Of a stretch of 64,000 nt of DNA, positions 1-64,000 are shown piece by piece. A program made the translations under genes and the position numbers. How positions within the stretch are numbered: the first letter of the stretch is position 1; each line of letters opens with the position of its first letter. Under the pieces are notes generated by a model. The model saw only the letters and a list, made by a program, of their open reading frames with translations, ran no database searches and was not told the DNA's origin. Source of the stretch: an archaeon (GTDB taxonomy: Archaea; Thermoproteota; Nitrososphaeria; Nitrososphaerales; UBA183); the NCBI GenBank assembly GCA_021788415.1, contig JAJYKR010000001.1, positions 62,001-126,000 on the forward strand, in the 5' to 3' direction.

Positions 1-259
1 GATTCGCTCCTATGCTAAAGGTGTCTAATGGGCTGAAGGAATGCAGTTAATTAACCGAGGCATGAGTATAATCCCATCCTGGTCTGGTACTTCCAGGATC
101 TGCCGCACCTGGCGGAACTTCGAATCGTCTTGAGTGCTCTTCGCAAGGTGGGTAAATATCACTCGGGCCTCTCTGAGACTGGCCTTGCGAACCGAAGCCT
201 TGCCGCAGCGCATCGCCAAACGTGACAGCAGAGTTTCCCAATACCGACTGGGCCGTTTC

Positions 260-267
260 GTTTAAAC
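260..267 (+). promoter_or_regulatory. TATA box for the membrane protein at 292
   Basis: The palindrome GTTTAAAC lies 25-32 nt upstream of the TTG at 292, the spacing expected for an archaeal TATA box driving a leaderless mRNA. It helps to choose this start. Inferred from spacing only. Confidence 0.5.
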
Positions 268-291
268 ACCCTCTCATGTGAGAGAATTCGA

Positions 292-1008
292 TTGTCCTTC
301 GACGTTGCAATCTTTCTGGCCGCCCTCGGGATAACAACCCTGGAATTGACCGAAGCGGCGGCCGTGGGGCTTGCCTTGTATGCTGATTCTAAGAGCTACG
401 CCGCATTCCTCTACGTCGCGCTGGGGACTGTCGTGGTCCTGGCACCGACGGTGCTGGCGGGTGCTGCCATCGGCCTGCTTCCCAGGGTGTATGTGCTGCT
501 CGTCGGCGGCGTCTTGCTCGCGTACTTCGGGCAGCGGCTCGTCAAGAGCGCGAGGCGCTCCGTCTACTTCTCTAGGAAAGGGAGCACCAAGACCGACACC
601 TTCGAGAAGGGACTCCTGATAACCGGCTTTTCGGTCGGCGCGATCGAGGCGTTCGAGGCGGCCATAGTGCTCGTGGGGCTGCTGCCATCTGGATTCAACG
701 CGGCCGTGGGAGGGTTGGCGGTCGGAGTCGCTATTGTGGTCGCCGCCACTTACATCCTTCGCACCCAGGTAAGGAAGGTCAAGCAGGCAATCATGAAGGT
801 CGCCGTCTCGTCGATACTGCTCTCCTTCGCTGTTCTCTGGTTCGGCGAGCTTATTTGGGATGTCTTCTCCCTTGGGGAGCTGAGCGACCTCGTGCTGATA
901 CCGTTGTTCGTCTTTTGGTTCGCTGTGGTCTACAAGTTCGCCAACAGGCCCTTCCCGGAGCTCGAAGGGAGTCTCGCGGGGGCCGTCCGGCCTGATATGT
1001 CCCCATAA
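292..1008 (+). CDS. Multi-pass membrane protein, possible transporter (COG4280/TMEM165-like)
   Basis: A 238-residue protein dominated by hydrophobic helices, about six or seven of them. Two similar segments, TTLELTEAAAVGLAL near residue 16 and GAIEAFEAAIVLVGL near residue 116, each place glutamates inside a helix. That suggests an internal duplication of the kind seen in small cation-exchanger families such as TMEM165/GDT1. I do not see the canonical E-x-G-D-K motif of that family, so the substrate is unknown. The TTG start at 292 is supported by the GTTTAAAC box 25-32 nt upstream. No obvious operon partner follows; the next gene has its own TATA-like box. Confidence 0.7.
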   Translation: MSFDVAIFLAALGITTLELTEAAAVGLALYADSKSYAAFLYVALGTVVVLAPTVLAGAAIGLLPRVYVLLVGGVLLAYFGQRLVKSARRSVYFSRKGSTKTDTFEKGLLITGFSVGAIEAFEAAIVLVGLLPSGFNAAVGGLAVGVAIVVAATYILRTQVRKVKQAIMKVAVSSILLSFAVLWFGELIWDVFSLGELSDLVLIPLFVFWFAVVYKFANRPFPELEGSLAGAVRPDMSP

Positions 1009-1197
1009 CAGAAGGTGGGTTCATCGATCTTGGCGGCTCGGTTCCAGTTTCGGGTCCTTGCCGAAATGAGTGCGAGTTATCCTGCGCAGAGTGTATGATC
1101 GCCCACAGAGGTGTGCGAAAGGGCATGGGCCATCCCTGCGGAGGCATGATGGACCACGTGTATGGCTTTTATCATCCCGAAATGACTACGCGGTCTG

Positions 1198-2139
1198 TTG
1201 GTGAGGCGGCTCCGTTTTTCCGCCAAGGGCTTGGAAGAGGTCCGACGACATTCATGGAGAGACGAATACAAGGAACTACTGTACGCCGCCCTGAGGCTCA
1301 AGCCTGACCAGCTGATTGTAGACGTGGGATGCGGGACAGGCGCGTTCAGTAGAATTCTCGCTGAGAAGCTCGACTGGAAATGGGGTGGCAGAATCATAGG
1401 TATCGACAGGGACTCGAAGCTTCTGGCGGCCGCGAGGAGGCTCGCATCGGCGTCGGGCCTTTCCCCACGGCTTGAGTTCATGGAGGGCGACGCGAAGAAT
1501 ATCCAGTTGCCTGACGAATACGCGGACAGAGTGGTATGCCAGGCCCTCCTGTGGCTTATGACCGAAAATGACAGGGCCAATGTCCTGAAGGAAATGATCC
1601 GCATCTGCAAAAGGGGCGGGTTAGTAGCTGCAGTCGAAGGCTCGATCGACACATCGGTGGGGTGGTTCCCCGACGACCCAAGGTTGACCGAACTCTATGC
1701 AAAGAGCACATCTGCCATGCTGAAAGGCTACAAGAAGGTCTACGGCTATGATAGAAGCATAGGGTACAAGATCCCCTCTCTGTTCAAGGAGCTCGGACTG
1801 TCTCAGGTTCGGCTGGATGGTATCACAGATGCGAGGCTGCGCTCTGACGACCGCTTCCCTTCTGACCACAGCCGCGGCGTACTCAAACTCTGGTATCTCC
1901 AGTATCCGAAGCAACTACTCTCGAAGGTAGACAAGATCGCCGGCGAGAGGGGAAAGAAAGCATTCATCGAAAAGAACGAGCGCGTTCTAACGGCGGGTGG
2001 CATGGCCTGGAAAGAAATCATCGAGCTCAACAGGTTGAAGGTCGCTTATTACAGCAGGGTGACAAGCCAAAGGGCAATGGGAAAGGATGCGACAGTCGAA
2101 GCTGGAATCCACTTCGTCACAACCGGTATCAAGGCCTAA
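1198..2139 (+). CDS. Class I SAM-dependent methyltransferase
   Basis: A 313-residue protein with a Rossmann methyltransferase core. Motif I, IVDVGCGTGAFSRIL, lies near residue 40, followed by the acidic ribose-binding IIGIDRD and the later motif FMEGDAKNIQLP. The C-terminal 130 residues form an extra basic region that may recognise the substrate. The substrate cannot be predicted. The TTG start at 1198 is supported by a TATA-like TTTTATCA about 30 nt upstream (1166-1173). The gene runs convergently towards the AlkZ-like gene on the other strand. A second methyltransferase at 26.9 kb also neighbours an AlkZ-like gene. Confidence 0.85.
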   Translation: MVRRLRFSAKGLEEVRRHSWRDEYKELLYAALRLKPDQLIVDVGCGTGAFSRILAEKLDWKWGGRIIGIDRDSKLLAAARRLASASGLSPRLEFMEGDAKNIQLPDEYADRVVCQALLWLMTENDRANVLKEMIRICKRGGLVAAVEGSIDTSVGWFPDDPRLTELYAKSTSAMLKGYKKVYGYDRSIGYKIPSLFKELGLSQVRLDGITDARLRSDDRFPSDHSRGVLKLWYLQYPKQLLSKVDKIAGERGKKAFIEKNERVLTAGGMAWKEIIELNRLKVAYYSRVTSQRAMGKDATVEAGIHFVTTGIKA

Positions 2140-2297
2140 TCAATCGGTATGAGCTAGGACGCAGTACTTCCGGACTTGGGTCTACCGTGCAAATCCAGGC
2201 CCTGCCACAAGCCAAACCCAGTCAAACTCTGGCCATGCTCAAAAGGCCTTCAAAGGGTACCTTTCTTGGATGACACGCCTGCGCGTGTCTTGCCTGC

Positions 2298-3539
2298 TCA
2301 TTCCTCTGAGGGGTGGACTTCACGTTTGACCGCACTCTTGAATTTCGGTGGCCCGACGTCTTCCATGACTATGCTGCGGGCGCCCAGGAACCTCCCAAGG
2401 CGGCTGATGCCTCGGGCGAAGGGCAAGGCAGCATGCGAAATGTCAGCCCCCTGCTCCCACCAAGCGCGGACGATGCGGAGGCGAGCTTCCTCCCTCTCAA
2501 AGGCAGGCTCGATCCGGCCGACGATCTTATCGCCGCAAAGCACTGGCAAAACATAGTACCCCCATCGCCTCTTATTCGCAGGCTTGTAGACCTCCCAGAT
2601 ATACTCGAAGTCGAAGAGGACCTGCGACCGTCGGTTCGCTATCGTGACCTCTATAGGAGCCAAGAAGACTGCTTCGTCTTCATCGCTTAACGACCTCCAT
2701 GGACGAGGAACTTCGCCCGCAGCCACAGTTTCGAGGAATTTCAGCGCGTCAGTCCGTAGTACAGAGGGCTGCGTTTCGCCTTCGACCTCGACCTCCGAAA
2801 GGCTGCCATTGTCAACCAGCCTCTGGCGGAGCTGGCGCTTGGTCAAGACAGGCCTGCCTCTCCCCTCTTCGCCGGTCTTCAGATAGCGAAGCCCCTCTTG
2901 GCCCGACATTCCGAGCCGGCTCATAGTCTCTAGGGCAGCCTCGTCGAGAGTCGACTCCTTGGAGAGCGGCTCAGGGAGCCGGCCGAACATCCTTTCGGTC
3001 AGGTCGTAGAACTTTCGGTTGTTTTCTCTATGATGAATCATGACTTCGAAGTGACGCCAGAGGTAGTAGAGCGCCAACCCCTCCAGTTTGCTTGAGCGAT
3101 AGTTCTCGACCCTCTCCCCTTCGGTCCATTCCCCCGCGTCAAGCGGACCTCGGGACGATATCTCACGTTTCACCTTTCTGACCGCGCTTTCGTTCGCTGC
3201 AAACCACTTCTCCCACCGGAGAGGTAACCCTTCGTTCTTCACCCAGGACCAACTGAGGCGGAGCAGTTCCCGAGGGTAGATTGAAACTGCCCCGCCATGC
3301 TCGAAAGCTGCTCGATCCTCATACAGCAGGCGGTCCAGGTCGCGCCTCTGGTAGTCCGTTACCCGGCTCAATAGCGCCAGATCGTGGGCTTGGCCCACGA
3401 CATCCAGCGGGTCGACCCTGATGATGCGGCAATTTTGGATGGCCACACGGATCCCATCGTAGCCCTTCCACCTCCTCCCTGGCCAGAGGCCCTGCATCCC
3501 GAGCACGAACCGTCTCCTCGACTCTTTCGATATCTTCAC
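2298..3539 (-). CDS. AlkZ/YcaQ-type winged-helix DNA glycosylase-like protein (copy 1)
   Basis: A 413-residue member of the winged-helix HTH_42 family (COG3214), which includes the AlkZ and YcaQ/AlkX glycosylases that remove alkylated bases or open interstrand crosslinks. Recognisable family segments are LLYEDRAAFEHGGAVSIYP near residue 91 and the C-terminal block around WEVYKPANKRRWGYYVLPVL followed by GDKIVGRIEPAF. I did not locate the catalytic QxQ/QxD residues with certainty, so activity is an inference. The GTG start at 3539 has a TATA-like CGATATAC about 26 nt upstream (3561-3568, minus strand). Copy 2 lies at 27.8 kb and is clearly divergent in sequence. Confidence 0.8.
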   Translation of the reverse strand: MKISKESRRRFVLGMQGLWPGRRWKGYDGIRVAIQNCRIIRVDPLDVVGQAHDLALLSRVTDYQRRDLDRLLYEDRAAFEHGGAVSIYPRELLRLSWSWVKNEGLPLRWEKWFAANESAVRKVKREISSRGPLDAGEWTEGERVENYRSSKLEGLALYYLWRHFEVMIHHRENNRKFYDLTERMFGRLPEPLSKESTLDEAALETMSRLGMSGQEGLRYLKTGEEGRGRPVLTKRQLRQRLVDNGSLSEVEVEGETQPSVLRTDALKFLETVAAGEVPRPWRSLSDEDEAVFLAPIEVTIANRRSQVLFDFEYIWEVYKPANKRRWGYYVLPVLCGDKIVGRIEPAFEREEARLRIVRAWWEQGADISHAALPFARGISRLGRFLGARSIVMEDVGPPKFKSAVKREVHPSEE

Positions 3540-3912
3540 GCTTGGGGATAGTCTGTTTTGGTATATCGACTAACTCCCACCCCCCAAGAGGGCGAGGGAC
3601 TCGGGATCGCCTTCCACACCCTCTCACAATCAAGATAGCCGAGAGGCTCTCGGAACAGATCGCACGAATCCCCTTGATTCGGTTCCAGTCACCCGAGCCT
3701 AATTAGCCAGAATCAAGCTTATATCATCAAACAGGCCGCACAACTGGCCTATTAGAGCTGAGGTCGGTCTGACTCGAACGATACACCGAGCTGGGGCTCA
3801 CTCCGAGCTCTACAGCATGCTCATTCTGTCGGGCTAGTCCTTCCGAGGCCAGTCAATCCGATGGAATCAGCCCCCGATTATCAAACGGAGTTCATTCTAA
3901 GGTAATCGCGAA
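3540..3912. other. Intergenic region, promoter and a tRNA-like remnant only
   Basis: No convincing gene. The left edge holds the minus-strand TATA-like box for the AlkZ-like gene (about 3561-3568). Around 3765-3840 the minus strand has a TTCGAGT T-loop-like motif and D-arm-like text, but the acceptor halves do not pair. It may be a decayed tRNA. Nothing else is recognised. Confidence 0.5.
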
Positions 3913-4008
3913 CGGCGACGGTCGGACTCGAACCGACGGCCAATTGGTTAACAGCCAATTGCTCTACCACGCTCCCCGGCCGTTTCACGGCCTCTGAGCT
4001 ACGTCGCC
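3913..4008 (-). tRNA. tRNA-Asn(GTT) with a D-loop intron
   Basis: The cloverleaf is complete on the minus strand: acceptor GGCGACG/CGTCGCC, D-stem GCTC/GAGC, anticodon stem ATTGG/CCAAT with loop CTGTTAA (anticodon GTT), and T-stem GTCGG/CCGAC. The discriminator is G at 3913 and CCA is not encoded. The D-loop is 31 nt instead of about 9. Removing 22 nt after the first AG, an insert containing the hairpin GGCCGT-gaa-ACGGCC, restores AGCGTGGTA and a 74-nt tRNA. The insert is therefore best explained as a non-canonical intron. Confidence 0.93.
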
Positions 4009-4075
4009 GCGTTTCGACGGGCAAGAACATCGGCTGAAAAACGTTGTTTACCACCTCATTCGGGCCACGGATGGG

Positions 4076-4528
4076 ATGGGGCCGCAGGATTCCAGTCGGG
4101 ACAGGGACGACGTCGAGGGGATCATCCGCGCCTTCTACGAGGCCGGGAAGAACAAGGACCTCACCGCCCTCGCAGACTTCCACTCCTCCAGGGACTCGTT
4201 CACGAAGTTCGACGAGAACCCCCCCTACACCCGCCAGAACTCTGACGAAGCCTTCGTCTACGAGCAGGCCGCCTTCGCCAACATCTCAGACTATCGCTAC
4301 GCCATAGAGGACCTCAGGATCGACTTCTTCGGGGGTGCAGCTGTGGCCACCTTCTATCTCACCTACGGAGGGATGTTCGTCAACGACTACTCGTTCGAAG
4401 GGTCCCCTGTCAGCGGCAGGGCCAGGGTGACGATGGTGGTGGTGAGAACGCCCAGAGGATGGAGAATAGCACACGAGCACCTTAGCCGGTATCCCGACTG
4501 GGTCGCACAGGGCTCGGCCAAGAAGTAG
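4076..4528 (+). CDS. SnoaL/NTF2-like (DUF4440-type) protein
   Basis: A 150-residue protein with the NTF2-like cone fold. It has an N-terminal helix (DVEGIIRAFYEAGKNKDL), a middle segment around DYRYAIEDLRIDFFGGAAVA, and the typical closing strands VTMVVVRTPRGWRIAHEHLS. Such proteins are either small isomerase/hydrolase-like enzymes or ligand-binding domains, and the family does not reveal the substrate. The ATG at 4076 sits about 28 nt after TGTTTACC (4044-4051), consistent with a leaderless mRNA. It starts 67 nt past the 5-prime end of the divergent tRNA-Asn. Confidence 0.8.
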   Translation: MGPQDSSRDRDDVEGIIRAFYEAGKNKDLTALADFHSSRDSFTKFDENPPYTRQNSDEAFVYEQAAFANISDYRYAIEDLRIDFFGGAAVATFYLTYGGMFVNDYSFEGSPVSGRARVTMVVVRTPRGWRIAHEHLSRYPDWVAQGSAKK

Positions 4529-4572
4529 CCCTGCCCAACGGTTAACTACCAACCTTCCGCCCTGGACATCGG

Positions 4573-4872
4573 TTGCCCCTCAACCTGTACGACGCATGGT
4601 ATTTCATAATGGGCTTCCTCCTGGCCAACGGGGTGCCGCACTTCGTCTTCGGCAGGGCGGGCAAGCTCTTCCGCAGCCCTTTCGGACAGCGCTCGCCGCC
4701 GAAGGTCAACGTCGCCTGGGGGTGCGCGAACTTCCTTCTGGCGACCATCATCGGCCTCGCCTTGGCGTATCTGGGCCTCTATGACTCCTACTCCCTCATC
4801 CTGCTGCTCCTGGGCTTCTGGCTCATGGTCCTGAATTTCGGCTTCTCAATCAAGAGGTTCCTCAACGAATAG
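4573..4872 (+). CDS. Small hydrophobic protein of unknown function
   Basis: A 99-residue protein with about three hydrophobic segments (YFIMGFLLANGVPHFVFG, NFLLATIIGLALAYLGL, LILLLLGFWLMVLNFGF) and a positively charged connector. I do not recognise a named family. The TTG at 4573 is about 28 nt downstream of the TATA-like GGTTAACTAC (4540-4549), supporting this start. It is probably an inner-membrane protein, perhaps a small transporter subunit, but no role can be assigned. Confidence 0.6.
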   Translation: MPLNLYDAWYFIMGFLLANGVPHFVFGRAGKLFRSPFGQRSPPKVNVAWGCANFLLATIIGLALAYLGLYDSYSLILLLLGFWLMVLNFGFSIKRFLNE

Positions 4873-4885
4873 GAGAGGAGAGATG

Positions 4886-4992
4886 TGGGCCCGGCCGGAT
4901 TTGAACTGGCGACCGACCGGTCTCTCCGAGCGGCTCCTATGAGCCGGTCGCTCTAACCGAACTTCTCGCAGGATGCTCTGAGCTACGGGCCC
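4886..4992 (-). tRNA. tRNA with CAT anticodon (Met or Ile2), two introns
   Basis: On the minus strand the acceptor is GGGCCCG/CGGGCCC with discriminator A, the D-stem GCTC/GAGC, and the anticodon stem ACCGG/CCGGT with CTCATA before the canonical 37/38 junction. There a 16-nt insert, GGAGCCGCTCGGAGAG, interrupts the loop. A second 16-nt insert, AGCATCCTGCGAGAAG, lies in the D-loop after AG. Removing both leaves 75 nt. The T-stem GCCAG/CCGGC has one A-C mismatch. CCA is not encoded. Anticodon CAT means elongator Met, or Ile2 if C34 is modified to agmatidine; the GGGCCCG acceptor leans towards Ile2 but does not prove it. Confidence 0.88.
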
Positions 4993-5075
4993 ACTTTCGC
5001 GGCTCCTTGGCTGCCACCTTTAAGCGCCGCGGCCAAACCTAAATAACCCCCGGGATAGTCTAAAACCCAGTAACA

Positions 5076-5372
5076 GTGAGCAAGGACCAAGACGAGGGAT
5101 TCGAGGACATTCTGGCCGAACTCGACCGCGAAGAGGCGCGCGTGAAGATACGGATGGAGATGAGGCGCTTCGGCAAGCCCACCACCGTGATAGAAGGGAT
5201 TACCATGAGCGACAAGGACCTTCACGAGCTGAACTCCAAGATGAAGAGGGCGCTGGCGACCGGCGGGACGGTGAAGGACGGGATAATGATACTTCAGGGA
5301 GACCACAGGGAGAGCGCCGCGAAGATGCTCAAGGAGAACGGGTTCTCCGAGGGCTCCATAGAGATAATCTGA
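5076..5372 (+). CDS. Translation initiation factor aIF1 (SUI1 family)
   Basis: A 98-residue protein with the full SUI1 domain: an acidic N-terminal helix followed by RRFGKPTTVIEGITMSDKDL, KMKRALATGGTVKDGIMIL and QGDHRESAAKMLKENGF. aIF1 binds the small ribosomal subunit near the P site and enforces start-codon fidelity. That is relevant here because this genome appears to use many TTG and GTG starts and a few rarer ones. The GTG start at 5076 lies about 30 nt after the TATA-like CCTAAATAAC (5038-5047). Length and motifs are typical for the archaeal factor. Confidence 0.93.
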   Translation: MSKDQDEGFEDILAELDREEARVKIRMEMRRFGKPTTVIEGITMSDKDLHELNSKMKRALATGGTVKDGIMILQGDHRESAAKMLKENGFSEGSIEII

Positions 5373-5395
5373 ATTCTGTCCGGTCTCACTGTTCA

Positions 5396-5407
5396 AACTT
5401 TTAAAGG
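5396..5407 (+). promoter_or_regulatory. TATA box of the nuoH-N operon
   Basis: AACTTTTAAAGG lies about 31-42 nt before the nuoH ATG at 5438, which would give a 5-prime leader of only a few nucleotides. It is the only AT-rich element between aIF1 and nuoH, so the membrane-arm operon appears to have its own promoter. Confidence 0.6.
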
Positions 5408-5437
5408 GTAAAGCGGGCCGCGAGCACGAGAAGTCCT

Positions 5438-6607
5438 ATGTCGAAGCCTATCGTGACCTTCGCAGACTTCGCCAAGCGGATAGTCATCGTAATCCTGTTC
5501 CTTTTGCTTGTCCTGGTGGTGGTCGGCCTCCCAATCTACTATGTCATCGGCACCTACCTGCACCTTCCGGTCGACTTCGTCCATATAGCCAGCAACCCGG
5601 GCCTTGTCTTGGCCTTCGTCCTCCGCCTCCTCTCCACCGAGCCGATCAAGACCCTCTTCGCTCTCGCAATATTCCCGGGTTTCTCGTTCGTGGCCATCTA
5701 TGGGACCATATTGATGGGCTGGGTCGAGAGGAAGATGACTGCGAAGATCCAGCTCAGGACGGGTCCGATGTACGCCGGGAAGGTCGAAGGCATACTCCAG
5801 AACGTGGCTGACTTCCTCAAGCTCGCGTTCAAGGAGATGGTAATCCCCGACGGGGTGGACACGGCCACCTTTGTGGCCGTCCCCTTCGCCCTCATGGCTG
5901 TGGCAGGAGCCCTTGTGGCCCTGCTCCCGCTCTCCCCCACCGTCTTCATCGCCAACCCCTCGGTCGGCGCGATCCTGGTCTTCGCCATCCTGGGCTTCAC
6001 CCCCCTGGTCGTCCTCGTCGCCGGGTGGGCCAGCAACAGCAAGTTCCCGTTCCTGGGGGGGCTGAGGGCGCTCCACCAACTGGTGGCCTACGAGATACCC
6101 ATGATCCTCTCCCTGGTCGGGGTGGTGGTCCTGGCGGGCTCTCTGAACCTCATGGACATCGTCAACGCCCAGGCGGGGATCTGGTACATCATCCCTGAGT
6201 TCCTGGCCGCGGTGGTCTTCTACATCGGAGCCCTGGCTGAGCTCGAGCGGATCCCCTTCGACCTCCCCGAGGCTGACAGCGAGCTCGTGGCCGGGTGGCA
6301 GACAGAGTATACGAGCATGCTCTTCGGAAGCTTCCAGCTGGCGAACTTCACCAGGATGTACGTCATGGCCGGGCTCTTCACTACCTTCTTCCTGGGCGGC
6401 TGGCTCGGGCCCGCCCCAGTCCCGCCTGTGGTATGGTTCCTGGTGAAGGTCACCATCGTGGACGTCTTCCTCATGCTCCCGCGAAGCATCATGCCCAGGC
6501 TAAGGATCGACATGCTTCTCAGGGCGGGCTGGGTGAAGCTCCTCGCGATCTCGTTCGCCAACATCTTCCTGACTATGGTCCTTGTTTCTCTGGGGGTAGT
6601 CCACTAG
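5438..6607 (+). CDS. nuoH: Complex I subunit NuoH (ND1)
   Basis: A 389-residue membrane subunit that joins the peripheral arm to the proton-pumping arm and helps form the quinone chamber. The family signatures GWVERKMTAKIQLRTGP (near residue 92) and ELERIPFDLPEADSELVAGW (near residue 268) are intact, and about eight transmembrane helices can be traced. It starts with ATG at 5438 and its TAG overlaps the GTG of nuoI by one base. It is the first gene of nuoHIJKMLMN. The peripheral-arm genes nuoABCD, which normally precede nuoH, lie 43 kb away. Confidence 0.96.
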   Translation: MSKPIVTFADFAKRIVIVILFLLLVLVVVGLPIYYVIGTYLHLPVDFVHIASNPGLVLAFVLRLLSTEPIKTLFALAIFPGFSFVAIYGTILMGWVERKMTAKIQLRTGPMYAGKVEGILQNVADFLKLAFKEMVIPDGVDTATFVAVPFALMAVAGALVALLPLSPTVFIANPSVGAILVFAILGFTPLVVLVAGWASNSKFPFLGGLRALHQLVAYEIPMILSLVGVVVLAGSLNLMDIVNAQAGIWYIIPEFLAAVVFYIGALAELERIPFDLPEADSELVAGWQTEYTSMLFGSFQLANFTRMYVMAGLFTTFFLGGWLGPAPVPPVVWFLVKVTIVDVFLMLPRSIMPRLRIDMLLRAGWVKLLAISFANIFLTMVLVSLGVVH

Positions 6608-8751
6608 TGGGGACCTGGGGCTACGTCAAAGGAGTGCTGGTGGCGACCTGGTCTGGAATCAGGCACTTCTTCCGCCCTCGGATGACCCTCCGCTACCCTG
6701 AGCAGAAGCAGGACCTTGAGGGCCCCGGTTACAGGTATGACGCCCGCCAGGGGGTCGGGCTCCCCGGGTTCAAGGGGAGACACGTACTCAGGTTCGAGAA
6801 GTGCACCGGGTGCCAGCTCTGCGCCATAGCCTGCGACGGGGTGGCGGTGGCCATAGAGATGCAGAAGGTCGAGAAGGGGAAGCCCCAGAACAAGAAGGAG
6901 ATCTGGCCGGCCGTGGACTACGGCAGGTGCCTCCCTCCTTCCACGCCGATTACGACCATGGACGGGATCAGGCCTTTGTCAGAAATCAGGGTGGGCGACA
7001 AGGTCCTCACCCACACTGGCAAGTTCAGGAGAGTGACAAAGTTGTTCAGCAGGTCGTACACCGGGACCCTCTACACGTTCAGGACGACAGGGAATCCCGA
7101 GCCTCTCACCACCACGGAAGACCACCCGATTCTGGTCTTCAGACACGGTGAGACTACGTGGTCTTTCGCGAACGAAGTTGAGAGGGGCGCATTCCTCACT
7201 CGACCTCTCATCTCGGACACCGTTCTTATGCGGCTGGGGCCGCACGCAAGTCTCTACTCCAAGGAGCCATTAGCTGAACCTGCTTCACGCGGAACTTCAC
7301 CTGGAATGCAGCTGGAAACGTCTGGTATGGCCGTCTCGGAGGTGGTCAGCATCGAGACTGCGGAGGTTGAGGATTATCTCGTACAGAATCTGGAGGTGGA
7401 AGCCGACAACAGTTACGTCGCAGCAAACCAGAGCGTACACAATTGCGTGTTCTGCGGCCTCTGCATAGAGCCCGACACTGACGTCGTCACCAACCCTGGC
7501 CTGAAGCAGATAAGCCGGCTGGCGATCGGCGACTTGGTGCTCACCCATTCCGGGGAATACAAACCCGTCACGAAGGTCTGGGACATGACCTACACAGGCA
7601 GATACTATGGAATCCACGCATCCGGCAAGCCCGAGCCGCTCCGCTGCACCGCAGACCACCCCATAGTGGCAGTCCCAAGGCTCGCTTTGGACCGTAAAGG
7701 CAGGCGCCTCCTCGGGGCAACGGCCCCTCTGTCCTTCCACAAGCCCGGGGACCTCAAGGCCGGTGACTATCTTGTAAGCCCCATCGTGAGGAAGGTCGTC
7801 CACGTCGACAGGTATGAGAATGACGTACCGACGAACGGAGGAGCCAAGGCAGCCCGCCGGCTCTCTCTTGACGCTACGCCAGAGCTCTTCCGGCTGATAG
7901 GCTACTACTTCTCTGAGGGTTCGTGCGACGGCGGCGGGAGGGTAAACTTCGACTTGAAGAAAGAGGGCGAGGCGTATGCCGAGGACTGTTCTTCGCTTGC
8001 TGCCCGGTTCTTTGGCGAAGGGTGCGAGCCGACGAAGAACGGACAGCACGGGCTGCGGTTCGTCCTGGGCTCGACCTTGGCTGAGGACTTCTTCTCCCAA
8101 TTCGGCAGAGGAGCCTCCGACAAGAAGATGCCGGACTGGGTCTTCTTCGCCGAGCCTGAGAAGCAAGCTGAACTCCTGAGGGGCGGGTGGCAGGCAGACG
8201 GTCGCAGGGCGAGTCAGGCCGGGGAGAATGGTCTCGGCATCGTCACAGCTTCGAAAGTTCTCGCATTCCAGCTCCAGTCTGTCTATGCCAGGTTGGGGGT
8301 AGTCGCTACCGTAGATGCTCAAAGTTCGCCAGGTGAACCGGTGGCCTTCCAAGTCAACGTCTTTGGGCGTTGGGCTGCCAAGCTGGCGGGTCTGTGGAAC
8401 GTGAAATTCGACTATAGCCCTTCGAAGCAGGCGGACAAGTTCCACATCGACGACAGGTACGTCTACCTCCCGATCAAGAAGATCGAGGTCGAGGAGGTCG
8501 AGAACCATCGCGTCATGGACGTCACTGTGGAGGACGACCATACTTTCGCACCGCTCGGACTCGCCACCTCAAACTGCGTAGACGCCTGCCCCTTCGACGC
8601 CCTCGACATGACCAACGACTACGAGCTGGCGGCCTATGACAAGATGAGCCTGAAGTACACGCCCGACATGCTCGCCGTCCCCCCGAAACTGGAGGGGAAG
8701 AAGTACAAGGTGAAGTTCGACACCGAGAAAGGGGTGGTCACCTACGACTGA
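6607..8751 (+). CDS. nuoI: Complex I ferredoxin-like subunit NuoI with two inteins
   Basis: The gene encodes a 714-residue precursor. Excision of the two inteins (172 and 371 residues) leaves a 171-residue NuoI, the normal family size. NuoI carries two [4Fe-4S] clusters that pass electrons to NuoB. The first cluster motif, CTGCQLCAIAC, is intact. The second motif is CVFCGL-CVDACP after splicing, but it is interrupted before its first cysteine (position 7444) and again before its third cysteine (position 8575). The GTG start at 6607 overlaps the nuoH stop codon. The reading frame is open further upstream, to 6295, inside nuoH, but NuoI homology begins at GTWGYVKGV. Without splicing neither cluster could form correctly. 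Confidence 0.95.
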   Translation: MGTWGYVKGVLVATWSGIRHFFRPRMTLRYPEQKQDLEGPGYRYDARQGVGLPGFKGRHVLRFEKCTGCQLCAIACDGVAVAIEMQKVEKGKPQNKKEIWPAVDYGRCLPPSTPITTMDGIRPLSEIRVGDKVLTHTGKFRRVTKLFSRSYTGTLYTFRTTGNPEPLTTTEDHPILVFRHGETTWSFANEVERGAFLTRPLISDTVLMRLGPHASLYSKEPLAEPASRGTSPGMQLETSGMAVSEVVSIETAEVEDYLVQNLEVEADNSYVAANQSVHNCVFCGLCIEPDTDVVTNPGLKQISRLAIGDLVLTHSGEYKPVTKVWDMTYTGRYYGIHASGKPEPLRCTADHPIVAVPRLALDRKGRRLLGATAPLSFHKPGDLKAGDYLVSPIVRKVVHVDRYENDVPTNGGAKAARRLSLDATPELFRLIGYYFSEGSCDGGGRVNFDLKKEGEAYAEDCSSLAARFFGEGCEPTKNGQHGLRFVLGSTLAEDFFSQFGRGASDKKMPDWVFFAEPEKQAELLRGGWQADGRRASQAGENGLGIVTASKVLAFQLQSVYARLGVVATVDAQSSPGEPVAFQVNVFGRWAAKLAGLWNVKFDYSPSKQADKFHIDDRYVYLPIKKIEVEEVENHRVMDVTVEDDHTFAPLGLATSNCVDACPFDALDMTNDYELAAYDKMSLKYTPDMLAVPPKLEGKKYKVKFDTEKGVVTYD
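6928..7443 (+). other. Mini-intein 1 in NuoI (172 aa, no endonuclease)
   Basis: It begins with Cys1 (CLPPSTPITTMDGIRPLSEI, block A) and has block B TTTEDHPILVF with the conserved His. It closes with a VEDYLVQNLEVEADNSYV block F and the terminal VHN, followed by the extein cysteine at 7444. The length and the lack of any LAGLIDADG motif mark it as a mini-intein. All splicing residues (Cys1, block-B His, penultimate His, terminal Asn, Cys+1) are present, so it should be active. The insertion point is the first cysteine of the second [4Fe-4S] motif. Confidence 0.95.
7462..8574 (+). mobile_element. Intein 2 in NuoI (371 aa, LAGLIDADG endonuclease)
   Basis: It starts with Cys1 in CIEPDTDVVTNPGLKQISRL, only six residues (CVFCGL) after the end of intein 1, and ends in LGLATSN before the extein cysteine at 8575. 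Block B is RCTADHPIVAV and block F is VMDVTVEDDHTFAPLGL. The penultimate residue is Ser rather than the usual His, a variant also found in active inteins. A dodecapeptide-type endonuclease region is visible (LFRLIGYYFSEGSCDG near 7888 and LLRGGWQADGR near 8173). The endonuclease could make it mobile. The target codes for the third cysteine of the cluster motif. Confidence 0.95.
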
Positions 8752-8761
8752 CGCCGTCTTC

Positions 8762-9247
8762 GTGGCAATGGCGGTAGTCACCGTGGGGAGCGCGATAGTC
8801 TCCCTCGAGGCCAAGGAGCTCGTATACGGCGCGATAGGCCTCGCCGGCTCGCTCTTCGGGGTCGCTACCCTGTTCTTCCTCCTCAACGCCCCCTACGTCG
8901 CGGTCTTCCAGATTGCGGTCTACATCGGAGCCGTGGCTGTCCTGATTCTGTTCACCGTCATGCTGGTGAGGCAGGAGGGGTTGGCCAAGGAGGTGAAGCC
9001 GAAGTCGACGACGGCGGCGGGGATAATAGCCGCGGTGGCGGTGATTCTTGCGCTGACCTTCGCTGTCCTGGCCACAAACCTTTCGAGGTTCACAGCCATC
9101 ACCAACACGGCTACCTACATAGACATAGGCAAGCTCATCTCAACCGGCGACGCGCCGGTCCTGGAAGTGCTCGCCTTGGTCCTGGCGGCATCCATCGTGG
9201 GCGCCCTGGCCCTGTCTAGGGTCGACAGAGGAGGGGGTGCGCACTGA
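8762..9247 (+). CDS. nuoJ: Complex I subunit NuoJ (ND6)
   Basis: A 161-residue membrane subunit with five hydrophobic helices. The ND6-type segment NAPYVAVFQIAVYIGAVAVL, near residue 44, includes the pi-bulge helix region, and the C-terminus is a hydrophobic helix followed by DRGGGAH. The GTG at 8762 is the first usable start after the nuoI stop at 8751. The TGA at 9245-9247 overlaps the start of nuoK. The length fits short NuoJ proteins. Confidence 0.92.
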   Translation: MAMAVVTVGSAIVSLEAKELVYGAIGLAGSLFGVATLFFLLNAPYVAVFQIAVYIGAVAVLILFTVMLVRQEGLAKEVKPKSTTAAGIIAAVAVILALTFAVLATNLSRFTAITNTATYIDIGKLISTGDAPVLEVLALVLAASIVGALALSRVDRGGGAH

Positions 9248-9561
9248 CCAGCCTTGCGGACTTCGTCATTGTCTCCGCCTGCCTCTTCGGCGTAGGGGTC
9301 TACGGGCTGGTGACCAAGAGGAACGCCCTGCGGCTCCTCTTCTCAATCGAGTTCATGATCAACGCAGCGAACCTTAACTTCGTCGCCTTCAACCAGTACC
9401 TGCCCTATCAGGAGGCGAGCAACGCCCTGGGCCAGACGGTCGTGCTCTTCTCCATCGCCCTGGCAGCCGCCGAGGCCGCGGTCATTCTGGCAATAGTCGT
9501 AGTCGCCTATAGGCTCCGCAACGACATAGACGTGAGTGAGATGAAAACCCTGGAGGGATAG
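9244..9561 (+). CDS. nuoK: Complex I subunit NuoK (ND4L), probable CTG start
   Basis: NuoK has three transmembrane helices with buried glutamates: RLLFSIEFMINAANLNFVAF carries the helix-2 Glu and ALAAAEAAVILAIVV the helix-3 Glu. The first ATG/GTG/TTG in frame, GTG at 9310, would delete helix 1 (SLADFVIVSACLFGVGVYGL). The frame is open upstream to the end of nuoJ, where a CTG at 9244 overlaps the nuoJ TGA. Starting there gives 105 residues, the normal size. I therefore extend the gene to 9244; ATT further in is the alternative. The start codon is inferred from homology, not from a visible ribosome-binding site. Confidence 0.85.
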   Translation: MTSLADFVIVSACLFGVGVYGLVTKRNALRLLFSIEFMINAANLNFVAFNQYLPYQEASNALGQTVVLFSIALAAAEAAVILAIVVVAYRLRNDIDVSEMKTLEG

Positions 9562-9626
9562 AAGTGCCACAACTCAACATCGACCCCACCGGCCGGGCCC
9601 CCGGGTCCAAGCTCCGATAGCAAGGG

Positions 9627-11135
9627 TTGCCCATGGAATACATCCTTCTTCAGACGGTGGCTGTCCCACTCGCGGTCGCCCCCGTCGTCCTCCTCCTCGG
9701 GAAGAAGCTGGGGCGCCATGTGGGCTGGATAGCCTTCGCCTCCCTGCTCTATACGACCCTCCTCCTCGCCTACCTCGGGACCTCGCTCTTCAACGGGGGT
9801 CCGAACGTGACCGAGTCCTACGCCTGGGCGCCAGTCTCCGGGCTGACCTTCGGGTTCCTCGGCGACAACCTCAGCGTCCCTGTGGCGCTGATGATGAACA
9901 TCGTCGTGATGGCGACGGCCGTCTACTCGATGGGATACATGAAGCACAGGCTGGAGGTCATGTACGGCGAGGAGAGGAAGGGCCAGTACGCCATCTACTT
10001 CCTCAACTTCATGCTCCTTGACGCCGGGCTGATCGGCGTCTCGCTTGCGACCAACCTCCTCGAGCTGTACATGTTCCTGGAGCTAATGTTGATACCTTCG
10101 ACATTCATGGTCGCCCTCTTCGGGTACACCAACAGGGAGAGGACGGCCATGATGTACTTCCTCTGGAACCACCTCGGCGCGTTCATCTTCCTCGCTGGAA
10201 TCGTCGTGGCCTACTCAGCCACCGGGAGCTTCCAGATATCCTCCCTGTCGACCATCCCGCTGGGGACCGTGGCCTACTGGGCCGTTGGGCTCATCCTCGT
10301 CGGCTGGCTAATCAAGATGGCCATCTTCGGGGTGCACCTCTGGCTACCTACGGCCCACGCAGAGCACCCCACCTCCTTCGCCCCGTTCATCGTCACCATA
10401 GTCGGCGTGGGCAACTACGTGGTGGTGAGGCTGCTGGTGGAGGGGATGCGGTCAGCCTTCATCCCCTTCGCCTTCCCACTCATGATCATGGCGGTGATCA
10501 CCATGGTCTACGGAGGGGCGATGACGATGGTGCAGAACGACGTGAAGTACCTCTACGCCTGGTCCACCATCAGCCAGAACGCCTACTCCCTCCTCGGCAT
10601 CGGGAGCCTGAGCGTGTTGGGGGTGTCGGGCGGGCTCTTCTACTTCCTGAACCACATCATCGGCAAGACGATCCTATTCTGCGTAGCCGGCATCATGATC
10701 ACCCAGGTGGGGACAAGGGACATGCGCAAGATGGGCGGGCTGGCTGGGAAGATGCCCCTCACCGCAGCGGTCGCCCTGATCGGCTCCATGATACTCTCTG
10801 CGGTCCCTCCGACCGGGGGCTTCCAGGCAGAGTGGCTGCTGTTCGAAGGCGTCTTCACGCGCGGGATCGCGGGGGGGCTGGCCTGGAACTTCGTCGTGGC
10901 GATAATGGGTCTGGCTGCGACCGCGCTCACCGTAGCCTACACATTCTGGCCGATGCGTAAGATATTCTTCGGCCCCCTGTCAGACGACCTGATGGGGGTG
11001 AAGGAGGCCCCGCTCATCATGACCGCTCCGCTAATCTTCCTCGCCGCCCTGTCCATAGTGATCGGCATCTATCCTGACCTCTTCTTCAGGTCCCTCTACC
11101 ACTTCGCGAGCACGATAGGATTGTCAGGTAGATAG
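9627..11135 (+). CDS. nuoM: Complex I antiporter-like subunit NuoM, first copy
   Basis: A 502-residue Mrp-antiporter-like proton-channel subunit with about 14 helices. The NuoM signatures are visible: ELYMFLELMLIPSTFMVALF carries the TM5 Glu, WLIKMAIFGVHLWLPTAHAE the TM7 Lys and amphipathic turn, and the downstream quinone-oxidoreductase core is complete (NDVKYLYAWSTISQNAYSLL). The start is TTG at 9627 or ATG at 9633. It is the first of two NuoM paralogues in this operon, separated by NuoL. Both look intact, so the complex may hold four antiporter-like subunits instead of three. Confidence 0.92.
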   Translation: MPMEYILLQTVAVPLAVAPVVLLLGKKLGRHVGWIAFASLLYTTLLLAYLGTSLFNGGPNVTESYAWAPVSGLTFGFLGDNLSVPVALMMNIVVMATAVYSMGYMKHRLEVMYGEERKGQYAIYFLNFMLLDAGLIGVSLATNLLELYMFLELMLIPSTFMVALFGYTNRERTAMMYFLWNHLGAFIFLAGIVVAYSATGSFQISSLSTIPLGTVAYWAVGLILVGWLIKMAIFGVHLWLPTAHAEHPTSFAPFIVTIVGVGNYVVVRLLVEGMRSAFIPFAFPLMIMAVITMVYGGAMTMVQNDVKYLYAWSTISQNAYSLLGIGSLSVLGVSGGLFYFLNHIIGKTILFCVAGIMITQVGTRDMRKMGGLAGKMPLTAAVALIGSMILSAVPPTGGFQAEWLLFEGVFTRGIAGGLAWNFVVAIMGLAATALTVAYTFWPMRKIFFGPLSDDLMGVKEAPLIMTAPLIFLAALSIVIGIYPDLFFRSLYHFASTIGLSGR

Positions 11136-11138
11136 GAA

Positions 11139-13280
11139 ATGACAGCGGTCCCGATCCCATCTTACTTCGTCTGGCTCATCTTCCTCCTCCCCTATGCGGG
11201 GACGCTGGCCGCGCCTCTCACCGGCAGGGGGCGGATCCGAGACGTAGCGGCCGTCCTCTTCTCCTTCCTCTCCGCCATCTTCGCTCTCGTCCTCCTCGTA
11301 CCCGTGATCGAAGGCAATACCATCTCCCTGGTCAACTCGCTGATCCCTGCCTCTGTCCCGTGGATCCCCGAGCTCGGAATCAGCTTCGGGGTGCTCTCGG
11401 ACCCGTACACCGTGATCATAGCGAACCTGGTCGCCTGGATCAGCTTCCTCGTCATGCTGTACAGCGTCGACTACATGAAAGGGGACAGCGGGCTCACAAG
11501 ATACTGGTTCTTCATGAGCTTCTTCATCGGGAGCATGCAGCTCATCGTCCTATCCAACAACCTCCTCTCGCTCTTCATCGGCTGGGAGGGGGTCGGCCTT
11601 TGCAGCTACGCCCTGATAGGCTACTACTACCACGACGAGAAGGAGAACTGGGTCGGAACCCCCGGCTCCAAGGCCCTGGGGATGGAGCAGGCCTACCCGC
11701 CTTCTCACGCCGGGATGAAGGCGTTCTTCATGACGAGGATAGGGGACATGGCGATGTTGGCTGGGATACTGATCCTGTTCATCTACTCAGGGACTTTCAA
11801 CTATCAACAGCTGGCGTCGTCCACAGGCTGGGCGACGTCTCTGGCCGCCGGAGGGCTGCTGGTCCCAGTCGCCCTGCTGATATTCGGAGGTGCAGTGGGG
11901 AAGTCCGCCCAGTTCCCGCTCCAGGAGTGGCTCCCTGACGCCATGGCGGGGCCCGCCCCCGTCTCCGCCCTGATCCACGCGGCCACCATGGTCAACGCGG
12001 GTGTGGTACTCGTCGCGCGCATAGGGCCCATATTCTACTTCGCCCTTCAGTCCAACCCTGCCCTGATCCAGCCCTTCTTCATGGTGGTAGCGTGGATCGG
12101 TGCCATCACCGCCTTCTTGGCGGCCACCCAGGCGATGGTGGGCTTCGAGCTGAAGAAGCTCCTCGCCTATTCCACCATATCACAGATAGGTTACATGATG
12201 CTGGGCCTCGGCCTCGCGGGCCTCTCGACCAACTTCGCGGAGGGGCTGTCGGCCGGCCTTTACCAACTGTTGAGTCATGCCATATTCAAGGCAGCGCTGT
12301 TCATGACGGCCGGGGTACTGATTCATCTCACAGGGACCAAGTACGTCAACGAGATGGGCGGGCTGAAGGAGAAGCTGAAGATCACCTTCGCAGTCTTTCT
12401 CATCGCCGCAGCTTCCCTCTCGGGAATCCCCCCGCTCAGCGGCTTCTTCGCGAAGGACGCCATCCTGGCGACGGCGTGGGGGTCTGGGCAGTACGGCCTT
12501 TTCCTCCTGGGGTCGGCGACCGCAGGACTGACCGCATTCTATGCGTTCAGGATGGTCGGCCTCGTCTTCTACGGGGTGAGGGAGAAGCACGCCGGGGAGG
12601 GGACCGGCCACGAGCTCAAGGAGCCATCGCCCATCAGCTGGATCCCATACTCGGTCCTCGCTGCGGGGACCGTCCTGATCGGCGTCCTCGGCATCTTCAA
12701 CTTCCAGGGGGACCTGCAGGGTGCCTCTGTCGCATACATCTACAGCCTGTTCAAGGGTGCCAGCTTCAGCAGCCTGAACTCGACCTCCTCATTCAACTTC
12801 GTCTCGTCGGGGATCACCCTGGCGTTCGCCCTGACCGGTTTGCTCCTGGCTGTCCAGCTCTACGTGCGGAGGAAGACGGCTCCCTCCGCCCTGGTCAAAG
12901 AGTCCGGCCTGGCCCACGGCCTCTACCGCTTCCTCGAGAACCGCTGGTACATCAACGCCATCTACTACAGGGTGTTCGTCGACGCGCCTCTGCGAGCTTC
13001 ATATTGGACCTTGGACAACTTCGAGCTGGGCGTCCTCCAGAGGGTCCACGGAGGCGGGGCCAACCTGGCCATCGGGGTCTCTGCAGTCGGGAACTGGTTT
13101 GACCGGCACGTCGTGGACGTCGCCTCTGACGGCTTCGCCAGGGCCGGCCAGGGCCTCTCGAAGGTCTTCCGGAGGCTGCAGACCGGCATCCTCGAAGAGT
13201 ACGCTCTGGTGTTCGCCATCGGCCTCATCCTCCTGCTGCTCTTCTTCCTGTTCGTGACTGGGGTGTACACAGCGATATGA
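11139..13280 (+). CDS. nuoL: Complex I antiporter-like subunit NuoL (ND5)
   Basis: A 713-residue distal proton-pumping subunit. The core motifs NNLLSLFIGWEGVGLCSYAL (TM5 Glu), GKSAQFPLQEWLPDAMAGP (TM7 Lys region) and STISQIGYMMLGLGLAG are intact. The long C-terminal extension after about residue 470 would form the lateral helix and the anchoring final helix (LVFAIGLILLLLFFLFVTGV). ATG at 11139 lies four bases after the preceding stop. The gene's last four bases, ATGA, overlap the start of the second nuoM, which indicates translational coupling. Confidence 0.95.
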   Translation: MTAVPIPSYFVWLIFLLPYAGTLAAPLTGRGRIRDVAAVLFSFLSAIFALVLLVPVIEGNTISLVNSLIPASVPWIPELGISFGVLSDPYTVIIANLVAWISFLVMLYSVDYMKGDSGLTRYWFFMSFFIGSMQLIVLSNNLLSLFIGWEGVGLCSYALIGYYYHDEKENWVGTPGSKALGMEQAYPPSHAGMKAFFMTRIGDMAMLAGILILFIYSGTFNYQQLASSTGWATSLAAGGLLVPVALLIFGGAVGKSAQFPLQEWLPDAMAGPAPVSALIHAATMVNAGVVLVARIGPIFYFALQSNPALIQPFFMVVAWIGAITAFLAATQAMVGFELKKLLAYSTISQIGYMMLGLGLAGLSTNFAEGLSAGLYQLLSHAIFKAALFMTAGVLIHLTGTKYVNEMGGLKEKLKITFAVFLIAAASLSGIPPLSGFFAKDAILATAWGSGQYGLFLLGSATAGLTAFYAFRMVGLVFYGVREKHAGEGTGHELKEPSPISWIPYSVLAAGTVLIGVLGIFNFQGDLQGASVAYIYSLFKGASFSSLNSTSSFNFVSSGITLAFALTGLLLAVQLYVRRKTAPSALVKESGLAHGLYRFLENRWYINAIYYRVFVDAPLRASYWTLDNFELGVLQRVHGGGANLAIGVSAVGNWFDRHVVDVASDGFARAGQGLSKVFRRLQTGILEEYALVFAIGLILLLLFFLFVTGVYTAI

Positions 13281-14773
13281 TCCCAATCCTCTCGATCCTC
13301 CTGCTGCTCCCCATGGCGGCCTCGGGTCCCGCCTATCTGATACTCAGGCGCAACAAGAAGGTCGGGCAGTGGTTCACCATGGGGATCACCGGGGCGGTGC
13401 TCCTCATTGCGCTGTACGTGTTCTACTACGTCTACACGGGCTCCTCCGGCCTTGCCTCCTCAGGCATCGGGCAGTACGCCCTGACTGAACAGTACTCGTG
13501 GGTGAGCATCTCCTCCTTTGGGGTCAACTACCTCGTCGGTGTGGACGGCCTCAGCTCTCCGCTGGTCCTCGCCACCGCCATCCTGACCCTGTTCGCGGTG
13601 GTCGGCTCGAGAACGCTGATAGACCGCTCCGAGCCGAGCTACTATGCCCTCGTCCTCCTCTTCGAGGGGGCGATCATCGGAGTCTTCGTCTCACTGAACC
13701 TCGTTCTGTTCTACTTCTTCTGGGACCTGGTGATGCTCCCCATGTTCTTCCTAATCGGGCTGTGGGGAGGGGACAGGCGGAAGTATTCCGCGATGAAGTT
13801 CATGATTTTCATTTTCACTGGGAGCATGATACTGCTCCTGGCGCTGATGGCGGCGTATCTAGGGGTAAGCCCCGCGACCTTCGACATCCCCAGCCTCGCA
13901 GGAAGGATCCCGGCCTCCATCCAGTACCTTCCGCTCCTCGCATCCTTCATCGGCTTCGGGATAAAGCTCCCTGTCTTCCCGTTCCACAGCTGGCTCCCAG
14001 ACGCCTACACCCAAGCTCCTGCTCCTGTGACCGTCCTGCTCGCGGGGGTGCAGTCAGCCATGGGCGGCTACGGGATAATCAGGATAAGCATAGGCCTCTT
14101 CCCTCAGGCGTCCTACCAGTGGGCCTGGGCGTTCATGGCCGTCGGCCTGGTCACGATGTTCTATGGCGCCTTCGTCGCCATACTCTCGAAGGACCTGAAG
14201 TCCATGTTCGCCTACACCAGCATCGCAGGGATGGGCTTCGTGGTCTTCGGCGCGTTCTCCTCGGCGGCGTCGGGCAGCCCGCTGGGCATGGAGGGGTCCA
14301 TACTGGAGATGTTCGTTCACGCCTTCACCGCAGGTTCGCTTTTCATGCTGGCGGGATACATCCAGAAGGGGCTCGGGACCACGGAGATCTCTGCTCTGAA
14401 GGGCCTGAGGAACCTGGTCCCCAGGGCGGGGACCCTTCTCGTGTTCGCCTGCGCGGGTGCCATGGCCCTCCCGCCCTTCGGGAGCTTCGTGGCGGAGGTG
14501 CTGGTGATAATCGGAGGGATAGACGCCACCCCCTACAGCGCCGTAGCCATACTCGTCCCTGTCATGGTCGGGGGATACATGCTCTGGATGATCAGGAAAG
14601 TGGTCCTCTCGCCGGCCGAAGCGGGAGCCAGCGGTGTCGACGTGCAGGGGGTGGACTTCGGCGTCCTGGTTCTCTATCTCGTCCCCCTCATCATAATGAT
14701 GTTCTTCTCCGTCCTGGTCCTCGGACCAGCCGCCCCGGTGGTCCAGCACATACTCGGGTTGGTGGTAAGATAG
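13277..14773 (+). CDS. nuoM: Complex I antiporter-like subunit NuoM, second copy
   Basis: A 498-residue NuoM with its own complete set of signatures: LVLFYFFWDLVMLPMFFLIG, FGIKLPVFPFHSWLPDAYTQ with the TM7 Lys, and KDLKSMFAYTSIAGMGFVVF. Upstream residues include VNYLVGVDGLSSPLVLATAI, which is very typical of NuoM/ND4. This copy resembles classical NuoM more closely than the first copy does. ATG at 13277 overlaps the nuoL stop. A single complex with both copies would be longer and could pump more ions per electron pair, but that is inference. Confidence 0.94.
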   Translation: MIPILSILLLLPMAASGPAYLILRRNKKVGQWFTMGITGAVLLIALYVFYYVYTGSSGLASSGIGQYALTEQYSWVSISSFGVNYLVGVDGLSSPLVLATAILTLFAVVGSRTLIDRSEPSYYALVLLFEGAIIGVFVSLNLVLFYFFWDLVMLPMFFLIGLWGGDRRKYSAMKFMIFIFTGSMILLLALMAAYLGVSPATFDIPSLAGRIPASIQYLPLLASFIGFGIKLPVFPFHSWLPDAYTQAPAPVTVLLAGVQSAMGGYGIIRISIGLFPQASYQWAWAFMAVGLVTMFYGAFVAILSKDLKSMFAYTSIAGMGFVVFGAFSSAASGSPLGMEGSILEMFVHAFTAGSLFMLAGYIQKGLGTTEISALKGLRNLVPRAGTLLVFACAGAMALPPFGSFVAEVLVIIGGIDATPYSAVAILVPVMVGGYMLWMIRKVVLSPAEAGASGVDVQGVDFGVLVLYLVPLIIMMFFSVLVLGPAAPVVQHILGLVVR

Positions 14774-14774
14774 G

Positions 14775-16247
14775 ATGGACTACATACTCGCAGCGGTAGT
14801 AATCCTCAGCGCGGCCGCCCTCGGCACCCCCATACTCCAGTTATTCGGATGGAGGGTCAAGCTAGAGGCCTATCTTTCGATCGCGGCCATCGCGGCCTCC
14901 ATCGCTCTGATAGCGGCCAACACCGCCTTCGGGGTCACCTCTGCGGGCTTCGGGGCTCTGCTGGTGTCCGACCCCCTCGGGGACCTGTTCGCCCTCGTCG
15001 TCCTTTCGGTGACCCTCGCCGTTGCTGTGGCTTCAATCTACACCTCTCCAAGCGGACCGAGCCTCCCCTCGTACTACTCCCTCCTGATGTTCTCGGCCCT
15101 GGGGATGCTCATCCTCTCATACTCGGCCGACCTGCTGATGCTCTTCGTCGCCTGGGAGCTAATGAGCCTCCCGACCTACGCCCTTGCCGGCTTCGACAAG
15201 AAGAGGGTCCAGTCTAACGAGGCAGCTGCCAAGTACGCAATCCTCGGCGCCCTGTCTTCCGCGATCATACTCTACGCCATGAGCCTGACCTACGGCGTCG
15301 CAGGGACCACCCAGATATCGGGGGTGGTGGCCAAGCTGGCCTCCGAGCCGTTCAACCCGCTCGTCAGCGTCGCCATCCTCCTCTTCGTCGTAGGGTTCGG
15401 CTTCAAGATGTCCATAGTCCCGTTCCACATGTGGGTCCCTGACGCCTACGAAGGGTCCCCTCCGGCCATCGCCACCCTCTTCGCGACAGCGACCAAGAAG
15501 GCAGGCTTCGTGGCGGCGATCCGGGTGGTCCTGGCAGTCGCCACGGTCTACGCCCTCGCCCCGAATTCGGCCTTCACACTGGCGAACGTCCTGGCCGTCC
15601 TCGCGGTCATCACGATGACCCTGGGGAACGTCGCGGCGCTGACGCAGAAGACCATGACCCGGCTGCTCGCCTATTCCAGCATCGCCCAGGCAGGCTACAT
15701 CCTGGTGGGCTTTGCGATCTTTGCCTACAGCCAGCAGACGGGACTGTACTCCTACAACGCGATGCTCGGGATGACCGGCTCCCTCTTCCACATAATCAAC
15801 CACGCGATAATGAAGGGGGCCGCCTTCCTGGCCGCCACGCTCGTAATTCTGCAGCTGAAGAGGGGAGATCTTGGTGTCTACAGCGGCCTCGCCAAGAGGA
15901 TGCCTGTGACCGCCTTCACCATCGCGATCTCCTTCCTAGCCCTGGGAGGGATCCCCCCGCTCAACGGATTCTGGAGCAAACTCCTCATCTTCGTCTCAGT
16001 CATCAACACTCCCCTGGCGTGGGTGGCCGTCGCGGCGATACTGAACAGCGCTTTCAGCCTCGGGTACTACTTCTGGGTCATAAAGCGGATGTACTTGGAC
16101 TCCGGGGAGAGCACAGAGAGGGTCCACGAGCCGCTCGGTTTCGTGGTGATCTTCGCGATACTGGTCGGCCTCATGATAGGGATAGGTCTCTTCCCACAGC
16201 AGTTCATCAGCTTCGCCTCAAGCGCCGCATCTGGGCTCTTCCCATAG
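14775..16247 (+). CDS. nuoN: Complex I antiporter-like subunit NuoN (ND2)
   Basis: A 490-residue membrane subunit with 14 predicted helices. Diagnostic segments are LLMLFVAWELMSLPTYALAG (TM5 Glu), GFGFKMSIVPFHMWVPDAYE (TM7 Lys and PFHxWxPDxYxG) and MTRLLAYSSIAQAGYILVGF. It is the last gene of the membrane-arm operon. About 50 bases separate its stop from the TATA-like element of the ATP synthase operon, and no clear terminator is visible between them. Read-through into the ATPase genes is possible. Confidence 0.95.
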   Translation: MDYILAAVVILSAAALGTPILQLFGWRVKLEAYLSIAAIAASIALIAANTAFGVTSAGFGALLVSDPLGDLFALVVLSVTLAVAVASIYTSPSGPSLPSYYSLLMFSALGMLILSYSADLLMLFVAWELMSLPTYALAGFDKKRVQSNEAAAKYAILGALSSAIILYAMSLTYGVAGTTQISGVVAKLASEPFNPLVSVAILLFVVGFGFKMSIVPFHMWVPDAYEGSPPAIATLFATATKKAGFVAAIRVVLAVATVYALAPNSAFTLANVLAVLAVITMTLGNVAALTQKTMTRLLAYSSIAQAGYILVGFAIFAYSQQTGLYSYNAMLGMTGSLFHIINHAIMKGAAFLAATLVILQLKRGDLGVYSGLAKRMPVTAFTIAISFLALGGIPPLNGFWSKLLIFVSVINTPLAWVAVAAILNSAFSLGYYFWVIKRMYLDSGESTERVHEPLGFVVIFAILVGLMIGIGLFPQQFISFASSAASGLFP

Positions 16248-16298
16248 CCGGCGGAGAATCGGTCCCCGGGGATAGGACGCCTGTAATATTCTTAGATA

Positions 16299-16310
16299 CG
16301 CATATATATG
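16299..16310 (+). promoter_or_regulatory. TATA box of the ATP synthase operon
   Basis: CGCATATATATG, a strong TATA-like palindrome, lies 35-46 nt before the ATG of the c-subunit gene at 16345, implying a leader of about 10-15 nt. Confidence 0.6.
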
Positions 16311-16344
16311 GTAATCCGACGGAGTCAAATCCAAGTTTTCCAGC

Positions 16345-16569
16345 ATGGCAGTAGTCAGTCCTGAACTAGCGCTTGCGGCCGCAATAGTGATGGCCGGTGG
16401 TCTCATAGGGACCGGAATCGCGCAGCAGGGGATTGGAGCTGCCGGGATGGGGATCATCGCAGAGAAGCCGGAGAAGTTCGGCCAGGTCCTGTTCTTCTTC
16501 GTGATTCCAGAGACGCTGTGGATAATCGGTTTCGTACTCGGAGTAATCCTACTCCTCAACATCCTCTAG
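16345..16569 (+). CDS. atpK: A/V-type ATP synthase subunit K (c-ring proteolipid)
   Basis: A 74-residue two-helix hairpin protein that forms the rotor ring. Helix 1 contains AAIVMAGGLIGTGIAQQGIG, the polar loop is AEKPEKFGQ, and helix 2 contains the ion-binding carboxylate Glu56 in VIPETLWIIGFVLG. The single-hairpin size means one carboxylate per protomer, unlike the fused proteolipids of some archaea. First gene of the ATPase operon, with its own TATA-like box. Ion specificity (H+ or Na+) cannot be decided from this. Confidence 0.95.
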   Translation: MAVVSPELALAAAIVMAGGLIGTGIAQQGIGAAGMGIIAEKPEKFGQVLFFFVIPETLWIIGFVLGVILLLNIL

Positions 16570-16587
16570 CGGGGTCTGGCACCCTTG

Positions 16588-17145
16588 ATGGGCGTAGACT
16601 CTCTGCTCAAAGAGGTCGAAGAGAAGCGAAGCAGGGCCCTTGACGCCCTCGAAGAGGAGTTCAAGGCCAAGCGGGAAGAGATTGGGAAGAGGACAGCTTC
16701 TGAGTCGTCTTACATCGCGGAGGCCGCTATGAAGGAAGCGGGCGATCTTTCCCAGAAGGAGACCACGAGGGTGCTGGGAGCGGCGAAGCTCCAGGCGAAG
16801 AAGGCCATGTTCGACGCGACCGAGGCCCTCTTGGAGAACAACATCTCCCTCCTGAAGGAGGAGCTGGCGAACTACGCCGAGTCCCCTGCCTACAAGCAGC
16901 TCCTGTCTAAGATGGCGGCCTATGCTGCCAAGAGGCTTGGAGGGAAGGTGGTCGTGGTGTGCCGAGAGGAGGATGCGGTGGCGCTAAAGGCAGCAGGGGT
17001 TAAGATAGCATCTTCTGACCTCAATTCGATAGGGGGGTTCAGGGCAGAGAGCTCTGACGGGACTCTCGAGATGGACCTCACCTTCGAAGAGATCCTCCGC
17101 AGCCGCGAAGACGAGGTCCGCTCGGCCATCCTCGGGAAGGAGTAG
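16588..17145 (+). CDS. atpE: A/V-type ATP synthase subunit E (peripheral stalk)
   Basis: A protein of about 185 residues. The N-terminal half is a charged coiled coil (LLKEVEEKRSRALDALEEEF onward), and the C-terminal globular part ends in GGFRAESSDGTLEMDLTFEE, the hallmark of archaeal subunit E. It pairs with subunit H to form the stator stalk. ATG at 16588 is preceded in frame by a TTG at 16585; the ATG is preferred. It lies 18 bases after subunit K. Confidence 0.93.
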   Translation: MGVDSLLKEVEEKRSRALDALEEEFKAKREEIGKRTASESSYIAEAAMKEAGDLSQKETTRVLGAAKLQAKKAMFDATEALLENNISLLKEELANYAESPAYKQLLSKMAAYAAKRLGGKVVVVCREEDAVALKAAGVKIASSDLNSIGGFRAESSDGTLEMDLTFEEILRSREDEVRSAILGKE

Positions 17146-17156
17146 GCACCGGGAGT

Positions 17157-18221
17157 TTGAGCATGTCGCAGTTCGGGGGACTCGGGAGGCTTCGCGCTCT
17201 CTCACTCTCCTTTCTTGGCACGGAGAAGCTCTATGAACTCGCCCGCGCCAAGGACATCGCGGAGATAGCGCAGCAGCTCGAAGCAACGTGGTACGGCCCC
17301 GAGATAGAAGCAGCCGCCTCTACCCACAAGCCTCCGGAGCTCATCGAGGTCGCGGTCAACCGCCACCTCGTGCAGGTCAACCGGATTGCCATGCAGGCAG
17401 TGCCTCTCATGGGAAAGAGGGCGCTGACCTCCTATCTCTCGAAGTGGGACATCGAGAACATCGAGCTCATCCTGGCGGCTAAGAGCCTGGGGAGGGGGCT
17501 AGAGGAGACTGCAGCCTTCTTGGTGTCGTCCCGCAACGTCCCCGTGGGCCTCTCCCTCATGAACATCCCGCTCACAGACCTGCAGGTCTTGCTCCAGGAG
17601 CCCGACGTCGAGGGGGTGATCAACTATCTGGTGAAGTACGGCTACGGGGCGGTTCTCCTCCAGCAGCTTGGTGAGTTCCACAAGTCCAACGACCTGGGGG
17701 TGTTCACAGGGGCCCTGCAGGATCTCTACTACTCGAGGCTGTTATGGGAGCTGCGCTTCATCCGCGGCGACGAGGGAGTCCTTCGGGAGTACGTAAGGAC
17801 AGAAATCACGAAGAGGAACCTACTCAACGTCCTGAAGTCTCGCGAGTCCAAGCTGAACAAGGAAGTCTTCTCGAAGCACCTGATCGAGGGGGGGCTGCTC
17901 GGGAAGTCGGAGTTCCTCGACGCCTACTCGTCTGCCGACCCGGGGGACGTCGTGAAGCGCCTTGAGCCCTGGTTCGACCTCTCCGCCCCGTTCGAGAAGT
18001 ATGCCCAGTCGGGAAACCTGACCGAGTTCGAGGTCGCCATCGACAGGATGGCGGTCGCTCGGTTCCTACCGAGGTTCCGGAGCCTCCCGATCTCAGTGAC
18101 GGCAGTCTTCGGGTTCGTCATACAGGCGGAGTTCGAAAGGCAGAACATCAGGAGGATAGTCTATGGCAAGCAGTACGGGATGACGGAACAACACATAAAG
18201 ACTGTAATCCTAGCAGGGTAA
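17157..18221 (+). CDS. atpC: A/V-type ATP synthase subunit C (rotor-stator coupling)
   Basis: A 354-residue helical protein of the V-ATPase d / archaeal C family, which sits on the c-ring and carries the central stalk. Recognisable elements are FLGTEKLYELARAKDIAEIA near the N-terminus, the segment LSKWDIENIELILAAKSLGR, and the closing segment IQAEFERQNIRRIVYGKQYG. The start is TTG at 17157 or ATG at 17163. It lies between subunits E and F, as in other archaeal operons. Confidence 0.93.
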   Translation: MSMSQFGGLGRLRALSLSFLGTEKLYELARAKDIAEIAQQLEATWYGPEIEAAASTHKPPELIEVAVNRHLVQVNRIAMQAVPLMGKRALTSYLSKWDIENIELILAAKSLGRGLEETAAFLVSSRNVPVGLSLMNIPLTDLQVLLQEPDVEGVINYLVKYGYGAVLLQQLGEFHKSNDLGVFTGALQDLYYSRLLWELRFIRGDEGVLREYVRTEITKRNLLNVLKSRESKLNKEVFSKHLIEGGLLGKSEFLDAYSSADPGDVVKRLEPWFDLSAPFEKYAQSGNLTEFEVAIDRMAVARFLPRFRSLPISVTAVFGFVIQAEFERQNIRRIVYGKQYGMTEQHIKTVILAG

Positions 18222-18225
18222 AAAA

Positions 18226-18567
18226 ATGAGCTTGAAACAGGCCGCCCAGACCGGCAAGATAGCGGTGTTAGGCGAGAAGGAGCTGGTCCTTGGGTACCGC
18301 CTCCTTGGGGTGGAGGACGCCATAGCCGTGACGAAAGAGGATGCCCAAAGCGTCGTGCTGGATTATTTCAACTCAGGGGAGTACGGCCTGATCATAGTCG
18401 GGAGCGAGGCCAGAAAGGGGCTCTCGCCAGCGACAAGGGAGAAGCTCGAGTCCTCCATAGTACCTCTCGTCGTGTTCATGCCCTCCACCGACTCGGCCGT
18501 GGCGGAGGAGTCGCTCGCCAAGCTGGCCAAGAGGGTCCTGGGCGTAGACCTGAAGGGGGGTTCCTGA
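18226..18567 (+). CDS. atpF: A/V-type ATP synthase subunit F (central stalk)
   Basis: A 113-residue protein with the typical F-subunit pattern: IAVLGEKELVLGYRLLGVED at the N-terminus, YGLIIVGSEA in the middle, and SSIVPLVVFMPST near the end. It binds subunit D in the rotor. ATG at 18226 lies five bases after the subunit C stop, in an A-rich stretch (GGGTAAAAAAATGAG). The next gene, subunit A, starts one base after its stop. Confidence 0.92.
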   Translation: MSLKQAAQTGKIAVLGEKELVLGYRLLGVEDAIAVTKEDAQSVVLDYFNSGEYGLIIVGSEARKGLSPATREKLESSIVPLVVFMPSTDSAVAEESLAKLAKRVLGVDLKGGS

Positions 18568-18568
18568 A

Positions 18569-20335
18569 ATGGCCGACGGGAAGGTCGTCAGGGTAAGCGG
18601 TCCGGTCGTGGCTGCCCTCGGCCTCGAAAGGGCCAAGATGTTCGACGTAGTCAGAGTCGGGGAGCAGGGGTTGGTCGGCGAAGTCATCCGCCTGCAGGGA
18701 GGGACCGCGACGCTCCAGATCTACGAGGACACCACAGGGCTCAGGCCAGGGGACAAGGTGGTCAACACAGGCCAAGCGCTCTCCGTCGAGTTAGGTCCAG
18801 GACTGCTCACCTCCATCTACGACGGCATCCAGCGACCGCTCAACGTGCTGAAGGAACAGAGCGGGGACTTCATCAGCAGGGGTCTCGTTATACCGGCCCT
18901 CGACGAGAAGCGGGAGTGGGAGTTCAAACCCATCAAGAAGAACGGTGACAAGGTGGTCCAGGGAGAGATAATAGGCGAGGTCCAGGAAACGCCGCTCGTT
19001 TCTCACAAGATCATGGTCCCTCCAGGGATGGAGGGGACGCTCAAGGACGTGAAGGCGGGGAGCTACAACATCAGGGAGAGGGTGGCTACCGTCAAGACCC
19101 TCGAAGGGGACGTCCCCGTATTCCTCGCGACGAAGTGGAGGGTCAAGACCCCCCGGCCCATCGCCAAGAAATTGGCCCCTGATACACCGCTGCTCACAGG
19201 CCAGAGGGTCTTCGACACTTTCTTCCCGGTCGCCAAGGGGGGGACAGCAGCGATTCCAGGACCCTTCGGCAGCGGCAAGACGGTGTCGCAGCAGCAACTG
19301 GCGAAGTGGAGCGACAGCAAGATCATAGTCTACGTGGGGTGCGGAGAGCGAGGGAACGAGATGACTGAAGTCCTGGCGACCTTCCCGGAGCTCGAGGACC
19401 CGCGTTCCAAGAGGCCCCTGATGGAGAGGACGATCCTGGTAGCTAACACCTCCAACATGCCCGTCGCGGCCAGAGAGGCCAGCATCTACACCGGCATCAC
19501 CATAGCCGAATACTACAGAGACATGGGCTATGACGTCGCCCTGATGGCCGACAGCACCTCAAGGTGGGCCGAAGCTCTGAGGGAGATTTCAGGGAGGCTG
19601 GAAGAGATGCCCGGCGAGGAAGGATACCCCGCGTACCTCGGGCGCCGGCTGGCGGAGTTCTACGAGAGGGCGGGCAAGAGCGTGGCCCTGGGCCCCGAGG
19701 GGAGGGTGGGTTCAGTCACGGTCGTCGGTGCCGTCTCGCCCCCGGGCGGGGATTTCTCCGAGCCTGTCTCTCAGAACACGCTCCGCGTGACCAGAGTCTT
19801 CTGGGCGTTGGACGCGTCCCTGGCGGCGCGCAGGCACTTCCCGTCCATCAACTGGCTCAACAGCTACTCGCTCTACTCTGAAGACCTCCGCTCTTGGTAC
19901 CAGAGCAACGTGGCCAAGGAGTGGCCTGACCTGCGCGCCGAGGCCCTGGAAATCCTCCAGAAGGAGGCGGAGCTGCAGGACATCGTCCAGTTGGTGGGAT
20001 ACGACGCCCTCCCGGAGTCAGAGAAGGGCGTGATGGATGTGGCTAAGATGATCAGGGAAGACTACCTCCAGCAGTCAGCCTACGACCCTGTGGACACCTA
20101 CGCGTCCATAGGTAAGCAATATCTCATGCTGAAGACCATCCTGACTTTCGGGCGCAGGGAGGCGGAGTCCCTCAAGACCGGCGCCCAGGCCTCTCAGGTC
20201 GCGGCCATGCCTGTAAAGTCCAAGATATCAAAGGTAAAGTGGACGCCTGAAGACCAGGTCACTTCCATGGTGAAAGAGATAGAGGGGGACATGGACGCTC
20301 AGTTCGGCTCGCTAGCCCAGGAGGTCAGGGCATAG
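18569..20335 (+). CDS. atpA: A/V-type ATP synthase catalytic subunit A
   Basis: A 588-residue catalytic subunit. The P-loop [13 protein letters not shown] is near residue 230, preceded by the non-homologous bulge region typical of A subunits (about residues 115-190). Walker B and the catalytic region around [20 protein letters not shown] are intact, and [20 protein letters not shown] is the ATP-synthase alpha/beta signature region. It has no intein, unlike some archaeal and yeast homologues. It synthesises or hydrolyses ATP in the A3B3 head. Confidence 0.97.
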
Positions 20336-20337
20336 CC

Positions 20338-21726
20338 TTGGTGCAACCTGTCTCATACAAGACTGTCGACCAGGTCGCGGGTCCTCTTATCTTCGTCAGC
20401 AAGGTCGAGAACGCGGCCTACGGGGAGATGGTGGAGATCACCAATGCTATGGGGGAGCGGATACGGGGCCAGGTCCTCGACACCCGCGCGGGGCTCTCGG
20501 TGGTCCAGGTGTTCGGCGCCACCATGGGGCTCAACGTGGGGGATACATCGGTGCGGTTCCTGGGCGAGACCGCGAGGATAGCCGTCTCGGACGAGATGCT
20601 GGGTCGGGTGTTCGACGGCCTGGGCAATCCAAGGGACGGCGGACCGGCCCTGGTGTCAAAGGAGAAGGTCGAGATAGTAGGGTCAGGTATCAACCCATAC
20701 AGCAGGGAGGAGCCTTCCGAGTTCATCCAGACCGGCATTTCTAGCATAGACGGCATGAACACGCTGGTCAGAGGGCAGAAGCTCCCTATCTTTTCCGCCG
20801 CCGGCCTGCCACATAATCTGCTGGCCGCCCAGATCGCAAGACAGGCGAAGGTCCTCGGCAGCTCGGAGAGCTTCTCCGTCGTCTTCGCAGCCATGGGTAT
20901 AACCAGCGAGGAGGCGAACTTCTTCATCCGCCAGTTCGAAGAGACCGGCGCGCTGGAACGCACGGCGCTCTTCCTCAACCTCTCCTCTGACCCGTCCATG
21001 GAGAGGATCCTCACGCCCAGGCTGGCCCTGACCACGGCCGAATTCCTTGCATATGAGCGCGAGATGCACGTGCTCGTAATCCTCACCGACATGACCAACT
21101 ACTGCGAGGCCCTGAGGGAAATCTCTGCGGCCAGGGACGAGGTTCCGGGGAGGAGGGGTTATCCGGGCTATACCTACACCGACCTCGCCACCATCTATGA
21201 AAGGGCGGGGAAGATCAAGGGGAGGAAGGGCTCCATCACCCAGCTCCCGATCCTCACGATGCCGGCTGACGACAAGACGCACCCCATCCCTGACCTCACC
21301 GGCTACATCACGGAGGGGCAGGTCTACGTGAGCCGCGAGCTGGAGAGGACCGGCATCTATCCGCCCATCGACGTCCTGGAGAGCCTGTCGCGGCTCATGA
21401 ACCAGGGCATCGGCCAGGGGCGTACGAGGGAGGACCACAGGGGGCTTGCAGACCAGCTCTACGCCTCCTACGCGCAGGGGAAGGACATGCGCGCCCTCTC
21501 GGCGATCGTCGGAGAAGAGGCGCTGAGCGAGAGCGACAGGAAGTTCCTCAAGGTGGCGGACCGGTTCGAGAAGATGTTCGTCAGGCAAGGCGCCAGCGAG
21601 GACAGGAGCATCGAGCAGACCCTGAACATAGGGTGGGAAGTAATCGACCCCTTGTCGGATTCTGAGATCAAGAGGATAAAGCCCGAGCTCATAGAGAAGT
21701 ACAGGCGGAGATCCAAGGCCAAGTAG
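20338..21726 (+). CDS. atpB: A/V-type ATP synthase non-catalytic subunit B
   Basis: A 462-residue subunit. The P-loop position is replaced by [20 protein letters not shown], as expected for the non-catalytic B subunit, and the alpha/beta signature [20 protein letters not shown] is present. The start is TTG at 20338 followed directly by GTG at 20341, either of which could serve. It lies two bases after subunit A. It alternates with A in the hexamer. Confidence 0.96.
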
Positions 21727-21739
21727 GGGGCTGCAATCC

Positions 21740-22375
21740 TTGCCAATCTCCACCAACGTACGGCCCACGAGGATGGAATACCTGAGGACGGTCCGCAGGA
21801 TAGCTATGTCCCGCAAGGGCCTCAAGCTCCTCAAGCTCAAGAGGTCGGCACTCATCTTCGAGTTCTTCGCTGTGAGCAAGAAAATCGCGGCGCTGAGGAG
21901 CGGCCTGCAAGCCAAGCTCTCAAGCGGCTACGACAGCATCCACAGCACCGAGATGTTCGTCGGGACCCTCAGGCTCGAGTACGAGTCGATGCGCATCCCC
22001 AGGATGCACGAGCTGACCCTCAGTAGCAAGAACATCATGGGGGTGAAGATTCCAGAGCTCACCTCGGAGGCGCGGGGGAGCGCTGGACCCGAATACCTCC
22101 TCGAGGTCCCCACCTCGATAAATCAGGCGATAAAGTCCTTCGAGGCCGTGCACCAGATGGTCCTCGACGTCGCCGAGAAGGAAACAGCTCTACGGAAGCT
22201 GCTCGTCGAGATCGAGAAGACGAAGCGGAGGTCCAACGCCATTGAGAACGTTCTCATCCCGCGGCTCCAGGCCAACGCGCGCTTCATCAAGTTCAGGTTC
22301 GACGAGATGGAAAGAGAGAGCTTCACCAAGCTGAAGACCGTGAAGAGAAAGATGGCCCAGAGGGAGGCGGCCTAG
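21740..22375 (+). CDS. atpD: A/V-type ATP synthase subunit D (central axle)
   Basis: A 211-residue protein made of two long helices. The N-terminal helix includes RKGLKLLKLKRSALIFEFF and the C-terminal helix includes RSNAIENVLIPRLQANARFI, the classical subunit D signature. It is the rotating axle inside A3B3. TTG at 21740 is the chosen start because it precedes the conserved N-terminal VRPTRMEYL segment. Confidence 0.95.
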   Translation: MPISTNVRPTRMEYLRTVRRIAMSRKGLKLLKLKRSALIFEFFAVSKKIAALRSGLQAKLSSGYDSIHSTEMFVGTLRLEYESMRIPRMHELTLSSKNIMGVKIPELTSEARGSAGPEYLLEVPTSINQAIKSFEAVHQMVLDVAEKETALRKLLVEIEKTKRRSNAIENVLIPRLQANARFIKFRFDEMERESFTKLKTVKRKMAQREAA

Positions 22376-22379
22376 CGCT

Positions 22380-22589
22380 TTGGGGGAAGAGAGGGAGGAA
22401 GAGGAGCGGAGGCCGGGCGTCCCAAAGTACTACTACTGGGCGAAGTCACCGCCGAAACCGAAGAAGATGCAAACCAAGTTCATCAACACCCAGCAGAAGA
22501 AGTTCTATGTCGTCCAGTTAGCCTTTCGGGCGGCCCAGGTTGCGGCCATCCTGACGGTGCTCTTCATCTACTTCAACATGTTGAGCTGA
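22380..22589 (+). CDS. Small single-helix protein within the ATP synthase operon
   Basis: A 69-residue protein with an acidic/basic soluble N-terminus (EEREEEERRP, then the basic PPKPKKMQTKF) and one C-terminal transmembrane helix, VQLAFRAAQVAAILTVLFIY. It begins with TTG four bases after subunit D, and its TGA overlaps the ATG of the subunit H gene, so it is translated with the ATPase genes. I do not recognise a standard A-type ATPase subunit of this form. It may be an accessory or assembly factor of the membrane sector. Function unknown. Confidence 0.7.
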   Translation: MGEEREEEERRPGVPKYYYWAKSPPKPKKMQTKFINTQQKKFYVVQLAFRAAQVAAILTVLFIYFNMLS

Positions 22590-22921
22590 TGACCATGACC
22601 GCAGACTACACCGAGACGCTGAAGAAGATCAAGGAGCTGGAGGACGCCTCCAACAAGACGTTGGCGGAAAGGCGCAGAGCCTTGGAGGAGCAGCTCCGCC
22701 AGCTGGAGGCGGAGTCGGCAGACTCTATCAACGACGCCAAGAAGAAGGCAGAGGGTTTGATCTCTGAGAGGGTCGGACAGGCGCGCGAGTCGGCAAACAA
22801 GGAAGCCGGCGAAATCTCTTCAGTGGCAGAAAAAGAAGCCGGAGCCATGGCTTCGAAGAAACTCGGCAAGAAGGAGTTGAAGAAGGTCATCGACGACGTC
22901 CTCTTCTCGGAGTTCGAGTGA
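22589..22921 (+). CDS. atpH: A/V-type ATP synthase subunit H (stalk coiled coil)
   Basis: A 110-residue, almost wholly coiled-coil protein rich in Lys, Glu and Ala (LKKIKELEDASNKTLAERRR, then KKAEGLISERVGQARESANK), matching archaeal subunit H / eukaryotic subunit G. It would pair with subunit E in the peripheral stalk. ATG at 22589 overlaps the stop of the small upstream ORF. A second ATG at 22595 is possible. Confidence 0.85.
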   Translation: MTMTADYTETLKKIKELEDASNKTLAERRRALEEQLRQLEAESADSINDAKKKAEGLISERVGQARESANKEAGEISSVAEKEAGAMASKKLGKKELKKVIDDVLFSEFE

Positions 22922-22930
22922 GAGAAGCGG

Positions 22931-24985
22931 TTGCTCAAGCCCGCTGCGATGCAGAAGGTGGGGGTGGTTGGGCTCAAGGAGGACCGCGCGAAGGTGGTCT
23001 CCGCCCTCTACGACCTCGGCGCGGTCCAGATAGAGCCACTCTCGGCTTCGGCCGCCGGCCTACTCAGGGCCGAGCCGCTTGTCGACGGAACGAAAGAGGC
23101 CACCGAGCAGCTCCTTAGGATCAGGTCCCTGAAGGCGGCTCTCCCGCCCGTCCCAATCAGGGAAAAGAGAGGATTTTCGTCGCTGGAGGAGGTGCTCGAG
23201 GCTTCGAAGTCGATCAACATCGACCAGGAGGTCTCCCAGCTCAGAGAGACGGTCGAAAAGCTGAGCTCTCGTCTCGAAGAGCAGAGGGAGATGACAGACC
23301 TCGTCCGCAGCCTCCGATTCGTGAGCCACGACCTGAACATATTCGACCTCGAAAGCGCCGTCTCCTTCCTTGGGATCGTTCCCGCCGGCGTTGACGCCGA
23401 ACTGAGAGAGGGTCTCGGGCCCAGCGGGGCCGTGGTCACGCACTCCTCTGGGGATGACCCAGTCACGCTGATAGTGACTGTCCCTAGGGAAGGCCTCGAG
23501 AAGTTCGGGTCGGCGATTCAGAAGCTCGATCTCAAGCTACGGCGGATACCGCCGCTTAAGGGGACTGCAGAGGAGATCCTCGCGGGCCTTGAGGCCGAGT
23601 CCCGCTCGATGCAGACTGGACTCGACGGCGCCAACGCCCGGCTCGCTGCAATCTCACAGGAGCACTACAAAGCCATAGCCCAGGTCGAGGAGCAGCTCTC
23701 CATCGAGGCGAGGAAGATGGAGGTGTCAGGCAGCTTCGGGTTCACCGACACCAGCTTCGCGGTCGAGGGATGGGTCCCGTCAAAGTGGCTGGGGAGCGTC
23801 AGCCAAGCCATAGCGGAGTCCTCCAGCTCCGCCAAGGTATTCAAGATAGACGCAGATTCTCAGGATCCTCACGGCGGCCCCCCGACTCTGTTGGAGACCC
23901 CCAGGAGGCTCCGATTCTTCGAGTCGTTCATCCGCTTCTATTCGGTTCCGCTATCCAACGAGGTGGACCCGAGCATGATCTTCGCCGTTGCCTTCCCGCT
24001 CTTCTTCGGGCTGATGATCGGGGACGTCGGCTACTCCTTGATCGTCCTGCTGATATCGATATGGATCATACGCAGAGTCAACCACCCTGAGAGGAAGAGC
24101 GTGATGCCGAAGGCCCTGCGATCCTTCGGGGGGAGAATCCTGCAGCCTGTCCAGTACAGGAAGCTCGCGAAGGCGATGATTCTGGGTTCCATGGTGGGGG
24201 TGGTCATGGGGGTGATCCTGAACTCGTACTTCGGATTCCACGCGAACCAGTATCTGTTCTCGTACCTCAACTCTAACCTCCATGCAGGCCTCCCGGCCAA
24301 CGGGACCTTCCTGGACCCGATATCGACGTTGGGGCTCAAGACGCTCCTGCTCTACTCAGGGTACATAGGGCTCTTCATGGTCTCCTTCGGCCTAGTGCTG
24401 GGCATGGTCAACGCCTACTGGATGCGCAGCGTGAAGCACGCGATTGGGAAGTTTGGCTGGCTCTGCGGAGCCCTGGGCATCGCCCTTACGGGGCTGGCAC
24501 TCCTGCATCACGAGAGCCTATCCAGCCTGTTGAACCCGCTCTCAAACCCACTGATCATCCTCATCGTAGTCGGGATCGGACTGGTGATATACGGAGAGGG
24601 TGGCCAGGCTCTCATCGAGCTCCCGTCCATAGTCAGCAACATAATCTCGTACACCAGGCTCCTTGGCATCCTCCTCGCGACCTTCGTGCTGGCGTACCTC
24701 ATCGACAGCGTGGTCGTTGGTCCTACTTCCACCGGGTCTCCCGGTATATTATACGGAGGGGTCGCCTACGTGATACTTGGGGTGGTCCTCCTTGTCACGG
24801 TGCACGTCTTCAACGTGATCCTGAGCATCCTCGAACCAGGCATCCAGGGGGCAAGGCTCATCTTCGTGGAGCACTTCTCCAAGTATCTCCACGGAGGGGG
24901 CAGGCAGTTCACTCCTTTCAAGGGGCCAAGGTTCTACACCACGGGAACCAGGAGCGCGAAGGCGGTCGCGGAGCGCGGGACCTAG
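22931..24985 (+). CDS. atpI: A/V-type ATP synthase subunit I (a-subunit)
   Basis: A 684-residue protein. The N-terminal cytoplasmic half (to about residue 340) contains coiled coils and the MQKVGVVGLKEDRAKVVSAL opening. The C-terminal half has about eight transmembrane helices, starting with FAVAFPLFFGLMIGDVGYSL, a strong family signature, and including the half-channel helices around NIISYTRLLGILLATFVLAY with the essential Arg. It forms the ion path next to the c-ring. TTG start at 22931. It is last in the operon, and the convergent GGPP synthase follows 11 bases later. Confidence 0.95.
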   Translation: MLKPAAMQKVGVVGLKEDRAKVVSALYDLGAVQIEPLSASAAGLLRAEPLVDGTKEATEQLLRIRSLKAALPPVPIREKRGFSSLEEVLEASKSINIDQEVSQLRETVEKLSSRLEEQREMTDLVRSLRFVSHDLNIFDLESAVSFLGIVPAGVDAELREGLGPSGAVVTHSSGDDPVTLIVTVPREGLEKFGSAIQKLDLKLRRIPPLKGTAEEILAGLEAESRSMQTGLDGANARLAAISQEHYKAIAQVEEQLSIEARKMEVSGSFGFTDTSFAVEGWVPSKWLGSVSQAIAESSSSAKVFKIDADSQDPHGGPPTLLETPRRLRFFESFIRFYSVPLSNEVDPSMIFAVAFPLFFGLMIGDVGYSLIVLLISIWIIRRVNHPERKSVMPKALRSFGGRILQPVQYRKLAKAMILGSMVGVVMGVILNSYFGFHANQYLFSYLNSNLHAGLPANGTFLDPISTLGLKTLLLYSGYIGLFMVSFGLVLGMVNAYWMRSVKHAIGKFGWLCGALGIALTGLALLHHESLSSLLNPLSNPLIILIVVGIGLVIYGEGGQALIELPSIVSNIISYTRLLGILLATFVLAYLIDSVVVGPTSTGSPGILYGGVAYVILGVVLLVTVHVFNVILSILEPGIQGARLIFVEHFSKYLHGGGRQFTPFKGPRFYTTGTRSAKAVAERGT

Positions 24986-24996
24986 TCCGCTTGGGC

Positions 24997-25863
24997 TCAG
25001 CGCTGACGCAAGATTGAGAAGTCCGAAATGTCTTCCAGCAGGACCGTGGCTTCGTTCCGTGGGATGTGTATGAGCATTCGCTTAGCCTCCTCTGCGTAGG
25101 ATTGCGCCTGGGCCGCCATCTTCCCAACTACCTCGCTCTCGCTATGGGTCTTCAGAAGGCCGAGCGACACCTTGTCCCTGGACCTCCAGTCCAGCAGGTC
25201 GTCCTTGAGCTGGTACGCGATCCCAATACATCTGCCATAGTCGGCCAGCGCCTGGACCTCCTTCTCGTCGCCCCCGGCGATCAGGGCCCCCAGCTTAGCA
25301 GACGTCTCGAACAACGACGCTGTCTTCTCGGTGACTATCCTGATGTATTCATCCCAGGTGAGCTTGTAGATCTGGGGGTCGATGGTGAGCTCTGAATACT
25401 CTCCTTCGGACATCTGAAGCGCCGCGCTACTGACCTCCTCGGCGATCCTCTTGTCGTCATATCTAGCCGCGATGGCGAGTATCATGGCGAAGACGAAGTC
25501 GGCGCTGAGTAGTGAAGCGCTGTAGCCATACTTCAGATGGAAGGGGACCTTCGCCCTTCTCGCCTTCTCTTCGTCGATGACATCGTCATGTATGATCGAT
25601 TCGGTATGGAGGAGTTCAACCGCGACAGCCGCGCCGAGGACCCTGTCGTCCTTGCACCCGAGAGCTTCCGCCGACAGCATCAGCATCACGGGCCTGACGC
25701 GCTTCCCTCCCTCCGTGGCATACGCCAGCGGGTCGTGGAACCTAGAATGGGCGTAGAGCTTGAGCTCGCGGGCCAGCGCAGAGTCGACGCGTACGGCGTA
25801 CGACTTCATGCGCTCTTCAAGCGACTCGAGCGACAAAGCCCTATCCTCCCTCCCTCCCCCCAT
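24997..25863 (-). CDS. Geranylgeranyl diphosphate synthase-type prenyltransferase
   Basis: A 288-residue all-helical trans-prenyltransferase. The first aspartate-rich motif is IIHDDVIDEEKARR (near residue 92) and the second is YQLKDDLLDW (near residue 217). The N-terminal GGKRVRP diphosphate-binding segment is present. It condenses isopentenyl and allylic diphosphates for archaeal membrane lipids; chain length is inferred as C20. ATG at 25863 lies about 30 nt from the TATATAA box that also serves the divergent gene at 25922, so a leaderless transcript is likely. Confidence 0.9.
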   Translation of the reverse strand: MGGGREDRALSLESLEERMKSYAVRVDSALARELKLYAHSRFHDPLAYATEGGKRVRPVMLMLSAEALGCKDDRVLGAAVAVELLHTESIIHDDVIDEEKARRAKVPFHLKYGYSASLLSADFVFAMILAIAARYDDKRIAEEVSSAALQMSEGEYSELTIDPQIYKLTWDEYIRIVTEKTASLFETSAKLGALIAGGDEKEVQALADYGRCIGIAYQLKDDLLDWRSRDKVSLGLLKTHSESEVVGKMAAQAQSYAEEAKRMLIHIPRNEATVLLEDISDFSILRQR

Positions 25864-25888
25864 GATAGTGATGAATGGATTAGGCTCG

Positions 25889-25899
25889 TTATATAATGA
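25889..25899. promoter_or_regulatory. Shared bidirectional TATA box
   Basis: CGTTATATAAT contains the self-complementary TTATATAA. It lies about 28-30 nt from both the minus-strand ATG at 25863 and the plus-strand TTG at 25922. This is the correct distance for leaderless transcripts in both directions from a single core element. Confidence 0.6.
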
Positions 25900-25921
25900 G
25901 TTCTCCTAATCGCTCAGGGCG

Positions 25922-26632
25922 TTGACTCCTTTCAAGGTGCATCGGCTGCTGGTCGGAAACAGGCACGTCTTGCCCCTCCCCAAGCTCAACGCCTCCCAGC
26001 TTAGATTTCTGGCTGCCGAGATAGGGAAGAGAGGCTTTGCGGTGAGTGAGCGGGTAGGGGCTTTAACAGCGACGTCGAGGGATTTCAGGGTGCACATCGA
26101 GCAGGCGGGGTATTGCTGGTGCTCGAAGGACCCCGTGGATCTGGTGGTCCCGCTCGTCCCAGACCTCCTCGCTTTCTCCCGGGAGAGAGTCTCAGCCGAG
26201 TCGCTCGCCCAGATGTACTTCGCGGAATTCCTCGCCGAGGGCGTCCCATCTGTCAAGCTACGACCGCGGCTGGAAGCGGCTTCGAACTGGGAGCGGCTCA
26301 GAGCGTCCGGCGACTGTGGTCTGACCCCGGACGAGCGCCTGACAGCGGCCATGCTAATGGGCTCAGCCGATGTTGCCGGGCCGGTGGTGGCGGACTTCCC
26401 CACTGACGGATCGTCTCCCCTGATCCTAGGGCGGAGGATGTATTTCCAGTCGATCATGTCCGGGACAGAGGCGGGGTCGACGCTCAGGGAAGTAGGGGGG
26501 AGAAGGCCCAGGAACTGCTACGTCCCAAAGGACGGCGTGTTCACGAGCTTCACCCCCTCCCTCGCGACGAAGTGCGCTACAGAACTCGCCGAGGAGGCTG
26601 GAGAGTGGTGCTTCTTTGAGCCGGCGGCATGA
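25922..26632 (+). CDS. Conserved-looking protein of unknown function, divergent from GGPP synthase
   Basis: A 236-residue soluble protein with no transmembrane helix and no motif I can name. Visible features are an N-terminal LLVGNRHVLPLPKLNASQLR, a YCWCSKDP segment with two cysteines, and a Cys/Thr-rich C-terminus ending CFFEPAA. It starts with TTG at 25922, leaderless from the shared TATA box. Codon use matches its neighbours. Shared control with a lipid-backbone enzyme hints at a lipid-related or housekeeping role, but this is only context. Confidence 0.7.
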   Translation: MTPFKVHRLLVGNRHVLPLPKLNASQLRFLAAEIGKRGFAVSERVGALTATSRDFRVHIEQAGYCWCSKDPVDLVVPLVPDLLAFSRERVSAESLAQMYFAEFLAEGVPSVKLRPRLEAASNWERLRASGDCGLTPDERLTAAMLMGSADVAGPVVADFPTDGSSPLILGRRMYFQSIMSGTEAGSTLREVGGRRPRNCYVPKDGVFTSFTPSLATKCATELAEEAGEWCFFEPAA

Positions 26633-26668
26633 GAAAGCTCTAATTGCAGACCCGCCTGGCCTCGGCCA

Positions 26669-26778
26669 GCCCCGGTAGTATAGAGTCCGCAAGGGCGTAA
26701 AGCCCGGTCAAACCCAAAGTGTCGAGAGTATGCCGGCCTTTCGAGTCGGCGACCCGGGTTCGAATCCCGGCCGGGGCA
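26669..26778 (+). tRNA. tRNA-Glu(TTC) with two introns in the D-arm
   Basis: Acceptor GCCCCGG/CCGGGGC with discriminator A, anticodon stem CCGGC/GTCGG around loop CTTTCGA (anticodon TTC), and T-stem CCGGG/CCCGG. The gene is 110 nt. Removing a 19-nt insert at 26684-26702 and a 16-nt insert at 26712-26727 gives a standard 75-nt tRNA whose D-arm reads GTATAGCCCGGTCAAGTAT, as in archaeal tRNA-Glu. No intron is present at 37/38. CCA is not encoded. TCTAATTGC, about 25 nt upstream, is a possible promoter. Confidence 0.93.
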
Positions 26779-26913
26779 ATTCTAAGCTCAGATTAGTAAA
26801 ATGAGGCTGATTCAGGTTTTCCGTCGAAAGCTATTTCCATTGGCCCCCGGATTTCCGACTACGAACGTGGAAGTCTGCGGTCGCCGGGACTTCACAGACC
26901 CCTGACCGCCAGT

Positions 26914-27489
26914 CTATACAGCGAAGACGGAAACCAGGCCATAATGATGCGGGCCGGCGTCCAAGGCCTTCGTAACCTCAAGACCCGCTTCCGACATTAT
27001 TTTCTTCGTTTCGGCCTCCGCAAGGCGCATTCCGAAAGGCGGGCCTATCTCTTGCTTGATCTTCTTCCAGTCTACGTCGATGACCATAGCTCGCGCTTTG
27101 CAGATCCGGGTCACCTCGCCAAGAAACGCCTTCTTGTCGTCGATGTCGTGCAAGACATTGGCGAACAGCACTGCGTCCACAGACCTGGCGGGAATTCCAG
27201 TCTCTGAGACGTCCGCCTCCAAGATCTTGATTCTTCCCAAATCCGCTTTCGATTCCTCGATGTTGTTGCGCAGGTGTTTCAGCATAACTGGGTCTGCGTC
27301 GACTGCGTATACCAGACCTCTGCTGCCGACACGGGACGCCAAGGGGAGGGTGAAGAAGCCCGGCCCACACCCCAGGTCGGCAACGGTCATTCCGGGTCTG
27401 ATTCCCGCGGCCTCCATGAGCTTCAGCGGGTCCTGCCGCTTCCTTCTTTCCTCAGACATGAGGATGCGTGCGAACTCGTCCCTTTCCAT
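26914..27489 (-). CDS. Class I SAM-dependent methyltransferase (UbiE/MenG-like)
   Basis: A 191-residue protein. Motif I is TVADLGCGPGFFTLPLA near residue 36, followed by LVYAVDADPVMLKHL and the motif DAVLFANVLHDIDD. The small size without a cap domain is typical of methyltransferase type 11/25 enzymes acting on small molecules, quinones or metalloids. The N-terminus (ILMSEERRKRQDPLKLMEAA) resembles the arsenite/UbiE-like group, but there are no paired cysteines for metalloid binding. ATG at 27489. It faces away from the second AlkZ-like gene. Confidence 0.85.
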   Translation of the reverse strand: MERDEFARILMSEERRKRQDPLKLMEAAGIRPGMTVADLGCGPGFFTLPLASRVGSRGLVYAVDADPVMLKHLRNNIEESKADLGRIKILEADVSETGIPARSVDAVLFANVLHDIDDKKAFLGEVTRICKARAMVIDVDWKKIKQEIGPPFGMRLAEAETKKIMSEAGLEVTKALDAGPHHYGLVSVFAV

Positions 27490-27804
27490 GAACTCAGTGA
27501 ACTCTTGGACGGACTAGAAAAGACTGACTGCTGTGCGGTCGCCTGGCTCCTGCTAGAGAGACCTGAGGCCTGGGCATGCTTTTCCGGGCCCAAGCCGCGC
27601 TTCGTGGCCGAAAGCTATGCGTTAATCAATTGCGTTCACATGGCAACGGCTGGCGGAAGTGTGTGGGCAGCCAGCGTGCTCTTGGAGCCGGGTGGGAGGA
27701 ATTAGACTCCAGGGGGAGGCGCCAGTCCCGGCATGGTCGGCAGCGCCGGGTCCGTTCACCCGACTCAGGGAAGTTTTTTGACGATAAGATACGAAGGGAA
27801 TCAG
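27490..27804. other. Intergenic region between methyltransferase and AlkZ-like gene 2
   Basis: No supported gene; short frames here have no recognisable content. The right end has an AT-rich element, TTTTTTGACGATAAGATA (27773-27790). Its first part is about 25-32 nt from the TTG at 27805, so it is a likely promoter. Confidence 0.5.
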
Positions 27805-29016
27805 TTGAGCCGGGACGCTGTTAGGCGCTCCTCAAATGGCGATGGCGTCCAGCGGGTTACCTGGAAGCAGGTCGAGGCTTTCAGACTCGCCAGGCAACAT
27901 CTCACCCGGAGGGCACCTCCGAGCTCGCTGACTTCCCTTCCGGGAGAGATCTGCGGAGCGCAGGCGCAGCTGCTTCTGGCTGGCCAACTGTCGATTTGGG
28001 CCCGCGTCCGAGGCGTGAAGCTTCCCGACTTGGAGGCCGCCCTTTGGAGCAAACGTAGCTTGGCGAAAGCTTGGTGCATGAGAAGGACCATGTTCATTCT
28101 CCCTTCGGACGAACTGGCGACCTTTGTACGGGGGAGCGCCCTGCGAGCCGAGCGTGAGATGCGTTGGGTCCTGGGGAGAGGAGTTCCGAAAGAGAAGCTC
28201 GAGCGCCTCGTAGGGGCAGTCCTGAACGCCCTGGACGACCCTACCACTCAAGCTGCCCTTGCCGTTAAGGTGTCGAAGTCGATGCGCTGCAACGTCAGGT
28301 ACAAAGCCGGCGGCGTGGGGTGGGGGAACAGAAAGAAGGTTCCATGGGTGGACTTCGGCGAGCTCGCCCTCCCGGCTAACTACCTCCTGCATCTCGCCGG
28401 ATCCAGAGGGGTCTATTGTTCTGGTCCGAGTGAAGGTAACGAATCGACCTTCGTACGTGCGGACAGGTGGGTCCCGCACTGGAAAGACGTCTCACAGGCC
28501 AAGGCGGAGAGGGAGTTGCTGAGGAGATACCTCATGGCCTTCGGGCCTTCTACCGTTTCGGACTTCGCCATCTGGACCGGGATGACCGCCGGAGACGCGA
28601 GAAGGATCTGGTCCCTCGGTGAGGATGGCATCGTCCCGGTGGACGTCGAAGGTTGGAACGCCGCGGTGCTCCGGAGCGACCTTCCGGAACTGGTGAAAGC
28701 GCATTTGAGCGGAACAGTGGTAAAGCTATTGCCTTTCTTCGATTCCTTTCTGCTGGGACATAAATCACACCGCAATATTGTCGGGCCAGTTGAACACAGG
28801 CAGGTCTACAGGCCGCAGGGATGGGTCTCGCCCGTGCTACTCGTGGACGGCCGGGCGGCAGGAGTGTGGTCCCATGTCAGACGGAAGGGCCGCCTCGAAG
28901 TGGAAATCAAACCGTTCTCAAGGCTTCTGGCGCAGGTCTCAACCCTAGCTCGCGAAGAGGCAGAGGAACTTGGAGCCTTTCTAGGCTGCCCCGACGTCAT
29001 GGTGAATATACGATGA
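27805..29016 (+). CDS. AlkZ-like winged-helix DNA-binding protein (copy 2)
   Basis: About 403 residues, another HTH_42/COG3214 member. It opens with the family's QVEAFRLARQHLTRRAP, continues with AQLLLAGQLSIWARV and LAKAWCMRRTMFILPSDEL, and ends with FSRLLAQVSTLAREEAEELG. Family members act as DNA glycosylases or as uncharacterised winged-helix proteins. The TTG at 27805 is preferred because of the TATA-like element about 28 nt upstream. An in-frame ATG at 27733 would lie upstream of that element. It belongs to a different subgroup from copy 1 at 2.3 kb. Confidence 0.8.
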   Translation: MSRDAVRRSSNGDGVQRVTWKQVEAFRLARQHLTRRAPPSSLTSLPGEICGAQAQLLLAGQLSIWARVRGVKLPDLEAALWSKRSLAKAWCMRRTMFILPSDELATFVRGSALRAEREMRWVLGRGVPKEKLERLVGAVLNALDDPTTQAALAVKVSKSMRCNVRYKAGGVGWGNRKKVPWVDFGELALPANYLLHLAGSRGVYCSGPSEGNESTFVRADRWVPHWKDVSQAKAERELLRRYLMAFGPSTVSDFAIWTGMTAGDARRIWSLGEDGIVPVDVEGWNAAVLRSDLPELVKAHLSGTVVKLLPFFDSFLLGHKSHRNIVGPVEHRQVYRPQGWVSPVLLVDGRAAGVWSHVRRKGRLEVEIKPFSRLLAQVSTLAREEAEELGAFLGCPDVMVNIR

Positions 29017-29062
29017 AGCGCTCGGACCCTGCCTGCGACAGCACCCCAGCTAGAGGAGAACC

Positions 29063-29296
29063 ATGGGCAACCAAGACTATGCCGTTTCCTTCATTGTAGA
29101 CAGCACACCCGAGGACGCCTTCACAGCAATCAACAACGTCCGGGCGTGGTGGAAAGGACAGATCGAAGGGAGCACGGACAAGGTCGGCGGCGTGTTCACC
29201 TACCAATACGGAGACTTCCATCGCTCCAGGCAGAAGGTGACGGAGCTCGTACCAGGGGAGAGGGTCGTCTGGGACATCGTCAGGGTCGGGGCCTGG
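29063..29296 (+). pseudogene. Truncated SRPBCC (AHSA1-like) gene
   Basis: The frame opens with ATG at 29063 and shows a clear AHSA1/SRPBCC N-terminus: SFIVDSTPEDAFTAINNVRA, then GEIEGSTDKVGG-like text and VTELVPGERVVWDIV. After about residue 74 homology stops abruptly and the frame ends at 29320. A full domain needs roughly 140 residues. Beyond the break the DNA codes, in another frame, for the inside of a GNAT acetyltransferase. I infer a deletion that joined two unrelated genes. Confidence 0.75.
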
Positions 29297-29979
29297 GTCG
29301 ACTCCTCTTCGCGACCCTAGAAGCTGCTGCGCTGGGGAGGAGAGCTACGGTGCTTTGGGCTTCGGTGCGGGCCGAAGACCGAAGAAGCGTCCGCTTCTTC
29401 GACAAATCTGGGTTCGTAGAGCGACACCGGAGCTGGGCTTCCCGCCTGGACCTGGTCGAGGCTTCCCCCGCACACGGCTTGGCGTCGTCGCTTCCCCAGG
29501 GGGTCTTCCTAACTTCGCTCGCCGAAGAAGGGCCGGAACGACCTGAGGTCCGCGACCGGCTCTATCGACTTCGGAACGAATCCGGCAGGGACGCCCCTTC
29601 CATGGGGACGCCTAGCGGGTACACATTCGAGCAGTTCCTCGATGCCACTTTCAGGCACTCTGGCTTTCTTCCCGAGGCAACCTACGTCGCGCGAGTCGGG
29701 GACCGCTACGTCGCGACGACATCCCTCGAAACGGTGAACGGAAAACGTGACACCCTCCACGTCAGCTATACCGGTACATTGCGGGAATTCAGGGGGCAGG
29801 GTCTTGCCACGGAGCTCAAGCGTAGGGCGATCGAATATGCAAAATCCCGGGGCTATCGGTATCTCACGACCGATAACGACTCCCTGAACGAGCCGATTGT
29901 GAAGGTTAACCAAGCTCTCGGCTTCCATGTTGAGCGGACGACAATCCGCGGTGAGAAACTGCTGGCATCGTCCCCCTGA
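29280..29979 (+). pseudogene. 5-prime-truncated tandem GNAT acetyltransferase
   Basis: Homology begins in the acetyl-CoA-binding motif RQGRGLGRLLFATLEAAA, so the first GNAT domain lacks its N-terminal 70 or so residues. It continues SVRAEDRRSVRFFDKSGFVE and then a complete second GNAT domain (YTGTLREFRGQGLATELKRR, then NDSLNEPIVKVNQALGFHVE). The frame is open upstream to 29146 but that text is the antiframe of the SRPBCC fragment. A shorter product with only the second domain might still be made from an internal start. Last codon before stop is at 29976. Confidence 0.75.
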
Positions 29980-30293
29980 CAGCAGCTCCAGAACTTGCGG
30001 AGTATAGGCCCTCGAGTCCCGCGCGTCTCGCGCCATCTGAACTTCATTCGATGCCTGGTGTACCGTGCTCAACAGAACGCCAACCATGCGTGCTTAAGCA
30101 ACCAAACGGGTGCCCGAGTCCCGGCAGGGGGCAGGCGTGCCCCACCGCTTGTCTTGCCATGGATGCGCTCAACCTCGATTCAATCCCAAGAGCGGATTAG
30201 TTTCAACAACCTTGGACCTTATGAGCCCGATCGTGAACCAGCTTGATAAGGCGCGCCGCCCGGTCTGCGGGTAGGCGTTCATTTTTGGCAGCG
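29980..30293. other. Intergenic region, nothing recognised
   Basis: Short frames on both strands have no family resemblance. CATTTTTGG at 30280-30288 is too close to the start at 30294 to be a standard TATA box. No RNA gene was recognised. Confidence 0.4.
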
Positions 30294-31004
30294 ATGGCCA
30301 TACCTTGCAGCTCCTGTGGCTGCGCGGAGGATTCATGCCAGGGCTGTTCCACGCCGGACCAGTGTACAAACTGCGTCGGATGCTGCTGCCCGGCGAGCCA
30401 CGTGGAGTGGAGGAGGGGGAGGCTCAGCCGGGCCCTCTCCATCGAATACTTCAGTTCGCTTTGGATGGTGGCCGAAGTCGCTGGCTCTATCGGGGTGGGC
30501 GTCGTCTCAGGGAGCTTCGCGCTCCTCGCCTTTGGGGGGGACAGCGTGGTAGAGCTCTTGTCTGCGTTCGTCGTGTACAGCCACCTAAAAGGGGACATGG
30601 CCGGCTCAGCTGGGCTAGGAAGAAGGACAGCGCTGACAGCCACCGCCCTGCTCTTCGCTTTGGTACCTGCGGTAAGCATCGGCGCGGTCTACTCCTACGC
30701 GTCGGGGCTCAGACCTGAAGGCTCGCTGTTCGGGGTGGCGATAGCTGCAGGGGCGGTTCTGGTCATGCCATACCTTTGGCTGGAAAAAAGAAAAATCGGA
30801 CGGGAGACAAGATGCCTCCCTCTCTCCATCGACGCCGTTGCCTCGGCGACGTGCTTCTTCATGTCGTTAGCTCTGCTCGCGGGCCTTCTTGCAGAGTACC
30901 TCCTCGGGCTGTGGTGGGCTGACTACCTCGCCACCGCGGTAATCCTCGTCTTTGTAGTAAGGGAAGGAGCCGAGTCATATAGGGAGATTGGAAGCCTGGG
31001 ATAA
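30294..31004 (+). CDS. CDF-like cation efflux membrane protein with Cys-rich N-terminus
   Basis: A 236-residue protein. The first 35 residues hold eleven cysteines (CSSCGCAEDSCQGCS, then CTNCVGCCC), a metal-binding module. Five or six transmembrane helices follow, with a CDF-type pattern: SGSFALLAFGGDSVVELLSA carries the acidic residues of the first metal site and LPLSIDAVASATCFF the second. The usual cytoplasmic C-terminal domain of CDF transporters is missing. A role in transition-metal efflux is inferred. ATG at 30294 is chosen because the Cys-rich module starts there, although the frame is open to 30243. Confidence 0.75.
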   Translation: MAIPCSSCGCAEDSCQGCSTPDQCTNCVGCCCPASHVEWRRGRLSRALSIEYFSSLWMVAEVAGSIGVGVVSGSFALLAFGGDSVVELLSAFVVYSHLKGDMAGSAGLGRRTALTATALLFALVPAVSIGAVYSYASGLRPEGSLFGVAIAAGAVLVMPYLWLEKRKIGRETRCLPLSIDAVASATCFFMSLALLAGLLAEYLLGLWWADYLATAVILVFVVREGAESYREIGSLG

Positions 31005-31398
31005 CCTTCCGTTGCTCGGCACGGGTCAGTCGCCGGTCCCTAAGCACATGTCCGGAGGTTCTGCAGAAGACACGAGACCGGTGCGCCGAGCGGGTTACGA
31101 GGTCCCAATGGTGCCCACCGGGCCCCCCGGGGCGGACCCCAAGCCCTCCTGGTCTTCGACAAAAGCTCGTACGTGGAATACCATGGGTGCCAAGAGGCAA
31201 TCCGACCCGATGCCAGCCTCTGCTTATCTGAGCATCGGAAGAGGCAGAGTCGACCGGAGGAACGAACAGGCTCAACGCGGCCAGGGGGAGCCCGGTAGCG
31301 CAACCTCCGGAAGCCCTGCTGAGCGCGAAGAGCCTGCCAGTGGGCGGCCCCTGCCTTAGGTTCAAATCGGCCTAAGTGGACGGTCAGTCAGAAGCGCA
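31005..31398. other. Intergenic region with a potential H-type pseudoknot
   Basis: No convincing gene: a frame at 30988-31359 is Pro/Gly/Arg-rich without homology and overlaps the CDF-like gene. At 31207-31245 two stems interleave: CCGATGC (31207) with GCATCGG (31232), and GCCTCT (31216) with AGAGGC (31240). A further hairpin, CTTAGG/CCTAAG, lies at about 31356-31377. These could belong to an unrecognised structured RNA or the leader of the helicase mRNA. Confidence 0.4.
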
Positions 31399-33246
31399 TT
31401 GAGCGAGTCTGGCGTGGACGATACATTCGAGCAGGTTATCCCAGAAGAGTCAGACGGGAGCAGCGGGCTCCGGGATCCAAAGGCCGCACCGGACCTGCCC
31501 ATCTTCTCGGTGCTCGACTCCATCGACTTCTCGGATCACTTCGTACTCCTTGGGGAGGTGGGGACAGGGAAGAGCACGGTGGTCCCAATCCACGAGTTCG
31601 AGAGGTCGGGGAGGTCACGACAGGTCATCATCAGGGAACCGTCTAGAGCCTCGTGCAACGCGCTGTACTACTCCCTCGAGGCGCTGCACCCGGAGGTCAA
31701 GGGGGACTTGGCGATCATAACGAAGGACACGAAGGTCAACGTAGAGGGGAAGATCAAGATTGTCACCGACGGCGTCCTCATCAGGATGCTGGCTGACCGC
31801 TCTCTCACAGATACCTCCATCTACTTCGACGAAAGCCATCAGATGACCTCCCAACTGGAGCTCTGCATGTCCCTTGCGAAGAAGGGCGAGAAGGAGGCGA
31901 AGAACCTGTTCAGGGTGATGAGCGCCACCATCGACCCAGGGGAGTTCCTGCGCTTCCTCGGGATTTCAAAGCTGCACTCGGTCAGCGGCAGGAGGTACCC
32001 GGTGCGCCTCGAGGTGGAGCTGGTCCGCAGCCTCGACGCCATGTTCGAAACCCTCTCAAGGTACCTGTACGCCCAGCCCAAAGACGAGTCCTGGCTCGTC
32101 TTCCTACCCACGAGGCGGCTGGTCGAGAAGTACGCGGGCAGTTACGGGGGCGTGTACATCCACGGGGGGCTGGAGGGGTCCGAAGTGAACAAGATCCAGC
32201 GGAGGGCGGAGCGCGACAGGAACCTGAGGATCTTCGCCACCAATGTCATCGCCTCGTCCGTCAACATCTACGTGGACAACGCGCTGATATTCAACGACAT
32301 CATCAGCAGCAAAGACAACCTGGGCCGGAAGACCCTCAAATACGGCAAGCTGGACAACAACTCGCTCCTCCAGATGATGGGGAGGATCGGCCGGTTCAAG
32401 CCAGGCCGGGCGGTCATTCTCACCAGCACCCCCGTCCCGAAGAGAATCGACCCGGCGCCTGTCCACAAGGACCTTGAAACCGAGACCCCGTTCGACCTGG
32501 TCCTCCTGATGTCCAAGTACGGCCTCGGCCTCTCCAGCCTGGAGTTCATGTCGAGGGTGAACCACAAGGAGGTGGGGTTCGCCGAGGATTGGCTGGCAGA
32601 CATCGGGGCGATAAGGCTCAGCCCGCGCGGCATCACCAGGAAGGGCCTGCTGATGAGCGAAATCCCCTACGACCCTGACTTCGCGCACCTGATCTCGGAC
32701 GCCCTCATCTCGAACGACTACGAGATGGCGGGGTTCTTTCTGGCTTGCGGGGCCTTCGGCGACTCGCTCAACCACGCCTACAGGGTCGACTACGAACACT
32801 CTGCCCGACAGTTCCTCTACAGGATGGACCGATCCAACGAGCTCAACATCAAGGCGCATCTCTTGAAGCGATACTCAGAAGACGCTGACGGCTCATTCAA
32901 GGAGAGGATGACTGTCAACGGCATCTTCCCCCGCTTTGTGGAGGAGGCTTGGAAGAACTATGGGGCCGCAAGAGACTCTCTCAACGACCTGCTCATCGCC
33001 TCGAAGAAAGACCCGATTCCGCCTGATGTCATCGCGGACCCGGACCCGGCCTTCCTCGAGTCCTATCTGTCGGACTCCCTTTCCTTCGAGAGGTACGACT
33101 TCAGCGAGAAGGGTGGATACGACCTTAGGAACCTCATCATCGAAGACAGGTTCTACGCCCGAGGGGTGACTGTCAACTTCCGGAAGATACTCTTCGACGT
33201 GGTCGCACTGGGCCCCAGAAGGAAGCACCGCCTCAGGGGCAGGTAG
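31399..33246 (+). CDS. DEAH/HrpA-type superfamily 2 helicase (DESH variant)
   Basis: A 615-residue protein with the SF2 motifs in order: Walker A GEVGTGKSTVVP (near residue 52), motif Ia IREPSRASC, Walker B IYFDESHQM (DESH in place of DEAH, near residue 139), motif III VMSATID, and motif VI LQMMGRIGRFKPGR (near residue 318). The spacing fits NS3/DEAH helicases, which move along RNA or DNA 3-prime to 5-prime. The C-terminal 250 residues match no domain I recognise and lack a clear HA2/OB pattern. TTG start at 31399. It stands alone, not in an operon. Confidence 0.85.
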   Translation: MSESGVDDTFEQVIPEESDGSSGLRDPKAAPDLPIFSVLDSIDFSDHFVLLGEVGTGKSTVVPIHEFERSGRSRQVIIREPSRASCNALYYSLEALHPEVKGDLAIITKDTKVNVEGKIKIVTDGVLIRMLADRSLTDTSIYFDESHQMTSQLELCMSLAKKGEKEAKNLFRVMSATIDPGEFLRFLGISKLHSVSGRRYPVRLEVELVRSLDAMFETLSRYLYAQPKDESWLVFLPTRRLVEKYAGSYGGVYIHGGLEGSEVNKIQRRAERDRNLRIFATNVIASSVNIYVDNALIFNDIISSKDNLGRKTLKYGKLDNNSLLQMMGRIGRFKPGRAVILTSTPVPKRIDPAPVHKDLETETPFDLVLLMSKYGLGLSSLEFMSRVNHKEVGFAEDWLADIGAIRLSPRGITRKGLLMSEIPYDPDFAHLISDALISNDYEMAGFFLACGAFGDSLNHAYRVDYEHSARQFLYRMDRSNELNIKAHLLKRYSEDADGSFKERMTVNGIFPRFVEEAWKNYGAARDSLNDLLIASKKDPIPPDVIADPDPAFLESYLSDSLSFERYDFSEKGGYDLRNLIIEDRFYARGVTVNFRKILFDVVALGPRRKHRLRGR

Positions 33247-33403
33247 CCCGGGCGTCCGTCTAGACGGGTCCAAGGGGCTCCCTCATCGGGTCGCCTTCGT
33301 CTTCGTCCAGCCGGCCGGGCAGGGGGCCGCCCCACGAAGCGCGTTCCGTCCCTCAAGGAGGGCCCGGATGCGCGTCAAGCGCAAGCAACTGAACGCCAGA
33401 GAC

Positions 33404-33411
33404 AGTTATAT
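33404..33411 (+). promoter_or_regulatory. TATA box of the M19 dipeptidase gene
   Basis: AGTTATATC lies about 24-31 nt before the ATG at 33435, implying a leaderless transcript and fixing that start. Confidence 0.55.
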
Positions 33412-33434
33412 CGGCTGGCAAATCCGTTGGAGCC

Positions 33435-34427
33435 ATGGTAGTGGATCTTCACGAAGACATCGGCTACTACTATCTGATGGGCGGAGCAACCCCATTCTCC
33501 GAAGATGCGCCGGGCCGCCAGGCGGACATTCCAAAGTACAAGAAGGCTGACATGACCCTTGTCCTGGGCTCCGTATTCCCGCTCCTCGGGAGCCTCAACC
33601 TGAGGAAGATAGCCGCGATGGAGGAGATGTACGGGCACTGGTCCTCCTCTTCCGCCCTCGTGTCCCCCCGCGACGTCGCCATCGAGCTAATCAAGATATA
33701 CTACGCCCTTGAGAAGATGCACCCGAAGGACCTCAAGATAGTCAGGACCAGGGAGGACATCGAGTCGCTCGGAAATCGGGTCGGAATCGTCCTCCACATC
33801 GAGGGGTGCGAAGCGCTCGGGGAGCCCGAAGATCTCGAAGTCTTCTTCAACCTCGGGGTCCGCTCCATCGGGCTGACCTGGAACTACGACAATAAGTTCG
33901 CGGCCTCGTGCCTCTCGTCCAAGGACTACGGGCTCACCGGCGAAGGCGAAGCTCTGGTCGCGCTTGCGGACAAGCTGGGCGTGATGCTCGATCTTTCGCA
34001 CGCTTCGCCGAGGACGTCGTCCGACGTGCTGAATGCAGCCGCCCTCTCCCCCTTCTTCAGCCACTCTGACTCGGCAGCCGTGCAGTCCAATCGGAGGAAC
34101 ATTTCGGACGACCTGATACGCGAGACCGGGAGGAGGGGGGGGATTGTGGGCCTCACTTTCATCCGGAGCTGCATAGGCCGCCCATTTACCGCCGCCCGGC
34201 TCGTGGACCATGCCAAGCGCTTCGTCAGGCTCGGCGGCCCTGCCGCGCCAGCCCTGGGGACCGACTTCCTGGGCATGTCGAGCGCCCCCGAGGGGATGGG
34301 CGACATATCCAGGGTGGGGAAGTTCAGGAAAGCCCTGGTCGGAGCAGGCGTGCCTACAGACCAGGCTGATGGGATCATGCACGGCAATGCCTACAGGTTT
34401 ATCCTCGAGCGCTCGTCTCGCTGGTGA
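33435..34427 (+). CDS. Membrane-dipeptidase-like metallopeptidase (M19)
   Basis: A 330-residue TIM-barrel hydrolase. Metal and substrate motifs are visible: VVDLHEDIG (His and Asp at the N-terminus), VLHIEGCEAL with the bridging Glu, LTWNYDNKFA, MLDLSHASP, FFSHSD and LGTDFLGM. M19 enzymes cleave dipeptides or related amide bonds using two zinc ions. No signal peptide, so it is cytoplasmic. Its TGA overlaps a GTG that begins the next open frame, although the downstream gene probably starts later, at 34475, from its own TATA-like box. Confidence 0.9.
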   Translation: MVVDLHEDIGYYYLMGGATPFSEDAPGRQADIPKYKKADMTLVLGSVFPLLGSLNLRKIAAMEEMYGHWSSSSALVSPRDVAIELIKIYYALEKMHPKDLKIVRTREDIESLGNRVGIVLHIEGCEALGEPEDLEVFFNLGVRSIGLTWNYDNKFAASCLSSKDYGLTGEGEALVALADKLGVMLDLSHASPRTSSDVLNAAALSPFFSHSDSAAVQSNRRNISDDLIRETGRRGGIVGLTFIRSCIGRPFTAARLVDHAKRFVRLGGPAAPALGTDFLGMSSAPEGMGDISRVGKFRKALVGAGVPTDQADGIMHGNAYRFILERSSRW

Positions 34428-34474
34428 AGCGCGACCGCGGCACCTCTTTTAACCTGAGGCCTCTGGCATCTCCC

Positions 34475-35866
34475 GTGGTAGCTTTCGACGCCAGAAGGTT
34501 CGACGACCTAGTCTTCGCGAAGATGAGCGAGACCAAGATTCCCAGCATGTCCGCGGCCGTGGTGGAGGACGGGAGGGTAGTGCACGCCAGGGGGTTCGGG
34601 TGGAAAGACGCGGCAGGCGCCACCCCGGCGACCCCGCAGACCCTCTACGGCATAGGCTCAGTCACAAAGTCGTTCGTCGCCCTCGCCGTCGGCAAGCTCG
34701 TCGAGTCAGGCAAGGTGAGCTTCCACGACCCGGTCACCAAGTTCATCCCGCTCAAACAAAGGGCCTTCGAAGGAGTCGAGGTCCACCACCTGCTCTCCCA
34801 CACAAGCGGGATCCCGGGATTAGGCTCCCTGGAGGTCATCCTGTTCAGCGCGTTCAGGGAGTACCACCACTGGCTCCCCATAGCCAGCCTCGACGACATG
34901 GCCTCGTTCCTGGACGGCGTCGACGGCTGGGTCGTGTCTAGGCCCGGGGAGAAGGTGCACTACCTCAACGAGGGGTTCGTCCTCCTTGGCGAGATAGTCT
35001 CGAAGGCCAGCGGCCGCCACTGGTTCGACTACCTCAGGTCCGAAATCCTGGCGCCGCTGGAAATGAAGAGGACCTTCCTCCACAAGTCGGACATCTCGGC
35101 AGACATCGATGTAGCCACCCCCTACGCCATAAGAGGCGCGAAGATGACGCCCACCCCTGTCCCCTACGGGAGCGACGCGGCAGGGGGGATCATGAGCTGC
35201 GCCGCCGACCTTTCGAACTACGTGTCCATGCTAATCAACGGGGGCGAGTTCAGGGGGAAGAGGGTGGTCTCCATGGACACCCTCTCGAAGATGGAGGCGC
35301 CCTACGCGAAGTGGCCCATCGAAAACTATGGGGGGGACTCCTATGGCTACGGGTTCCAGGTGATCCCAGACTTCCACGGGCACAAGGTCGTCCGACACGG
35401 GGGCTCGTTGGACGTCTACACCTCAGACATGGAGTATGTCCGGGACATCGGGTCAGGAGTCGTCCTCCTGTCGAACGGCACCGGCTACAGCATGGGTCTT
35501 CTTGGGATGTCCGCGGTGTCCCTACTACTAGGGGTCGACCCGGGCGAGCTTAGGGCAGTCAAGCTGGAAGGGCTGCTCAAGAAGCTGGAGGGGCAGTACA
35601 GGACATACAAGGACACGCTCGTAGCCGAGGTGAAGAGGGTCGGGAGCTTCCTCATGCTTTCGGGGGAGGACATAGGCAACAACATCATACTGGTCCCGGA
35701 GGGCGAAGAGGGGGACGAGGCGCGGTTCTTCACCCTCGAAGGGGCCGCGAGGATGGAGGTAGTCTTCAAGCTCGACCAGCACGGTGTGGAGCTATTCTTC
35801 GAGAGGTACAGGTACCGGAGGTCTGGTCCCGTGGCGCCGCGCGCTGAGACCACGTGGCCGAGCTGA
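34475..35866 (+). CDS. Serine hydrolase of the class C beta-lactamase/DD-peptidase family
   Basis: About 463 residues. The catalytic SxxK is in GIGSVTKSFVA, the Tyr-x-Asn element is HYLNEGF, and the third motif is RHGGSLD. The C-terminal 130 residues form an extra beta domain, as in many Pab87/EstB-like serine hydrolases. Likely a peptidase or esterase. GTG at 34475 lies about 27 nt after CTTTTAACC (34446-34454). The alternative GTG at 34424 overlaps the upstream stop and would add 17 unconserved residues. With the preceding M19 enzyme it suggests peptide breakdown. Confidence 0.88.
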   Translation: MVAFDARRFDDLVFAKMSETKIPSMSAAVVEDGRVVHARGFGWKDAAGATPATPQTLYGIGSVTKSFVALAVGKLVESGKVSFHDPVTKFIPLKQRAFEGVEVHHLLSHTSGIPGLGSLEVILFSAFREYHHWLPIASLDDMASFLDGVDGWVVSRPGEKVHYLNEGFVLLGEIVSKASGRHWFDYLRSEILAPLEMKRTFLHKSDISADIDVATPYAIRGAKMTPTPVPYGSDAAGGIMSCAADLSNYVSMLINGGEFRGKRVVSMDTLSKMEAPYAKWPIENYGGDSYGYGFQVIPDFHGHKVVRHGGSLDVYTSDMEYVRDIGSGVVLLSNGTGYSMGLLGMSAVSLLLGVDPGELRAVKLEGLLKKLEGQYRTYKDTLVAEVKRVGSFLMLSGEDIGNNIILVPEGEEGDEARFFTLEGAARMEVVFKLDQHGVELFFERYRYRRSGPVAPRAETTWPS

Positions 35867-35870
35867 TGGC

Positions 35871-36728
35871 ATGGCAAAGGTCGTGGTCACCGGGGGGAGC
35901 GGGAAGGCGGGCAGGGCCTGCATAAGGGACCTCAAGGCGCATGGGTACGAAGCCTTCAGTGTGGACAGGACGAGGCCGGCCGAAGAGCTCTGCCCCTCCA
36001 TACAGGCCGACCTCGCTGACTACGGCCAGGCCCTGGACGCCCTCGCTGCGGTTGAGCGTGGCCCCCACGGGGTGGAGGGCGTGGTGCACCTGGCTGCCAT
36101 CCCTGACTCCAGGCTGTTCACCAACTCCGTGACCTTCGAGAACAACGTGATGAGCACCTACAACGTGTTCGAGGCCTCGGCCAGGCTCGGAATCAAGAAC
36201 CTGGTGTGGGCATCCAGTGAGACAGTCCTGGGCCTCCCATTCGATGTCCCGCCTCCCTATGTGCCTGTGGACGAGGAGTACGCCGGGAGGCCCGAGAGCG
36301 CCTACTCGCTGAGCAAGATTGTGGGCGAAAGAATCGCCGAGCAGTACTGCAGGTGGGACCCTGAGCTGAAGATAGTGGGCCTCCGCTTCTCGAACATAAT
36401 CGAGCCCGGGGACTACGAGCTCTTCAGGGACTTCCAGGGCGACCCGGCGCTCCGCAAGTGGAACCTCTGGGGGTACATCGACGTCAGGGATGCCGCCCAG
36501 GCGGTACGCAGGGCCCTCGAGGCGAAAATCCGGGGCGCGGAAGTTTTCATAATCGCAAACGCTGACACGGTGATGACTTCTGGCGACGATGAACTGCTGG
36601 GCAAGGTCTTCCCCAACGTCCCCAGGAAGAAGAGGCTTGAGGGGAACGAGACCCTCCTCTCGATCGAGAAGGCGAGGAGGGTGCTTGGTTTCGTTCCCGA
36701 ACACAGCTGGCGGGACACTGCGGGCTAA
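35871..36728 (+). CDS. NAD-dependent epimerase/dehydratase (extended SDR)
   Basis: A 285-residue Rossmann protein. The nucleotide-binding TGGSGKAGRACI is at the N-terminus, GVVHLAAIPDS near residue 76, the catalytic Ser region is LVWASSETVLG, and the active-site YSLSK is near residue 143. The C-terminal part (NLWGYIDVRDAAQAVRRALE) is typical of sugar-nucleotide epimerases and uronate dehydrogenases. Substrate unknown. ATG at 35871 is four bases after the serine hydrolase stop, so the two may be co-transcribed. Confidence 0.88.
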   Translation: MAKVVVTGGSGKAGRACIRDLKAHGYEAFSVDRTRPAEELCPSIQADLADYGQALDALAAVERGPHGVEGVVHLAAIPDSRLFTNSVTFENNVMSTYNVFEASARLGIKNLVWASSETVLGLPFDVPPPYVPVDEEYAGRPESAYSLSKIVGERIAEQYCRWDPELKIVGLRFSNIIEPGDYELFRDFQGDPALRKWNLWGYIDVRDAAQAVRRALEAKIRGAEVFIIANADTVMTSGDDELLGKVFPNVPRKKRLEGNETLLSIEKARRVLGFVPEHSWRDTAG

Positions 36729-36829
36729 GCCGGTCGGGGGATTCGCGCCAGGCCCAGTGCTCTTCGTAGTGCACAAGCGCAGGGACGCATGCCGCCAAGG
36801 GACCTCTCTGAGAGCGCAACTACCTGTAG

Positions 36830-36840
36830 GATTTTTTAAC
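36830..36840 (+). promoter_or_regulatory. TATA box of the radical SAM gene
   Basis: GATTTTTTAAC lies about 30-40 nt before the ATG at 36870, implying a leader of only a few nucleotides. Confidence 0.5.
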
Positions 36841-36869
36841 CACCGTCACCACTTTCCTGATGTGCGGAT

Positions 36870-38546
36870 ATGGCCCGGATCGTACTTGTGTCGGACACGA
36901 CCCTCTCTCGCACCTACAGAAGCGTCCCCCTGCTCGACTTCCTAGCCAGCGCGCCCACTGACGCCCTCCCTGGTGCCATCTACTCCTTCCTGAAGGGTCC
37001 GCCTCCGCCGGACACGGAAGGGAGGGCGGCGCTCGCCCCCTATGCCATCAGGAAACTGGAGGCCGCCCTGCTCAGGGACTCCGCCAGGGATGAAGTGGTC
37101 GTAGCCCACGAGGACCACATCTCCAAGTTCGTCGATGATGACACCGAAGTGATCGGCGTCTCGACCATGGACCCGCTCGGCCTGGGGCCGCTGACCATGT
37201 CATACGCCGTGTTCTTCGAGACGAGGGCGTCCGCCTACGTACAGAGGGAGTTCGAGTCCCTCCTCGGCAGGATCAACAAGGCGCGGGCTGGAAAGAAGGC
37301 GAAGCTCCTAGTAGGGGGCCCAGGGGTGTGGGAGCTTACCGTCCGCCCCGAGGAGCTCGAAAGGAACAAGATCGACTTCGCCTTCCAGGGAGAGGCAGAC
37401 GACATCGCCGGCGACCTGTTCCGGTACGTCTCGGACGACTCTGGCGAGAAGACCGGGTTCTTCAGGGGGTATCAGACATTCAACGCGGACTTCAGGAAGG
37501 AGTGGGAGCCGAACCCCAAGTTCATCAGTCGCTATCAGTTCTCGAGGCAGTTCCCGACCCTGGAAGGGATACCTGACATCGTCAACCCCTCGGTGAAGGG
37601 GATGGTGGAGGTCATGCGCGGGTGCGGGATAGGCTGCGACTTCTGCGAGGTCACCCTCAGGCCGCTCAGATACTACACCCCCGAAAGGGTGCGGCGGGAG
37701 CTCGAGGTGAACGTCCGCTCCGGACAGCACAACGCCTGGCTCCACACCGACGAGTTTTTCGCATACCAGCACGGACGGAACTACGTCCCCAACGAAGACG
37801 CACTCATCGACCTGATGAAGGGGGTCATGGGCACGCCGGGGATCACCCACTCCAATCCCACCCACGGCAGGATCTCGATCCCTGCCGCCTACCCGGACTT
37901 GATGCGGAAGGTCTCCTCGATCATGAGAGCGGGGCCCAACAACTGGATCGGCTTGCAGGTGGGCATCGAGACGGGGAGCGACCGCCTCGCCGCAGAGCAC
38001 ATGCCCAACAAGACTCTCCCTCTCAAAGTCGGCCCCGACGGGTCATGGTCCGACATCGTCTGGCGAGGCACCTATGTCATGAACAAGAACTACTGGAGGC
38101 CAGCCTTCACTGTCCAGGTGGGGCAGGCCGGAGAGACGCCAGAAGACAACTGGGATACTGTGGCCCTGATCAATAGGATGAGCAATTCGACCCTCGAGAC
38201 CGGCCTCCCCTTCGAGTTCACGGTGACGCCGATGCAACACGTCCCCCTCGGTCTCCTCAAGAGCAGGGACTTCACTTCGCTCAAGCTGGACCAGTCGCAG
38301 CTGGCGGTGTACTTCGCATCCTACAGGCACCTGGCGAAGATAGCCGTCAGGGACGCGACACGAGCCTCCGGCGATGCGAATCCGGTTTCGAGGTATGCCA
38401 CGGGGGCCATGATCGGTCTGGGGGGCTGGGTGATGTTCCATCAGGTGAAGGCCATCTGCAAGAAGGGCGGCCTGGACCTCGAGAAGGCCGCGACACACGG
38501 TCTCTCGGAGCGACGCTCCACCCCCTCCCTCCTGGTCACCCGCTGA
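36870..38546 (+). CDS. Radical SAM protein, B12-binding-like type
   Basis: A 558-residue enzyme. The N-terminal 200 residues resemble a cobalamin-binding Rossmann region (VIGVSTMDPLGLGPLTM, then AKLLVGGPGVWEL and IDFAFQGEADDIA). The radical SAM core begins at MRGCGIGCDFCEVTLRPLRY with the CxxxCxxC cluster motif near residue 252, and LQVGIETGSDRLAAEHMPNK lies further on. The overall plan resembles the archaeal B12-type radical SAM enzymes that include the GDGT ring synthases. I cannot confirm that assignment, and GGPP synthase and a GGR in the window are only loose support. Confidence 0.82.
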   Translation: MARIVLVSDTTLSRTYRSVPLLDFLASAPTDALPGAIYSFLKGPPPPDTEGRAALAPYAIRKLEAALLRDSARDEVVVAHEDHISKFVDDDTEVIGVSTMDPLGLGPLTMSYAVFFETRASAYVQREFESLLGRINKARAGKKAKLLVGGPGVWELTVRPEELERNKIDFAFQGEADDIAGDLFRYVSDDSGEKTGFFRGYQTFNADFRKEWEPNPKFISRYQFSRQFPTLEGIPDIVNPSVKGMVEVMRGCGIGCDFCEVTLRPLRYYTPERVRRELEVNVRSGQHNAWLHTDEFFAYQHGRNYVPNEDALIDLMKGVMGTPGITHSNPTHGRISIPAAYPDLMRKVSSIMRAGPNNWIGLQVGIETGSDRLAAEHMPNKTLPLKVGPDGSWSDIVWRGTYVMNKNYWRPAFTVQVGQAGETPEDNWDTVALINRMSNSTLETGLPFEFTVTPMQHVPLGLLKSRDFTSLKLDQSQLAVYFASYRHLAKIAVRDATRASGDANPVSRYATGAMIGLGGWVMFHQVKAICKKGGLDLEKAATHGLSERRSTPSLLVTR

Positions 38547-38623
38547 CGACGAGCGCCCGGAGCCGACGGCCTGCCGCGATGGGTCGAGCTTGCTTCGACA
38601 TTTGAATAACTTCACTTCGTTGT

Positions 38624-38639
38624 GACCAACGGTTTTAAG
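38624..38639 (+). promoter_or_regulatory. Promoter of the HPr-kinase-like gene with a repeated 11-mer
   Basis: GACCAACGGTT (38624-38634) runs into the TATA-like GGTTTTAAG, which is about 27-34 nt before the TTG at 38666. The same 11-mer occurs at 52427-52437 next to the ArsR-type regulator. Confidence 0.5.
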
Positions 38640-38665
38640 CGCTCGGAATCGGCGCCGAATCGGAC

Positions 38666-39859
38666 TTGACCACAGAAACACTGAACACCTACTCGACGAA
38701 GTCGCGGGCAAGGGTCAACGGAGACAAGAAGACTCCAGCCTCAGAATTCCAGCGCCTCCTCGTCATGGCTCGGCCTGCCCTCTCAGGGCCTGGCGTGCGC
38801 TCCCTGAAGGCGAACCTGAACGGCATCATCATCGAGCTCGAGACTAACAGTCCGCACCAAGCGGAGTTCTGGGCGAACAACTGGACTCAGGCTGACGCAG
38901 GGGCGGCCCCGAGGGCTAGGATCTATTCGGCGATTGGGGTCGAGGGACTCGAGCCCTCCGCCTACTACTGTCCTGAACTGCGTACGGCTCTGTTCGTGAA
39001 CACCGAGTACTACGGCCAGTGCAAGTCTTGGGCCCTCGGAATCGCCGCGGCCATACTCGAGCGCGAGTCAAACACGCTTTCGATCCATGGCGCAACTGCT
39101 CTCTACAGGGGCAAGGGGGTGGTCATAGTCGCACCCACCGGGACCGGGAAGACGACCCAGTCCTTCCAGATGTTCACCAGCGAGTACGGAAAGATATGCG
39201 GCGACGACTGGGCCTACGTCCGCTTCCCCAACCCCGTCCCTGACATCCCTTCAACCCCTCTGATCGCCAGGCAGCCCGAGAAGGCCCTCTACATGCGGTC
39301 CGAGTCACAGAAGGAGCAGGAGTGGCTCCGCGCCGTCTTCGACCGGTCCTTGAGCGAAAACATCACCACCAGCAAGGAGGACTGCGAGCTCACCGAAGGG
39401 GCCGCGGGGTGCTCCGTAACCCACCGGAGGTGCGTCTTCAACGACGGCAAGGGGTGGTGCTACTACGCCTTCGGCAACTCTAGGGTTCTGGTCAGGAGGG
39501 AGGGCATCCTCGGACCGGACAAGGTCGTCGATGAGGTCCCAATCAACCTCGTCGTCCTCCTGCGCAGGGACGACCACAGCCCCGCAGAGGTCAGACTGAC
39601 GCCTGACGATGCCATCAGCATACTCCAGAGGGGGGAGTACATGGTACTCCCGGGGGCAGGACCCAAGGAGAAGTGGGGATCGACGTCCTACGAACCATGG
39701 TACAACCCATACCTGCTCGAGCCAGACAGCGAACGGCAGGCCCATTACTTCAGACTCATGTTCGAGAAGTGGAAGATCCCATGCATAATACTGAACACAG
39801 GGGTTGAAGGGATAGATGCGAGCCACGAGAGGATTGTAGCCGCCCTTGAGGGCCGGTAG
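38666..39859 (+). CDS. HPr kinase/PEPCK-fold ATP-binding protein
   Basis: A 397-residue protein with a P-loop, VVIVAPTGTGKTTQSFQMFT (near residue 152), followed by KICGDDWAYVRF, in the order typical of HprK-like and small PEP-carboxykinase-like proteins. A C-terminal VVLLRRDDHSPAEVRLTP also fits that fold. It probably binds ATP and phosphorylates a protein or small molecule; neither the substrate nor a partner PTS gene is visible. TTG at 38666 is supported by the TATA-like GGTTTTAAG upstream. Confidence 0.75.
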   Translation: MTTETLNTYSTKSRARVNGDKKTPASEFQRLLVMARPALSGPGVRSLKANLNGIIIELETNSPHQAEFWANNWTQADAGAAPRARIYSAIGVEGLEPSAYYCPELRTALFVNTEYYGQCKSWALGIAAAILERESNTLSIHGATALYRGKGVVIVAPTGTGKTTQSFQMFTSEYGKICGDDWAYVRFPNPVPDIPSTPLIARQPEKALYMRSESQKEQEWLRAVFDRSLSENITTSKEDCELTEGAAGCSVTHRRCVFNDGKGWCYYAFGNSRVLVRREGILGPDKVVDEVPINLVVLLRRDDHSPAEVRLTPDDAISILQRGEYMVLPGAGPKEKWGSTSYEPWYNPYLLEPDSERQAHYFRLMFEKWKIPCIILNTGVEGIDASHERIVAALEGR

Positions 39860-39929
39860 CCTGCCCTCATGTCACCTTTTGTGACCGAGAAAAACGCGTA
39901 ACTACCTTCGCAAAAGGGGAGGAGCAAGC

Positions 39930-40766
39930 TTGCTTGTCCTAGAACTCATGGTCATATTATTCCTGGCTTCTATCGTCGCCGGGGTCATCGGCTCCCTCGT
40001 GGGGCTCGGAGGGGGCGTCGTCGTCATCCCAATGCTGACCATCGGGCTGGGAGTGAACATCCACTACGCGATAGGCGCGAGCATCGTGTCTGTGATAGCG
40101 ACCTCCAGCGGCGCCGCGGCTACCTACGTCAAGGACAAAATGACCAACCTGAGGGTCGGGATGTTCCTCGAGCTGGGGACGACGGCGGGGGCCATCACAG
40201 GCGCGCTGATCGCCACCTACGTAAACTCCGTCGCCCTTGAGCTCATTTTCGGCGTCATCCTCCTCGTCTCCCTCCTCCCGCTGGTCCGCAAGATTGGCGA
40301 GGACATCCCCGTCCCCCCCGAGCTGACGGGGCTCTCGAAGAAGCTCAAGCTCACAGGCTCATACGTGGAGACGGACGGCTCGACGGTGAACTACAACGCC
40401 ACCCGCCCAGCCGAGGGGCTCGCCGGCATGGTGGTGGCCGGGCTGATTTCTGGGCTCCTGGGCATAGGGAGTGGGACATTCAAGGTCCTCTCCATGGATC
40501 TGGCGATGAAGCTCCCCATGAAGGTGTCGACCACGACCTCTAACTTCATGATCGGAGTCACCGCTGCCGCCAGCGCCGGGATTTACTTCGTCAGGGGAGA
40601 CGTCAACCCGATCATAGTGGCGCCCGTCGCCATTGGGATACTCATCGGCGCCTCCATGGGGGCCCGGGTGCTCACCAGGGCAAGGAACCCGACCGTCAGG
40701 AAGATATTCGCCCTAGTCCTCGCCATAGCGGGGCTGGAGATGGTGTTGAGGGCCCTTGGCATCTGA
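39930..40766 (+). CDS. TauE/SafE family anion exporter
   Basis: A 278-residue membrane protein with about eight helices and the duplicated TauE/SafE plan. The first half has GSLVGLGGGVVVIPMLTIGL and YAIGASIVSVIATSSGAAAT. The second half has AGLISGLLGIGSGTFKVLSM and VSTTTSNFMIGVTAAASAGI. The family moves sulfite, sulfonates or other organic anions. A GGGGAGGAG Shine-Dalgarno-like stretch at 39915-39924 supports the TTG at 39930. It is followed by a DUF1634 gene, a known partner pairing. Confidence 0.92.
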   Translation: MLVLELMVILFLASIVAGVIGSLVGLGGGVVVIPMLTIGLGVNIHYAIGASIVSVIATSSGAAATYVKDKMTNLRVGMFLELGTTAGAITGALIATYVNSVALELIFGVILLVSLLPLVRKIGEDIPVPPELTGLSKKLKLTGSYVETDGSTVNYNATRPAEGLAGMVVAGLISGLLGIGSGTFKVLSMDLAMKLPMKVSTTTSNFMIGVTAAASAGIYFVRGDVNPIIVAPVAIGILIGASMGARVLTRARNPTVRKIFALVLAIAGLEMVLRALGI

Positions 40767-40796
40767 GCTGCTCGGTGCCCCGCGGAGGGTGCGGCC

Positions 40797-41207
40797 ATGA
40801 ACCTGAGCGACCCTGACTCGATGAACACCGTCATCAGCAAGGTGCTAAGGTATGGCGTGTTGCTCTCTGGCGCAGTCATCGTGGTCGGAACAGCCCTTCT
40901 CGCAGCCCACGCGGCCTTCTCACAGTCTGGCTCTTTCCTCACTTACAACCCCAATCAGGTGCCCCACGGCTCCTTCCCGGTCACCTTCAACAGCCTCACT
41001 GCCGGCCTCGCCTCGGGTGCGCCGATGGCGATAATAGAGCTGGGAGTGCTGCTCCTTCTTGCGACTCCCGTCTCGAGGGTGCTCTTCTCCATCTTCCTCT
41101 TCGCGGCCGAGCACAACAGGACCTACGTCTACATCACGCTGACCGTCCTCGCGCTCCTCCTGTTCAGCATGCTTGTGACCCCCTACATCCCCATCTTCGG
41201 GGGGTAG
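40797..41207 (+). CDS. DUF1634 membrane protein, partner of TauE
   Basis: A 136-residue protein with three transmembrane helices, the first at YGVLLSGAVIVVGTALLAAH, then MAIIELGVLLLLATPVSRVL, and the last at YVYITLTVLALLLFSMLVTP. The tandem arrangement behind a TauE/SafE exporter is recurrent in archaea, and the protein probably assembles with the exporter. It starts 30 bases after the tauE-like stop. Confidence 0.88.
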   Translation: MNLSDPDSMNTVISKVLRYGVLLSGAVIVVGTALLAAHAAFSQSGSFLTYNPNQVPHGSFPVTFNSLTAGLASGAPMAIIELGVLLLLATPVSRVLFSIFLFAAEHNRTYVYITLTVLALLLFSMLVTPYIPIFGG

Positions 41208-41262
41208 CACGGCGCTGGTTCCCGCCGAAAGTATTTAGCCGCCTGGCGCATCAAGCTTCAGA

Positions 41263-41964
41263 TTGAAGAAAAGGGCCGTCTTCTTCGACCTAGGAGGGAC
41301 GCTCCTTGTAATGAGGAGAGACCGGATCATAAGCAGGATACTTACAGGCAGCGGCTACTCTGCCACCGCCGACGAGGTGCGCTCAGCCTACTTCGCCGTC
41401 GAGCCAGGCTGGCTCCTCGCCTACGGGCACAGGAGGTTCACCCCAGAGGAGTCGGAGGAGTCCTACCGCCAGCTCGACGCCTTGGTCTTCAGGCACCTCT
41501 TCCCCGGGTCGTCCGACGCCGAGGCTGAACGGCTCTCCCATCTGATGCGTAAGATGTGGCCCGAAGTCCAGGAGTCAATACCGCTGGAGCTCTACCCCGA
41601 CGCCGAGCCGACCCTCCGCCGACTTAGCGACGCCGGCTTCAAGCTGGCCCTCGTCTCGAACGCGCCCCCTGACGTGGCTGGCACGGTGTCCGACCTGGGC
41701 CTCGAGAAGTACTTCCCAGTGGTAGTTGTCTCAGGGGTGGTCGGCGTCTCGAAGCCCAACCCTGACATATTCCGGATAGCGCTCCATGGGACCGGCGCCG
41801 AACCGGGCGAAGCGGTACACATAGGGGACCTCTATGACGCCGACGTGAAGGGGGCGAGGAACGCTGGCGTGACAGGGATCCTCCTCGACAGGTACGGTAG
41901 CTACGGGGACATGGGTTGCCCGAAGATCAGCGGCCTCGAAGGGATCTACGACTTCCTGGAGTAG
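41263..41964 (+). CDS. HAD-superfamily hydrolase (HAD-IA type)
   Basis: A 233-residue protein with motif I VFFDLGGTLL, motif II LALVSNAPP, the Lys motif VVGVSKPNPDIF and motif IV VHIGDLYDADVKGA, plus an alpha-helical C1 cap at about residues 20-90. The second aspartate of motif I is Gly (DxG instead of DxD), as in some DLGGTL/DLGNV subfamilies. Probable small-molecule phosphatase. TTG at 41263 lies about 28 nt after AGTATTTAG (41230-41238). Its 3-prime end overlaps the convergent LigB-like gene by 19 bases. Confidence 0.88.
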   Translation: MKKRAVFFDLGGTLLVMRRDRIISRILTGSGYSATADEVRSAYFAVEPGWLLAYGHRRFTPEESEESYRQLDALVFRHLFPGSSDAEAERLSHLMRKMWPEVQESIPLELYPDAEPTLRRLSDAGFKLALVSNAPPDVAGTVSDLGLEKYFPVVVVSGVVGVSKPNPDIFRIALHGTGAEPGEAVHIGDLYDADVKGARNAGVTGILLDRYGSYGDMGCPKISGLEGIYDFLE

Positions 41965-42773
41965 CTCGCACAGAGCATCCCGTAGTAGGTGGGTGCCTGG
42001 TATGAGATCACCTCCCCTTTCATCGGGACCTCTGAAAGGGCTCCGGCGAGCATGGACATCTGCCAGGGGCTGTCGGGCTTCGCCTCGTCTATGAAGCCGG
42101 GCTCCAGGTCGAGAATCGAGCTGAGCCTTCCCCCATTGACCGCAGCGACCACGAATTCGTCATACCGCGCCGCGCTGGGGCTGTAGCCGTAGGGTCCGCT
42201 CCTCCTGTGGGCGTGAGCTTGGTCCGCGCTGGCGACGAAGGCTACGCGCTTGCTCCCGGCCTCTGCTGCGCGCGCCATCACCCTGCCGAACTCGAAATTC
42301 AGGCGGAGGGGCAGTCCCCTCGATGGAGCGACTATCACGATCTTGCTCTTCAGCCCTGTCCCTCTGAGGAAGAACCAGAGGGGGATGAGCGTCCCCCAGT
42401 CCATCGCCAGGTCAGAGAGGGGACCTTCGCTTACCCCATAGGTGGCTCCGGCGACAGGGAGCCCTGCCCTCTCGGCCTCCTCGACCAGCGTCCGAGCGAA
42501 CGCTACATCGCACTTGGCCCTGAGCCTGATGGTCTTCCTCCCTTCCGTAACGGACCCGGAGGAATTCTCTGCCGTCACCACCCCGACATGCCTGTGGAGC
42601 CTGAGGTTGTGGGGGCTGGCAATCACTATGGTGTCGGGCTTTGACCGCTCCATCCTCGATGCAAGCGACTTCATGCCGTCCCTGGTCGGTCGGAACAACC
42701 GGAGCTTCCTGCCCGCGAGGGCAGGGACCGTCTCTCCTCCGTGGGGTGCTATGCACGCGTAGACCAGAGGCAC
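41946..42773 (-). CDS. Class III extradiol dioxygenase-like (LigB/MEMO) protein
   Basis: A 275-residue protein. CIAPHGGETV near the N-terminus and IVIASPHNLRLH near residue 51 carry the histidines typical of LigB-type iron sites, and ADQAHAHRRSGPYGYSP near residue 183 contributes another His cluster. Members either open aromatic rings or belong to the MEMO/AmmeMemoRadiSam group, and I cannot tell which. The minus-strand TATA-like TTGAATAACG (42793-42802) is about 25 nt from the ATG, so a leaderless mRNA is likely. Confidence 0.8.
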   Translation of the reverse strand: MPLVYACIAPHGGETVPALAGRKLRLFRPTRDGMKSLASRMERSKPDTIVIASPHNLRLHRHVGVVTAENSSGSVTEGRKTIRLRAKCDVAFARTLVEEAERAGLPVAGATYGVSEGPLSDLAMDWGTLIPLWFFLRGTGLKSKIVIVAPSRGLPLRLNFEFGRVMARAAEAGSKRVAFVASADQAHAHRRSGPYGYSPSAARYDEFVVAAVNGGRLSSILDLEPGFIDEAKPDSPWQMSMLAGALSEVPMKGEVISYQAPTYYGMLCASYSRKS

Positions 42774-42798
42774 AACGCGCGGCGGCCGCCCACGTTAT

Positions 42799-43707
42799 TC
42801 AAGGGTTCTTGTCGAGATAATGCATGATCCCCATCACTGAGGTCCTCACCGACACCTTCGCATAGATGGGGAGATCTCCTACCCCCGCGTCACTGGCCAC
42901 CGCCTTCTCCATGGACTCGGCTGCCTGGTCGAGGCCCATCTTCAGCTTCCGCATGCGGCTCACCTGGTCCACCCAGGACTCCACCAGCTCCGCCGTCCGG
43001 TCGAACACCCAGTCGACATCGCTCCTGGCGCCGAAGTGCGGGACGAGCAGCTCCCCGGGGGACATCTGCCTCAGCGCGCCTATGGTGGCCACCAGCTGCG
43101 ACGGGTTGAAGCTGGGAGGGGGCGTGGTTGGTATCAGCGCGCTGAGCCCCGGGTACACGATCCCGACCGCGTCAGCAGTCAGAAGGGAGCGGCTGCCGTC
43201 CACGAGGACGGACACCTGGTGGGGCGCGTGTCCGGGGGCGTGTATTATGGTGACGCTGAGGCCGGCCCCGAGGTCGAGGTGCTCCTCCTCCCCGACCCCC
43301 CTCACCCTTTCTGCGGGGACCGGGTCAGGGCGGCCGTATAGGGCCATGATGGACTCACCGAAGACCCTGGTGGAGCTCTCGATGAGCTTCGCGGGGTCGA
43401 CCAGGTGGGGGACCCCCCTCTCATGGGCTATCACCTCTGCGTTGGGCATCTCCCTCAGGAGCCTCCCCGCGGCACCCGCGTGGTCCAGGTGTACATGGGT
43501 CGGGATGACATACCTCACGTCCGAGGGCATGACCCCGACCTCGGCCAACCCCTTCAGGACGCTCTCGTGGGAGGTAGCGTAGCCACAGTCGATGAGCGCA
43601 GGCTTCTGACCCTTCAGCAGGTAAGCTCCTACCGTCCCTGGTATCCCAAGCGCGTAGGTGTCAAGCAGGTAGACTCGTTCGGAGACCTTCTTTGCGTACG
43701 CGCCAAT
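42799..43707 (-). CDS. Metallo-beta-lactamase-fold hydrolase, probable ATT start
   Basis: The conserved zinc motif IPTHVHLDHAGAAG, followed by HAPGHAPHQVSVL and LVPHFG, identifies an MBL-fold hydrolase. The first standard start, TTG at 43548, would remove the strands that begin the fold. These are encoded immediately upstream in the same frame (RVYLLDTYALGIPGTVGAYL, then KGQKPALIDCGYATS). The frame is open only back to the TGA of the upstream M20 gene at 43708-43710. The one plausible initiator there is ATT at 43707, giving 302 residues. The start codon is inferred from the domain needs. Confidence 0.75.
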   Translation of the reverse strand: MGAYAKKVSERVYLLDTYALGIPGTVGAYLLKGQKPALIDCGYATSHESVLKGLAEVGVMPSDVRYVIPTHVHLDHAGAAGRLLREMPNAEVIAHERGVPHLVDPAKLIESSTRVFGESIMALYGRPDPVPAERVRGVGEEEHLDLGAGLSVTIIHAPGHAPHQVSVLVDGSRSLLTADAVGIVYPGLSALIPTTPPPSFNPSQLVATIGALRQMSPGELLVPHFGARSDVDWVFDRTAELVESWVDQVSRMRKLKMGLDQAAESMEKAVASDAGVGDLPIYAKVSVRTSVMGIMHYLDKNP

Positions 43708-44907
43708 TCACCTGGGCGTGCCTTGGCTGCCGAACTCGAAGGCGAGCATCGCGAGGGACGCGGCGCCATACTTCAGCACGTCCTCGTCGGCCTTGAACTT
43801 CGAGCTGTGGTTCGGATAGACGCATCCCTTCGCCGGGTTCGCCGCCCCCAGGAAGTAGAACGTCCCGGGCGACTTCTGCAGGAACCTGGAGAAGTCTTCC
43901 CCCCCGAGGATGGGCTCCATCCTCTTCACCCTTGTCCCGCGTATCCTCTGAAGGACCTTGACGGCCCGTTCCGTTGTCTTGGGGTCGTTCACTGTCACAG
44001 GATAGGCGTCGGCCTCGAACTCGACGTGGGCCGAACCTCCGAATGACCTGCAGAGCCCGCCGACGACCCCGGCCACTTTCCTCTTGGCCGACTTCCTGGT
44101 CGCCTCATCTAGGGTCCTGATGGTACCCTCGAGCTCAGCGTAGTCGGGGATGATGTTCTCCTTCGTCCCTGCGTGGACTGATCCGACTGTGATGACAAAG
44201 GGGCGGACCGGGTCCATCATCCTTGAAGATATACCCTGCAAGCCGAGGATGACGTTGGCCGCGATGTAGACGGGGTCTATGGTCTTGTGGGGGGCAGACC
44301 CGTGGCCTCCCCTGCCCTCGATCCTGATCTTGAAGGTGTCCGGGGCAGCCATCACCGGTCCCCCTCTTACCCCCAACTACCACGCCTTCCTGTCTCCATC
44401 GATGTGCAGCCCGAAGACGTAGTCTACCTTCGGGTCGAGCATGGCCCCGTCCTCTATCATGGGGAGCGCGCCGCCCCTCCCTCCGTGCTCCTCGGCAGGT
44501 TGGAAAAGGAACTTCACGGTTCCGTGCAGCTCCGCCTGGGCCCGGGCCAAGATCTCTGCGGCCCCAAGCAGCATCGCCATGTGCGTGTCGTGGCCGCAGG
44601 CGTGCATCACCCCGTCGATCTTCGACCTGAAGCCCACGTCGGCAGCCTCGGTGATGGGGAGAGCGTCCATGTCGGCCCTTAGGGCGACAACCTTCCCGTC
44701 AACGCCCCCCTTCAGGGTGCCTACCACTCCGTTGCCTCCTACCCCTCTCCGCACATGGATGCCCAGCGCCTCCAACCTGTCGGAGACGAACTTCGATGTC
44801 CAGACCTCGTGGTACGACAGCTCCGGGTGCTGGTGAAGCGCCCTCCTGGTCCTGATAATCTCGGGCTCGATCTTCTTAGCTTCGGCTAGGAAGTCCATGG
44901 GGAGCAC
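43708..44907 (-). pseudogene. M20 amidohydrolase/carboxypeptidase with an in-frame amber codon
   Basis: Two frames in the same phase make one M20D peptidase. Residues before the stop include RTRRALHQHPELSYHE, LRADMDALPI, MHACGHDTHMAML and FLFQPAEEHGG with all metal ligands. A TAG at 44377-44379 then replaces a single codon in the linker (DGDRKAW-stop-LGVRGGPVM). After it comes the dimerisation domain (GRGGHGSAPHKTIDPVYIAA) and the C-terminus with GGEDFSRFLQ. Alignment with the known archaeal CpsA-type enzyme needs no gap at the TAG. It may be a nonsense mutation, a sequencing error or read-through. ATG at 44907 follows a TATA-like CCTTTTATCC on the minus strand. Confidence 0.88.
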
Positions 44908-45108
44908 GCCGAGGGGGATGGATAAAAGGAATCGACGTCCGTGATTTCTGCATCTCGCTTCGGTCTTCCCGAGGGGCCGCTGCCATGACTCTCTACCTCA
45001 TTGTCTCTCGTCCCCCCGGGCTCGGCCCTTGCAGACGGGACGCGGGAGGGCGGTCGTCCTGCCTTCACTCGGATGCCGTGCATATCCTCAGCCCAGCTCC
45101 CCCTGGGT

Positions 45109-47139
45109 CTAGGCTGACTGCACCTGCTTCCTGATGGCATCGACGACGTCCGGGTTCGCCAGGGTGGTGATGTCCCCGTAGTCCTTCCGGTCCGAGATAG
45201 CGACCAGGACGCGCCTCATGATCTTTCCCGACCTCGTCTTCGGGAGGTCGGGGACGATGTAGACGAACCTCGGCCTCGCGATGGGCCCCAGCTGCTTCAC
45301 CACGTTCTCTTTGACGAGATCCTCAATTCCCTTGGCGGGGGAGCTCCCTGGCTTCAGCGCAACGTAGACTACCGGGACGTGGCCGCGGAGCTCATCGGAC
45401 ATAGCTATGGCCGCGGCTTCGGCCACGTCCGGGGTGGTCAGGACCGCGTTCTCCAGCTCCTTCGTCCCGAGCCTGTGGCCTGCGACCTTGATCACATCGT
45501 CCACCCTGCCGAGTATGCGGAGGTACCCGTCAGAAGCAAGCACCGCTCCGTCACCAGCGAAGTAAGGCCAGTCCCGCCAGTCCTTGCTCTCCTTGTCCCT
45601 GTTGTACTTCGAGTAGTACGTCCTGACGAACCTGTCTGGGTCTCCCCAGACGGTCTGCATTATGCCAGGCCAGGGGTTGCGGATGCAGAGGTTCCCGGCC
45701 CTGTTCTCGCCTGCAGGGATTGCGGCGCCGTCCTCATCGAGAATCACCGGGTAGATGCCCGGCATCCCTGGCCCGGCGCTCCCGGGCTTCATGGGGCTGA
45801 CCGCCGGGAGGGTCGAGCAGAGGAACCCCCCGGTCTCCGTCTGCCACCAGGTGTCGGTGATCACCGCCTCCCTCTTCCCGACCACTTCGTGGAACCACCT
45901 CCAGGTCTCCGGCTCTATGGGTTCGCCCACCGTCGTCATCGCCTTGAAGTGATAGTCGTACTTCTCGGGCTCACCAGGCCCGGACTTCCTGAGCATCCTG
46001 ATGGTGGTAGGCGCCGTGTGGAATATGTTCACCCCGAGCCTTTCCGCGATCCTCCAGGGCCTCCCGGCGTCCGGGTAGAGCGGCACCCCTTCATACATCA
46101 CGGTGGTCGCCGCCAGGGCGAGGGGGCCGTATACGATGTAGGAGTGGCCCGTGATCCACCCTATGTCTGCGAAGCACCAGTAGACGTCCTCCGGGTGGAT
46201 GTCCTGGACGTACTTCGAAGTGGCGGCGACGTAAGCCAGATACCCACCGGTCCTGTGCTGGGCCCCCTTTGGCCTCCCGGTGGAGCCGCTGGTGTACATC
46301 AGGAAGAGTGGCGCCTCCGAGTCCATGGAGACGGGAGAAATCGTCTTGCCTTGGAACCGTGTCGACAGCTCGTCGACGAAGAAGTCACGGCCCTCGATCA
46401 TGGGCGAATTCGAGAGATACCTCCCCGCGTGACGTCGCCAGACGAGGACCTTCTCGACCTGCGCTCCGAGCTTCGCCGCCTCTTCCACCGCGATGTCGGC
46501 CTCCTTCTTCTTGTCGATGACTCCCCCGTTCCTGTGGTAGCCGTCAATGGTCACCAGGACGGTGCTCTTCGAGTCCTCAATCCGCTCCGCGCAAGCCCTG
46601 GCGCTGAACCCTCCGAAGACCTGGTTGTGGATGACGCCGAGCCTGGCGCAGGCGAGCATGGAGACGGGGAGCTCGGGGACCATGGGGAGGTGAAAGGTGA
46701 CCCTGTCGCCCGCCCGGAGTCCCAGGCCATGAAGTACGAGGGCGAACTCGTTGACCCTCCTGTATAGCTCCTGGTATGTGACAACCCGGTGCGCCTCGTC
46801 CTCGGGCTCTGGGACCCAGATTATGGCCGCCTTGTTCCCGTACTTCGGCAGGTGCCTGTCTACACAATTGTACGATGCGTTGAGCCTCCCGCCGACGAAC
46901 CATTTCCAGAATGGGGGGTCGGACGCGTCCAGTGTGGTGTGCCAGCCCTGGTCCCATGTCAGAAGGTCCGCGTACTCCCTGAAGCACTCGGGGAAGTTCC
47001 TCTCAGAGAAGCGCTCCAGGATGCTCCTGTCTCTCATGTTCGCCTGGGCGACGAAGGAAGCGGGCGGGTCCAGGAGCGGCTCTTCCTTCCAGTGTACCGC
47101 TATGTGCCCACCAGCGACGTCTGACCGCGAGTCAGTCAT
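45109..47139 (-). CDS. acs: Acetyl-CoA synthetase
   Basis: A 676-residue AMP-forming synthetase that converts acetate, ATP and CoA to acetyl-CoA. The ATP-binding P-loop FLMYTSGSTGRPKGAQH, the TDTWWQTETGG motif, and the C-terminal LPKTRSGKIMRRVL with the catalytic and acetylatable Lys are all present. The length and the N-terminal ACAS_N region (ASYNCVDRHLPKYGNKAAII) fit Acs rather than other acyl-CoA ligases. It feeds the citrate synthase encoded at 56.9 kb. ATG at 47139 has a TATA-like CTTAAATCG about 29 nt upstream. Confidence 0.95.
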   Translation of the reverse strand: MTDSRSDVAGGHIAVHWKEEPLLDPPASFVAQANMRDRSILERFSERNFPECFREYADLLTWDQGWHTTLDASDPPFWKWFVGGRLNASYNCVDRHLPKYGNKAAIIWVPEPEDEAHRVVTYQELYRRVNEFALVLHGLGLRAGDRVTFHLPMVPELPVSMLACARLGVIHNQVFGGFSARACAERIEDSKSTVLVTIDGYHRNGGVIDKKKEADIAVEEAAKLGAQVEKVLVWRRHAGRYLSNSPMIEGRDFFVDELSTRFQGKTISPVSMDSEAPLFLMYTSGSTGRPKGAQHRTGGYLAYVAATSKYVQDIHPEDVYWCFADIGWITGHSYIVYGPLALAATTVMYEGVPLYPDAGRPWRIAERLGVNIFHTAPTTIRMLRKSGPGEPEKYDYHFKAMTTVGEPIEPETWRWFHEVVGKREAVITDTWWQTETGGFLCSTLPAVSPMKPGSAGPGMPGIYPVILDEDGAAIPAGENRAGNLCIRNPWPGIMQTVWGDPDRFVRTYYSKYNRDKESKDWRDWPYFAGDGAVLASDGYLRILGRVDDVIKVAGHRLGTKELENAVLTTPDVAEAAAIAMSDELRGHVPVVYVALKPGSSPAKGIEDLVKENVVKQLGPIARPRFVYIVPDLPKTRSGKIMRRVLVAISDRKDYGDITTLANPDVVDAIRKQVQSA

Positions 47140-47275
47140 GGCTCCTCTTGGAGCAGCATCCTCTGGCGATTTAAGATTGGTTGGGCGGTCCAGACGCTGC
47201 TCAGACCCGGCCTCGGTTCGCGCTCTTCAGGCCCCCAAACACGAAGTGCCATCACCCCTGGGCTCACGCTGTGGA

Positions 47276-47375
47276 TGCGGGGGATGGGATTCGAACCCAC
47301 GAACCCCTGAGGGAGGGGATCTCCACGAAAGGTCGCTTAAGTCCCCTGCTGTTGGCCAGGCTTAGCTACCCCCGC
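47276..47375 (-). tRNA. tRNA-Leu(TAA) with a canonical intron
   Basis: Acceptor GCGGGGG/CCCCCGC with discriminator A, a class II long variable arm (TCCCTCAGGGGTTCG), and T-arm GTGGG/CCCAT. The anticodon stem GGGGA/TCCCC surrounds CTTAAG, and a 15-nt intron, CGACCTTTCGTGGAG, sits at 37/38. The spliced tRNA is 85 nt. CCA is not encoded. Unlike three other tRNAs here, its D-loop has no insert. Confidence 0.92.
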
Positions 47376-47418
47376 ACGGCCCGCGCATCAGGCTTGAGTT
47401 ATTAACGTTGGAATGGAG

Positions 47419-49116
47419 TCAGCTGAGGTATCTCAGGAAGCCCTTCAGTTTCCTCGTGTTCGCGACGTCCCCCGCCTTCATCCAGGCCCTCCTCGCCACC
47501 GTCACCCCGTACCCGATGTTGTCCAGCTCCCCCACGGAGTGGGCGTCCGAATCCACGAGCACGGGGACCCCTTCTTCCATGGCCCTCCTCGCCCAGACGT
47601 CGTCGAGGTCCAGCCTCTTAGGTTGCCCGTCCACCTCGAGCATCTTTCCATTCTCCTTCGCCGCCGCTAAGACCTTGCGGAGGTCAATGGGGTTCCCTTC
47701 CCTCCTCCCGATGAGCCTGTTGGTGGGGTGGCACAGGAAGTCCACGGAGGGGTGGCTCAGGGCGCTGAGCGCCCTCGCGGTCAGCTTGTCGGGGCTCTGG
47801 CTGAAGTTCTGGTGCAGGGACGCCCCGACGATGTCGAACCCGTCGAGGAAGCTCCTGTCAAAGTCGAGGGACCCGTCGCTCTTGATCTCCACCTCGACGC
47901 CCTTGAGTATCCTGAAGGGCGCCAGCTCGCCATTCAGCCTGTCAATCTCCTTCCACTGCCTACGGAACCGCTCTTCGGACAGCCCGTTTGCCACCCTCAC
48001 CGACATCGAGTGGTCGGTGACAGCGATGTACTCGTACCCCCTCTCCTTTGCCGCCTTCGCCATCCCTCCCAGGTCGACCGACCCATCGCTCCAGGTCGTG
48101 TGCATCTGCAGGTCCCCCTTGATGTCGTCGAAGGCGACGAGGTCAGGGAGCTCGTCCCTGAGCGAGGCCTCCACCTCCCCCCTGTTCTCTCTCATCTCAG
48201 GGGGTATGTACCGCATCCCGAGCTTGCTGTATACCTCCTCCTCGGTGCCGCCCGCCAGCCTTTTCCCATCCTTGTCGAAGAGGCCGTATTCGTTCAGCTT
48301 CCACCCTTTGCCCATCGCCAGGCTCCTGAGCGCTATGTTGTGGTCCTTCGAGCCGGTGAAGTAGACCAGCGCAGCGCCGTACTCTTCAGGCGCGAACAGC
48401 CTGACGTCCACCTGCACCCCGCTCCCGAGCTTCACGCTCGTCCTCTTTGGGCCCCTCTCAAGGACCTGGTCCGCGCCCGGGCACTCGGCCAAGGCGTCGA
48501 CCGCCCTCTGGTCGGTGGAGAGCAGGTCTATGTCCCCGACCGTGCTCTTCCCTCGCCTCAGGCTCCCGGCCATCCTCACTTCGATTCCCAGGGCCCCAAA
48601 GTAGGATGCCAGCTTCTGGAACTCCCCCTCGGCCTCGGGGATGAGCATCCGCTTCTCGAAGCTTGCGAGCTTCTCGATTCCAACCGCGAACGACCCCCTG
48701 GCCGTGGGCCCAAACTCTGAGTCGAGTCTCCCTGACTCCAGGGCTGACTTCAGATCTTCGACGCTCGCTATCCCAAGGTCGTGGGAGAGGTGGTACGCGG
48801 TCCTCGGCCCTATCCCCTGGATCTTCATGAGCTTCGGCACCCCCGGAGGAACCTTCGCCTTCATCCGCTCCAGGAGCTCGAGCCTCCCTGTCCTGAGGTA
48901 CTCGTCGATCTTCCTGGCTATGCCTTCCCCCACATACCGGATGTCCTCCAGTCGCCTCTCCTTCCAGGCTTGCTCGACGTCTTCGTCCATGTTCCTCAAG
49001 CTGGCAGCCGCCCTGTGGTAGGCAATCACCTTGAACCTGTCCTCTCCGGCGGCCTCCACGAGCTCCCCAAGCCTGTCTAGGAGCTCGGCGACCTCGGCAT
49101 TCCTCAATATGGTCAT
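47419..49116 (-). CDS. polX: Family X DNA polymerase with PHP domain
   Basis: A 565-residue protein with the bacterial/archaeal PolX plan. The N-terminal 8-kDa region and helix-hairpin-helix motifs are YVGEGIARKIDEYL and IQGIGPRTAYHL. The nucleotidyltransferase core is GSLRRGKSTVGDIDLLSTD followed by VQVDVRLF, giving the three carboxylates. The C-terminal PHP domain has GDLQMHTTWSDG, VTDHSMSV, LCHPTNRLIG and DSDAHSVGEL. It fills gaps in base-excision repair, with PHP-dependent 3-prime nuclease activity in relatives. Start ATG at 49116, or TTG at 49107. Confidence 0.95.
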   Translation of the reverse strand: MTILRNAEVAELLDRLGELVEAAGEDRFKVIAYHRAAASLRNMDEDVEQAWKERRLEDIRYVGEGIARKIDEYLRTGRLELLERMKAKVPPGVPKLMKIQGIGPRTAYHLSHDLGIASVEDLKSALESGRLDSEFGPTARGSFAVGIEKLASFEKRMLIPEAEGEFQKLASYFGALGIEVRMAGSLRRGKSTVGDIDLLSTDQRAVDALAECPGADQVLERGPKRTSVKLGSGVQVDVRLFAPEEYGAALVYFTGSKDHNIALRSLAMGKGWKLNEYGLFDKDGKRLAGGTEEEVYSKLGMRYIPPEMRENRGEVEASLRDELPDLVAFDDIKGDLQMHTTWSDGSVDLGGMAKAAKERGYEYIAVTDHSMSVRVANGLSEERFRRQWKEIDRLNGELAPFRILKGVEVEIKSDGSLDFDRSFLDGFDIVGASLHQNFSQSPDKLTARALSALSHPSVDFLCHPTNRLIGRREGNPIDLRKVLAAAKENGKMLEVDGQPKRLDLDDVWARRAMEEGVPVLVDSDAHSVGELDNIGYGVTVARRAWMKAGDVANTRKLKGFLRYLS

Positions 49117-49165
49117 TTGGCGGCGATTCGTTTTTAAAAGCAGTACGGCCGGCCACCTGAAGCGG

Positions 49166-49441
49166 TTGCCAGTATATCAGAGGGCCTTCGTCCTGCTCAA
49201 GGTCACCCCCGGTCACGAGGAAGAAGTCATAGACGAGCTGATGAAGGTCCCAGAAATCGTAGAGACCCACATCGTCCCCGGCGACTGGGACATCCTGGTC
49301 GTTCTCAACGCCCAGAAGGAGGTCCTCGTCCCAAGCGACGAGAAGGTGTACAGGCTTGTCATGAGCAAGATACAGAAGGTCAAGCACATCGAAGACACGA
49401 ACACGATGGTGTCTCAGTTCTCGCGAATCAAGAAGGTCTAG
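49166..49441 (+). CDS. Stand-alone Lrp/AsnC ligand-binding (RAM) domain protein
   Basis: A 91-residue protein consisting only of the RAM sensor domain: RAFVLLKVTPGHEEEVIDEL, then VPEIVETHIVPGDWDILVVL and the closing TNTMVSQFSRIKKV. It lacks the helix-turn-helix of full Lrp regulators. Such single-domain proteins oligomerise and bind amino acids, possibly modulating true Lrp proteins. TTG at 49166 is about 30 nt after TTTTTAAAAG (49128-49137), a near-symmetric element that may also drive polX. It overlaps the M24 peptidase end by four bases. Confidence 0.85.
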   Translation: MPVYQRAFVLLKVTPGHEEEVIDELMKVPEIVETHIVPGDWDILVVLNAQKEVLVPSDEKVYRLVMSKIQKVKHIEDTNTMVSQFSRIKKV

Positions 49442-50547
49442 CTCCACCAGCCGTATTCCTTGGGGACGTCGGTGATTCCCACTCCTGTCCTGCCCTCAAT
49501 CAGGAGGTCGTCCTCTATCCTGACCCCGAGCTTCCCCCTGATGTAGGCTCCAGGCTCTATCGTGAAGCACATGCCAGGGCCCAGCCTCTCCCCCCCACCC
49601 TCGACTATGTAGGGCGCTTCGTGGATCTCCAGCCCTAGCCCATGCCCCGTCCTGTGGAAGAAATACCTTCCCAACCCTGCCCCCTCGAGCACCCCCCTGG
49701 CGGCAGCGTCGACATCCCCGACCTTCGCGCCCGCCCTCGACTCGGCCACGGCAGCCTCCTGGGCTTCGAGGACCTTGGAGTACACCTTCTCGACGTCCAA
49801 TGATCGTCCAATGCAGAACGTCCTGGTGATGTCAGCGTAGTATCCGCCGTAGGTCGAACCCACGTCCACCACTATGCTCTCTCCCCGTTGGACCTTCCTG
49901 CCAGAGGGGAGGTGATGCGGGTCCGCCGCCGTCCGGCCAGCCTGGACAAGCATGTCGTCGACCCTCTCGGCTCCCTCGGCGTAGATCGCATCCGTCATCG
50001 CCCTGGACAGCTCGAGCTCAGTGGTCCCCTCTTTGATGAGCTCAGGGAACCTCCTGAACGCCTTGCTCAACGTTTCCCCTGACTTCTTCAGGAGCCTGAC
50101 TTCAACCTCGTCCTTGGACTCCCTCATCCCCTGGAGGACGGGCTCGGCGTCGGCGAGCTTCAGGCGTGCGACCTTCGCCAGCCTGTTCACGTACTGGAAC
50201 GGCGCCCTGCCCTCTACGCCCCAGGTTCCCTCCACCCCGGCGCTCCTCACCGCCTGGCTGATGGCCCCCCCGGGCCCCTCCGAGTCTGTCCACGCATGGA
50301 CCCCGATGGCGACCGGCAAGCTCCGGTATGGCCCAGACTCCAGGGCTGGCGCCACCAGCTGCGGCTCGCCTGACAAAGGGATGAGCAGCACGAACGGGCG
50401 CTCCAGCATGAGGGATGTGCCACTGGTCAGGTAGCGCATGTTCGGCCCGGGTACTACGACCGCTCCCTTCAGCCCTCGCTTGGCGAGCCCCTCCCTGAGC
50501 CGCTTCATCCTGGCTGCGTAGAGGGCTTCAGGTCTCATACTCGGCAT
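49438..50547 (-). CDS. Xaa-Pro aminopeptidase family metallopeptidase (M24)
   Basis: A 369-residue enzyme with an N-terminal creatinase-like domain and a C-terminal pita-bread domain. All metal ligands are present: SIVVDVGSTYGGYYADITRT (two Asp), HRTGHGLGLEIHE (His), CFTIEPGAYI (Glu) and GVRIEDDLLI (Glu). It removes N-terminal residues before proline. The divergent neighbour is proline dehydrogenase, so the pair could release proline from peptides and oxidise it. ATG at 50547 abuts the palindrome at 50549. Confidence 0.92.
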   Translation of the reverse strand: MPSMRPEALYAARMKRLREGLAKRGLKGAVVVPGPNMRYLTSGTSLMLERPFVLLIPLSGEPQLVAPALESGPYRSLPVAIGVHAWTDSEGPGGAISQAVRSAGVEGTWGVEGRAPFQYVNRLAKVARLKLADAEPVLQGMRESKDEVEVRLLKKSGETLSKAFRRFPELIKEGTTELELSRAMTDAIYAEGAERVDDMLVQAGRTAADPHHLPSGRKVQRGESIVVDVGSTYGGYYADITRTFCIGRSLDVEKVYSKVLEAQEAAVAESRAGAKVGDVDAAARGVLEGAGLGRYFFHRTGHGLGLEIHEAPYIVEGGGERLGPGMCFTIEPGAYIRGKLGVRIEDDLLIEGRTGVGITDVPKEYGWWS

Positions 50548-50548
50548 C

Positions 50549-50564
50549 GGTGCACATGTGCACC
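50549..50564. promoter_or_regulatory. 16-bp perfect palindrome, candidate operator
   Basis: GGTGCACATGTGCACC is fully self-complementary. It lies two bases upstream of the M24 start and before the TATA-like TTAATAT (50566-50572) that appears to be shared with proline dehydrogenase. The position between the shared core promoter and one start codon is typical of an archaeal repressor site. Confidence 0.5.
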
Positions 50565-50570
50565 GTTAAT

Positions 50571-51443
50571 ATGTGGTTCCTTAGGCGCAGGGACGCCTTG
50601 GGGGTGAAGGAGAAGGTCGTCCTGCCGATGGCGAAGAGGTGGATTTCAGGGGCAGACCTGAGCGCTGCGATGGACGACGCAAAGGGGGCGAACTCCAGGG
50701 GGATGGGGGTGGTCGTAAACTTCCTCGGAGAGGAGATCATGGACCCGGCGACAGCTGACGCCCAGGTTGAAGAGTATCTCAGGCTTCAGCAGGCGTTGGC
50801 CGACGGCGGGGTCAGAGGGTTCGCCTCGGTCAAGCTGACGCAGCTGGGGATGGGAGCGGACGACGAGGCGATGCGGAGGAGGTTCGACAGGATAATGGCC
50901 AACGCGGAGAAGTTGTCGCAGCTCCTTTGGGTAGACATGGAAGGTTCCGCGTTCACGGAGAAGACGGTCGCCGCCTACCTCGACGCCCACGGTCGCCATC
51001 CGAGACTCGGCGTGGCAATCCAGGCCTATGCCAGGCGCAGCGAGTCAGACGTGAATGCGATACTGGACCAAGGAGGGATGGTGAGGCTGGTCAAGGGGGC
51101 CTACAGGGAGGGCCCAGACTTCGTCTTCCCCACCAAGCCGGAGATAAACAAGAACTTCGAGAAACTGATGGCGTCTCTCTTCGAGAGGGGGGACGGGTTC
51201 GCCATCGCCACCCACGACGGGGCTCTCGTAGAGCGCGCCAAGGCCCTGGCAGAGTCCAGCCACGCGAAGTTCCGTTTTGAGTTCCTCAAGGGCATCAGGG
51301 ACGATCTCAAGGGCGACCTCGTGAAATCAGGATACGTGGTCTCCGAATACCTCCCCTATGGGGACAGGTGGTGGGCCTACTCAAAGCGGAGGATACGGGA
51401 GCACCCGAGCAACATCTGGCTCATCCTCCGCTCCGTGCTCTAG
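50571..51443 (+). CDS. Proline dehydrogenase
   Basis: A protein of 281-290 residues, the monofunctional PutA-type TIM barrel that oxidises proline to pyrroline-5-carboxylate using FAD. Characteristic segments are VVVNFLGEEIMDPATADAQV, LLWVDMEGSAFTEKTVAAYL, MVRLVKGAYREGPDFVFPTK, GFAIATHDGALVERA and the C-terminal YGDRWWAYSKRRIREHPSN, whose arginines bind the substrate carboxylate. Starts at ATG 50571 or, if leaderless from TTAATAT, at TTG 50598; the latter fits promoter spacing better. It is divergent from the M24 peptidase. Confidence 0.9.
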   Translation: MWFLRRRDALGVKEKVVLPMAKRWISGADLSAAMDDAKGANSRGMGVVVNFLGEEIMDPATADAQVEEYLRLQQALADGGVRGFASVKLTQLGMGADDEAMRRRFDRIMANAEKLSQLLWVDMEGSAFTEKTVAAYLDAHGRHPRLGVAIQAYARRSESDVNAILDQGGMVRLVKGAYREGPDFVFPTKPEINKNFEKLMASLFERGDGFAIATHDGALVERAKALAESSHAKFRFEFLKGIRDDLKGDLVKSGYVVSEYLPYGDRWWAYSKRRIREHPSNIWLILRSVL

Positions 51444-51543
51444 GGCCCGCTTCGGCGGTAGCCTCCTTTGATTACTGGCTCAACTAACATAGACTACGCC
51501 CGCAAAATACCGGACGGGGCCTGAACACGGCAGGTCAGACAAA

Positions 51544-51720
51544 ATGGCCGAATATCAAAAGGGGCAAGTCTGGGGAGCCCTCCGCAAGGCGTGGAAGGGC
51601 TACCGCATAGCTAAGGTCCAGGGCGACAACGCCCGGATGAGGGAGTATGCCACGCGCATCAAGACCCTCCAGGGCCAGCTCGGCGTCCCTCAGGCGAGCT
51701 TTCCGAACCTCGGAATATAG
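51544..51720 (+). CDS. Small basic protein of 58 residues
   Basis: ATG at 51544 opens a 58-residue frame that begins MAEYQKGQVWGALRKAWKGY and ends QASFPNLGI. It is amphipathic and basic, without cysteines or a membrane helix. A strong hairpin plus T-tract terminator begins at its stop codon, which supports real expression. It resembles short conserved archaeal proteins but I cannot name a family. Confidence 0.7.
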   Translation: MAEYQKGQVWGALRKAWKGYRIAKVQGDNARMREYATRIKTLQGQLGVPQASFPNLGI

Positions 51721-51748
51721 AGGAGCTCTGCTCCTCTTTCCTTTTTTA
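51719..51748 (+). terminator. Hairpin and T-tract terminator
   Basis: AGAGGAGC-TCT-GCTCCTCT forms an 8-bp stem directly at the end of the small gene and is followed by TTTCCTTTTTT. It ends two bases short of the convergent ArsR-type gene's stop. The T-tract serves plus-strand transcripts only. Confidence 0.75.
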
Positions 51749-51749
51749 C

Positions 51750-52418
51750 TTAGTCAGTGGCTCCTATTTCTCTTTCCATCTCTTCCAGTATGCCGCCGAC
51801 CACCTGCTTCTGCAAGCCAAGCGAGGCGCATATGGTTCCAACTCCGTCCCCCTCCTCCCTCACGAGGTACCTGAGGACCCTCTTTCGGTCGGCCATGGAG
51901 AGCGAAGTGCCTATCCGCGCGGCCTCCCTCAGGGCAAGGCTCCGGATGTAGAGCAGGACCGCCCTCTCCTCCTCCATCTCTTTCAGCTTCCTGTCAACTT
52001 CTGCCACCACATGGGTGAGCGGGCGAATGCGCGACGCGCCGTCGGGGTATCGCAGAACCTCACTGATCTGAGTCATCACCTGGGCGTGGTCATCGGCCTC
52101 ATCGACCCCCGGCAGCGCCCCGAATGAGAAGATCCTCGTCCTGAACAAGTTGGGGGCCAGGTCTACGGTGACCGAGAAACTGCTCTTCAGCAGGTATTCC
52201 TTTCTCTGCGGGCCCCTGGGGCTGTCCTGCGAGACGTTCCTCACCAGGCCAGCCTTCTCCATCGTAGTCAGGTGCTTCGCCACGAGCTGCTGGCTGATCT
52301 TCAACTCCTTCGACAGCTGGAGCTGGTAGTTGGGCTCTTCGCTGATCCTGGATATTATCCTCCTGCGAATCGGGTTCTCCATGGTCCCAAGGACGGCATC
52401 GAGTTCGGCCTGACTCAT
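51750..52418 (-). CDS. ArsR-type winged-helix transcriptional regulator
   Basis: A 222-residue protein. Residues 10-75 form the winged helix: MENPIRRRIISRISEE, the recognition segment LQLSKELKISQQLVAKHLTT and the wing GLVRNVSQDSPRGPQRKEYL. The C-terminal 140 residues are helical and have a second possible HTH (YLVREEGDGVGTICASLGLQ). No metal-binding cysteines, so it is not a classical metal sensor. ATG at 52418, with CTATTTATAG at 52456-52466 as its probable TATA box. The 11-mer GACCAACGGTT (52427-52437) in its leader may be an operator. Confidence 0.85.
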   Translation of the reverse strand: MSQAELDAVLGTMENPIRRRIISRISEEPNYQLQLSKELKISQQLVAKHLTTMEKAGLVRNVSQDSPRGPQRKEYLLKSSFSVTVDLAPNLFRTRIFSFGALPGVDEADDHAQVMTQISEVLRYPDGASRIRPLTHVVAEVDRKLKEMEEERAVLLYIRSLALREAARIGTSLSMADRKRVLRYLVREEGDGVGTICASLGLQKQVVGGILEEMEREIGATD

Positions 52419-52512
52419 CGGTTATCGACCAACGGTTGTATACGCCCTGTTTGTTCTATAAATAGGTTCCCGCACACTCCCTTGCGTTGAGCTTGTCCGC
52501 TGGGGCTCGGAC

Positions 52513-54042
52513 ATGGGGCGTCGAGGAGTCGGTATGGCGCTAAGCAGGACCCTGATAGGCGAGCGCGCGGCCGTCGCGAGCGAGCAGCCCCTCGCGTCGA
52601 TGGTGGGCTACGACGTGCTCCGCAAGGGCGGGAACGCCTTCGACGCCGCCGCAGCGACGAGTTTCGCCCTCGCCGTGACCTTCCATCCTGCTGGAGGGCT
52701 GGGAGGCGACTACTTCGGCATGCTCTACGAGGCGAAGACAGGCAAGGTGCACTGCCTGAATGCCAGCGGCTGGTCTCCTTCAGGGCTCACGCTCGAACTG
52801 ATCAGGGAGAAGGCGGGCGGGAAGGTCCCCCTCTACGGCCCTCTGACTTGCGTCGTTCCTGGGCTGGCCGCGGGAGTTTGGGAGATGCACAGGAGATTCG
52901 GGTCCCTCGAGTTCAAGGAGCTTCTCGAGCCCGCCGTCAGGCTCGCCGCCGAAGGGTTCCCGATAGGCGGAGCCATGTGCAGGTCCATAGAGGGGACCTA
53001 CTCCGGTCTCACTGATGACGCGAAGGAGGTGTTCGCCCCAGGCGGCAGGGTACCGGTCCCGGGCGAGCGCGTCAGGCAGGGAGCGCTCGCGAGGGTGATA
53101 GCGGAGGTGGCTGAAGGCGGTCCATCCGCGTTCTACTCCGGCCGGCCCGCAGAGGAGATCGCCTCGACCCTGGTGTCCCTCGGCGTCCCCTGCAGCAAGA
53201 GCGACTTCTCAGACTTCAGGCCCGAGTGGGTCGACCCACTGAAGCTGGACTACCGAGGCACCACGGTCTACGAGGTCCCTCCCAACAGCATGGGCGCCAC
53301 CAGCCTGCTGATCCTGAAGCAACTAACCGAGTCCGACCTCTCTGCTGTTGGCCCGCTCTCGCGGGAGAGGATCGATAAGACCATGCGGGCGGTCCTCGTC
53401 GCCTACGCCCGGCGCGACGAGATGCTCGGCGACCCGCGCTTCGGGGCCATCGACATGGAGGCGTTCATGTCGACCAGGAGCGGGACGCACCCTACAGGAG
53501 GGACAGTGAGGAAGGGTGACACCACTGCCTTCTCGATAGCAGACCCCGAGGGCAACATCGTCTCCGGGATCCAGAGCCTGTTCCACCACTTCGGGTCTAG
53601 AGTGTTCGTCAAGGAGTGCGGCATAGCGCTGAACAACAGGGCGTCGGCCTTCCGCACCGAGGGGCCGAACAAGGTCGAACCGCGCAAGCGGCCGCTGCAC
53701 ACCCTCTCCTCACTCATCCTCGAGCGGCAGGGGCGCCCTTACCTCGCCATCGGCGCCAGCGGCGCGGACTACCGTCCGCTGCAGCACGCGCTCTTCGTGA
53801 CGAACTCCGTGGACTACTCCATGCCAGCCGAAAAGAACGTAGCGCATCCGAGGTTCCTCTGGGGAGGCGGGCGGAACCTGCTGGTCGAGGCCGGCTACGA
53901 GCTCCCCCCGGGCAGCGACTACGACATCGAGAGCCTTCCCATGCCAGGGCGGACCGGCGTCTGCCAGGCGGTCGAGGTGTCAGAAGGGTACAGGAAGGCC
54001 GTGTGCGACGTCCGCGGAGACGGCACACCCGCTGGGTTCTAG
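52513..54042 (+). CDS. Gamma-glutamyltransferase-family protein
   Basis: A 509-residue Ntn-hydrolase precursor. The autocatalytic site is in KGDTTAFSIADPEGN near residue 340, where the first or second Thr would become the N-terminal nucleophile after self-cleavage. The large-subunit opening VASEQPLASMVGYDVLRKGG and AGGLGGDYFGMLYE are typical, as is the small-subunit QSLFHHFGSRVFVKECGIAL. No signal peptide is visible, so it is probably cytoplasmic and may act on glutamyl-like amides other than glutathione. Start ATG at 52513, or 52534. Confidence 0.9.
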   Translation: MGRRGVGMALSRTLIGERAAVASEQPLASMVGYDVLRKGGNAFDAAAATSFALAVTFHPAGGLGGDYFGMLYEAKTGKVHCLNASGWSPSGLTLELIREKAGGKVPLYGPLTCVVPGLAAGVWEMHRRFGSLEFKELLEPAVRLAAEGFPIGGAMCRSIEGTYSGLTDDAKEVFAPGGRVPVPGERVRQGALARVIAEVAEGGPSAFYSGRPAEEIASTLVSLGVPCSKSDFSDFRPEWVDPLKLDYRGTTVYEVPPNSMGATSLLILKQLTESDLSAVGPLSRERIDKTMRAVLVAYARRDEMLGDPRFGAIDMEAFMSTRSGTHPTGGTVRKGDTTAFSIADPEGNIVSGIQSLFHHFGSRVFVKECGIALNNRASAFRTEGPNKVEPRKRPLHTLSSLILERQGRPYLAIGASGADYRPLQHALFVTNSVDYSMPAEKNVAHPRFLWGGGRNLLVEAGYELPPGSDYDIESLPMPGRTGVCQAVEVSEGYRKAVCDVRGDGTPAGF

Positions 54043-54090
54043 ACGTCCCGAGCTACAAGAAGAAGGTCGAGGGTGGGCTGAATCTTGGCT

Positions 54091-54879
54091 CTAGGATGTG
54101 TTCGAAGACGAGCTCTCGGACTCCGTTACCGTGGTCTCCACGGTCTGGGTGCTCTTGGCCCCTGAGCTGACTGCGGTCACTTGAATCACGGGCCTGAGGA
54201 CAGCCGCCTGTCCGGGGCTGACGTGGATAGTCCCTGGCGAGATGTTCAGGGTGAGGTCCGTCGCTCCGCTGGATTGGATGGTGAAGCGCACATTGACCAT
54301 CAGCTTCCCGCTGGCTACTACCCTGAGCTGGGTCGACGTCCCGTTGGTCCAGAAAGCCTTGGCTCCTGTGATGTGGAAGATGATGCCTGTCACGTTCCCA
54401 GAGGGCACCTTGGTGGTCCCGAGTAGGATCGAACTGCCCTGGAGCTTCGTGAGGTTGACGTTGGTCCCGACGCTCGCAGACACGTTGTAGACATATCTGT
54501 TCACGAACGCGGCCGCGGTGGAGGAGCTGGTGGCGGACGACGCGGAGCTCGATACCGATGAGGCAGAGCTGACAGACGTGGCAGTGCTCGTAGTCGTACT
54601 TGTGCTGCTGGAGCTGGAGGTGTCTGTGGTCGCCTGGGCGGTGGTGGCCGCCGTGACGTTCGAAGAATACTTGATGGTGACGCTCGTCACGTTGACGAGG
54701 AGATACTTGAGGCTGGGGCTGGCGGGCGGGGGGTCCGAGAGGTAGATGTTCAAAGTCCCAGATCCAGGCCCGGCCTGTGAGCTGTTCGAAAGGCTCGGAA
54801 GGTAGACCGTGTACGCATATGCCGACAACCCGATGATCGCCAACAACGCCAGAGTCGAAACCGCTATGACTTTATTCAA
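54091..54879 (-). CDS. Membrane-anchored DUF4382-like protein with Ser/Thr-rich insert
   Basis: About 262 residues. An N-terminal signal anchor (VIAVSTLALLAIIGLSAYAY) is followed by a beta-rich domain that opens GSGTLNIYLSDPPPASPSLK, as in DUF4382. Residues 75-120 are almost only Ser, Thr and Ala, probably a flexible, heavily glycosylated surface segment. The domain resumes at FVNRYVYNVSASVGTNVNLT and ends in another Ser/Thr tail. The TTG at 54879 is supported by a minus-strand TATTT element about 27 nt upstream. The open frame continues upstream through a tRNA and is not used. Confidence 0.8.
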   Translation of the reverse strand: MNKVIAVSTLALLAIIGLSAYAYTVYLPSLSNSSQAGPGSGTLNIYLSDPPPASPSLKYLLVNVTSVTIKYSSNVTAATTAQATTDTSSSSSTSTTTSTATSVSSASSVSSSASSATSSSTAAAFVNRYVYNVSASVGTNVNLTKLQGSSILLGTTKVPSGNVTGIIFHITGAKAFWTNGTSTQLRVVASGKLMVNVRFTIQSSGATDLTLNISPGTIHVSPGQAAVLRPVIQVTAVSSGAKSTQTVETTVTESESSSSNTS

Positions 54880-54951
54880 TTCGCAAGGCTGCGTTCTTCG
54901 CTGACGAAATAAACCTATGTTGTTGAACGGCACCAGAAAATCGGTTGAAGA

Positions 54952-55040
54952 CGGGCCCGGTGCGATTTGAACGCACGACCTACAGCTCGCTCCACGGCGT
55001 GTAGGAGGCTGCCGCGCTATCCGTACTGCGCTACGGGCCC
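54952..55040 (-). tRNA. tRNA-Arg(CCT) with a canonical intron
   Basis: Acceptor GGGCCCG/CGGGCCC with discriminator G, D-stem GCGC/GCGC, anticodon stem GCAGC/GCTGT with anticodon CCT, and T-stem GTGCG/CGCAC. A 14-nt intron, CACGCCGTGGAGCG, sits at 37/38. The spliced form is 75 nt. CCA is not encoded and the D-loop is normal. Confidence 0.92.
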
Positions 55041-55081
55041 AGCCAGGGCCCGAAAAGAACCATGATATTACCTGTTCCTGT

Positions 55082-55534
55082 TCACTCTGCCAGGTCGAAC
55101 TCCAGCTCAAGCTCTCCCCGGGAGTGCCTGAACCTGGGCTTACCGAGGCTGATCCCCCCAATCCGCAGGGTGCTGTCGACGTGGGGCTCGTTGCAGCAGT
55201 TGATGTTCCAGTCAGGTATCCTCACTATCTTCAGCAGCGTCACCTCAGGTGGGACGGGGAAGAGGTCGTAGATCGCGTCCCCGAAGTGCCCCTCAGCTTC
55301 CTGGCGCTCCATCTCGAACTCCAGCACCTCGGCCCCTGCGGCAATCTCCTCGTTGGCGAGCCGTTCTATCGCTGACAGCTCCTCGCCGGTAGGCTCCCTG
55401 TCGAACTTGACCGTCAGCCTCCCGTGCCTCTCCGAGACGTGCACCGACGCCGTCCACTTCGCGCCCAGCACCCTCTGGACCGCCCCCTTGAGGACGTGAA
55501 CGGCGGAGTGGGTCTTGAGCTCTTCTGCGCTCAA
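55082..55534 (-). CDS. AlaX-type alanyl-tRNA editing protein
   Basis: A 150-residue free-standing editing domain. The two zinc half-sites are THSAVHVLKGAV (HxxxH, near residue 8) and NCCNEPHVDSTLRIG (CxxxH, near residue 111). It is expected to hydrolyse Ser- or Gly-tRNA-Ala. The protein is shorter than AlaX-M because it lacks the glycine-rich N-terminal module. It begins one base after the GGR stop codon and is probably co-translated with it. Confidence 0.9.
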   Translation of the reverse strand: MSAEELKTHSAVHVLKGAVQRVLGAKWTASVHVSERHGRLTVKFDREPTGEELSAIERLANEEIAAGAEVLEFEMERQEAEGHFGDAIYDLFPVPPEVTLLKIVRIPDWNINCCNEPHVDSTLRIGGISLGKPRFRHSRGELELEFDLAE

Positions 55535-56545
55535 CTAGAGCCTCATGACTACCTTGAAGAAGTCGTTCAGCCTCGTCTGCAGGCCGAAGCGTCTCTCGTT
55601 CCCCCTCATGTAGAAGAAGACAGACAGGAGCGTGGGCCACATCTTCATCAGGCTGAACCTGTCCTCCGCCTTGGCTTTGATGAACTCGTAGACCTTGGCG
55701 TAGGCCGCGTAGTGATCCAGGACCGCCTTTCTGTACCCCTCTCTGTCGCCCAGGTGGTCCACGAAGATGTTGACGCACTGCATGCTCGGGATTATACCTT
55801 CCCCCAGCATCGGATAAACGGTGCCGATGGACTCGCCCACCCCCGTGACCTTCCCATCGAAGAATGGCTCCATGAGCTTGGGCGGGGTCACCCTGACTGG
55901 CCTCCCAATCTTCCTGACGACCTCGCAGTGGTACTTCTTCACGAACTCATCGAGATCTCCTTGGTATCTGTGATGAAGGTCGCCGGCTCCCACATGGGCC
56001 AACCCGTCGCCCAGGGGGAAGTACCACCAGTATCCCGTGAGCCCGGGGTAGGGCTTGATCACAAAGTCGTCGTAGGGGAGCTCCTTGGACTTCACCTGGT
56101 ACTCGAGCGACGGGATCACCAGGTCCTCTGAGACCTTCGGGAGGAGCGACCTGTGCAACCCAGTGGCGTCCACCACGCTATCGAAGCCCTGGAAATTCCC
56201 GTTGGCCTCCTTGATCTGGGCACCCCAGTGCACCTTCTTCCCCTTCAACATGTCCTCGGTGAGCCTGTGCTTGTCGTAGGTGACCAGCCCCCTGAGGGGG
56301 ATGCTGATTTCCTCGGTGCCGAGGTCGACGCGCATGCTCTTCCCCTTGTGGAGGACGTAGTCGTCGAAGTTGAACCCCGCCTGCTTCACCAGGTCTGTGA
56401 TGAAGGGCTGGCTCGTCCCCCAGGCGCAGACCGTGTACCAGTTCTTCTGCGTCCGCATTTCGTACGCCTCGGCTTCCACGTCCCCTGGGAGGCGGTTGAG
56501 CAGATACGCACCTGCCACCCCTGTGCCGACCACGGCAAGTCTCAA
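55535..56545 (-). CDS. Geranylgeranyl reductase-family flavoprotein
   Basis: A 336-residue FAD-dependent protein. The dinucleotide-binding VVGTGVAGAYLLNRL is at the N-terminus, the family motif GYWWYFPLGDGLAHVGAG is near residue 191, and VGESIGTVYPMLGEGIIPSM binds FAD. It also has a CAWGTSQ segment near residue 41. Such enzymes saturate the isoprenoid chains of archaeal lipids or quinones. TTG start at 56545. Together with GGPP synthase at 25 kb it covers steps of membrane lipid synthesis. Confidence 0.88.
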   Translation of the reverse strand: MRLAVVGTGVAGAYLLNRLPGDVEAEAYEMRTQKNWYTVCAWGTSQPFITDLVKQAGFNFDDYVLHKGKSMRVDLGTEEISIPLRGLVTYDKHRLTEDMLKGKKVHWGAQIKEANGNFQGFDSVVDATGLHRSLLPKVSEDLVIPSLEYQVKSKELPYDDFVIKPYPGLTGYWWYFPLGDGLAHVGAGDLHHRYQGDLDEFVKKYHCEVVRKIGRPVRVTPPKLMEPFFDGKVTGVGESIGTVYPMLGEGIIPSMQCVNIFVDHLGDREGYRKAVLDHYAAYAKVYEFIKAKAEDRFSLMKMWPTLLSVFFYMRGNERRFGLQTRLNDFFKVVMRL

Positions 56546-56866
56546 TTCTGACCCTTGACCTCACCGACAAGTTCGGCGCTTTTCTACCTATCGCCCAGGC
56601 GGGGTGTGGCAGCCTTCTTCTCTCCCATGAATTGGCCAAAGTCCGTCCGCTCCCGAAATAGGACGCTGTTTGCTCGTCGGCGAAAGTCATGGGGCCCATT
56701 TGACCACTCATAGGCGAACCGGGGGATGGATGGAGGGATGGCAGGGCGATTAATTCGTGAACAAAGCGGTTCAACCGCCAGCGCCTGGGCCGTGCTTGGT
56801 CCGTCAGCCGCAGAAGCTACACGTCATGGTAAATACTAAATATGCCTGGTAAACCAGGTTTACCGA
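56546..56866. other. Divergent intergenic region with the citrate synthase control site
   Basis: No gene is supported. The right end carries the promoter and inverted repeat described separately. A minus-strand TAGAAAAG (about 56580-56587) may serve the GGR gene. Confidence 0.5.
56828..56864 (+). promoter_or_regulatory. TATA box and GGTAAACC/GGTTTACC inverted repeat before citrate synthase
   Basis: GGTAAATAC at 56828 overlaps the AT-rich TAAATACTAAATAT (TATA region). Then come GGTAAACC (56848-56855), one spacer base, and GGTTTACC (56857-56864), a perfect 8-bp inverted repeat ending two bases before the ATG at 56867. GGTAAA thus occurs three times in 37 bases, twice direct and once inverted. 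The location over the transcription start suggests repression. Confidence 0.65.
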
Positions 56867-58108
56867 ATGTCACAGGCAAACCCCAAGGAAACTAAGATGG
56901 TAAAGGTCTCTGAAGAAACACACGGGAAGCTGAAGGCAATGGCGAAGTACCAGGAGACCATGGATAACGTCATAGCCCGGCTGGCGACTCAGGCGAAGGG
57001 GCTTGAAGACGTCGTCGCCGGGAAGAGCTCGATCACCTTCATCGACGGCCACGAAGGGCGACTGCTCTACCGCGGCTATGACATCGCGGACCTCACGGCC
57101 CACTCCAACTACGAGGAGACGACGTACCTGCTCTGGAACGGCCACCTCCCGACCGTGAACGACCTGAAGTCGTTCAGCGAGGAGCTCGGCGCGAAGCGCG
57201 AGATACCGCGCGAGCTGGTCTCGATCCTCACCACCCTACCGCAGAACTGCGACACGATGGACGCGCTGAGGGTCGGGGTAGCCGCCCTGGGAGTCTTCGA
57301 CGACCCGATGTACTCGCAGCAGGAGAGGGCTATGTCGATAGCGGCCAAGATGGGGACCATAGTGGCGGCGATCCACAGGCATAAGCACGGGCAGGCGGTG
57401 GTCGCGCCCCGCGAAGACCTCTCCTTCGCGACCAATTTCCTCTACATGGTGTCGGGCAAGGTCCCGTCTGAGGAGGATGCGAGGCTGATGGACGTACTCT
57501 TGATACTCCACGCCGACCACGAGTTCAACGCGTCGACCTTCACCGCAAGGATAATCGCTTCGACTCTTTCAGACATCTACTCTGCCGTCACCGGCGCGGT
57601 GGGGGCGCTCAAGGGCCCGCTCCACGGGGGCGCCAATGAGAAGGTGGTCGAGATGACCGCCGAGATCGGCTCCCCGGCCAACGTAGACGCGTACATCCGC
57701 GGAAAGCTTGCGAGCAAGGTGAAGATCAACGGCTTCGGCCACAGGGTCTACAAGACCATGGACCCGAGGGCGAAGATACTCAGCGACATGGCGGCGCACT
57801 TCGTCAGGACACAGAAGGAGAAGGAGTCGCTGGAGATTATCAAGGGGACCGAGGCCATACTTCTGAAGGAGAAGAACCTCCACCCCAACGTCGACCTCTT
57901 CTCGGGCTTGGCGCTGAACCATGTAGGGGTGCCCGCATATCTGTTCACCCCCGTGTTCGCCGTGGGCCGTGCCCCCGGTTGGCTCGCACACGTCTTGGAG
58001 CAGTACGCCGACAACAGGATAATCAGGCCGATCTCGGACTACGTCGGGCCGCAGCTCACGGCCTACGCCCCCATCGAGACCCGAAGCCCCAAGAGGTCGA
58101 GAACTTGA
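56867..58108 (+). CDS. gltA: Citrate synthase with N-terminal ribbon-helix-helix-like domain
   Basis: A 413-residue enzyme that condenses acetyl-CoA with oxaloacetate. The catalytic body starts near residue 44 and contains GLEDVVAGKSSITFIDGHEG, LHADHEFNASTFTARIIAS with the active-site His, GPLHGGANEKVVEM and the C-terminal GRAPGWLAHVLEQY. Residues 10-42, KMVKVSEETHGKLKAMAKYQ then ETMDNVIARLAT, look like an archaeal CopG/VapB-type ribbon-helix-helix. The start is ATG at 56867, leaderless from TAAATAC. The inverted repeat next to the start makes autoregulation plausible. Starting later, at Met25, would remove half of the extension. The CBS gene overlaps its stop. Confidence 0.93.
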   Translation: MSQANPKETKMVKVSEETHGKLKAMAKYQETMDNVIARLATQAKGLEDVVAGKSSITFIDGHEGRLLYRGYDIADLTAHSNYEETTYLLWNGHLPTVNDLKSFSEELGAKREIPRELVSILTTLPQNCDTMDALRVGVAALGVFDDPMYSQQERAMSIAAKMGTIVAAIHRHKHGQAVVAPREDLSFATNFLYMVSGKVPSEEDARLMDVLLILHADHEFNASTFTARIIASTLSDIYSAVTGAVGALKGPLHGGANEKVVEMTAEIGSPANVDAYIRGKLASKVKINGFGHRVYKTMDPRAKILSDMAAHFVRTQKEKESLEIIKGTEAILLKEKNLHPNVDLFSGLALNHVGVPAYLFTPVFAVGRAPGWLAHVLEQYADNRIIRPISDYVGPQLTAYAPIETRSPKRSRT

Positions 58109-58530
58109 GGGTCGAGGCCCTGGTCAAGCGCAGTCCGGTGACCATAAGCCCCGGCGCCACCATAAAGCAGGCTGCAGAAGTGTTCGCCAGGGAGAAGATC
58201 GGCCTGCTGGTCGTCGCGTCTTCGGTCAGCCCGGTCCGAGCCCAGGCCGTCCTCTCAGAAAGGGACGTGGTCAGGGCGGTCGCCAAGGGGGTCGCCCTCT
58301 CGGGGCGACTGGACGCCGTGTCGACGAAGAAGCTAATCAGCGTCAAACGCTCGGACAGGCCATCGACCGCAGTGAGACTGATGACGGACAACGGGATAAG
58401 GCATCTCGTGGTGGAGAACGACGATGGGACCCTGTTTGGTGTGCTGTCCATCAAGGACTTCTTCCGCGAAAACAAGCTCATCAACGCGTTTCTCAAGGAA
58501 GAAGACGAAGAGGTCCACGGCGTCGACTAG
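58105..58530 (+). CDS. Twin CBS-domain protein
   Basis: A 141-residue protein made of two CBS motifs: VTISPGATIKQAAEVFAREK with AVLSERDVVRAVAKG, and VKRSDRPSTAVRLMTDNGIR with VLSIKDFFRENKL. CBS pairs bind AMP, ATP or SAM. The TTG at 58105 overlaps the citrate synthase stop as TTGA, indicating translational coupling. The product may sense energy charge for the same metabolic step. No catalytic domain is attached. Confidence 0.88.
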   Translation: MRVEALVKRSPVTISPGATIKQAAEVFAREKIGLLVVASSVSPVRAQAVLSERDVVRAVAKGVALSGRLDAVSTKKLISVKRSDRPSTAVRLMTDNGIRHLVVENDDGTLFGVLSIKDFFRENKLINAFLKEEDEEVHGVD

Positions 58531-59064
58531 GCCCCAGGGCGGGCATGGTTCTTCCGCCGCAGGGAGTCCAAGGGAGATTCCCCGGAAGGCCGAGGGAGCC
58601 TGCGGCGTCCAGTTCCTTCGTCAGGGGAGCCAGGGCAGGTGAGCCCGAGCCCGCGAGAAGACCTTCAGCGCGCCCAGGGCCGCTGAGGCTGACCCCCCTG
58701 ATGGATGTAAGGGCGAGGGCGAAGGCAACAGCCGCCTCGACCGCGAGAGCCGGGACCTCCACCAGACATGGAGGGAGTCGAATCCCAGCACTCGGATCCC
58801 TCCACGCGTAGGTTGGATCGCCGTGGTCGGTATGCCGAAGAGGTCGCCTTTCACGCACCGTTCGGCGAGAGGGGTCCGAAGACCTCCCACTTCTCGACCA
58901 TGAGACACCCGTCGCTGACCGCCTCCGTCCCCCGTACGCCTTGGCAAGAGACTGAGCCTCTATGGCTTGCGCAACCAGGAGAGACGTCTTCGGGCATGCA
59001 TTTCCATTGGGCGCCCCGGAGATGTCTCCGCCACCCCACCAATCTTAAATAACGTAAAGAGGTC
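58531..59064. other. 534-base gap without a supported gene
   Basis: Frames on both strands are Arg/Pro/Ser-rich with no homology I can name. The right end holds TCTTAAATAA (59043-59052), the TATA-like box for nuoA. No tRNA, hairpin-T-tract or repeat was recognised. A structured RNA cannot be excluded by eye. Confidence 0.45.
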
Positions 59065-59448
59065 GTGAACCCTGAAATGGCTCTCTTCGGGGACATCGGG
59101 ACAATCTTCGTCATGGCCCTCGTCGCCGTAGGGCTCACGGGGATGGTCATAATCCTCCCGCGCCTCTTCGCGCCTAGGCGGCCCAACCCCATCAAGAGCC
59201 TCCCCTTTGAGGCTGGTCAGGTCCCCCAGGGCGCCGGGAAGATGCACTTCATGATGCAGTACTACGCCTACTTACTCATGTTCATAGTGTTCGACGTCCT
59301 TTCGATGTTCCTCTATGCCTGGGCGTCGGCCTACAAGCCGCTCGCCCTTGGACTGACGTCCGACTGGACAGTGACGCTCTTCATGGGTATGCTCTTCATC
59401 CCCATGGGTTTCGCCCTCGTACTCGCGGGGAAGAGGGAGCTTTGGTAG
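59065..59448 (+). CDS. nuoA: Complex I subunit NuoA (ND3)
   Basis: A 127-residue protein with three transmembrane helices. The conserved loop and helix [19 protein letters not shown] and [20 protein letters not shown] (Glu/Asp pair) identify NuoA. GTG at 59065 is used here; the ATG at 59077 fits the leaderless spacing from TCTTAAATAA better and is a strong alternative. It opens the peripheral-arm operon nuoABCD, separate from nuoH-N. Its last seven bases overlap nuoB. Confidence 0.93.
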
Positions 59449-61196
59449 CCGCGCAGCAACAGAAGACCGGGAGCTTCCAGGTCCTCGTAGGCAAGATAGA
59501 CGACGTACTCCAGTACGCCATCGGAGACCCGCTGCGCTACCTTGCCAACTGGGGACGCCTCTATTCCCTCTGGCCCGTGCACCTCGAAACGGCCTGCTGC
59601 TCAGTCGAGGTCGGGGCGGCCGCCGGTTCGAGATTCGACATAGAGCGCTTCGGCACGCTGGAGGCGTTCGGCTCGCTCCGCGCCTGCGACCTCATCATAG
59701 TCATGGGGACCGTGACGAGGAAGCTGGCCCCGAGACTGAAGCTCATCTACGACCAGATGGCGGAGCCGAAGTGGACCATTGCCATGGGCGCTTGTCTTCG
59801 GGGCGATTCGCTGGTCTACACACCCAACGGCGTCAAACGAATCGACGGCGTGGGTCCCGGGGAGCTCGTTCTTACCTACGACGAGCAACGCAAGAGGGTG
59901 ATCACCGGCCAGGTGGTGGCCAACAAGGACCAGGGGAGTAAGGACGTGTGGAGGCTCCGCGCAGGTGCCTATGAGTTGGTGGCCACGGAGGACCATCCCT
60001 TCGCGGTTTACGAGCGGACGCTCTCGCGGAGGTGGATCACCTACCAGTCTGTACTCGGATTGCTCGAAGAGGGATTCACACTGCGAGAAATCGCTCCGTT
60101 GGTGGGAGAAAGTGCCAAGACTCTCTCCAATTGGAGACGGCATCCCCCAGCCCAATTCGGGCTGGATATAGTGTGGAAGCGCTTCAATCAGGTGAAGGAA
60201 GGCGATTTGCTGGGAACATTCGCCGCGCCCGTCATAGATACGCCCTACAATATCAATCGCTCACACGATGGAGGGCTGAGGAACAAGGTCAGAGTCTCAC
60301 GGTCCGCGGACGATAATCTCGCGTGGCTTGCGGGCCTCCACCCTGGAGACGGCTGGAGCGCGGGGCCACGAGGAGCCTCCTCCCAAACGGGGGAAGACTT
60401 GTCAAGGCGGCATCTCTCTCAGGGAGCGAACGGGTCGTTTGCAGTGGGTGCCTGGGCGACTCGCCAGGCCGAGACTCAGCCCGAGGCGGCCTCTGGAGCG
60501 TCCGAGCAGTCGCTTCTCCCTCGCGGCGGTGTCCGTTCCAAGCGCGTCCCCGGTTGGGTCTACCCCCTGCCCTCGACTTCTGTCTACGGCTTCCTCGCCG
60601 GCCTGATTGAATCCGATGGCAGCGTGGAGGAGCAGGGTTCCGCCCAACTAAGCTCAGACAACTACGATCTGATGCGTGACGTCGTCGAACTCTGCCACTA
60701 CCGCGGCATACGCGTCGGCGGCGTCTTCGAGAAGGAGAAAGGGGATATCCTGAAAGAAAGGTACCTCGAAGCGAAAGAATACGCAGTTTCATTCCCCGCC
60801 GAAACTGTGGCGAAGCTCCCACTGCACAGACCTGGTTACCAAAGTCGGACAAAGCGTGGCTCCCGTTCATTCGACGGCAGATCTCTCCTCAAGACCAATC
60901 ACCCAGGAATCGCCCTCCAGAGGGTCACCTCTATCATCCCCCGAGGAAGAGAGCAGGTCTACGACATCGAGGTGGAGGGCCACCACAACTACTTCGCCAA
61001 CGGTGAGCTGGTCCACAACTGCTCGATCACCGGCGGACTCTACTTCGACTCCTACAACGTCCTCAGGGGCATCGACGACATCATACCGGTAGACGTGTAC
61101 GTCCCAGGCTGCCCTCCGAGGGCCGAGGCACTGATTCAGGGGATAGTGCTTTTGCAAGAGAAGATCAGACGGATGCCGACCCTTGGCGGCCGGTGA
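59442..61196 (+). CDS. nuoB: Complex I subunit NuoB with an intein
   Basis: A 584-residue precursor. Removal of the 409-residue intein leaves 175 residues, normal for NuoB, which carries the terminal N2 [4Fe-4S] cluster next to the quinone. Its ligands are the tandem cysteines in LETACCSVE, the cysteine of MGA-CSITGG, and [11 protein letters not shown]. The intein sits before the third of these. TTG at 59442 overlaps nuoA. The GTG of nuoC overlaps its stop. Confidence 0.95.
59793..61019 (+). mobile_element. Intein in NuoB (409 aa) with LAGLIDADG endonuclease and HTH-like insert
   Basis: It begins with Cys1 in [17 protein letters not shown] and ends with FANGELVHN before the extein Cys at 61020. 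Block B is [12 protein letters not shown] and block F is [13 protein letters not shown]. Endonuclease motifs are [13 protein letters not shown] (near 60319) and [14 protein letters not shown] (near 60592). The stretch between them is low in complexity and may be decayed. Between block B and the endonuclease a helix-turn-helix-like segment, [20 protein letters not shown], is inserted. All splicing residues are present. Confidence 0.95.
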
Positions 61197-61789
61197 AGCA
61201 CAAAATGAGCAAAGAGAGCGAGCCTGCCAAGCCAGCTTCACCTCCGCTCTCCGCCCCCACGCAGCCGGCTAAGCCTGCGACCCCGTCTCCCCCCGCTGCG
61301 GCTTCCGCCCCCGCGCCGAGTCCGGATCTGGACAGGGCGAAGGCCCTCGCCACAAGGATAACGTCGAGTCAACCCACAGCGAAGGTCGAGTGGATGAAGC
61401 CACGGCGCCTGAAGGTCTCCGCCTCTCCGAACACGATCAAGGACGTGGCCCTCTTCGCCCGGGACTCGCTCGGATTCAATCACATCAGCGCGGTCAGCGG
61501 AGTCGACTGGATCGCGAAGAATGAGCTGGAAGTGATCTACTTCGTGGGATCCACGACCCACGGTCAGGAGGACTTCGTCCTTGCCGTTTCCGAGAGGATC
61601 CCCCGGGACAACCCCGTAGTCCCGACCCTGATCGGGGTATGGAAGGGCGCGGAGTACCAGGAGAGGGAGACGCACGAGATGTTCGGGATAAACTTCCAGG
61701 GGCACCCCGACCAGAGCCACCTCTTCCTCCCCGAAGACTGGAACGACCTCCCTCCCCTCCGCAAGGACTACGTATCGCCGGGGAGATGA
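61193..61789 (+). CDS. nuoC: Complex I subunit NuoC (30 kDa)
   Basis: A 198-residue protein. The first 45 residues are a Pro/Ala/Ser-rich linker ([20 protein letters not shown]) not found in most NuoC. The conserved body then includes [12 protein letters not shown] and the diagnostic [22 protein letters not shown] at 61193 overlaps the nuoB stop; ATG at 61205 is an alternative. NuoC binds NuoD and NuoB in the peripheral arm. It is not fused to NuoD here. Confidence 0.93.
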
Positions 61790-61793
61790 GCCG

Positions 61794-62912
61794 ATGACCC
61801 TCGAAGCGGAGTACTCGCCCGACGCCGACAGGATCATGGCCGTTTCGCTCGGCCCGCAGCATCCTGGGGCCGGTCATTTCCGCATCAGGCTCTGGCTGGA
61901 TGGAGACTACGTGGTCAAGGCTTTGCCCGACCCCGGGTACGTTCACCGGGGGGAGGAGAAGATGGCGGAGTACAGGAACTACACCCAGAACGTCCCGCAC
62001 CTCGAGCGGCCGGTGATACTCGACAGCTCGAACATACTCTTCGCCTACTCGCTGGCGGTCGACGAGCTCATGAGCAGCAAGGTCCCCCCTCGGGCCCAGT
62101 ACCTCAGGGTCATAATGTCCGAGATCAACCGCATCATCTCACACATGTACTTCGTTGCCATCCAGGGGCTCTTCCTGGGCCACACCACGATGATCACCTG
62201 GTGCATGGGTGACAGGGACTTCTGGATCGACCTCGCCGAAAGGATAGCAGGCGCGAGGGTGACCTTCGCCTACATCATTCCAGGAGGGGTGAGGAACGAT
62301 ATCCCGGAGTTCGCCATAGAGAAGGGGCTCAACACCTGCGACTGGTTCGAGAAACGCATGGATGAGTACGAGAAAATATTCTTCGAAAACCCTATGGTCC
62401 ACCAGAGGTCAGACCGCGTGGGTGTCCTGACCGGGGACGACGCCGTCGCCTTCGGCGCCACCGGGACCGTCGCTCGGGCCTCCGGCCTCACTTTCGACGT
62501 GAGGAAGGACGAGCCCTACAGCTCCTACTCCGACTTCGAGTTCAAGACGCCGGTGCTTACCCAGGGGGACTCCTGGGCCCGTGCCTACGTCGCGCTGCTT
62601 GACATGCGCGAGTCGGTCAAGATAATCAGGCAGGCGCTCAAGGGGCTCCCACAGGGGCCGGTGCGTCTCAAGCTCGGACCCCAGCCCAGGGTCCCGGCGG
62701 GGGAAGTGTACGCTCGAACAGAGGCCGCCAGGGGAGAGATGTCGTACCACATAATCAGCGACGGCTCGCCGCGCCCCTACAGGCTGAAGATCGGGGTGCC
62801 CTCTGCGAAGAACCTCAGGGTCTTGCCGCACCTTCTGAAAGGGGTCCACGTGGCAGACATCCCGGTGATATACTGGGGCCTGAACTATTGGCCCGTAGAG
62901 GCAGACCGCTAG
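61794..62912 (+). CDS. nuoD: Complex I subunit NuoD (49 kDa)
   Basis: A 372-residue protein derived from the hydrogenase large subunit, forming the quinone pocket with NuoB. It has SLGPQHPGAGHFRIRLWLDG at the N-terminus, PGYVHRGEEKMAEYRNYTQN, and VIMSEINRIISHMYFVAIQG. The NiFe-ligand cysteines are absent, as expected. ATG at 61794 lies four bases after nuoC. It is the last gene of this operon, and a DMT transporter on the other strand follows. Confidence 0.95.
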   Translation: MTLEAEYSPDADRIMAVSLGPQHPGAGHFRIRLWLDGDYVVKALPDPGYVHRGEEKMAEYRNYTQNVPHLERPVILDSSNILFAYSLAVDELMSSKVPPRAQYLRVIMSEINRIISHMYFVAIQGLFLGHTTMITWCMGDRDFWIDLAERIAGARVTFAYIIPGGVRNDIPEFAIEKGLNTCDWFEKRMDEYEKIFFENPMVHQRSDRVGVLTGDDAVAFGATGTVARASGLTFDVRKDEPYSSYSDFEFKTPVLTQGDSWARAYVALLDMRESVKIIRQALKGLPQGPVRLKLGPQPRVPAGEVYARTEAARGEMSYHIISDGSPRPYRLKIGVPSAKNLRVLPHLLKGVHVADIPVIYWGLNYWPVEADR

Positions 62913-63017
62913 CTCACTCTGAGCTCTGCTTTTGAGACGCAGACAGGTTCAGGGTGTTACAAGGGCACCCATCGTCCAACCTGACCGTCCACAACCGGGT
63001 CAACCGCCCGGGGCTCT

Positions 63018-63950
63018 CTAGGGACGCTTCGCGGGCCCCCCCGCGGGCGCCACGAATGGCTCGGCTTCTGGGGCCCTATCCCCCCTACTGAACAGATACA
63101 CCCCGAACAAGATGAGCACCCCGCCGAAGACCTGAGCCACGGTAATCTGCTCCCCCAGGGCTGCGAGCCCGAAGAACGCCCCGAACAAAGTGGAGGTGGA
63201 CCACACGAGGAGCATCCTGATCGCTCCCAGCCGCTTGACCGCGGCAATGAACATAATCGTCGCCCCCGAGACAGCGAGCGCCAGGAGGACCATGATGGCC
63301 GAAGAGTATGCAGAGAATCCGAAGGGGAACCGCCCGACGAGGAAGAGGGCGGTCAGGGCGCAGCCTCCGATGAGGTTACGGAACTTGCTCAGGAGCGTGG
63401 TGTCGAACCTCTTCGTGGCGAGGACGATTATGTTGTTCTCTACGGCCCACCCAGCCACGGAGCCGAGGATCAGAAGATTCCCGGTCAGCCCCTGGAAGAA
63501 CGCGATGTGGGAGAGATCCAGGTTGGTGGAGACTACCAACAGGCCAGCCACGATGAAGAGCCCCCTGGCTGCCTGTCCACGGCGGAGCCTCTCCCCGAAT
63601 ACAGCGAAGGCGATCACTGTCGTGAACAGCACCTCTCCGTTGGCGAGGAGGGAGGCGTTCACGACGGTGGTCTGGTCGAGTCCCAGGGTGTACATCAGAG
63701 GAGCGAGGCCCGCGCCCACGAGGCCGAAGAACACGAGGTACCGGTAGCTCCCGGGCTCGGGCCTCCTCCTGGGCTGATACAGCAGCAGGATGAGCCCCGA
63801 AAGGAGGAACGTGACGCCGGTGACCACGAGGGGCCCGTTCGTCACGAGCGAGATTTTTGTCAGGGCCGACACCGAACCGGCGCAGATGGACCCCAATATC
63901 GCGTAGAGGTAGCCCCGCCTGGTCTCCGAATCCCTGCCGCTCCGTTCCAA
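63018..63950 (-). CDS. EamA/DMT-superfamily transporter
   Basis: A 310-residue membrane protein with ten helices in two EamA repeats. Repeat 1 includes YLYAILGSICAGSVSALTKI and ends with a helix including LFIVAGLLVVSTNLD. Repeat 2 includes GNLLILGSVAGWAVENNIIV and ends FGGVLILFGVYLFSRGDR. Members export or import small metabolites and the substrate cannot be predicted. TTG start at 63950. A Pro/Ala-rich cytoplasmic tail ends the protein. Confidence 0.88.
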   Translation of the reverse strand: MERSGRDSETRRGYLYAILGSICAGSVSALTKISLVTNGPLVVTGVTFLLSGLILLLYQPRRRPEPGSYRYLVFFGLVGAGLAPLMYTLGLDQTTVVNASLLANGEVLFTTVIAFAVFGERLRRGQAARGLFIVAGLLVVSTNLDLSHIAFFQGLTGNLLILGSVAGWAVENNIIVLATKRFDTTLLSKFRNLIGGCALTALFLVGRFPFGFSAYSSAIMVLLALAVSGATIMFIAAVKRLGAIRMLLVWSTSTLFGAFFGLAALGEQITVAQVFGGVLILFGVYLFSRGDRAPEAEPFVAPAGGPAKRP

Positions 63951-64000
63951 CCGTTCTCGGTACCAGGGCAGGGATGTTCGGGAGTTAACCGTGAGGGCGC

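What the first reader, a model, noticed from the sequence alone, without database searches (positions are those of the whole stretch)
6928..8574. Two inteins only six residues apart inside one Fe-S motif of NuoI
Intein 1 (172 aa, no endonuclease) ends just before CVFCGL and intein 2 (371 aa, LAGLIDADG) begins just after it. The spliced sequence CVFCGLCVDACP is the textbook second [4Fe-4S] motif, so both borders are firm. The first splice must leave only a six-residue peptide between two inteins, a demanding and very unusual arrangement. I know of no described complex I subunit with two inteins.
Basis: partly seen in the sequence, partly recalled or inferred. Interest (0 to 1): 0.88.

Follow-up and report, generated by a model that had tools for sequence, protein, structure and literature searches.

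The report
Two inteins flanking six NuoI residues
An archaeal respiratory protein is interrupted by two apparently self-removing protein inserts (inteins) only six amino acids apart, right at the cysteines of an iron-sulfur motif; the same double insertion recurs in several genera of one archaeal family, so it is a real and repeatedly formed arrangement rather than an oddity of one genome.

Summary
Confirmed, and broader than reported. The window's nuoI (GTG 6607 to stop 8751) encodes a 714-aa precursor: mini-intein a (6928-7443, 172 aa), hexapeptide CVFCGL (7444-7461), intein b with a LAGLIDADG domain (7462-8574, 371 aa). Each stands directly before a cysteine of the second [4Fe-4S] motif. 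Assembly fault is unlikely: a separate assembly differs by 1 base in 8001, and 55 of 186 fully parsed database proteins (one is the window's own) carry both inteins around the same hexapeptide position. In one Nitrososphaerota family, 31 genome lineages split into 7 with neither, 11 with a, 8 with b, 5 with both. Intein similarity does not track host similarity, and single inteins are flanked by low-GC codons, as homing would give. Relatives have a second NuoB site; G214 carries four complex I inteins. Best reading: two independently mobile inteins whose homing sites share an 18-bp half-site. Splicing is untested. Ten open-library searches found no print record.

The parts
6607..8751 (+). nuoI, precursor of 714 aa including both inteins (GTG start overlapping the nuoH stop codon)
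   Evidence: frame; translation; start chosen by comparison with relatives' MGT/VGT starts
6607..6927 (+). N-extein, with first [4Fe-4S] motif CTGCQLCAIAC, ending in DYGR
   Evidence: best NuoI model TIGR01971 matches at 73 bits, below its cut-off of 113, as expected of an interrupted protein
6928..7443 (+). intein a: 172-aa mini-intein without endonuclease domain; Cys1, TEDH block B, terminal His-Asn
   Evidence: full-length relatives have about 195 more residues at the deletion point
7444..7461 (+). hexapeptide CVFCGL between the inteins (18 bp); first two Cys of the second Fe-S motif
7462..8574 (+). intein b: 371 aa, Hint domain split by LAGLIDADG endonuclease; Cys1, TADH block B, penultimate Ser, terminal Asn
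7885..7920 (+). LAGLIDADG motif 1 of intein b (LFRLIGYYFSEG, acid E kept)
8182..8202 (+). LAGLIDADG motif 2 of intein b (GGWQADG, acid D kept)
8575..8751 (+). C-extein beginning CVDACP (third and fourth Cys of the second Fe-S motif), with stop
5438..6607 (+). nuoH (context: complex I operon)
   Evidence: Pfam NADHdh
8762..13280 (+). nuoJ, nuoK, nuoM and nuoL, without a visible intein (context)
   Evidence: Pfam hits; ORFs
59442..61196 (+). nuoB, also interrupted by an intein (start codon not settled)
59793..61019 (+). intein of NuoB (409 aa, C...LVHN), inserted directly before the Cys of the MGAC motif

Best explanation
nuoI carries two separate class-1-type inteins (Cys1, terminal Asn, Cys +1) at two insertion sites 18 bp apart. 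Each splices autocatalytically, in either order, to give the 171-aa NuoI with its second [4Fe-4S] motif CVFCGLCVDACP restored. Each +1 cysteine that accepts the extein is itself a motif cysteine. The two sites have been colonised, lost and re-colonised independently by homing. The 18-bp hexapeptide DNA would be the right half of site a's target and the left half of site b's, just long enough for each endonuclease to find its site when the other intein is present. In this organism intein a is an old mini-intein and can no longer home by itself; intein b keeps its catalytic acids, but its endonuclease domain is diverging fast. Shown: anatomy, distribution, repeated changes of state on the trees, decoupling from host similarity, purifying selection in relatives. 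Inferred: splicing activity, splicing order, shared half-site, endonuclease status.
For: Borders and motif. All 122 parsed a inteins have Cys1, His-Asn and +1 Cys; all 119 parsed b inteins have Cys1, Asn and +1 Cys. Intein-free, a-only, b-only and double alleles all occur, in numbers compatible with independence (5 both, 6.7 expected, Fisher p 0.29). The fewest changes of b presence on the best a tree are 18 (10 independent pairs on well-supported branches), and of a presence on the best b tree 19. NuoI extein identity tracks NuoH identity (rho 0.89 among a holders, 0.88 among b holders), but intein identity does not (rho -0.02 and 0.16). Third-position GC near the sites drops in single-intein alleles but not in empty ones. 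dN/dS of splicing domains is well under 1 (medians 0.22 for a, 0.14 for b; 8 and 10 usable pairs of 78 each). Folds.
Against: No splicing or cleavage was measured. Intein b lacks the usual penultimate His. The shared half-site is untested, since target lengths are unknown. Window intein b has a long branch, and both its splicing part (mean identity 0.742; lowest of 21 clade members 0.763) and its endonuclease part (0.628; lowest 0.772) are less like the clade than any member compared. Silent-site identity near the sites was not higher among holders of the same intein (permutation p 0.50 and 0.39), so a direct co-conversion test failed, although the GC3 signal was found. Inteins exceed exteins in identity in only 1 of 120 a pairs and 1 of 78 b pairs, so recent transfers are few in this sample. 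Window intein a is too short to have been in the dN/dS set.
Confidence: 0.88

Rival explanations
1. Assembly or binning artefact: two alleles with one intein each were collapsed into one contig.
For: The bin has 7.47% contamination and a second nuoI on contig C9 with an a-site intein.
Against: A separate assembly (G200, record JAFLZH010000001.1) differs by 1 base in 8001, though it may come from the same site. Fifty-four further parsed proteins show the same layout. The C9 allele is a different, about 78%-identical sequence with a full-length a intein.
Confidence: 0.01
2. One or both inserts no longer splice, and the gene is dead or makes only fragments.
For: Window intein b is divergent and lacks penultimate His; G214's two endonucleases have each lost a catalytic acid.
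Against: The frame is open, and Cys1, terminal Asn and +1 Cys are kept in every parsed relative. dN/dS is well under 1 in the usable pairs, two of which include window intein b (0.14 and 0.19). No other nuoI that belongs to this species was found in the bin, and neighbours nuoH, J, K, M and L look intact.
Confidence: 0.05
3. The pair acts as one unit: the N-junction of intein a reacts with the C-junction of intein b, and the hexapeptide is lost with them.
For: The first 70 residues of a and b are 43% identical, so cross-pairing is conceivable.
Against: The product would lack two motif cysteines. CVFC[GA][LF] is kept in all 55 parsed doubles (the parser required a motif of this kind, and one b-only row with CVNCGL was set aside). 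Each intein also occurs alone at the same site.
Confidence: 0.02
4. Origin rival: intein b arose from intein a, or the reverse, by a local jump of 18 bp rather than by separate invasions.
For: 43% identity over the first 70 residues; a and b held together as one clade is not rejected (p-AU 0.289).
Against: The best tree, drawn with a midpoint root, puts four inteins of other genes (Mrp type L123, radical SAM L129, NuoB of contig C9 L019, and a flavoprotein-like frame L020 named by eye) nearer to a than b is, with weak support (92/57); a and b each form their own group (97/84 and 89/75). Only 112 columns were used.
Confidence: 0.2

Closest known systems
Haloarchaeal MCM-a / MCM-d neighbouring inteins (PMC10643990; read: parts 1 and 2 of 6 of the text, plus passages)
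   Same: Two LAGLIDADG inteins at nearby conserved positions of one archaeal gene; single, double and empty alleles coexist; frequent gain and loss; mini forms occur.
   Different: MCM sites are described as close, but the parts I read give no distance; here they are 6 residues apart. Host is a complex I Fe-S subunit in Nitrososphaerota, for which (as Thaumarchaeota) their Table 1 lists 0 multi-intein genes and 1 single-intein gene in 18 genomes.
Mycobacterium smegmatis DnaB inteins DnaBi1 and DnaBi2 (PMC6195587; read: passages)
   Same: One mini-intein without endonuclease and one intein with it in the same protein.
   Different: Different host protein and domain of life; the passages do not describe them as flanking a few residues of one metal-binding motif.
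Mycobacterial SufB intein (PMC8891592: search listing only; a passage of PMC6195587 says its splicing is highly sensitive to oxidation)
   Same: Intein in a protein of iron-sulfur biology, with a mechanism open to redox control.
   Different: Intein of an assembly scaffold, not in the ligand motif of a respiratory subunit.
Archaeal VMA intein with endonuclease domain (TliVMA 7qss, PDB)
   Different: 17% identity; other host gene and site.

Membership tests
Class 1 inteins | N-terminal Cys or Ser nucleophile | tested here: met
   Cys1 in both; 122 of 122 parsed a and 119 of 119 parsed b inteins
Class 1 inteins | Block B TxxH | tested here: met
   TEDH in window a and TADH in window b; a simple pattern finds TxxH in 121 of 122 a and 119 of 119 b
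Class 1 inteins | C-terminal Asn followed by Cys, Ser or Thr in the extein | tested here: met
   Asn then Cys at both sites in all 122 a and 119 b parsed
Class 1 inteins | Penultimate His (usual, not obligatory; recalled) | tested here: inconclusive
   a: His in 122 of 122; b: Ser in 105, His in 8, Lys 3, Gly 2, Ala 1 of 119
Class 1 inteins | Hint fold | tested here: met
   (prediction and profile, not a solved structure)
Class 1 inteins | Intein-free orthologues joining exactly at the borders | tested here: met
Class 1 inteins | Self-excision with extein ligation | not testable with these tools
   needs expression and mass spectrometry
LAGLIDADG homing endonuclease (intein b) | Two LAGLIDADG motifs with an acidic residue each | tested here: met
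   E and D kept in window b; E and D in 120 of 127 b rows
LAGLIDADG homing endonuclease (intein b) | Cleaves the intein-free allele | not testable with these tools
   domain is diverging fast in this organism
LAGLIDADG homing endonuclease (intein a) | Endonuclease domain present | tested here: not met
   Absent from window a; present by length in 93 of 131 a rows

The most novel reading that the evidence does not exclude
In this archaeal family, complex I maturation is gated by protein splicing. Inteins stand directly before Fe-S ligand cysteines in both Fe-S subunits (two sites each in NuoI and NuoB). With intein b in place, its own Cys1 completes CVFCGLC, so a cluster, iron or oxidation could trap the splicing nucleophile. 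Splicing would then act as a redox or iron checkpoint on assembly of the electron wire. The double arrangement would be a two-key lock, kept for that reason rather than as passive parasitism.
Probability: 0.12. Interest if true: 0.93.

Novelty: new variant of a known kind. Interest (0 to 1): 0.8.

Why it matters
It gives a natural system in which two homing inteins may share an 18-bp half-site, with empty, a-only, b-only and double alleles in one family. It also extends inteins to both Fe-S subunits of complex I, where the residue needed for splicing is a motif cysteine, so splicing and Fe-S assembly compete for the same thiols.

Tried and rejected
Rejected: assembly artefact, and a second functional nuoI (see rivals). 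Rejected as unproven: 'the presence of b makes a lose its endonuclease'. Mini forms are 33 of 57 a inteins with b and 4 of 70 without (P0001, P0037, P0123 and the C9 copy were dropped beforehand as near-copies). On the a tree, however, this rests on only 3 changes, and the sign test on independent pairs gives p 0.5-1. Loss of a catalytic acid among full a inteins is 4 of 24 with b against 3 of 66 without (Fisher p 0.079, E-to-D counted as kept). The database sample is skewed towards window-like and G146-like sequences, each list being the best 120 of 157 and of 168 hits; one search also scored only the 7996 candidates sharing most words. Negative: direct test of shared silent sites near the insertion points (p 0.50 and 0.39). 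Led nowhere: search of viral contigs for intein b (no match; close relatives only); sequence search of the PDB (two weak hits each). Literature: ten searches of the open PMC library listed no paper on an intein in NuoI or NuoB and none on a pair six residues apart; I opened four papers (PMC10643990, PMC2814812, PMC6805012, PMC6195587), the last three for passages only. Subscription papers and preprints are not held. NuoI inteins outside the family: the match rows printed for genomes outside the family have frames of at most 311 aa, and 15 such genomes, most of them with weak or extra matches, were searched again without finding one. Not all match rows were printed, and one search drew 400 genomes from a larger class.

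Full report

NOT AN ARTEFACT. The window is part of a 772-kb contig of a metagenome bin (99.24% complete, 7.47% contaminated). A separately assembled record, G200 / JAFLZH010000001.1 ('Nitrososphaerota archaeon isolate MAS4_bin.35'), differs by 1 base in 8001; it may come from the same site. The bin's second nuoI, on contig C9, has one full-length intein at site a. It is 99.66% identical to G146, another species, over 8751 bp and about 78% to the window, so I read it as contamination. No intein-free nuoI was found in G000 or G200. G406, called the same species, is 62% complete and gave no nuoI match, but it has the same NuoB intein site.

DISTRIBUTION. I searched 400 genomes of the class with the spliced protein, rechecked 15 family members, and searched 16 handles, 12 of them new. 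I then read the alleles. The family has 46 genomes. Five are near-copies of others and were dropped (G200, G407, G408, G409, G411), as was contig C9. Ten gave no usable full-length NuoI: G218, G389, G398, G301, G349, G306 and G315, and G404, G406 and G410. The other 31 are 7 with neither intein, 11 with a only, 8 with b only and 5 with both. The doubles are the window, G214, G371, G311 (its C-terminus is cut by the contig end) and G403, across four genus codes. Five both against 6.7 expected shows neither attraction nor exclusion (Fisher p 0.29).

In the protein database, two searches listed 195 different proteins, of which 186 could be parsed completely. They are 64 b only, 63 full a only, 4 mini a only, 23 full a plus b, and 32 mini a plus b: 55 doubles, among them P0001, the window's own cluster, and the near-identical P0019-P0023. 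The nine dropped rows are P0043, P0094, P0099, P0107, P0110, P0111, P0119, P0121 and P0140 (fragments or a motif variant). Four of these (P0043, P0094, P0110, P0121) appear to hold parts of both inteins. The hexapeptide in the doubles is CVFCGL in 48, CVFCAL in 3, CVFCGF in 3 and CVFCAF in 1. Clusters are at 90% identity, and the lists favour sequences like the two queries.

HOW IT WORKS. Junction residues are uniform: Cys1, Asn and +1 Cys in all 122 parsed a and 119 parsed b inteins. The penultimate residue is His in all a but Ser in 105 of 119 b. Splicing domains and endonucleases evolve with dN/dS well under 1 (medians 0.22 and 0.27 for a, 0.14 and 0.20 for b; usable pairs 8 of 78 and 10 of 78, the rest set aside because dS was 2 or more; mini-inteins and near-copies were left out). 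So I infer that both splice. The order is free in principle: either removal gives the other intein ordinary flanks. No splicing was measured.

MOBILITY. The fewest changes of b presence on the best tree of a inteins are 18 (10 independent pairs when only well-supported branches are used); of a presence on the best tree of b inteins, 19. Many branches are weakly supported. NuoH identity predicts NuoI extein identity (rho 0.87 over 378 pairs of 28 genomes) but not intein identity (rho -0.02 over 91 pairs for a, 0.16 over 55 pairs for b; pairs are not independent; truncated G311 and one genome without readable nuoH were left out). Inteins diverge faster than exteins: the intein is the more similar in only 1 of 120 a pairs (G201 and G146) and 1 of 78 b pairs (G303 and G403, different genus codes, 83% against 76%). 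Codons near the sites have lower third-position GC than distant codons in single-intein alleles (mean difference -0.14 for a only, n 14; -0.27 for b only, n 8) and not in empty ones (+0.02, n 7; single against empty p 0.002). Doubles are similar to a only (-0.16, n 5). The hexapeptide is most affected in b-only alleles (0.38 against 0.83 in empty ones; b only against empty plus a only p 0.0003; near-copies are included in these n, and G309 is not). This fits import of flanking DNA during homing. A direct test for shared silent sites among holders was negative, so the GC signal could instead reflect target preference.

The spacing suggests a specific mechanism. The 18 bp between the sites would be the right half-site of a and the left half-site of b. 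A study of neighbouring MCM inteins saw evidence of cutting with 34-35 bp targets (PMC10643990, part 2), that is about 17 bp on each side. Eighteen bases could therefore be just enough for each enzyme to act when the neighbour is occupied. This is inference.

THIS ORGANISM. Intein a lacks about 195 residues of endonuclease. It belongs to a mini-intein clade (34 rows) that largely travels with one b clade (29 rows). Intein b keeps the catalytic E and D, but its endonuclease is only 63% identical on average to 21 clade mates (their own mean 82%, minimum 77%), and its splicing part is 74% identical (mean 80%, minimum 76%). I read this as relaxed selection on homing after fixation.

A WIDER PATTERN. 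In one search, 43 of 46 family genomes matched NuoB, 18 of them with an uninterrupted full-length match. I read 20 interrupted frames (the window and 19 fetched stretches chosen because they looked interrupted, with same-species copies). Of these, 12 have an intein only between the tandem cysteines (LETAC|C), 6 only at MGA|C, and 2 (G214 and G400) at both sites. G214 therefore carries four inteins in complex I. All four sites directly precede cysteines that I recall as cluster ligands (E. coli NuoB C64 and C129, recalled). Related inteins also interrupt the CPxC motif of an Mrp/NUBPL-type NTPase (L123) and the CxxxCxxC motif of a radical SAM protein (L129); protein families by Pfam, motif positions by eye. 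The simplest reason is chemical: the splice needs a +1 nucleophile, homing needs conserved DNA, and Fe-S ligand cysteines supply both. A regulatory role is possible but unsupported by any measurement.

WHAT IS KNOWN. Multi-intein archaeal genes, mini/full pairs and interference between neighbours are known (PMC10643990, PMC6195587). The former lists no multi-intein gene in 18 Thaumarchaeota genomes. I found no report of inteins in NuoI or NuoB in ten searches of the open library (listed under Tried and rejected), which lacks subscription papers and preprints. A machine name in the database (for example 'NADH:ubiquinone oxidoreductase subunit I/intein/homing endonucle...') shows that annotation pipelines see the domains. 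NCBIfam also has a model for an intein-containing radical SAM tetraether lipid synthase.

VERDICT. Two real inteins, six residues apart, in a recurrent arrangement: a new variant of a known kind (multi-intein genes), at a very short spacing and in a new host complex.

Noticed in passing
window 59442-61196 (+): nuoB with a 409-aa intein directly before the MGAC cysteine; relatives have a second NuoB site between the tandem cysteines, and G214 and G400 have both.
   Followed up: partly
L123 (G349 contig C89) and L129 (G320 contig C66): Further inteins inside Fe-S-type cysteine motifs: CPxC of an Mrp/NUBPL-type NTPase (which shows a second intein after DLPPG), and CxxxCxxC of a radical SAM protein (positions read by eye).
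   Followed up: partly
the window's family (46 genomes): The family is intein-rich: 45 of 46 genomes match Intein_splicing (39 over the cut-off), up to 23 matches per genome, and some frames of over 2000 aa hold several matches.
   Followed up: no
window 54950-55041 (-): ARAGORN calls a tRNA-Pyl (anticodon CTA), so TAG might be read as pyrrolysine in some genes.
   Followed up: no
G000 contig C9 (L009, L176): Contig of the same bin whose nuoI region nearly matches another species (G146); it carries its own nuo genes with other intein sites; probable contamination.
   Followed up: yes
G301 contigs C1 and C9: Two nuoB-like matches in one genome, one uninterrupted (184-aa frame) and one with an intein at the tandem-cysteine site.
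   Followed up: no
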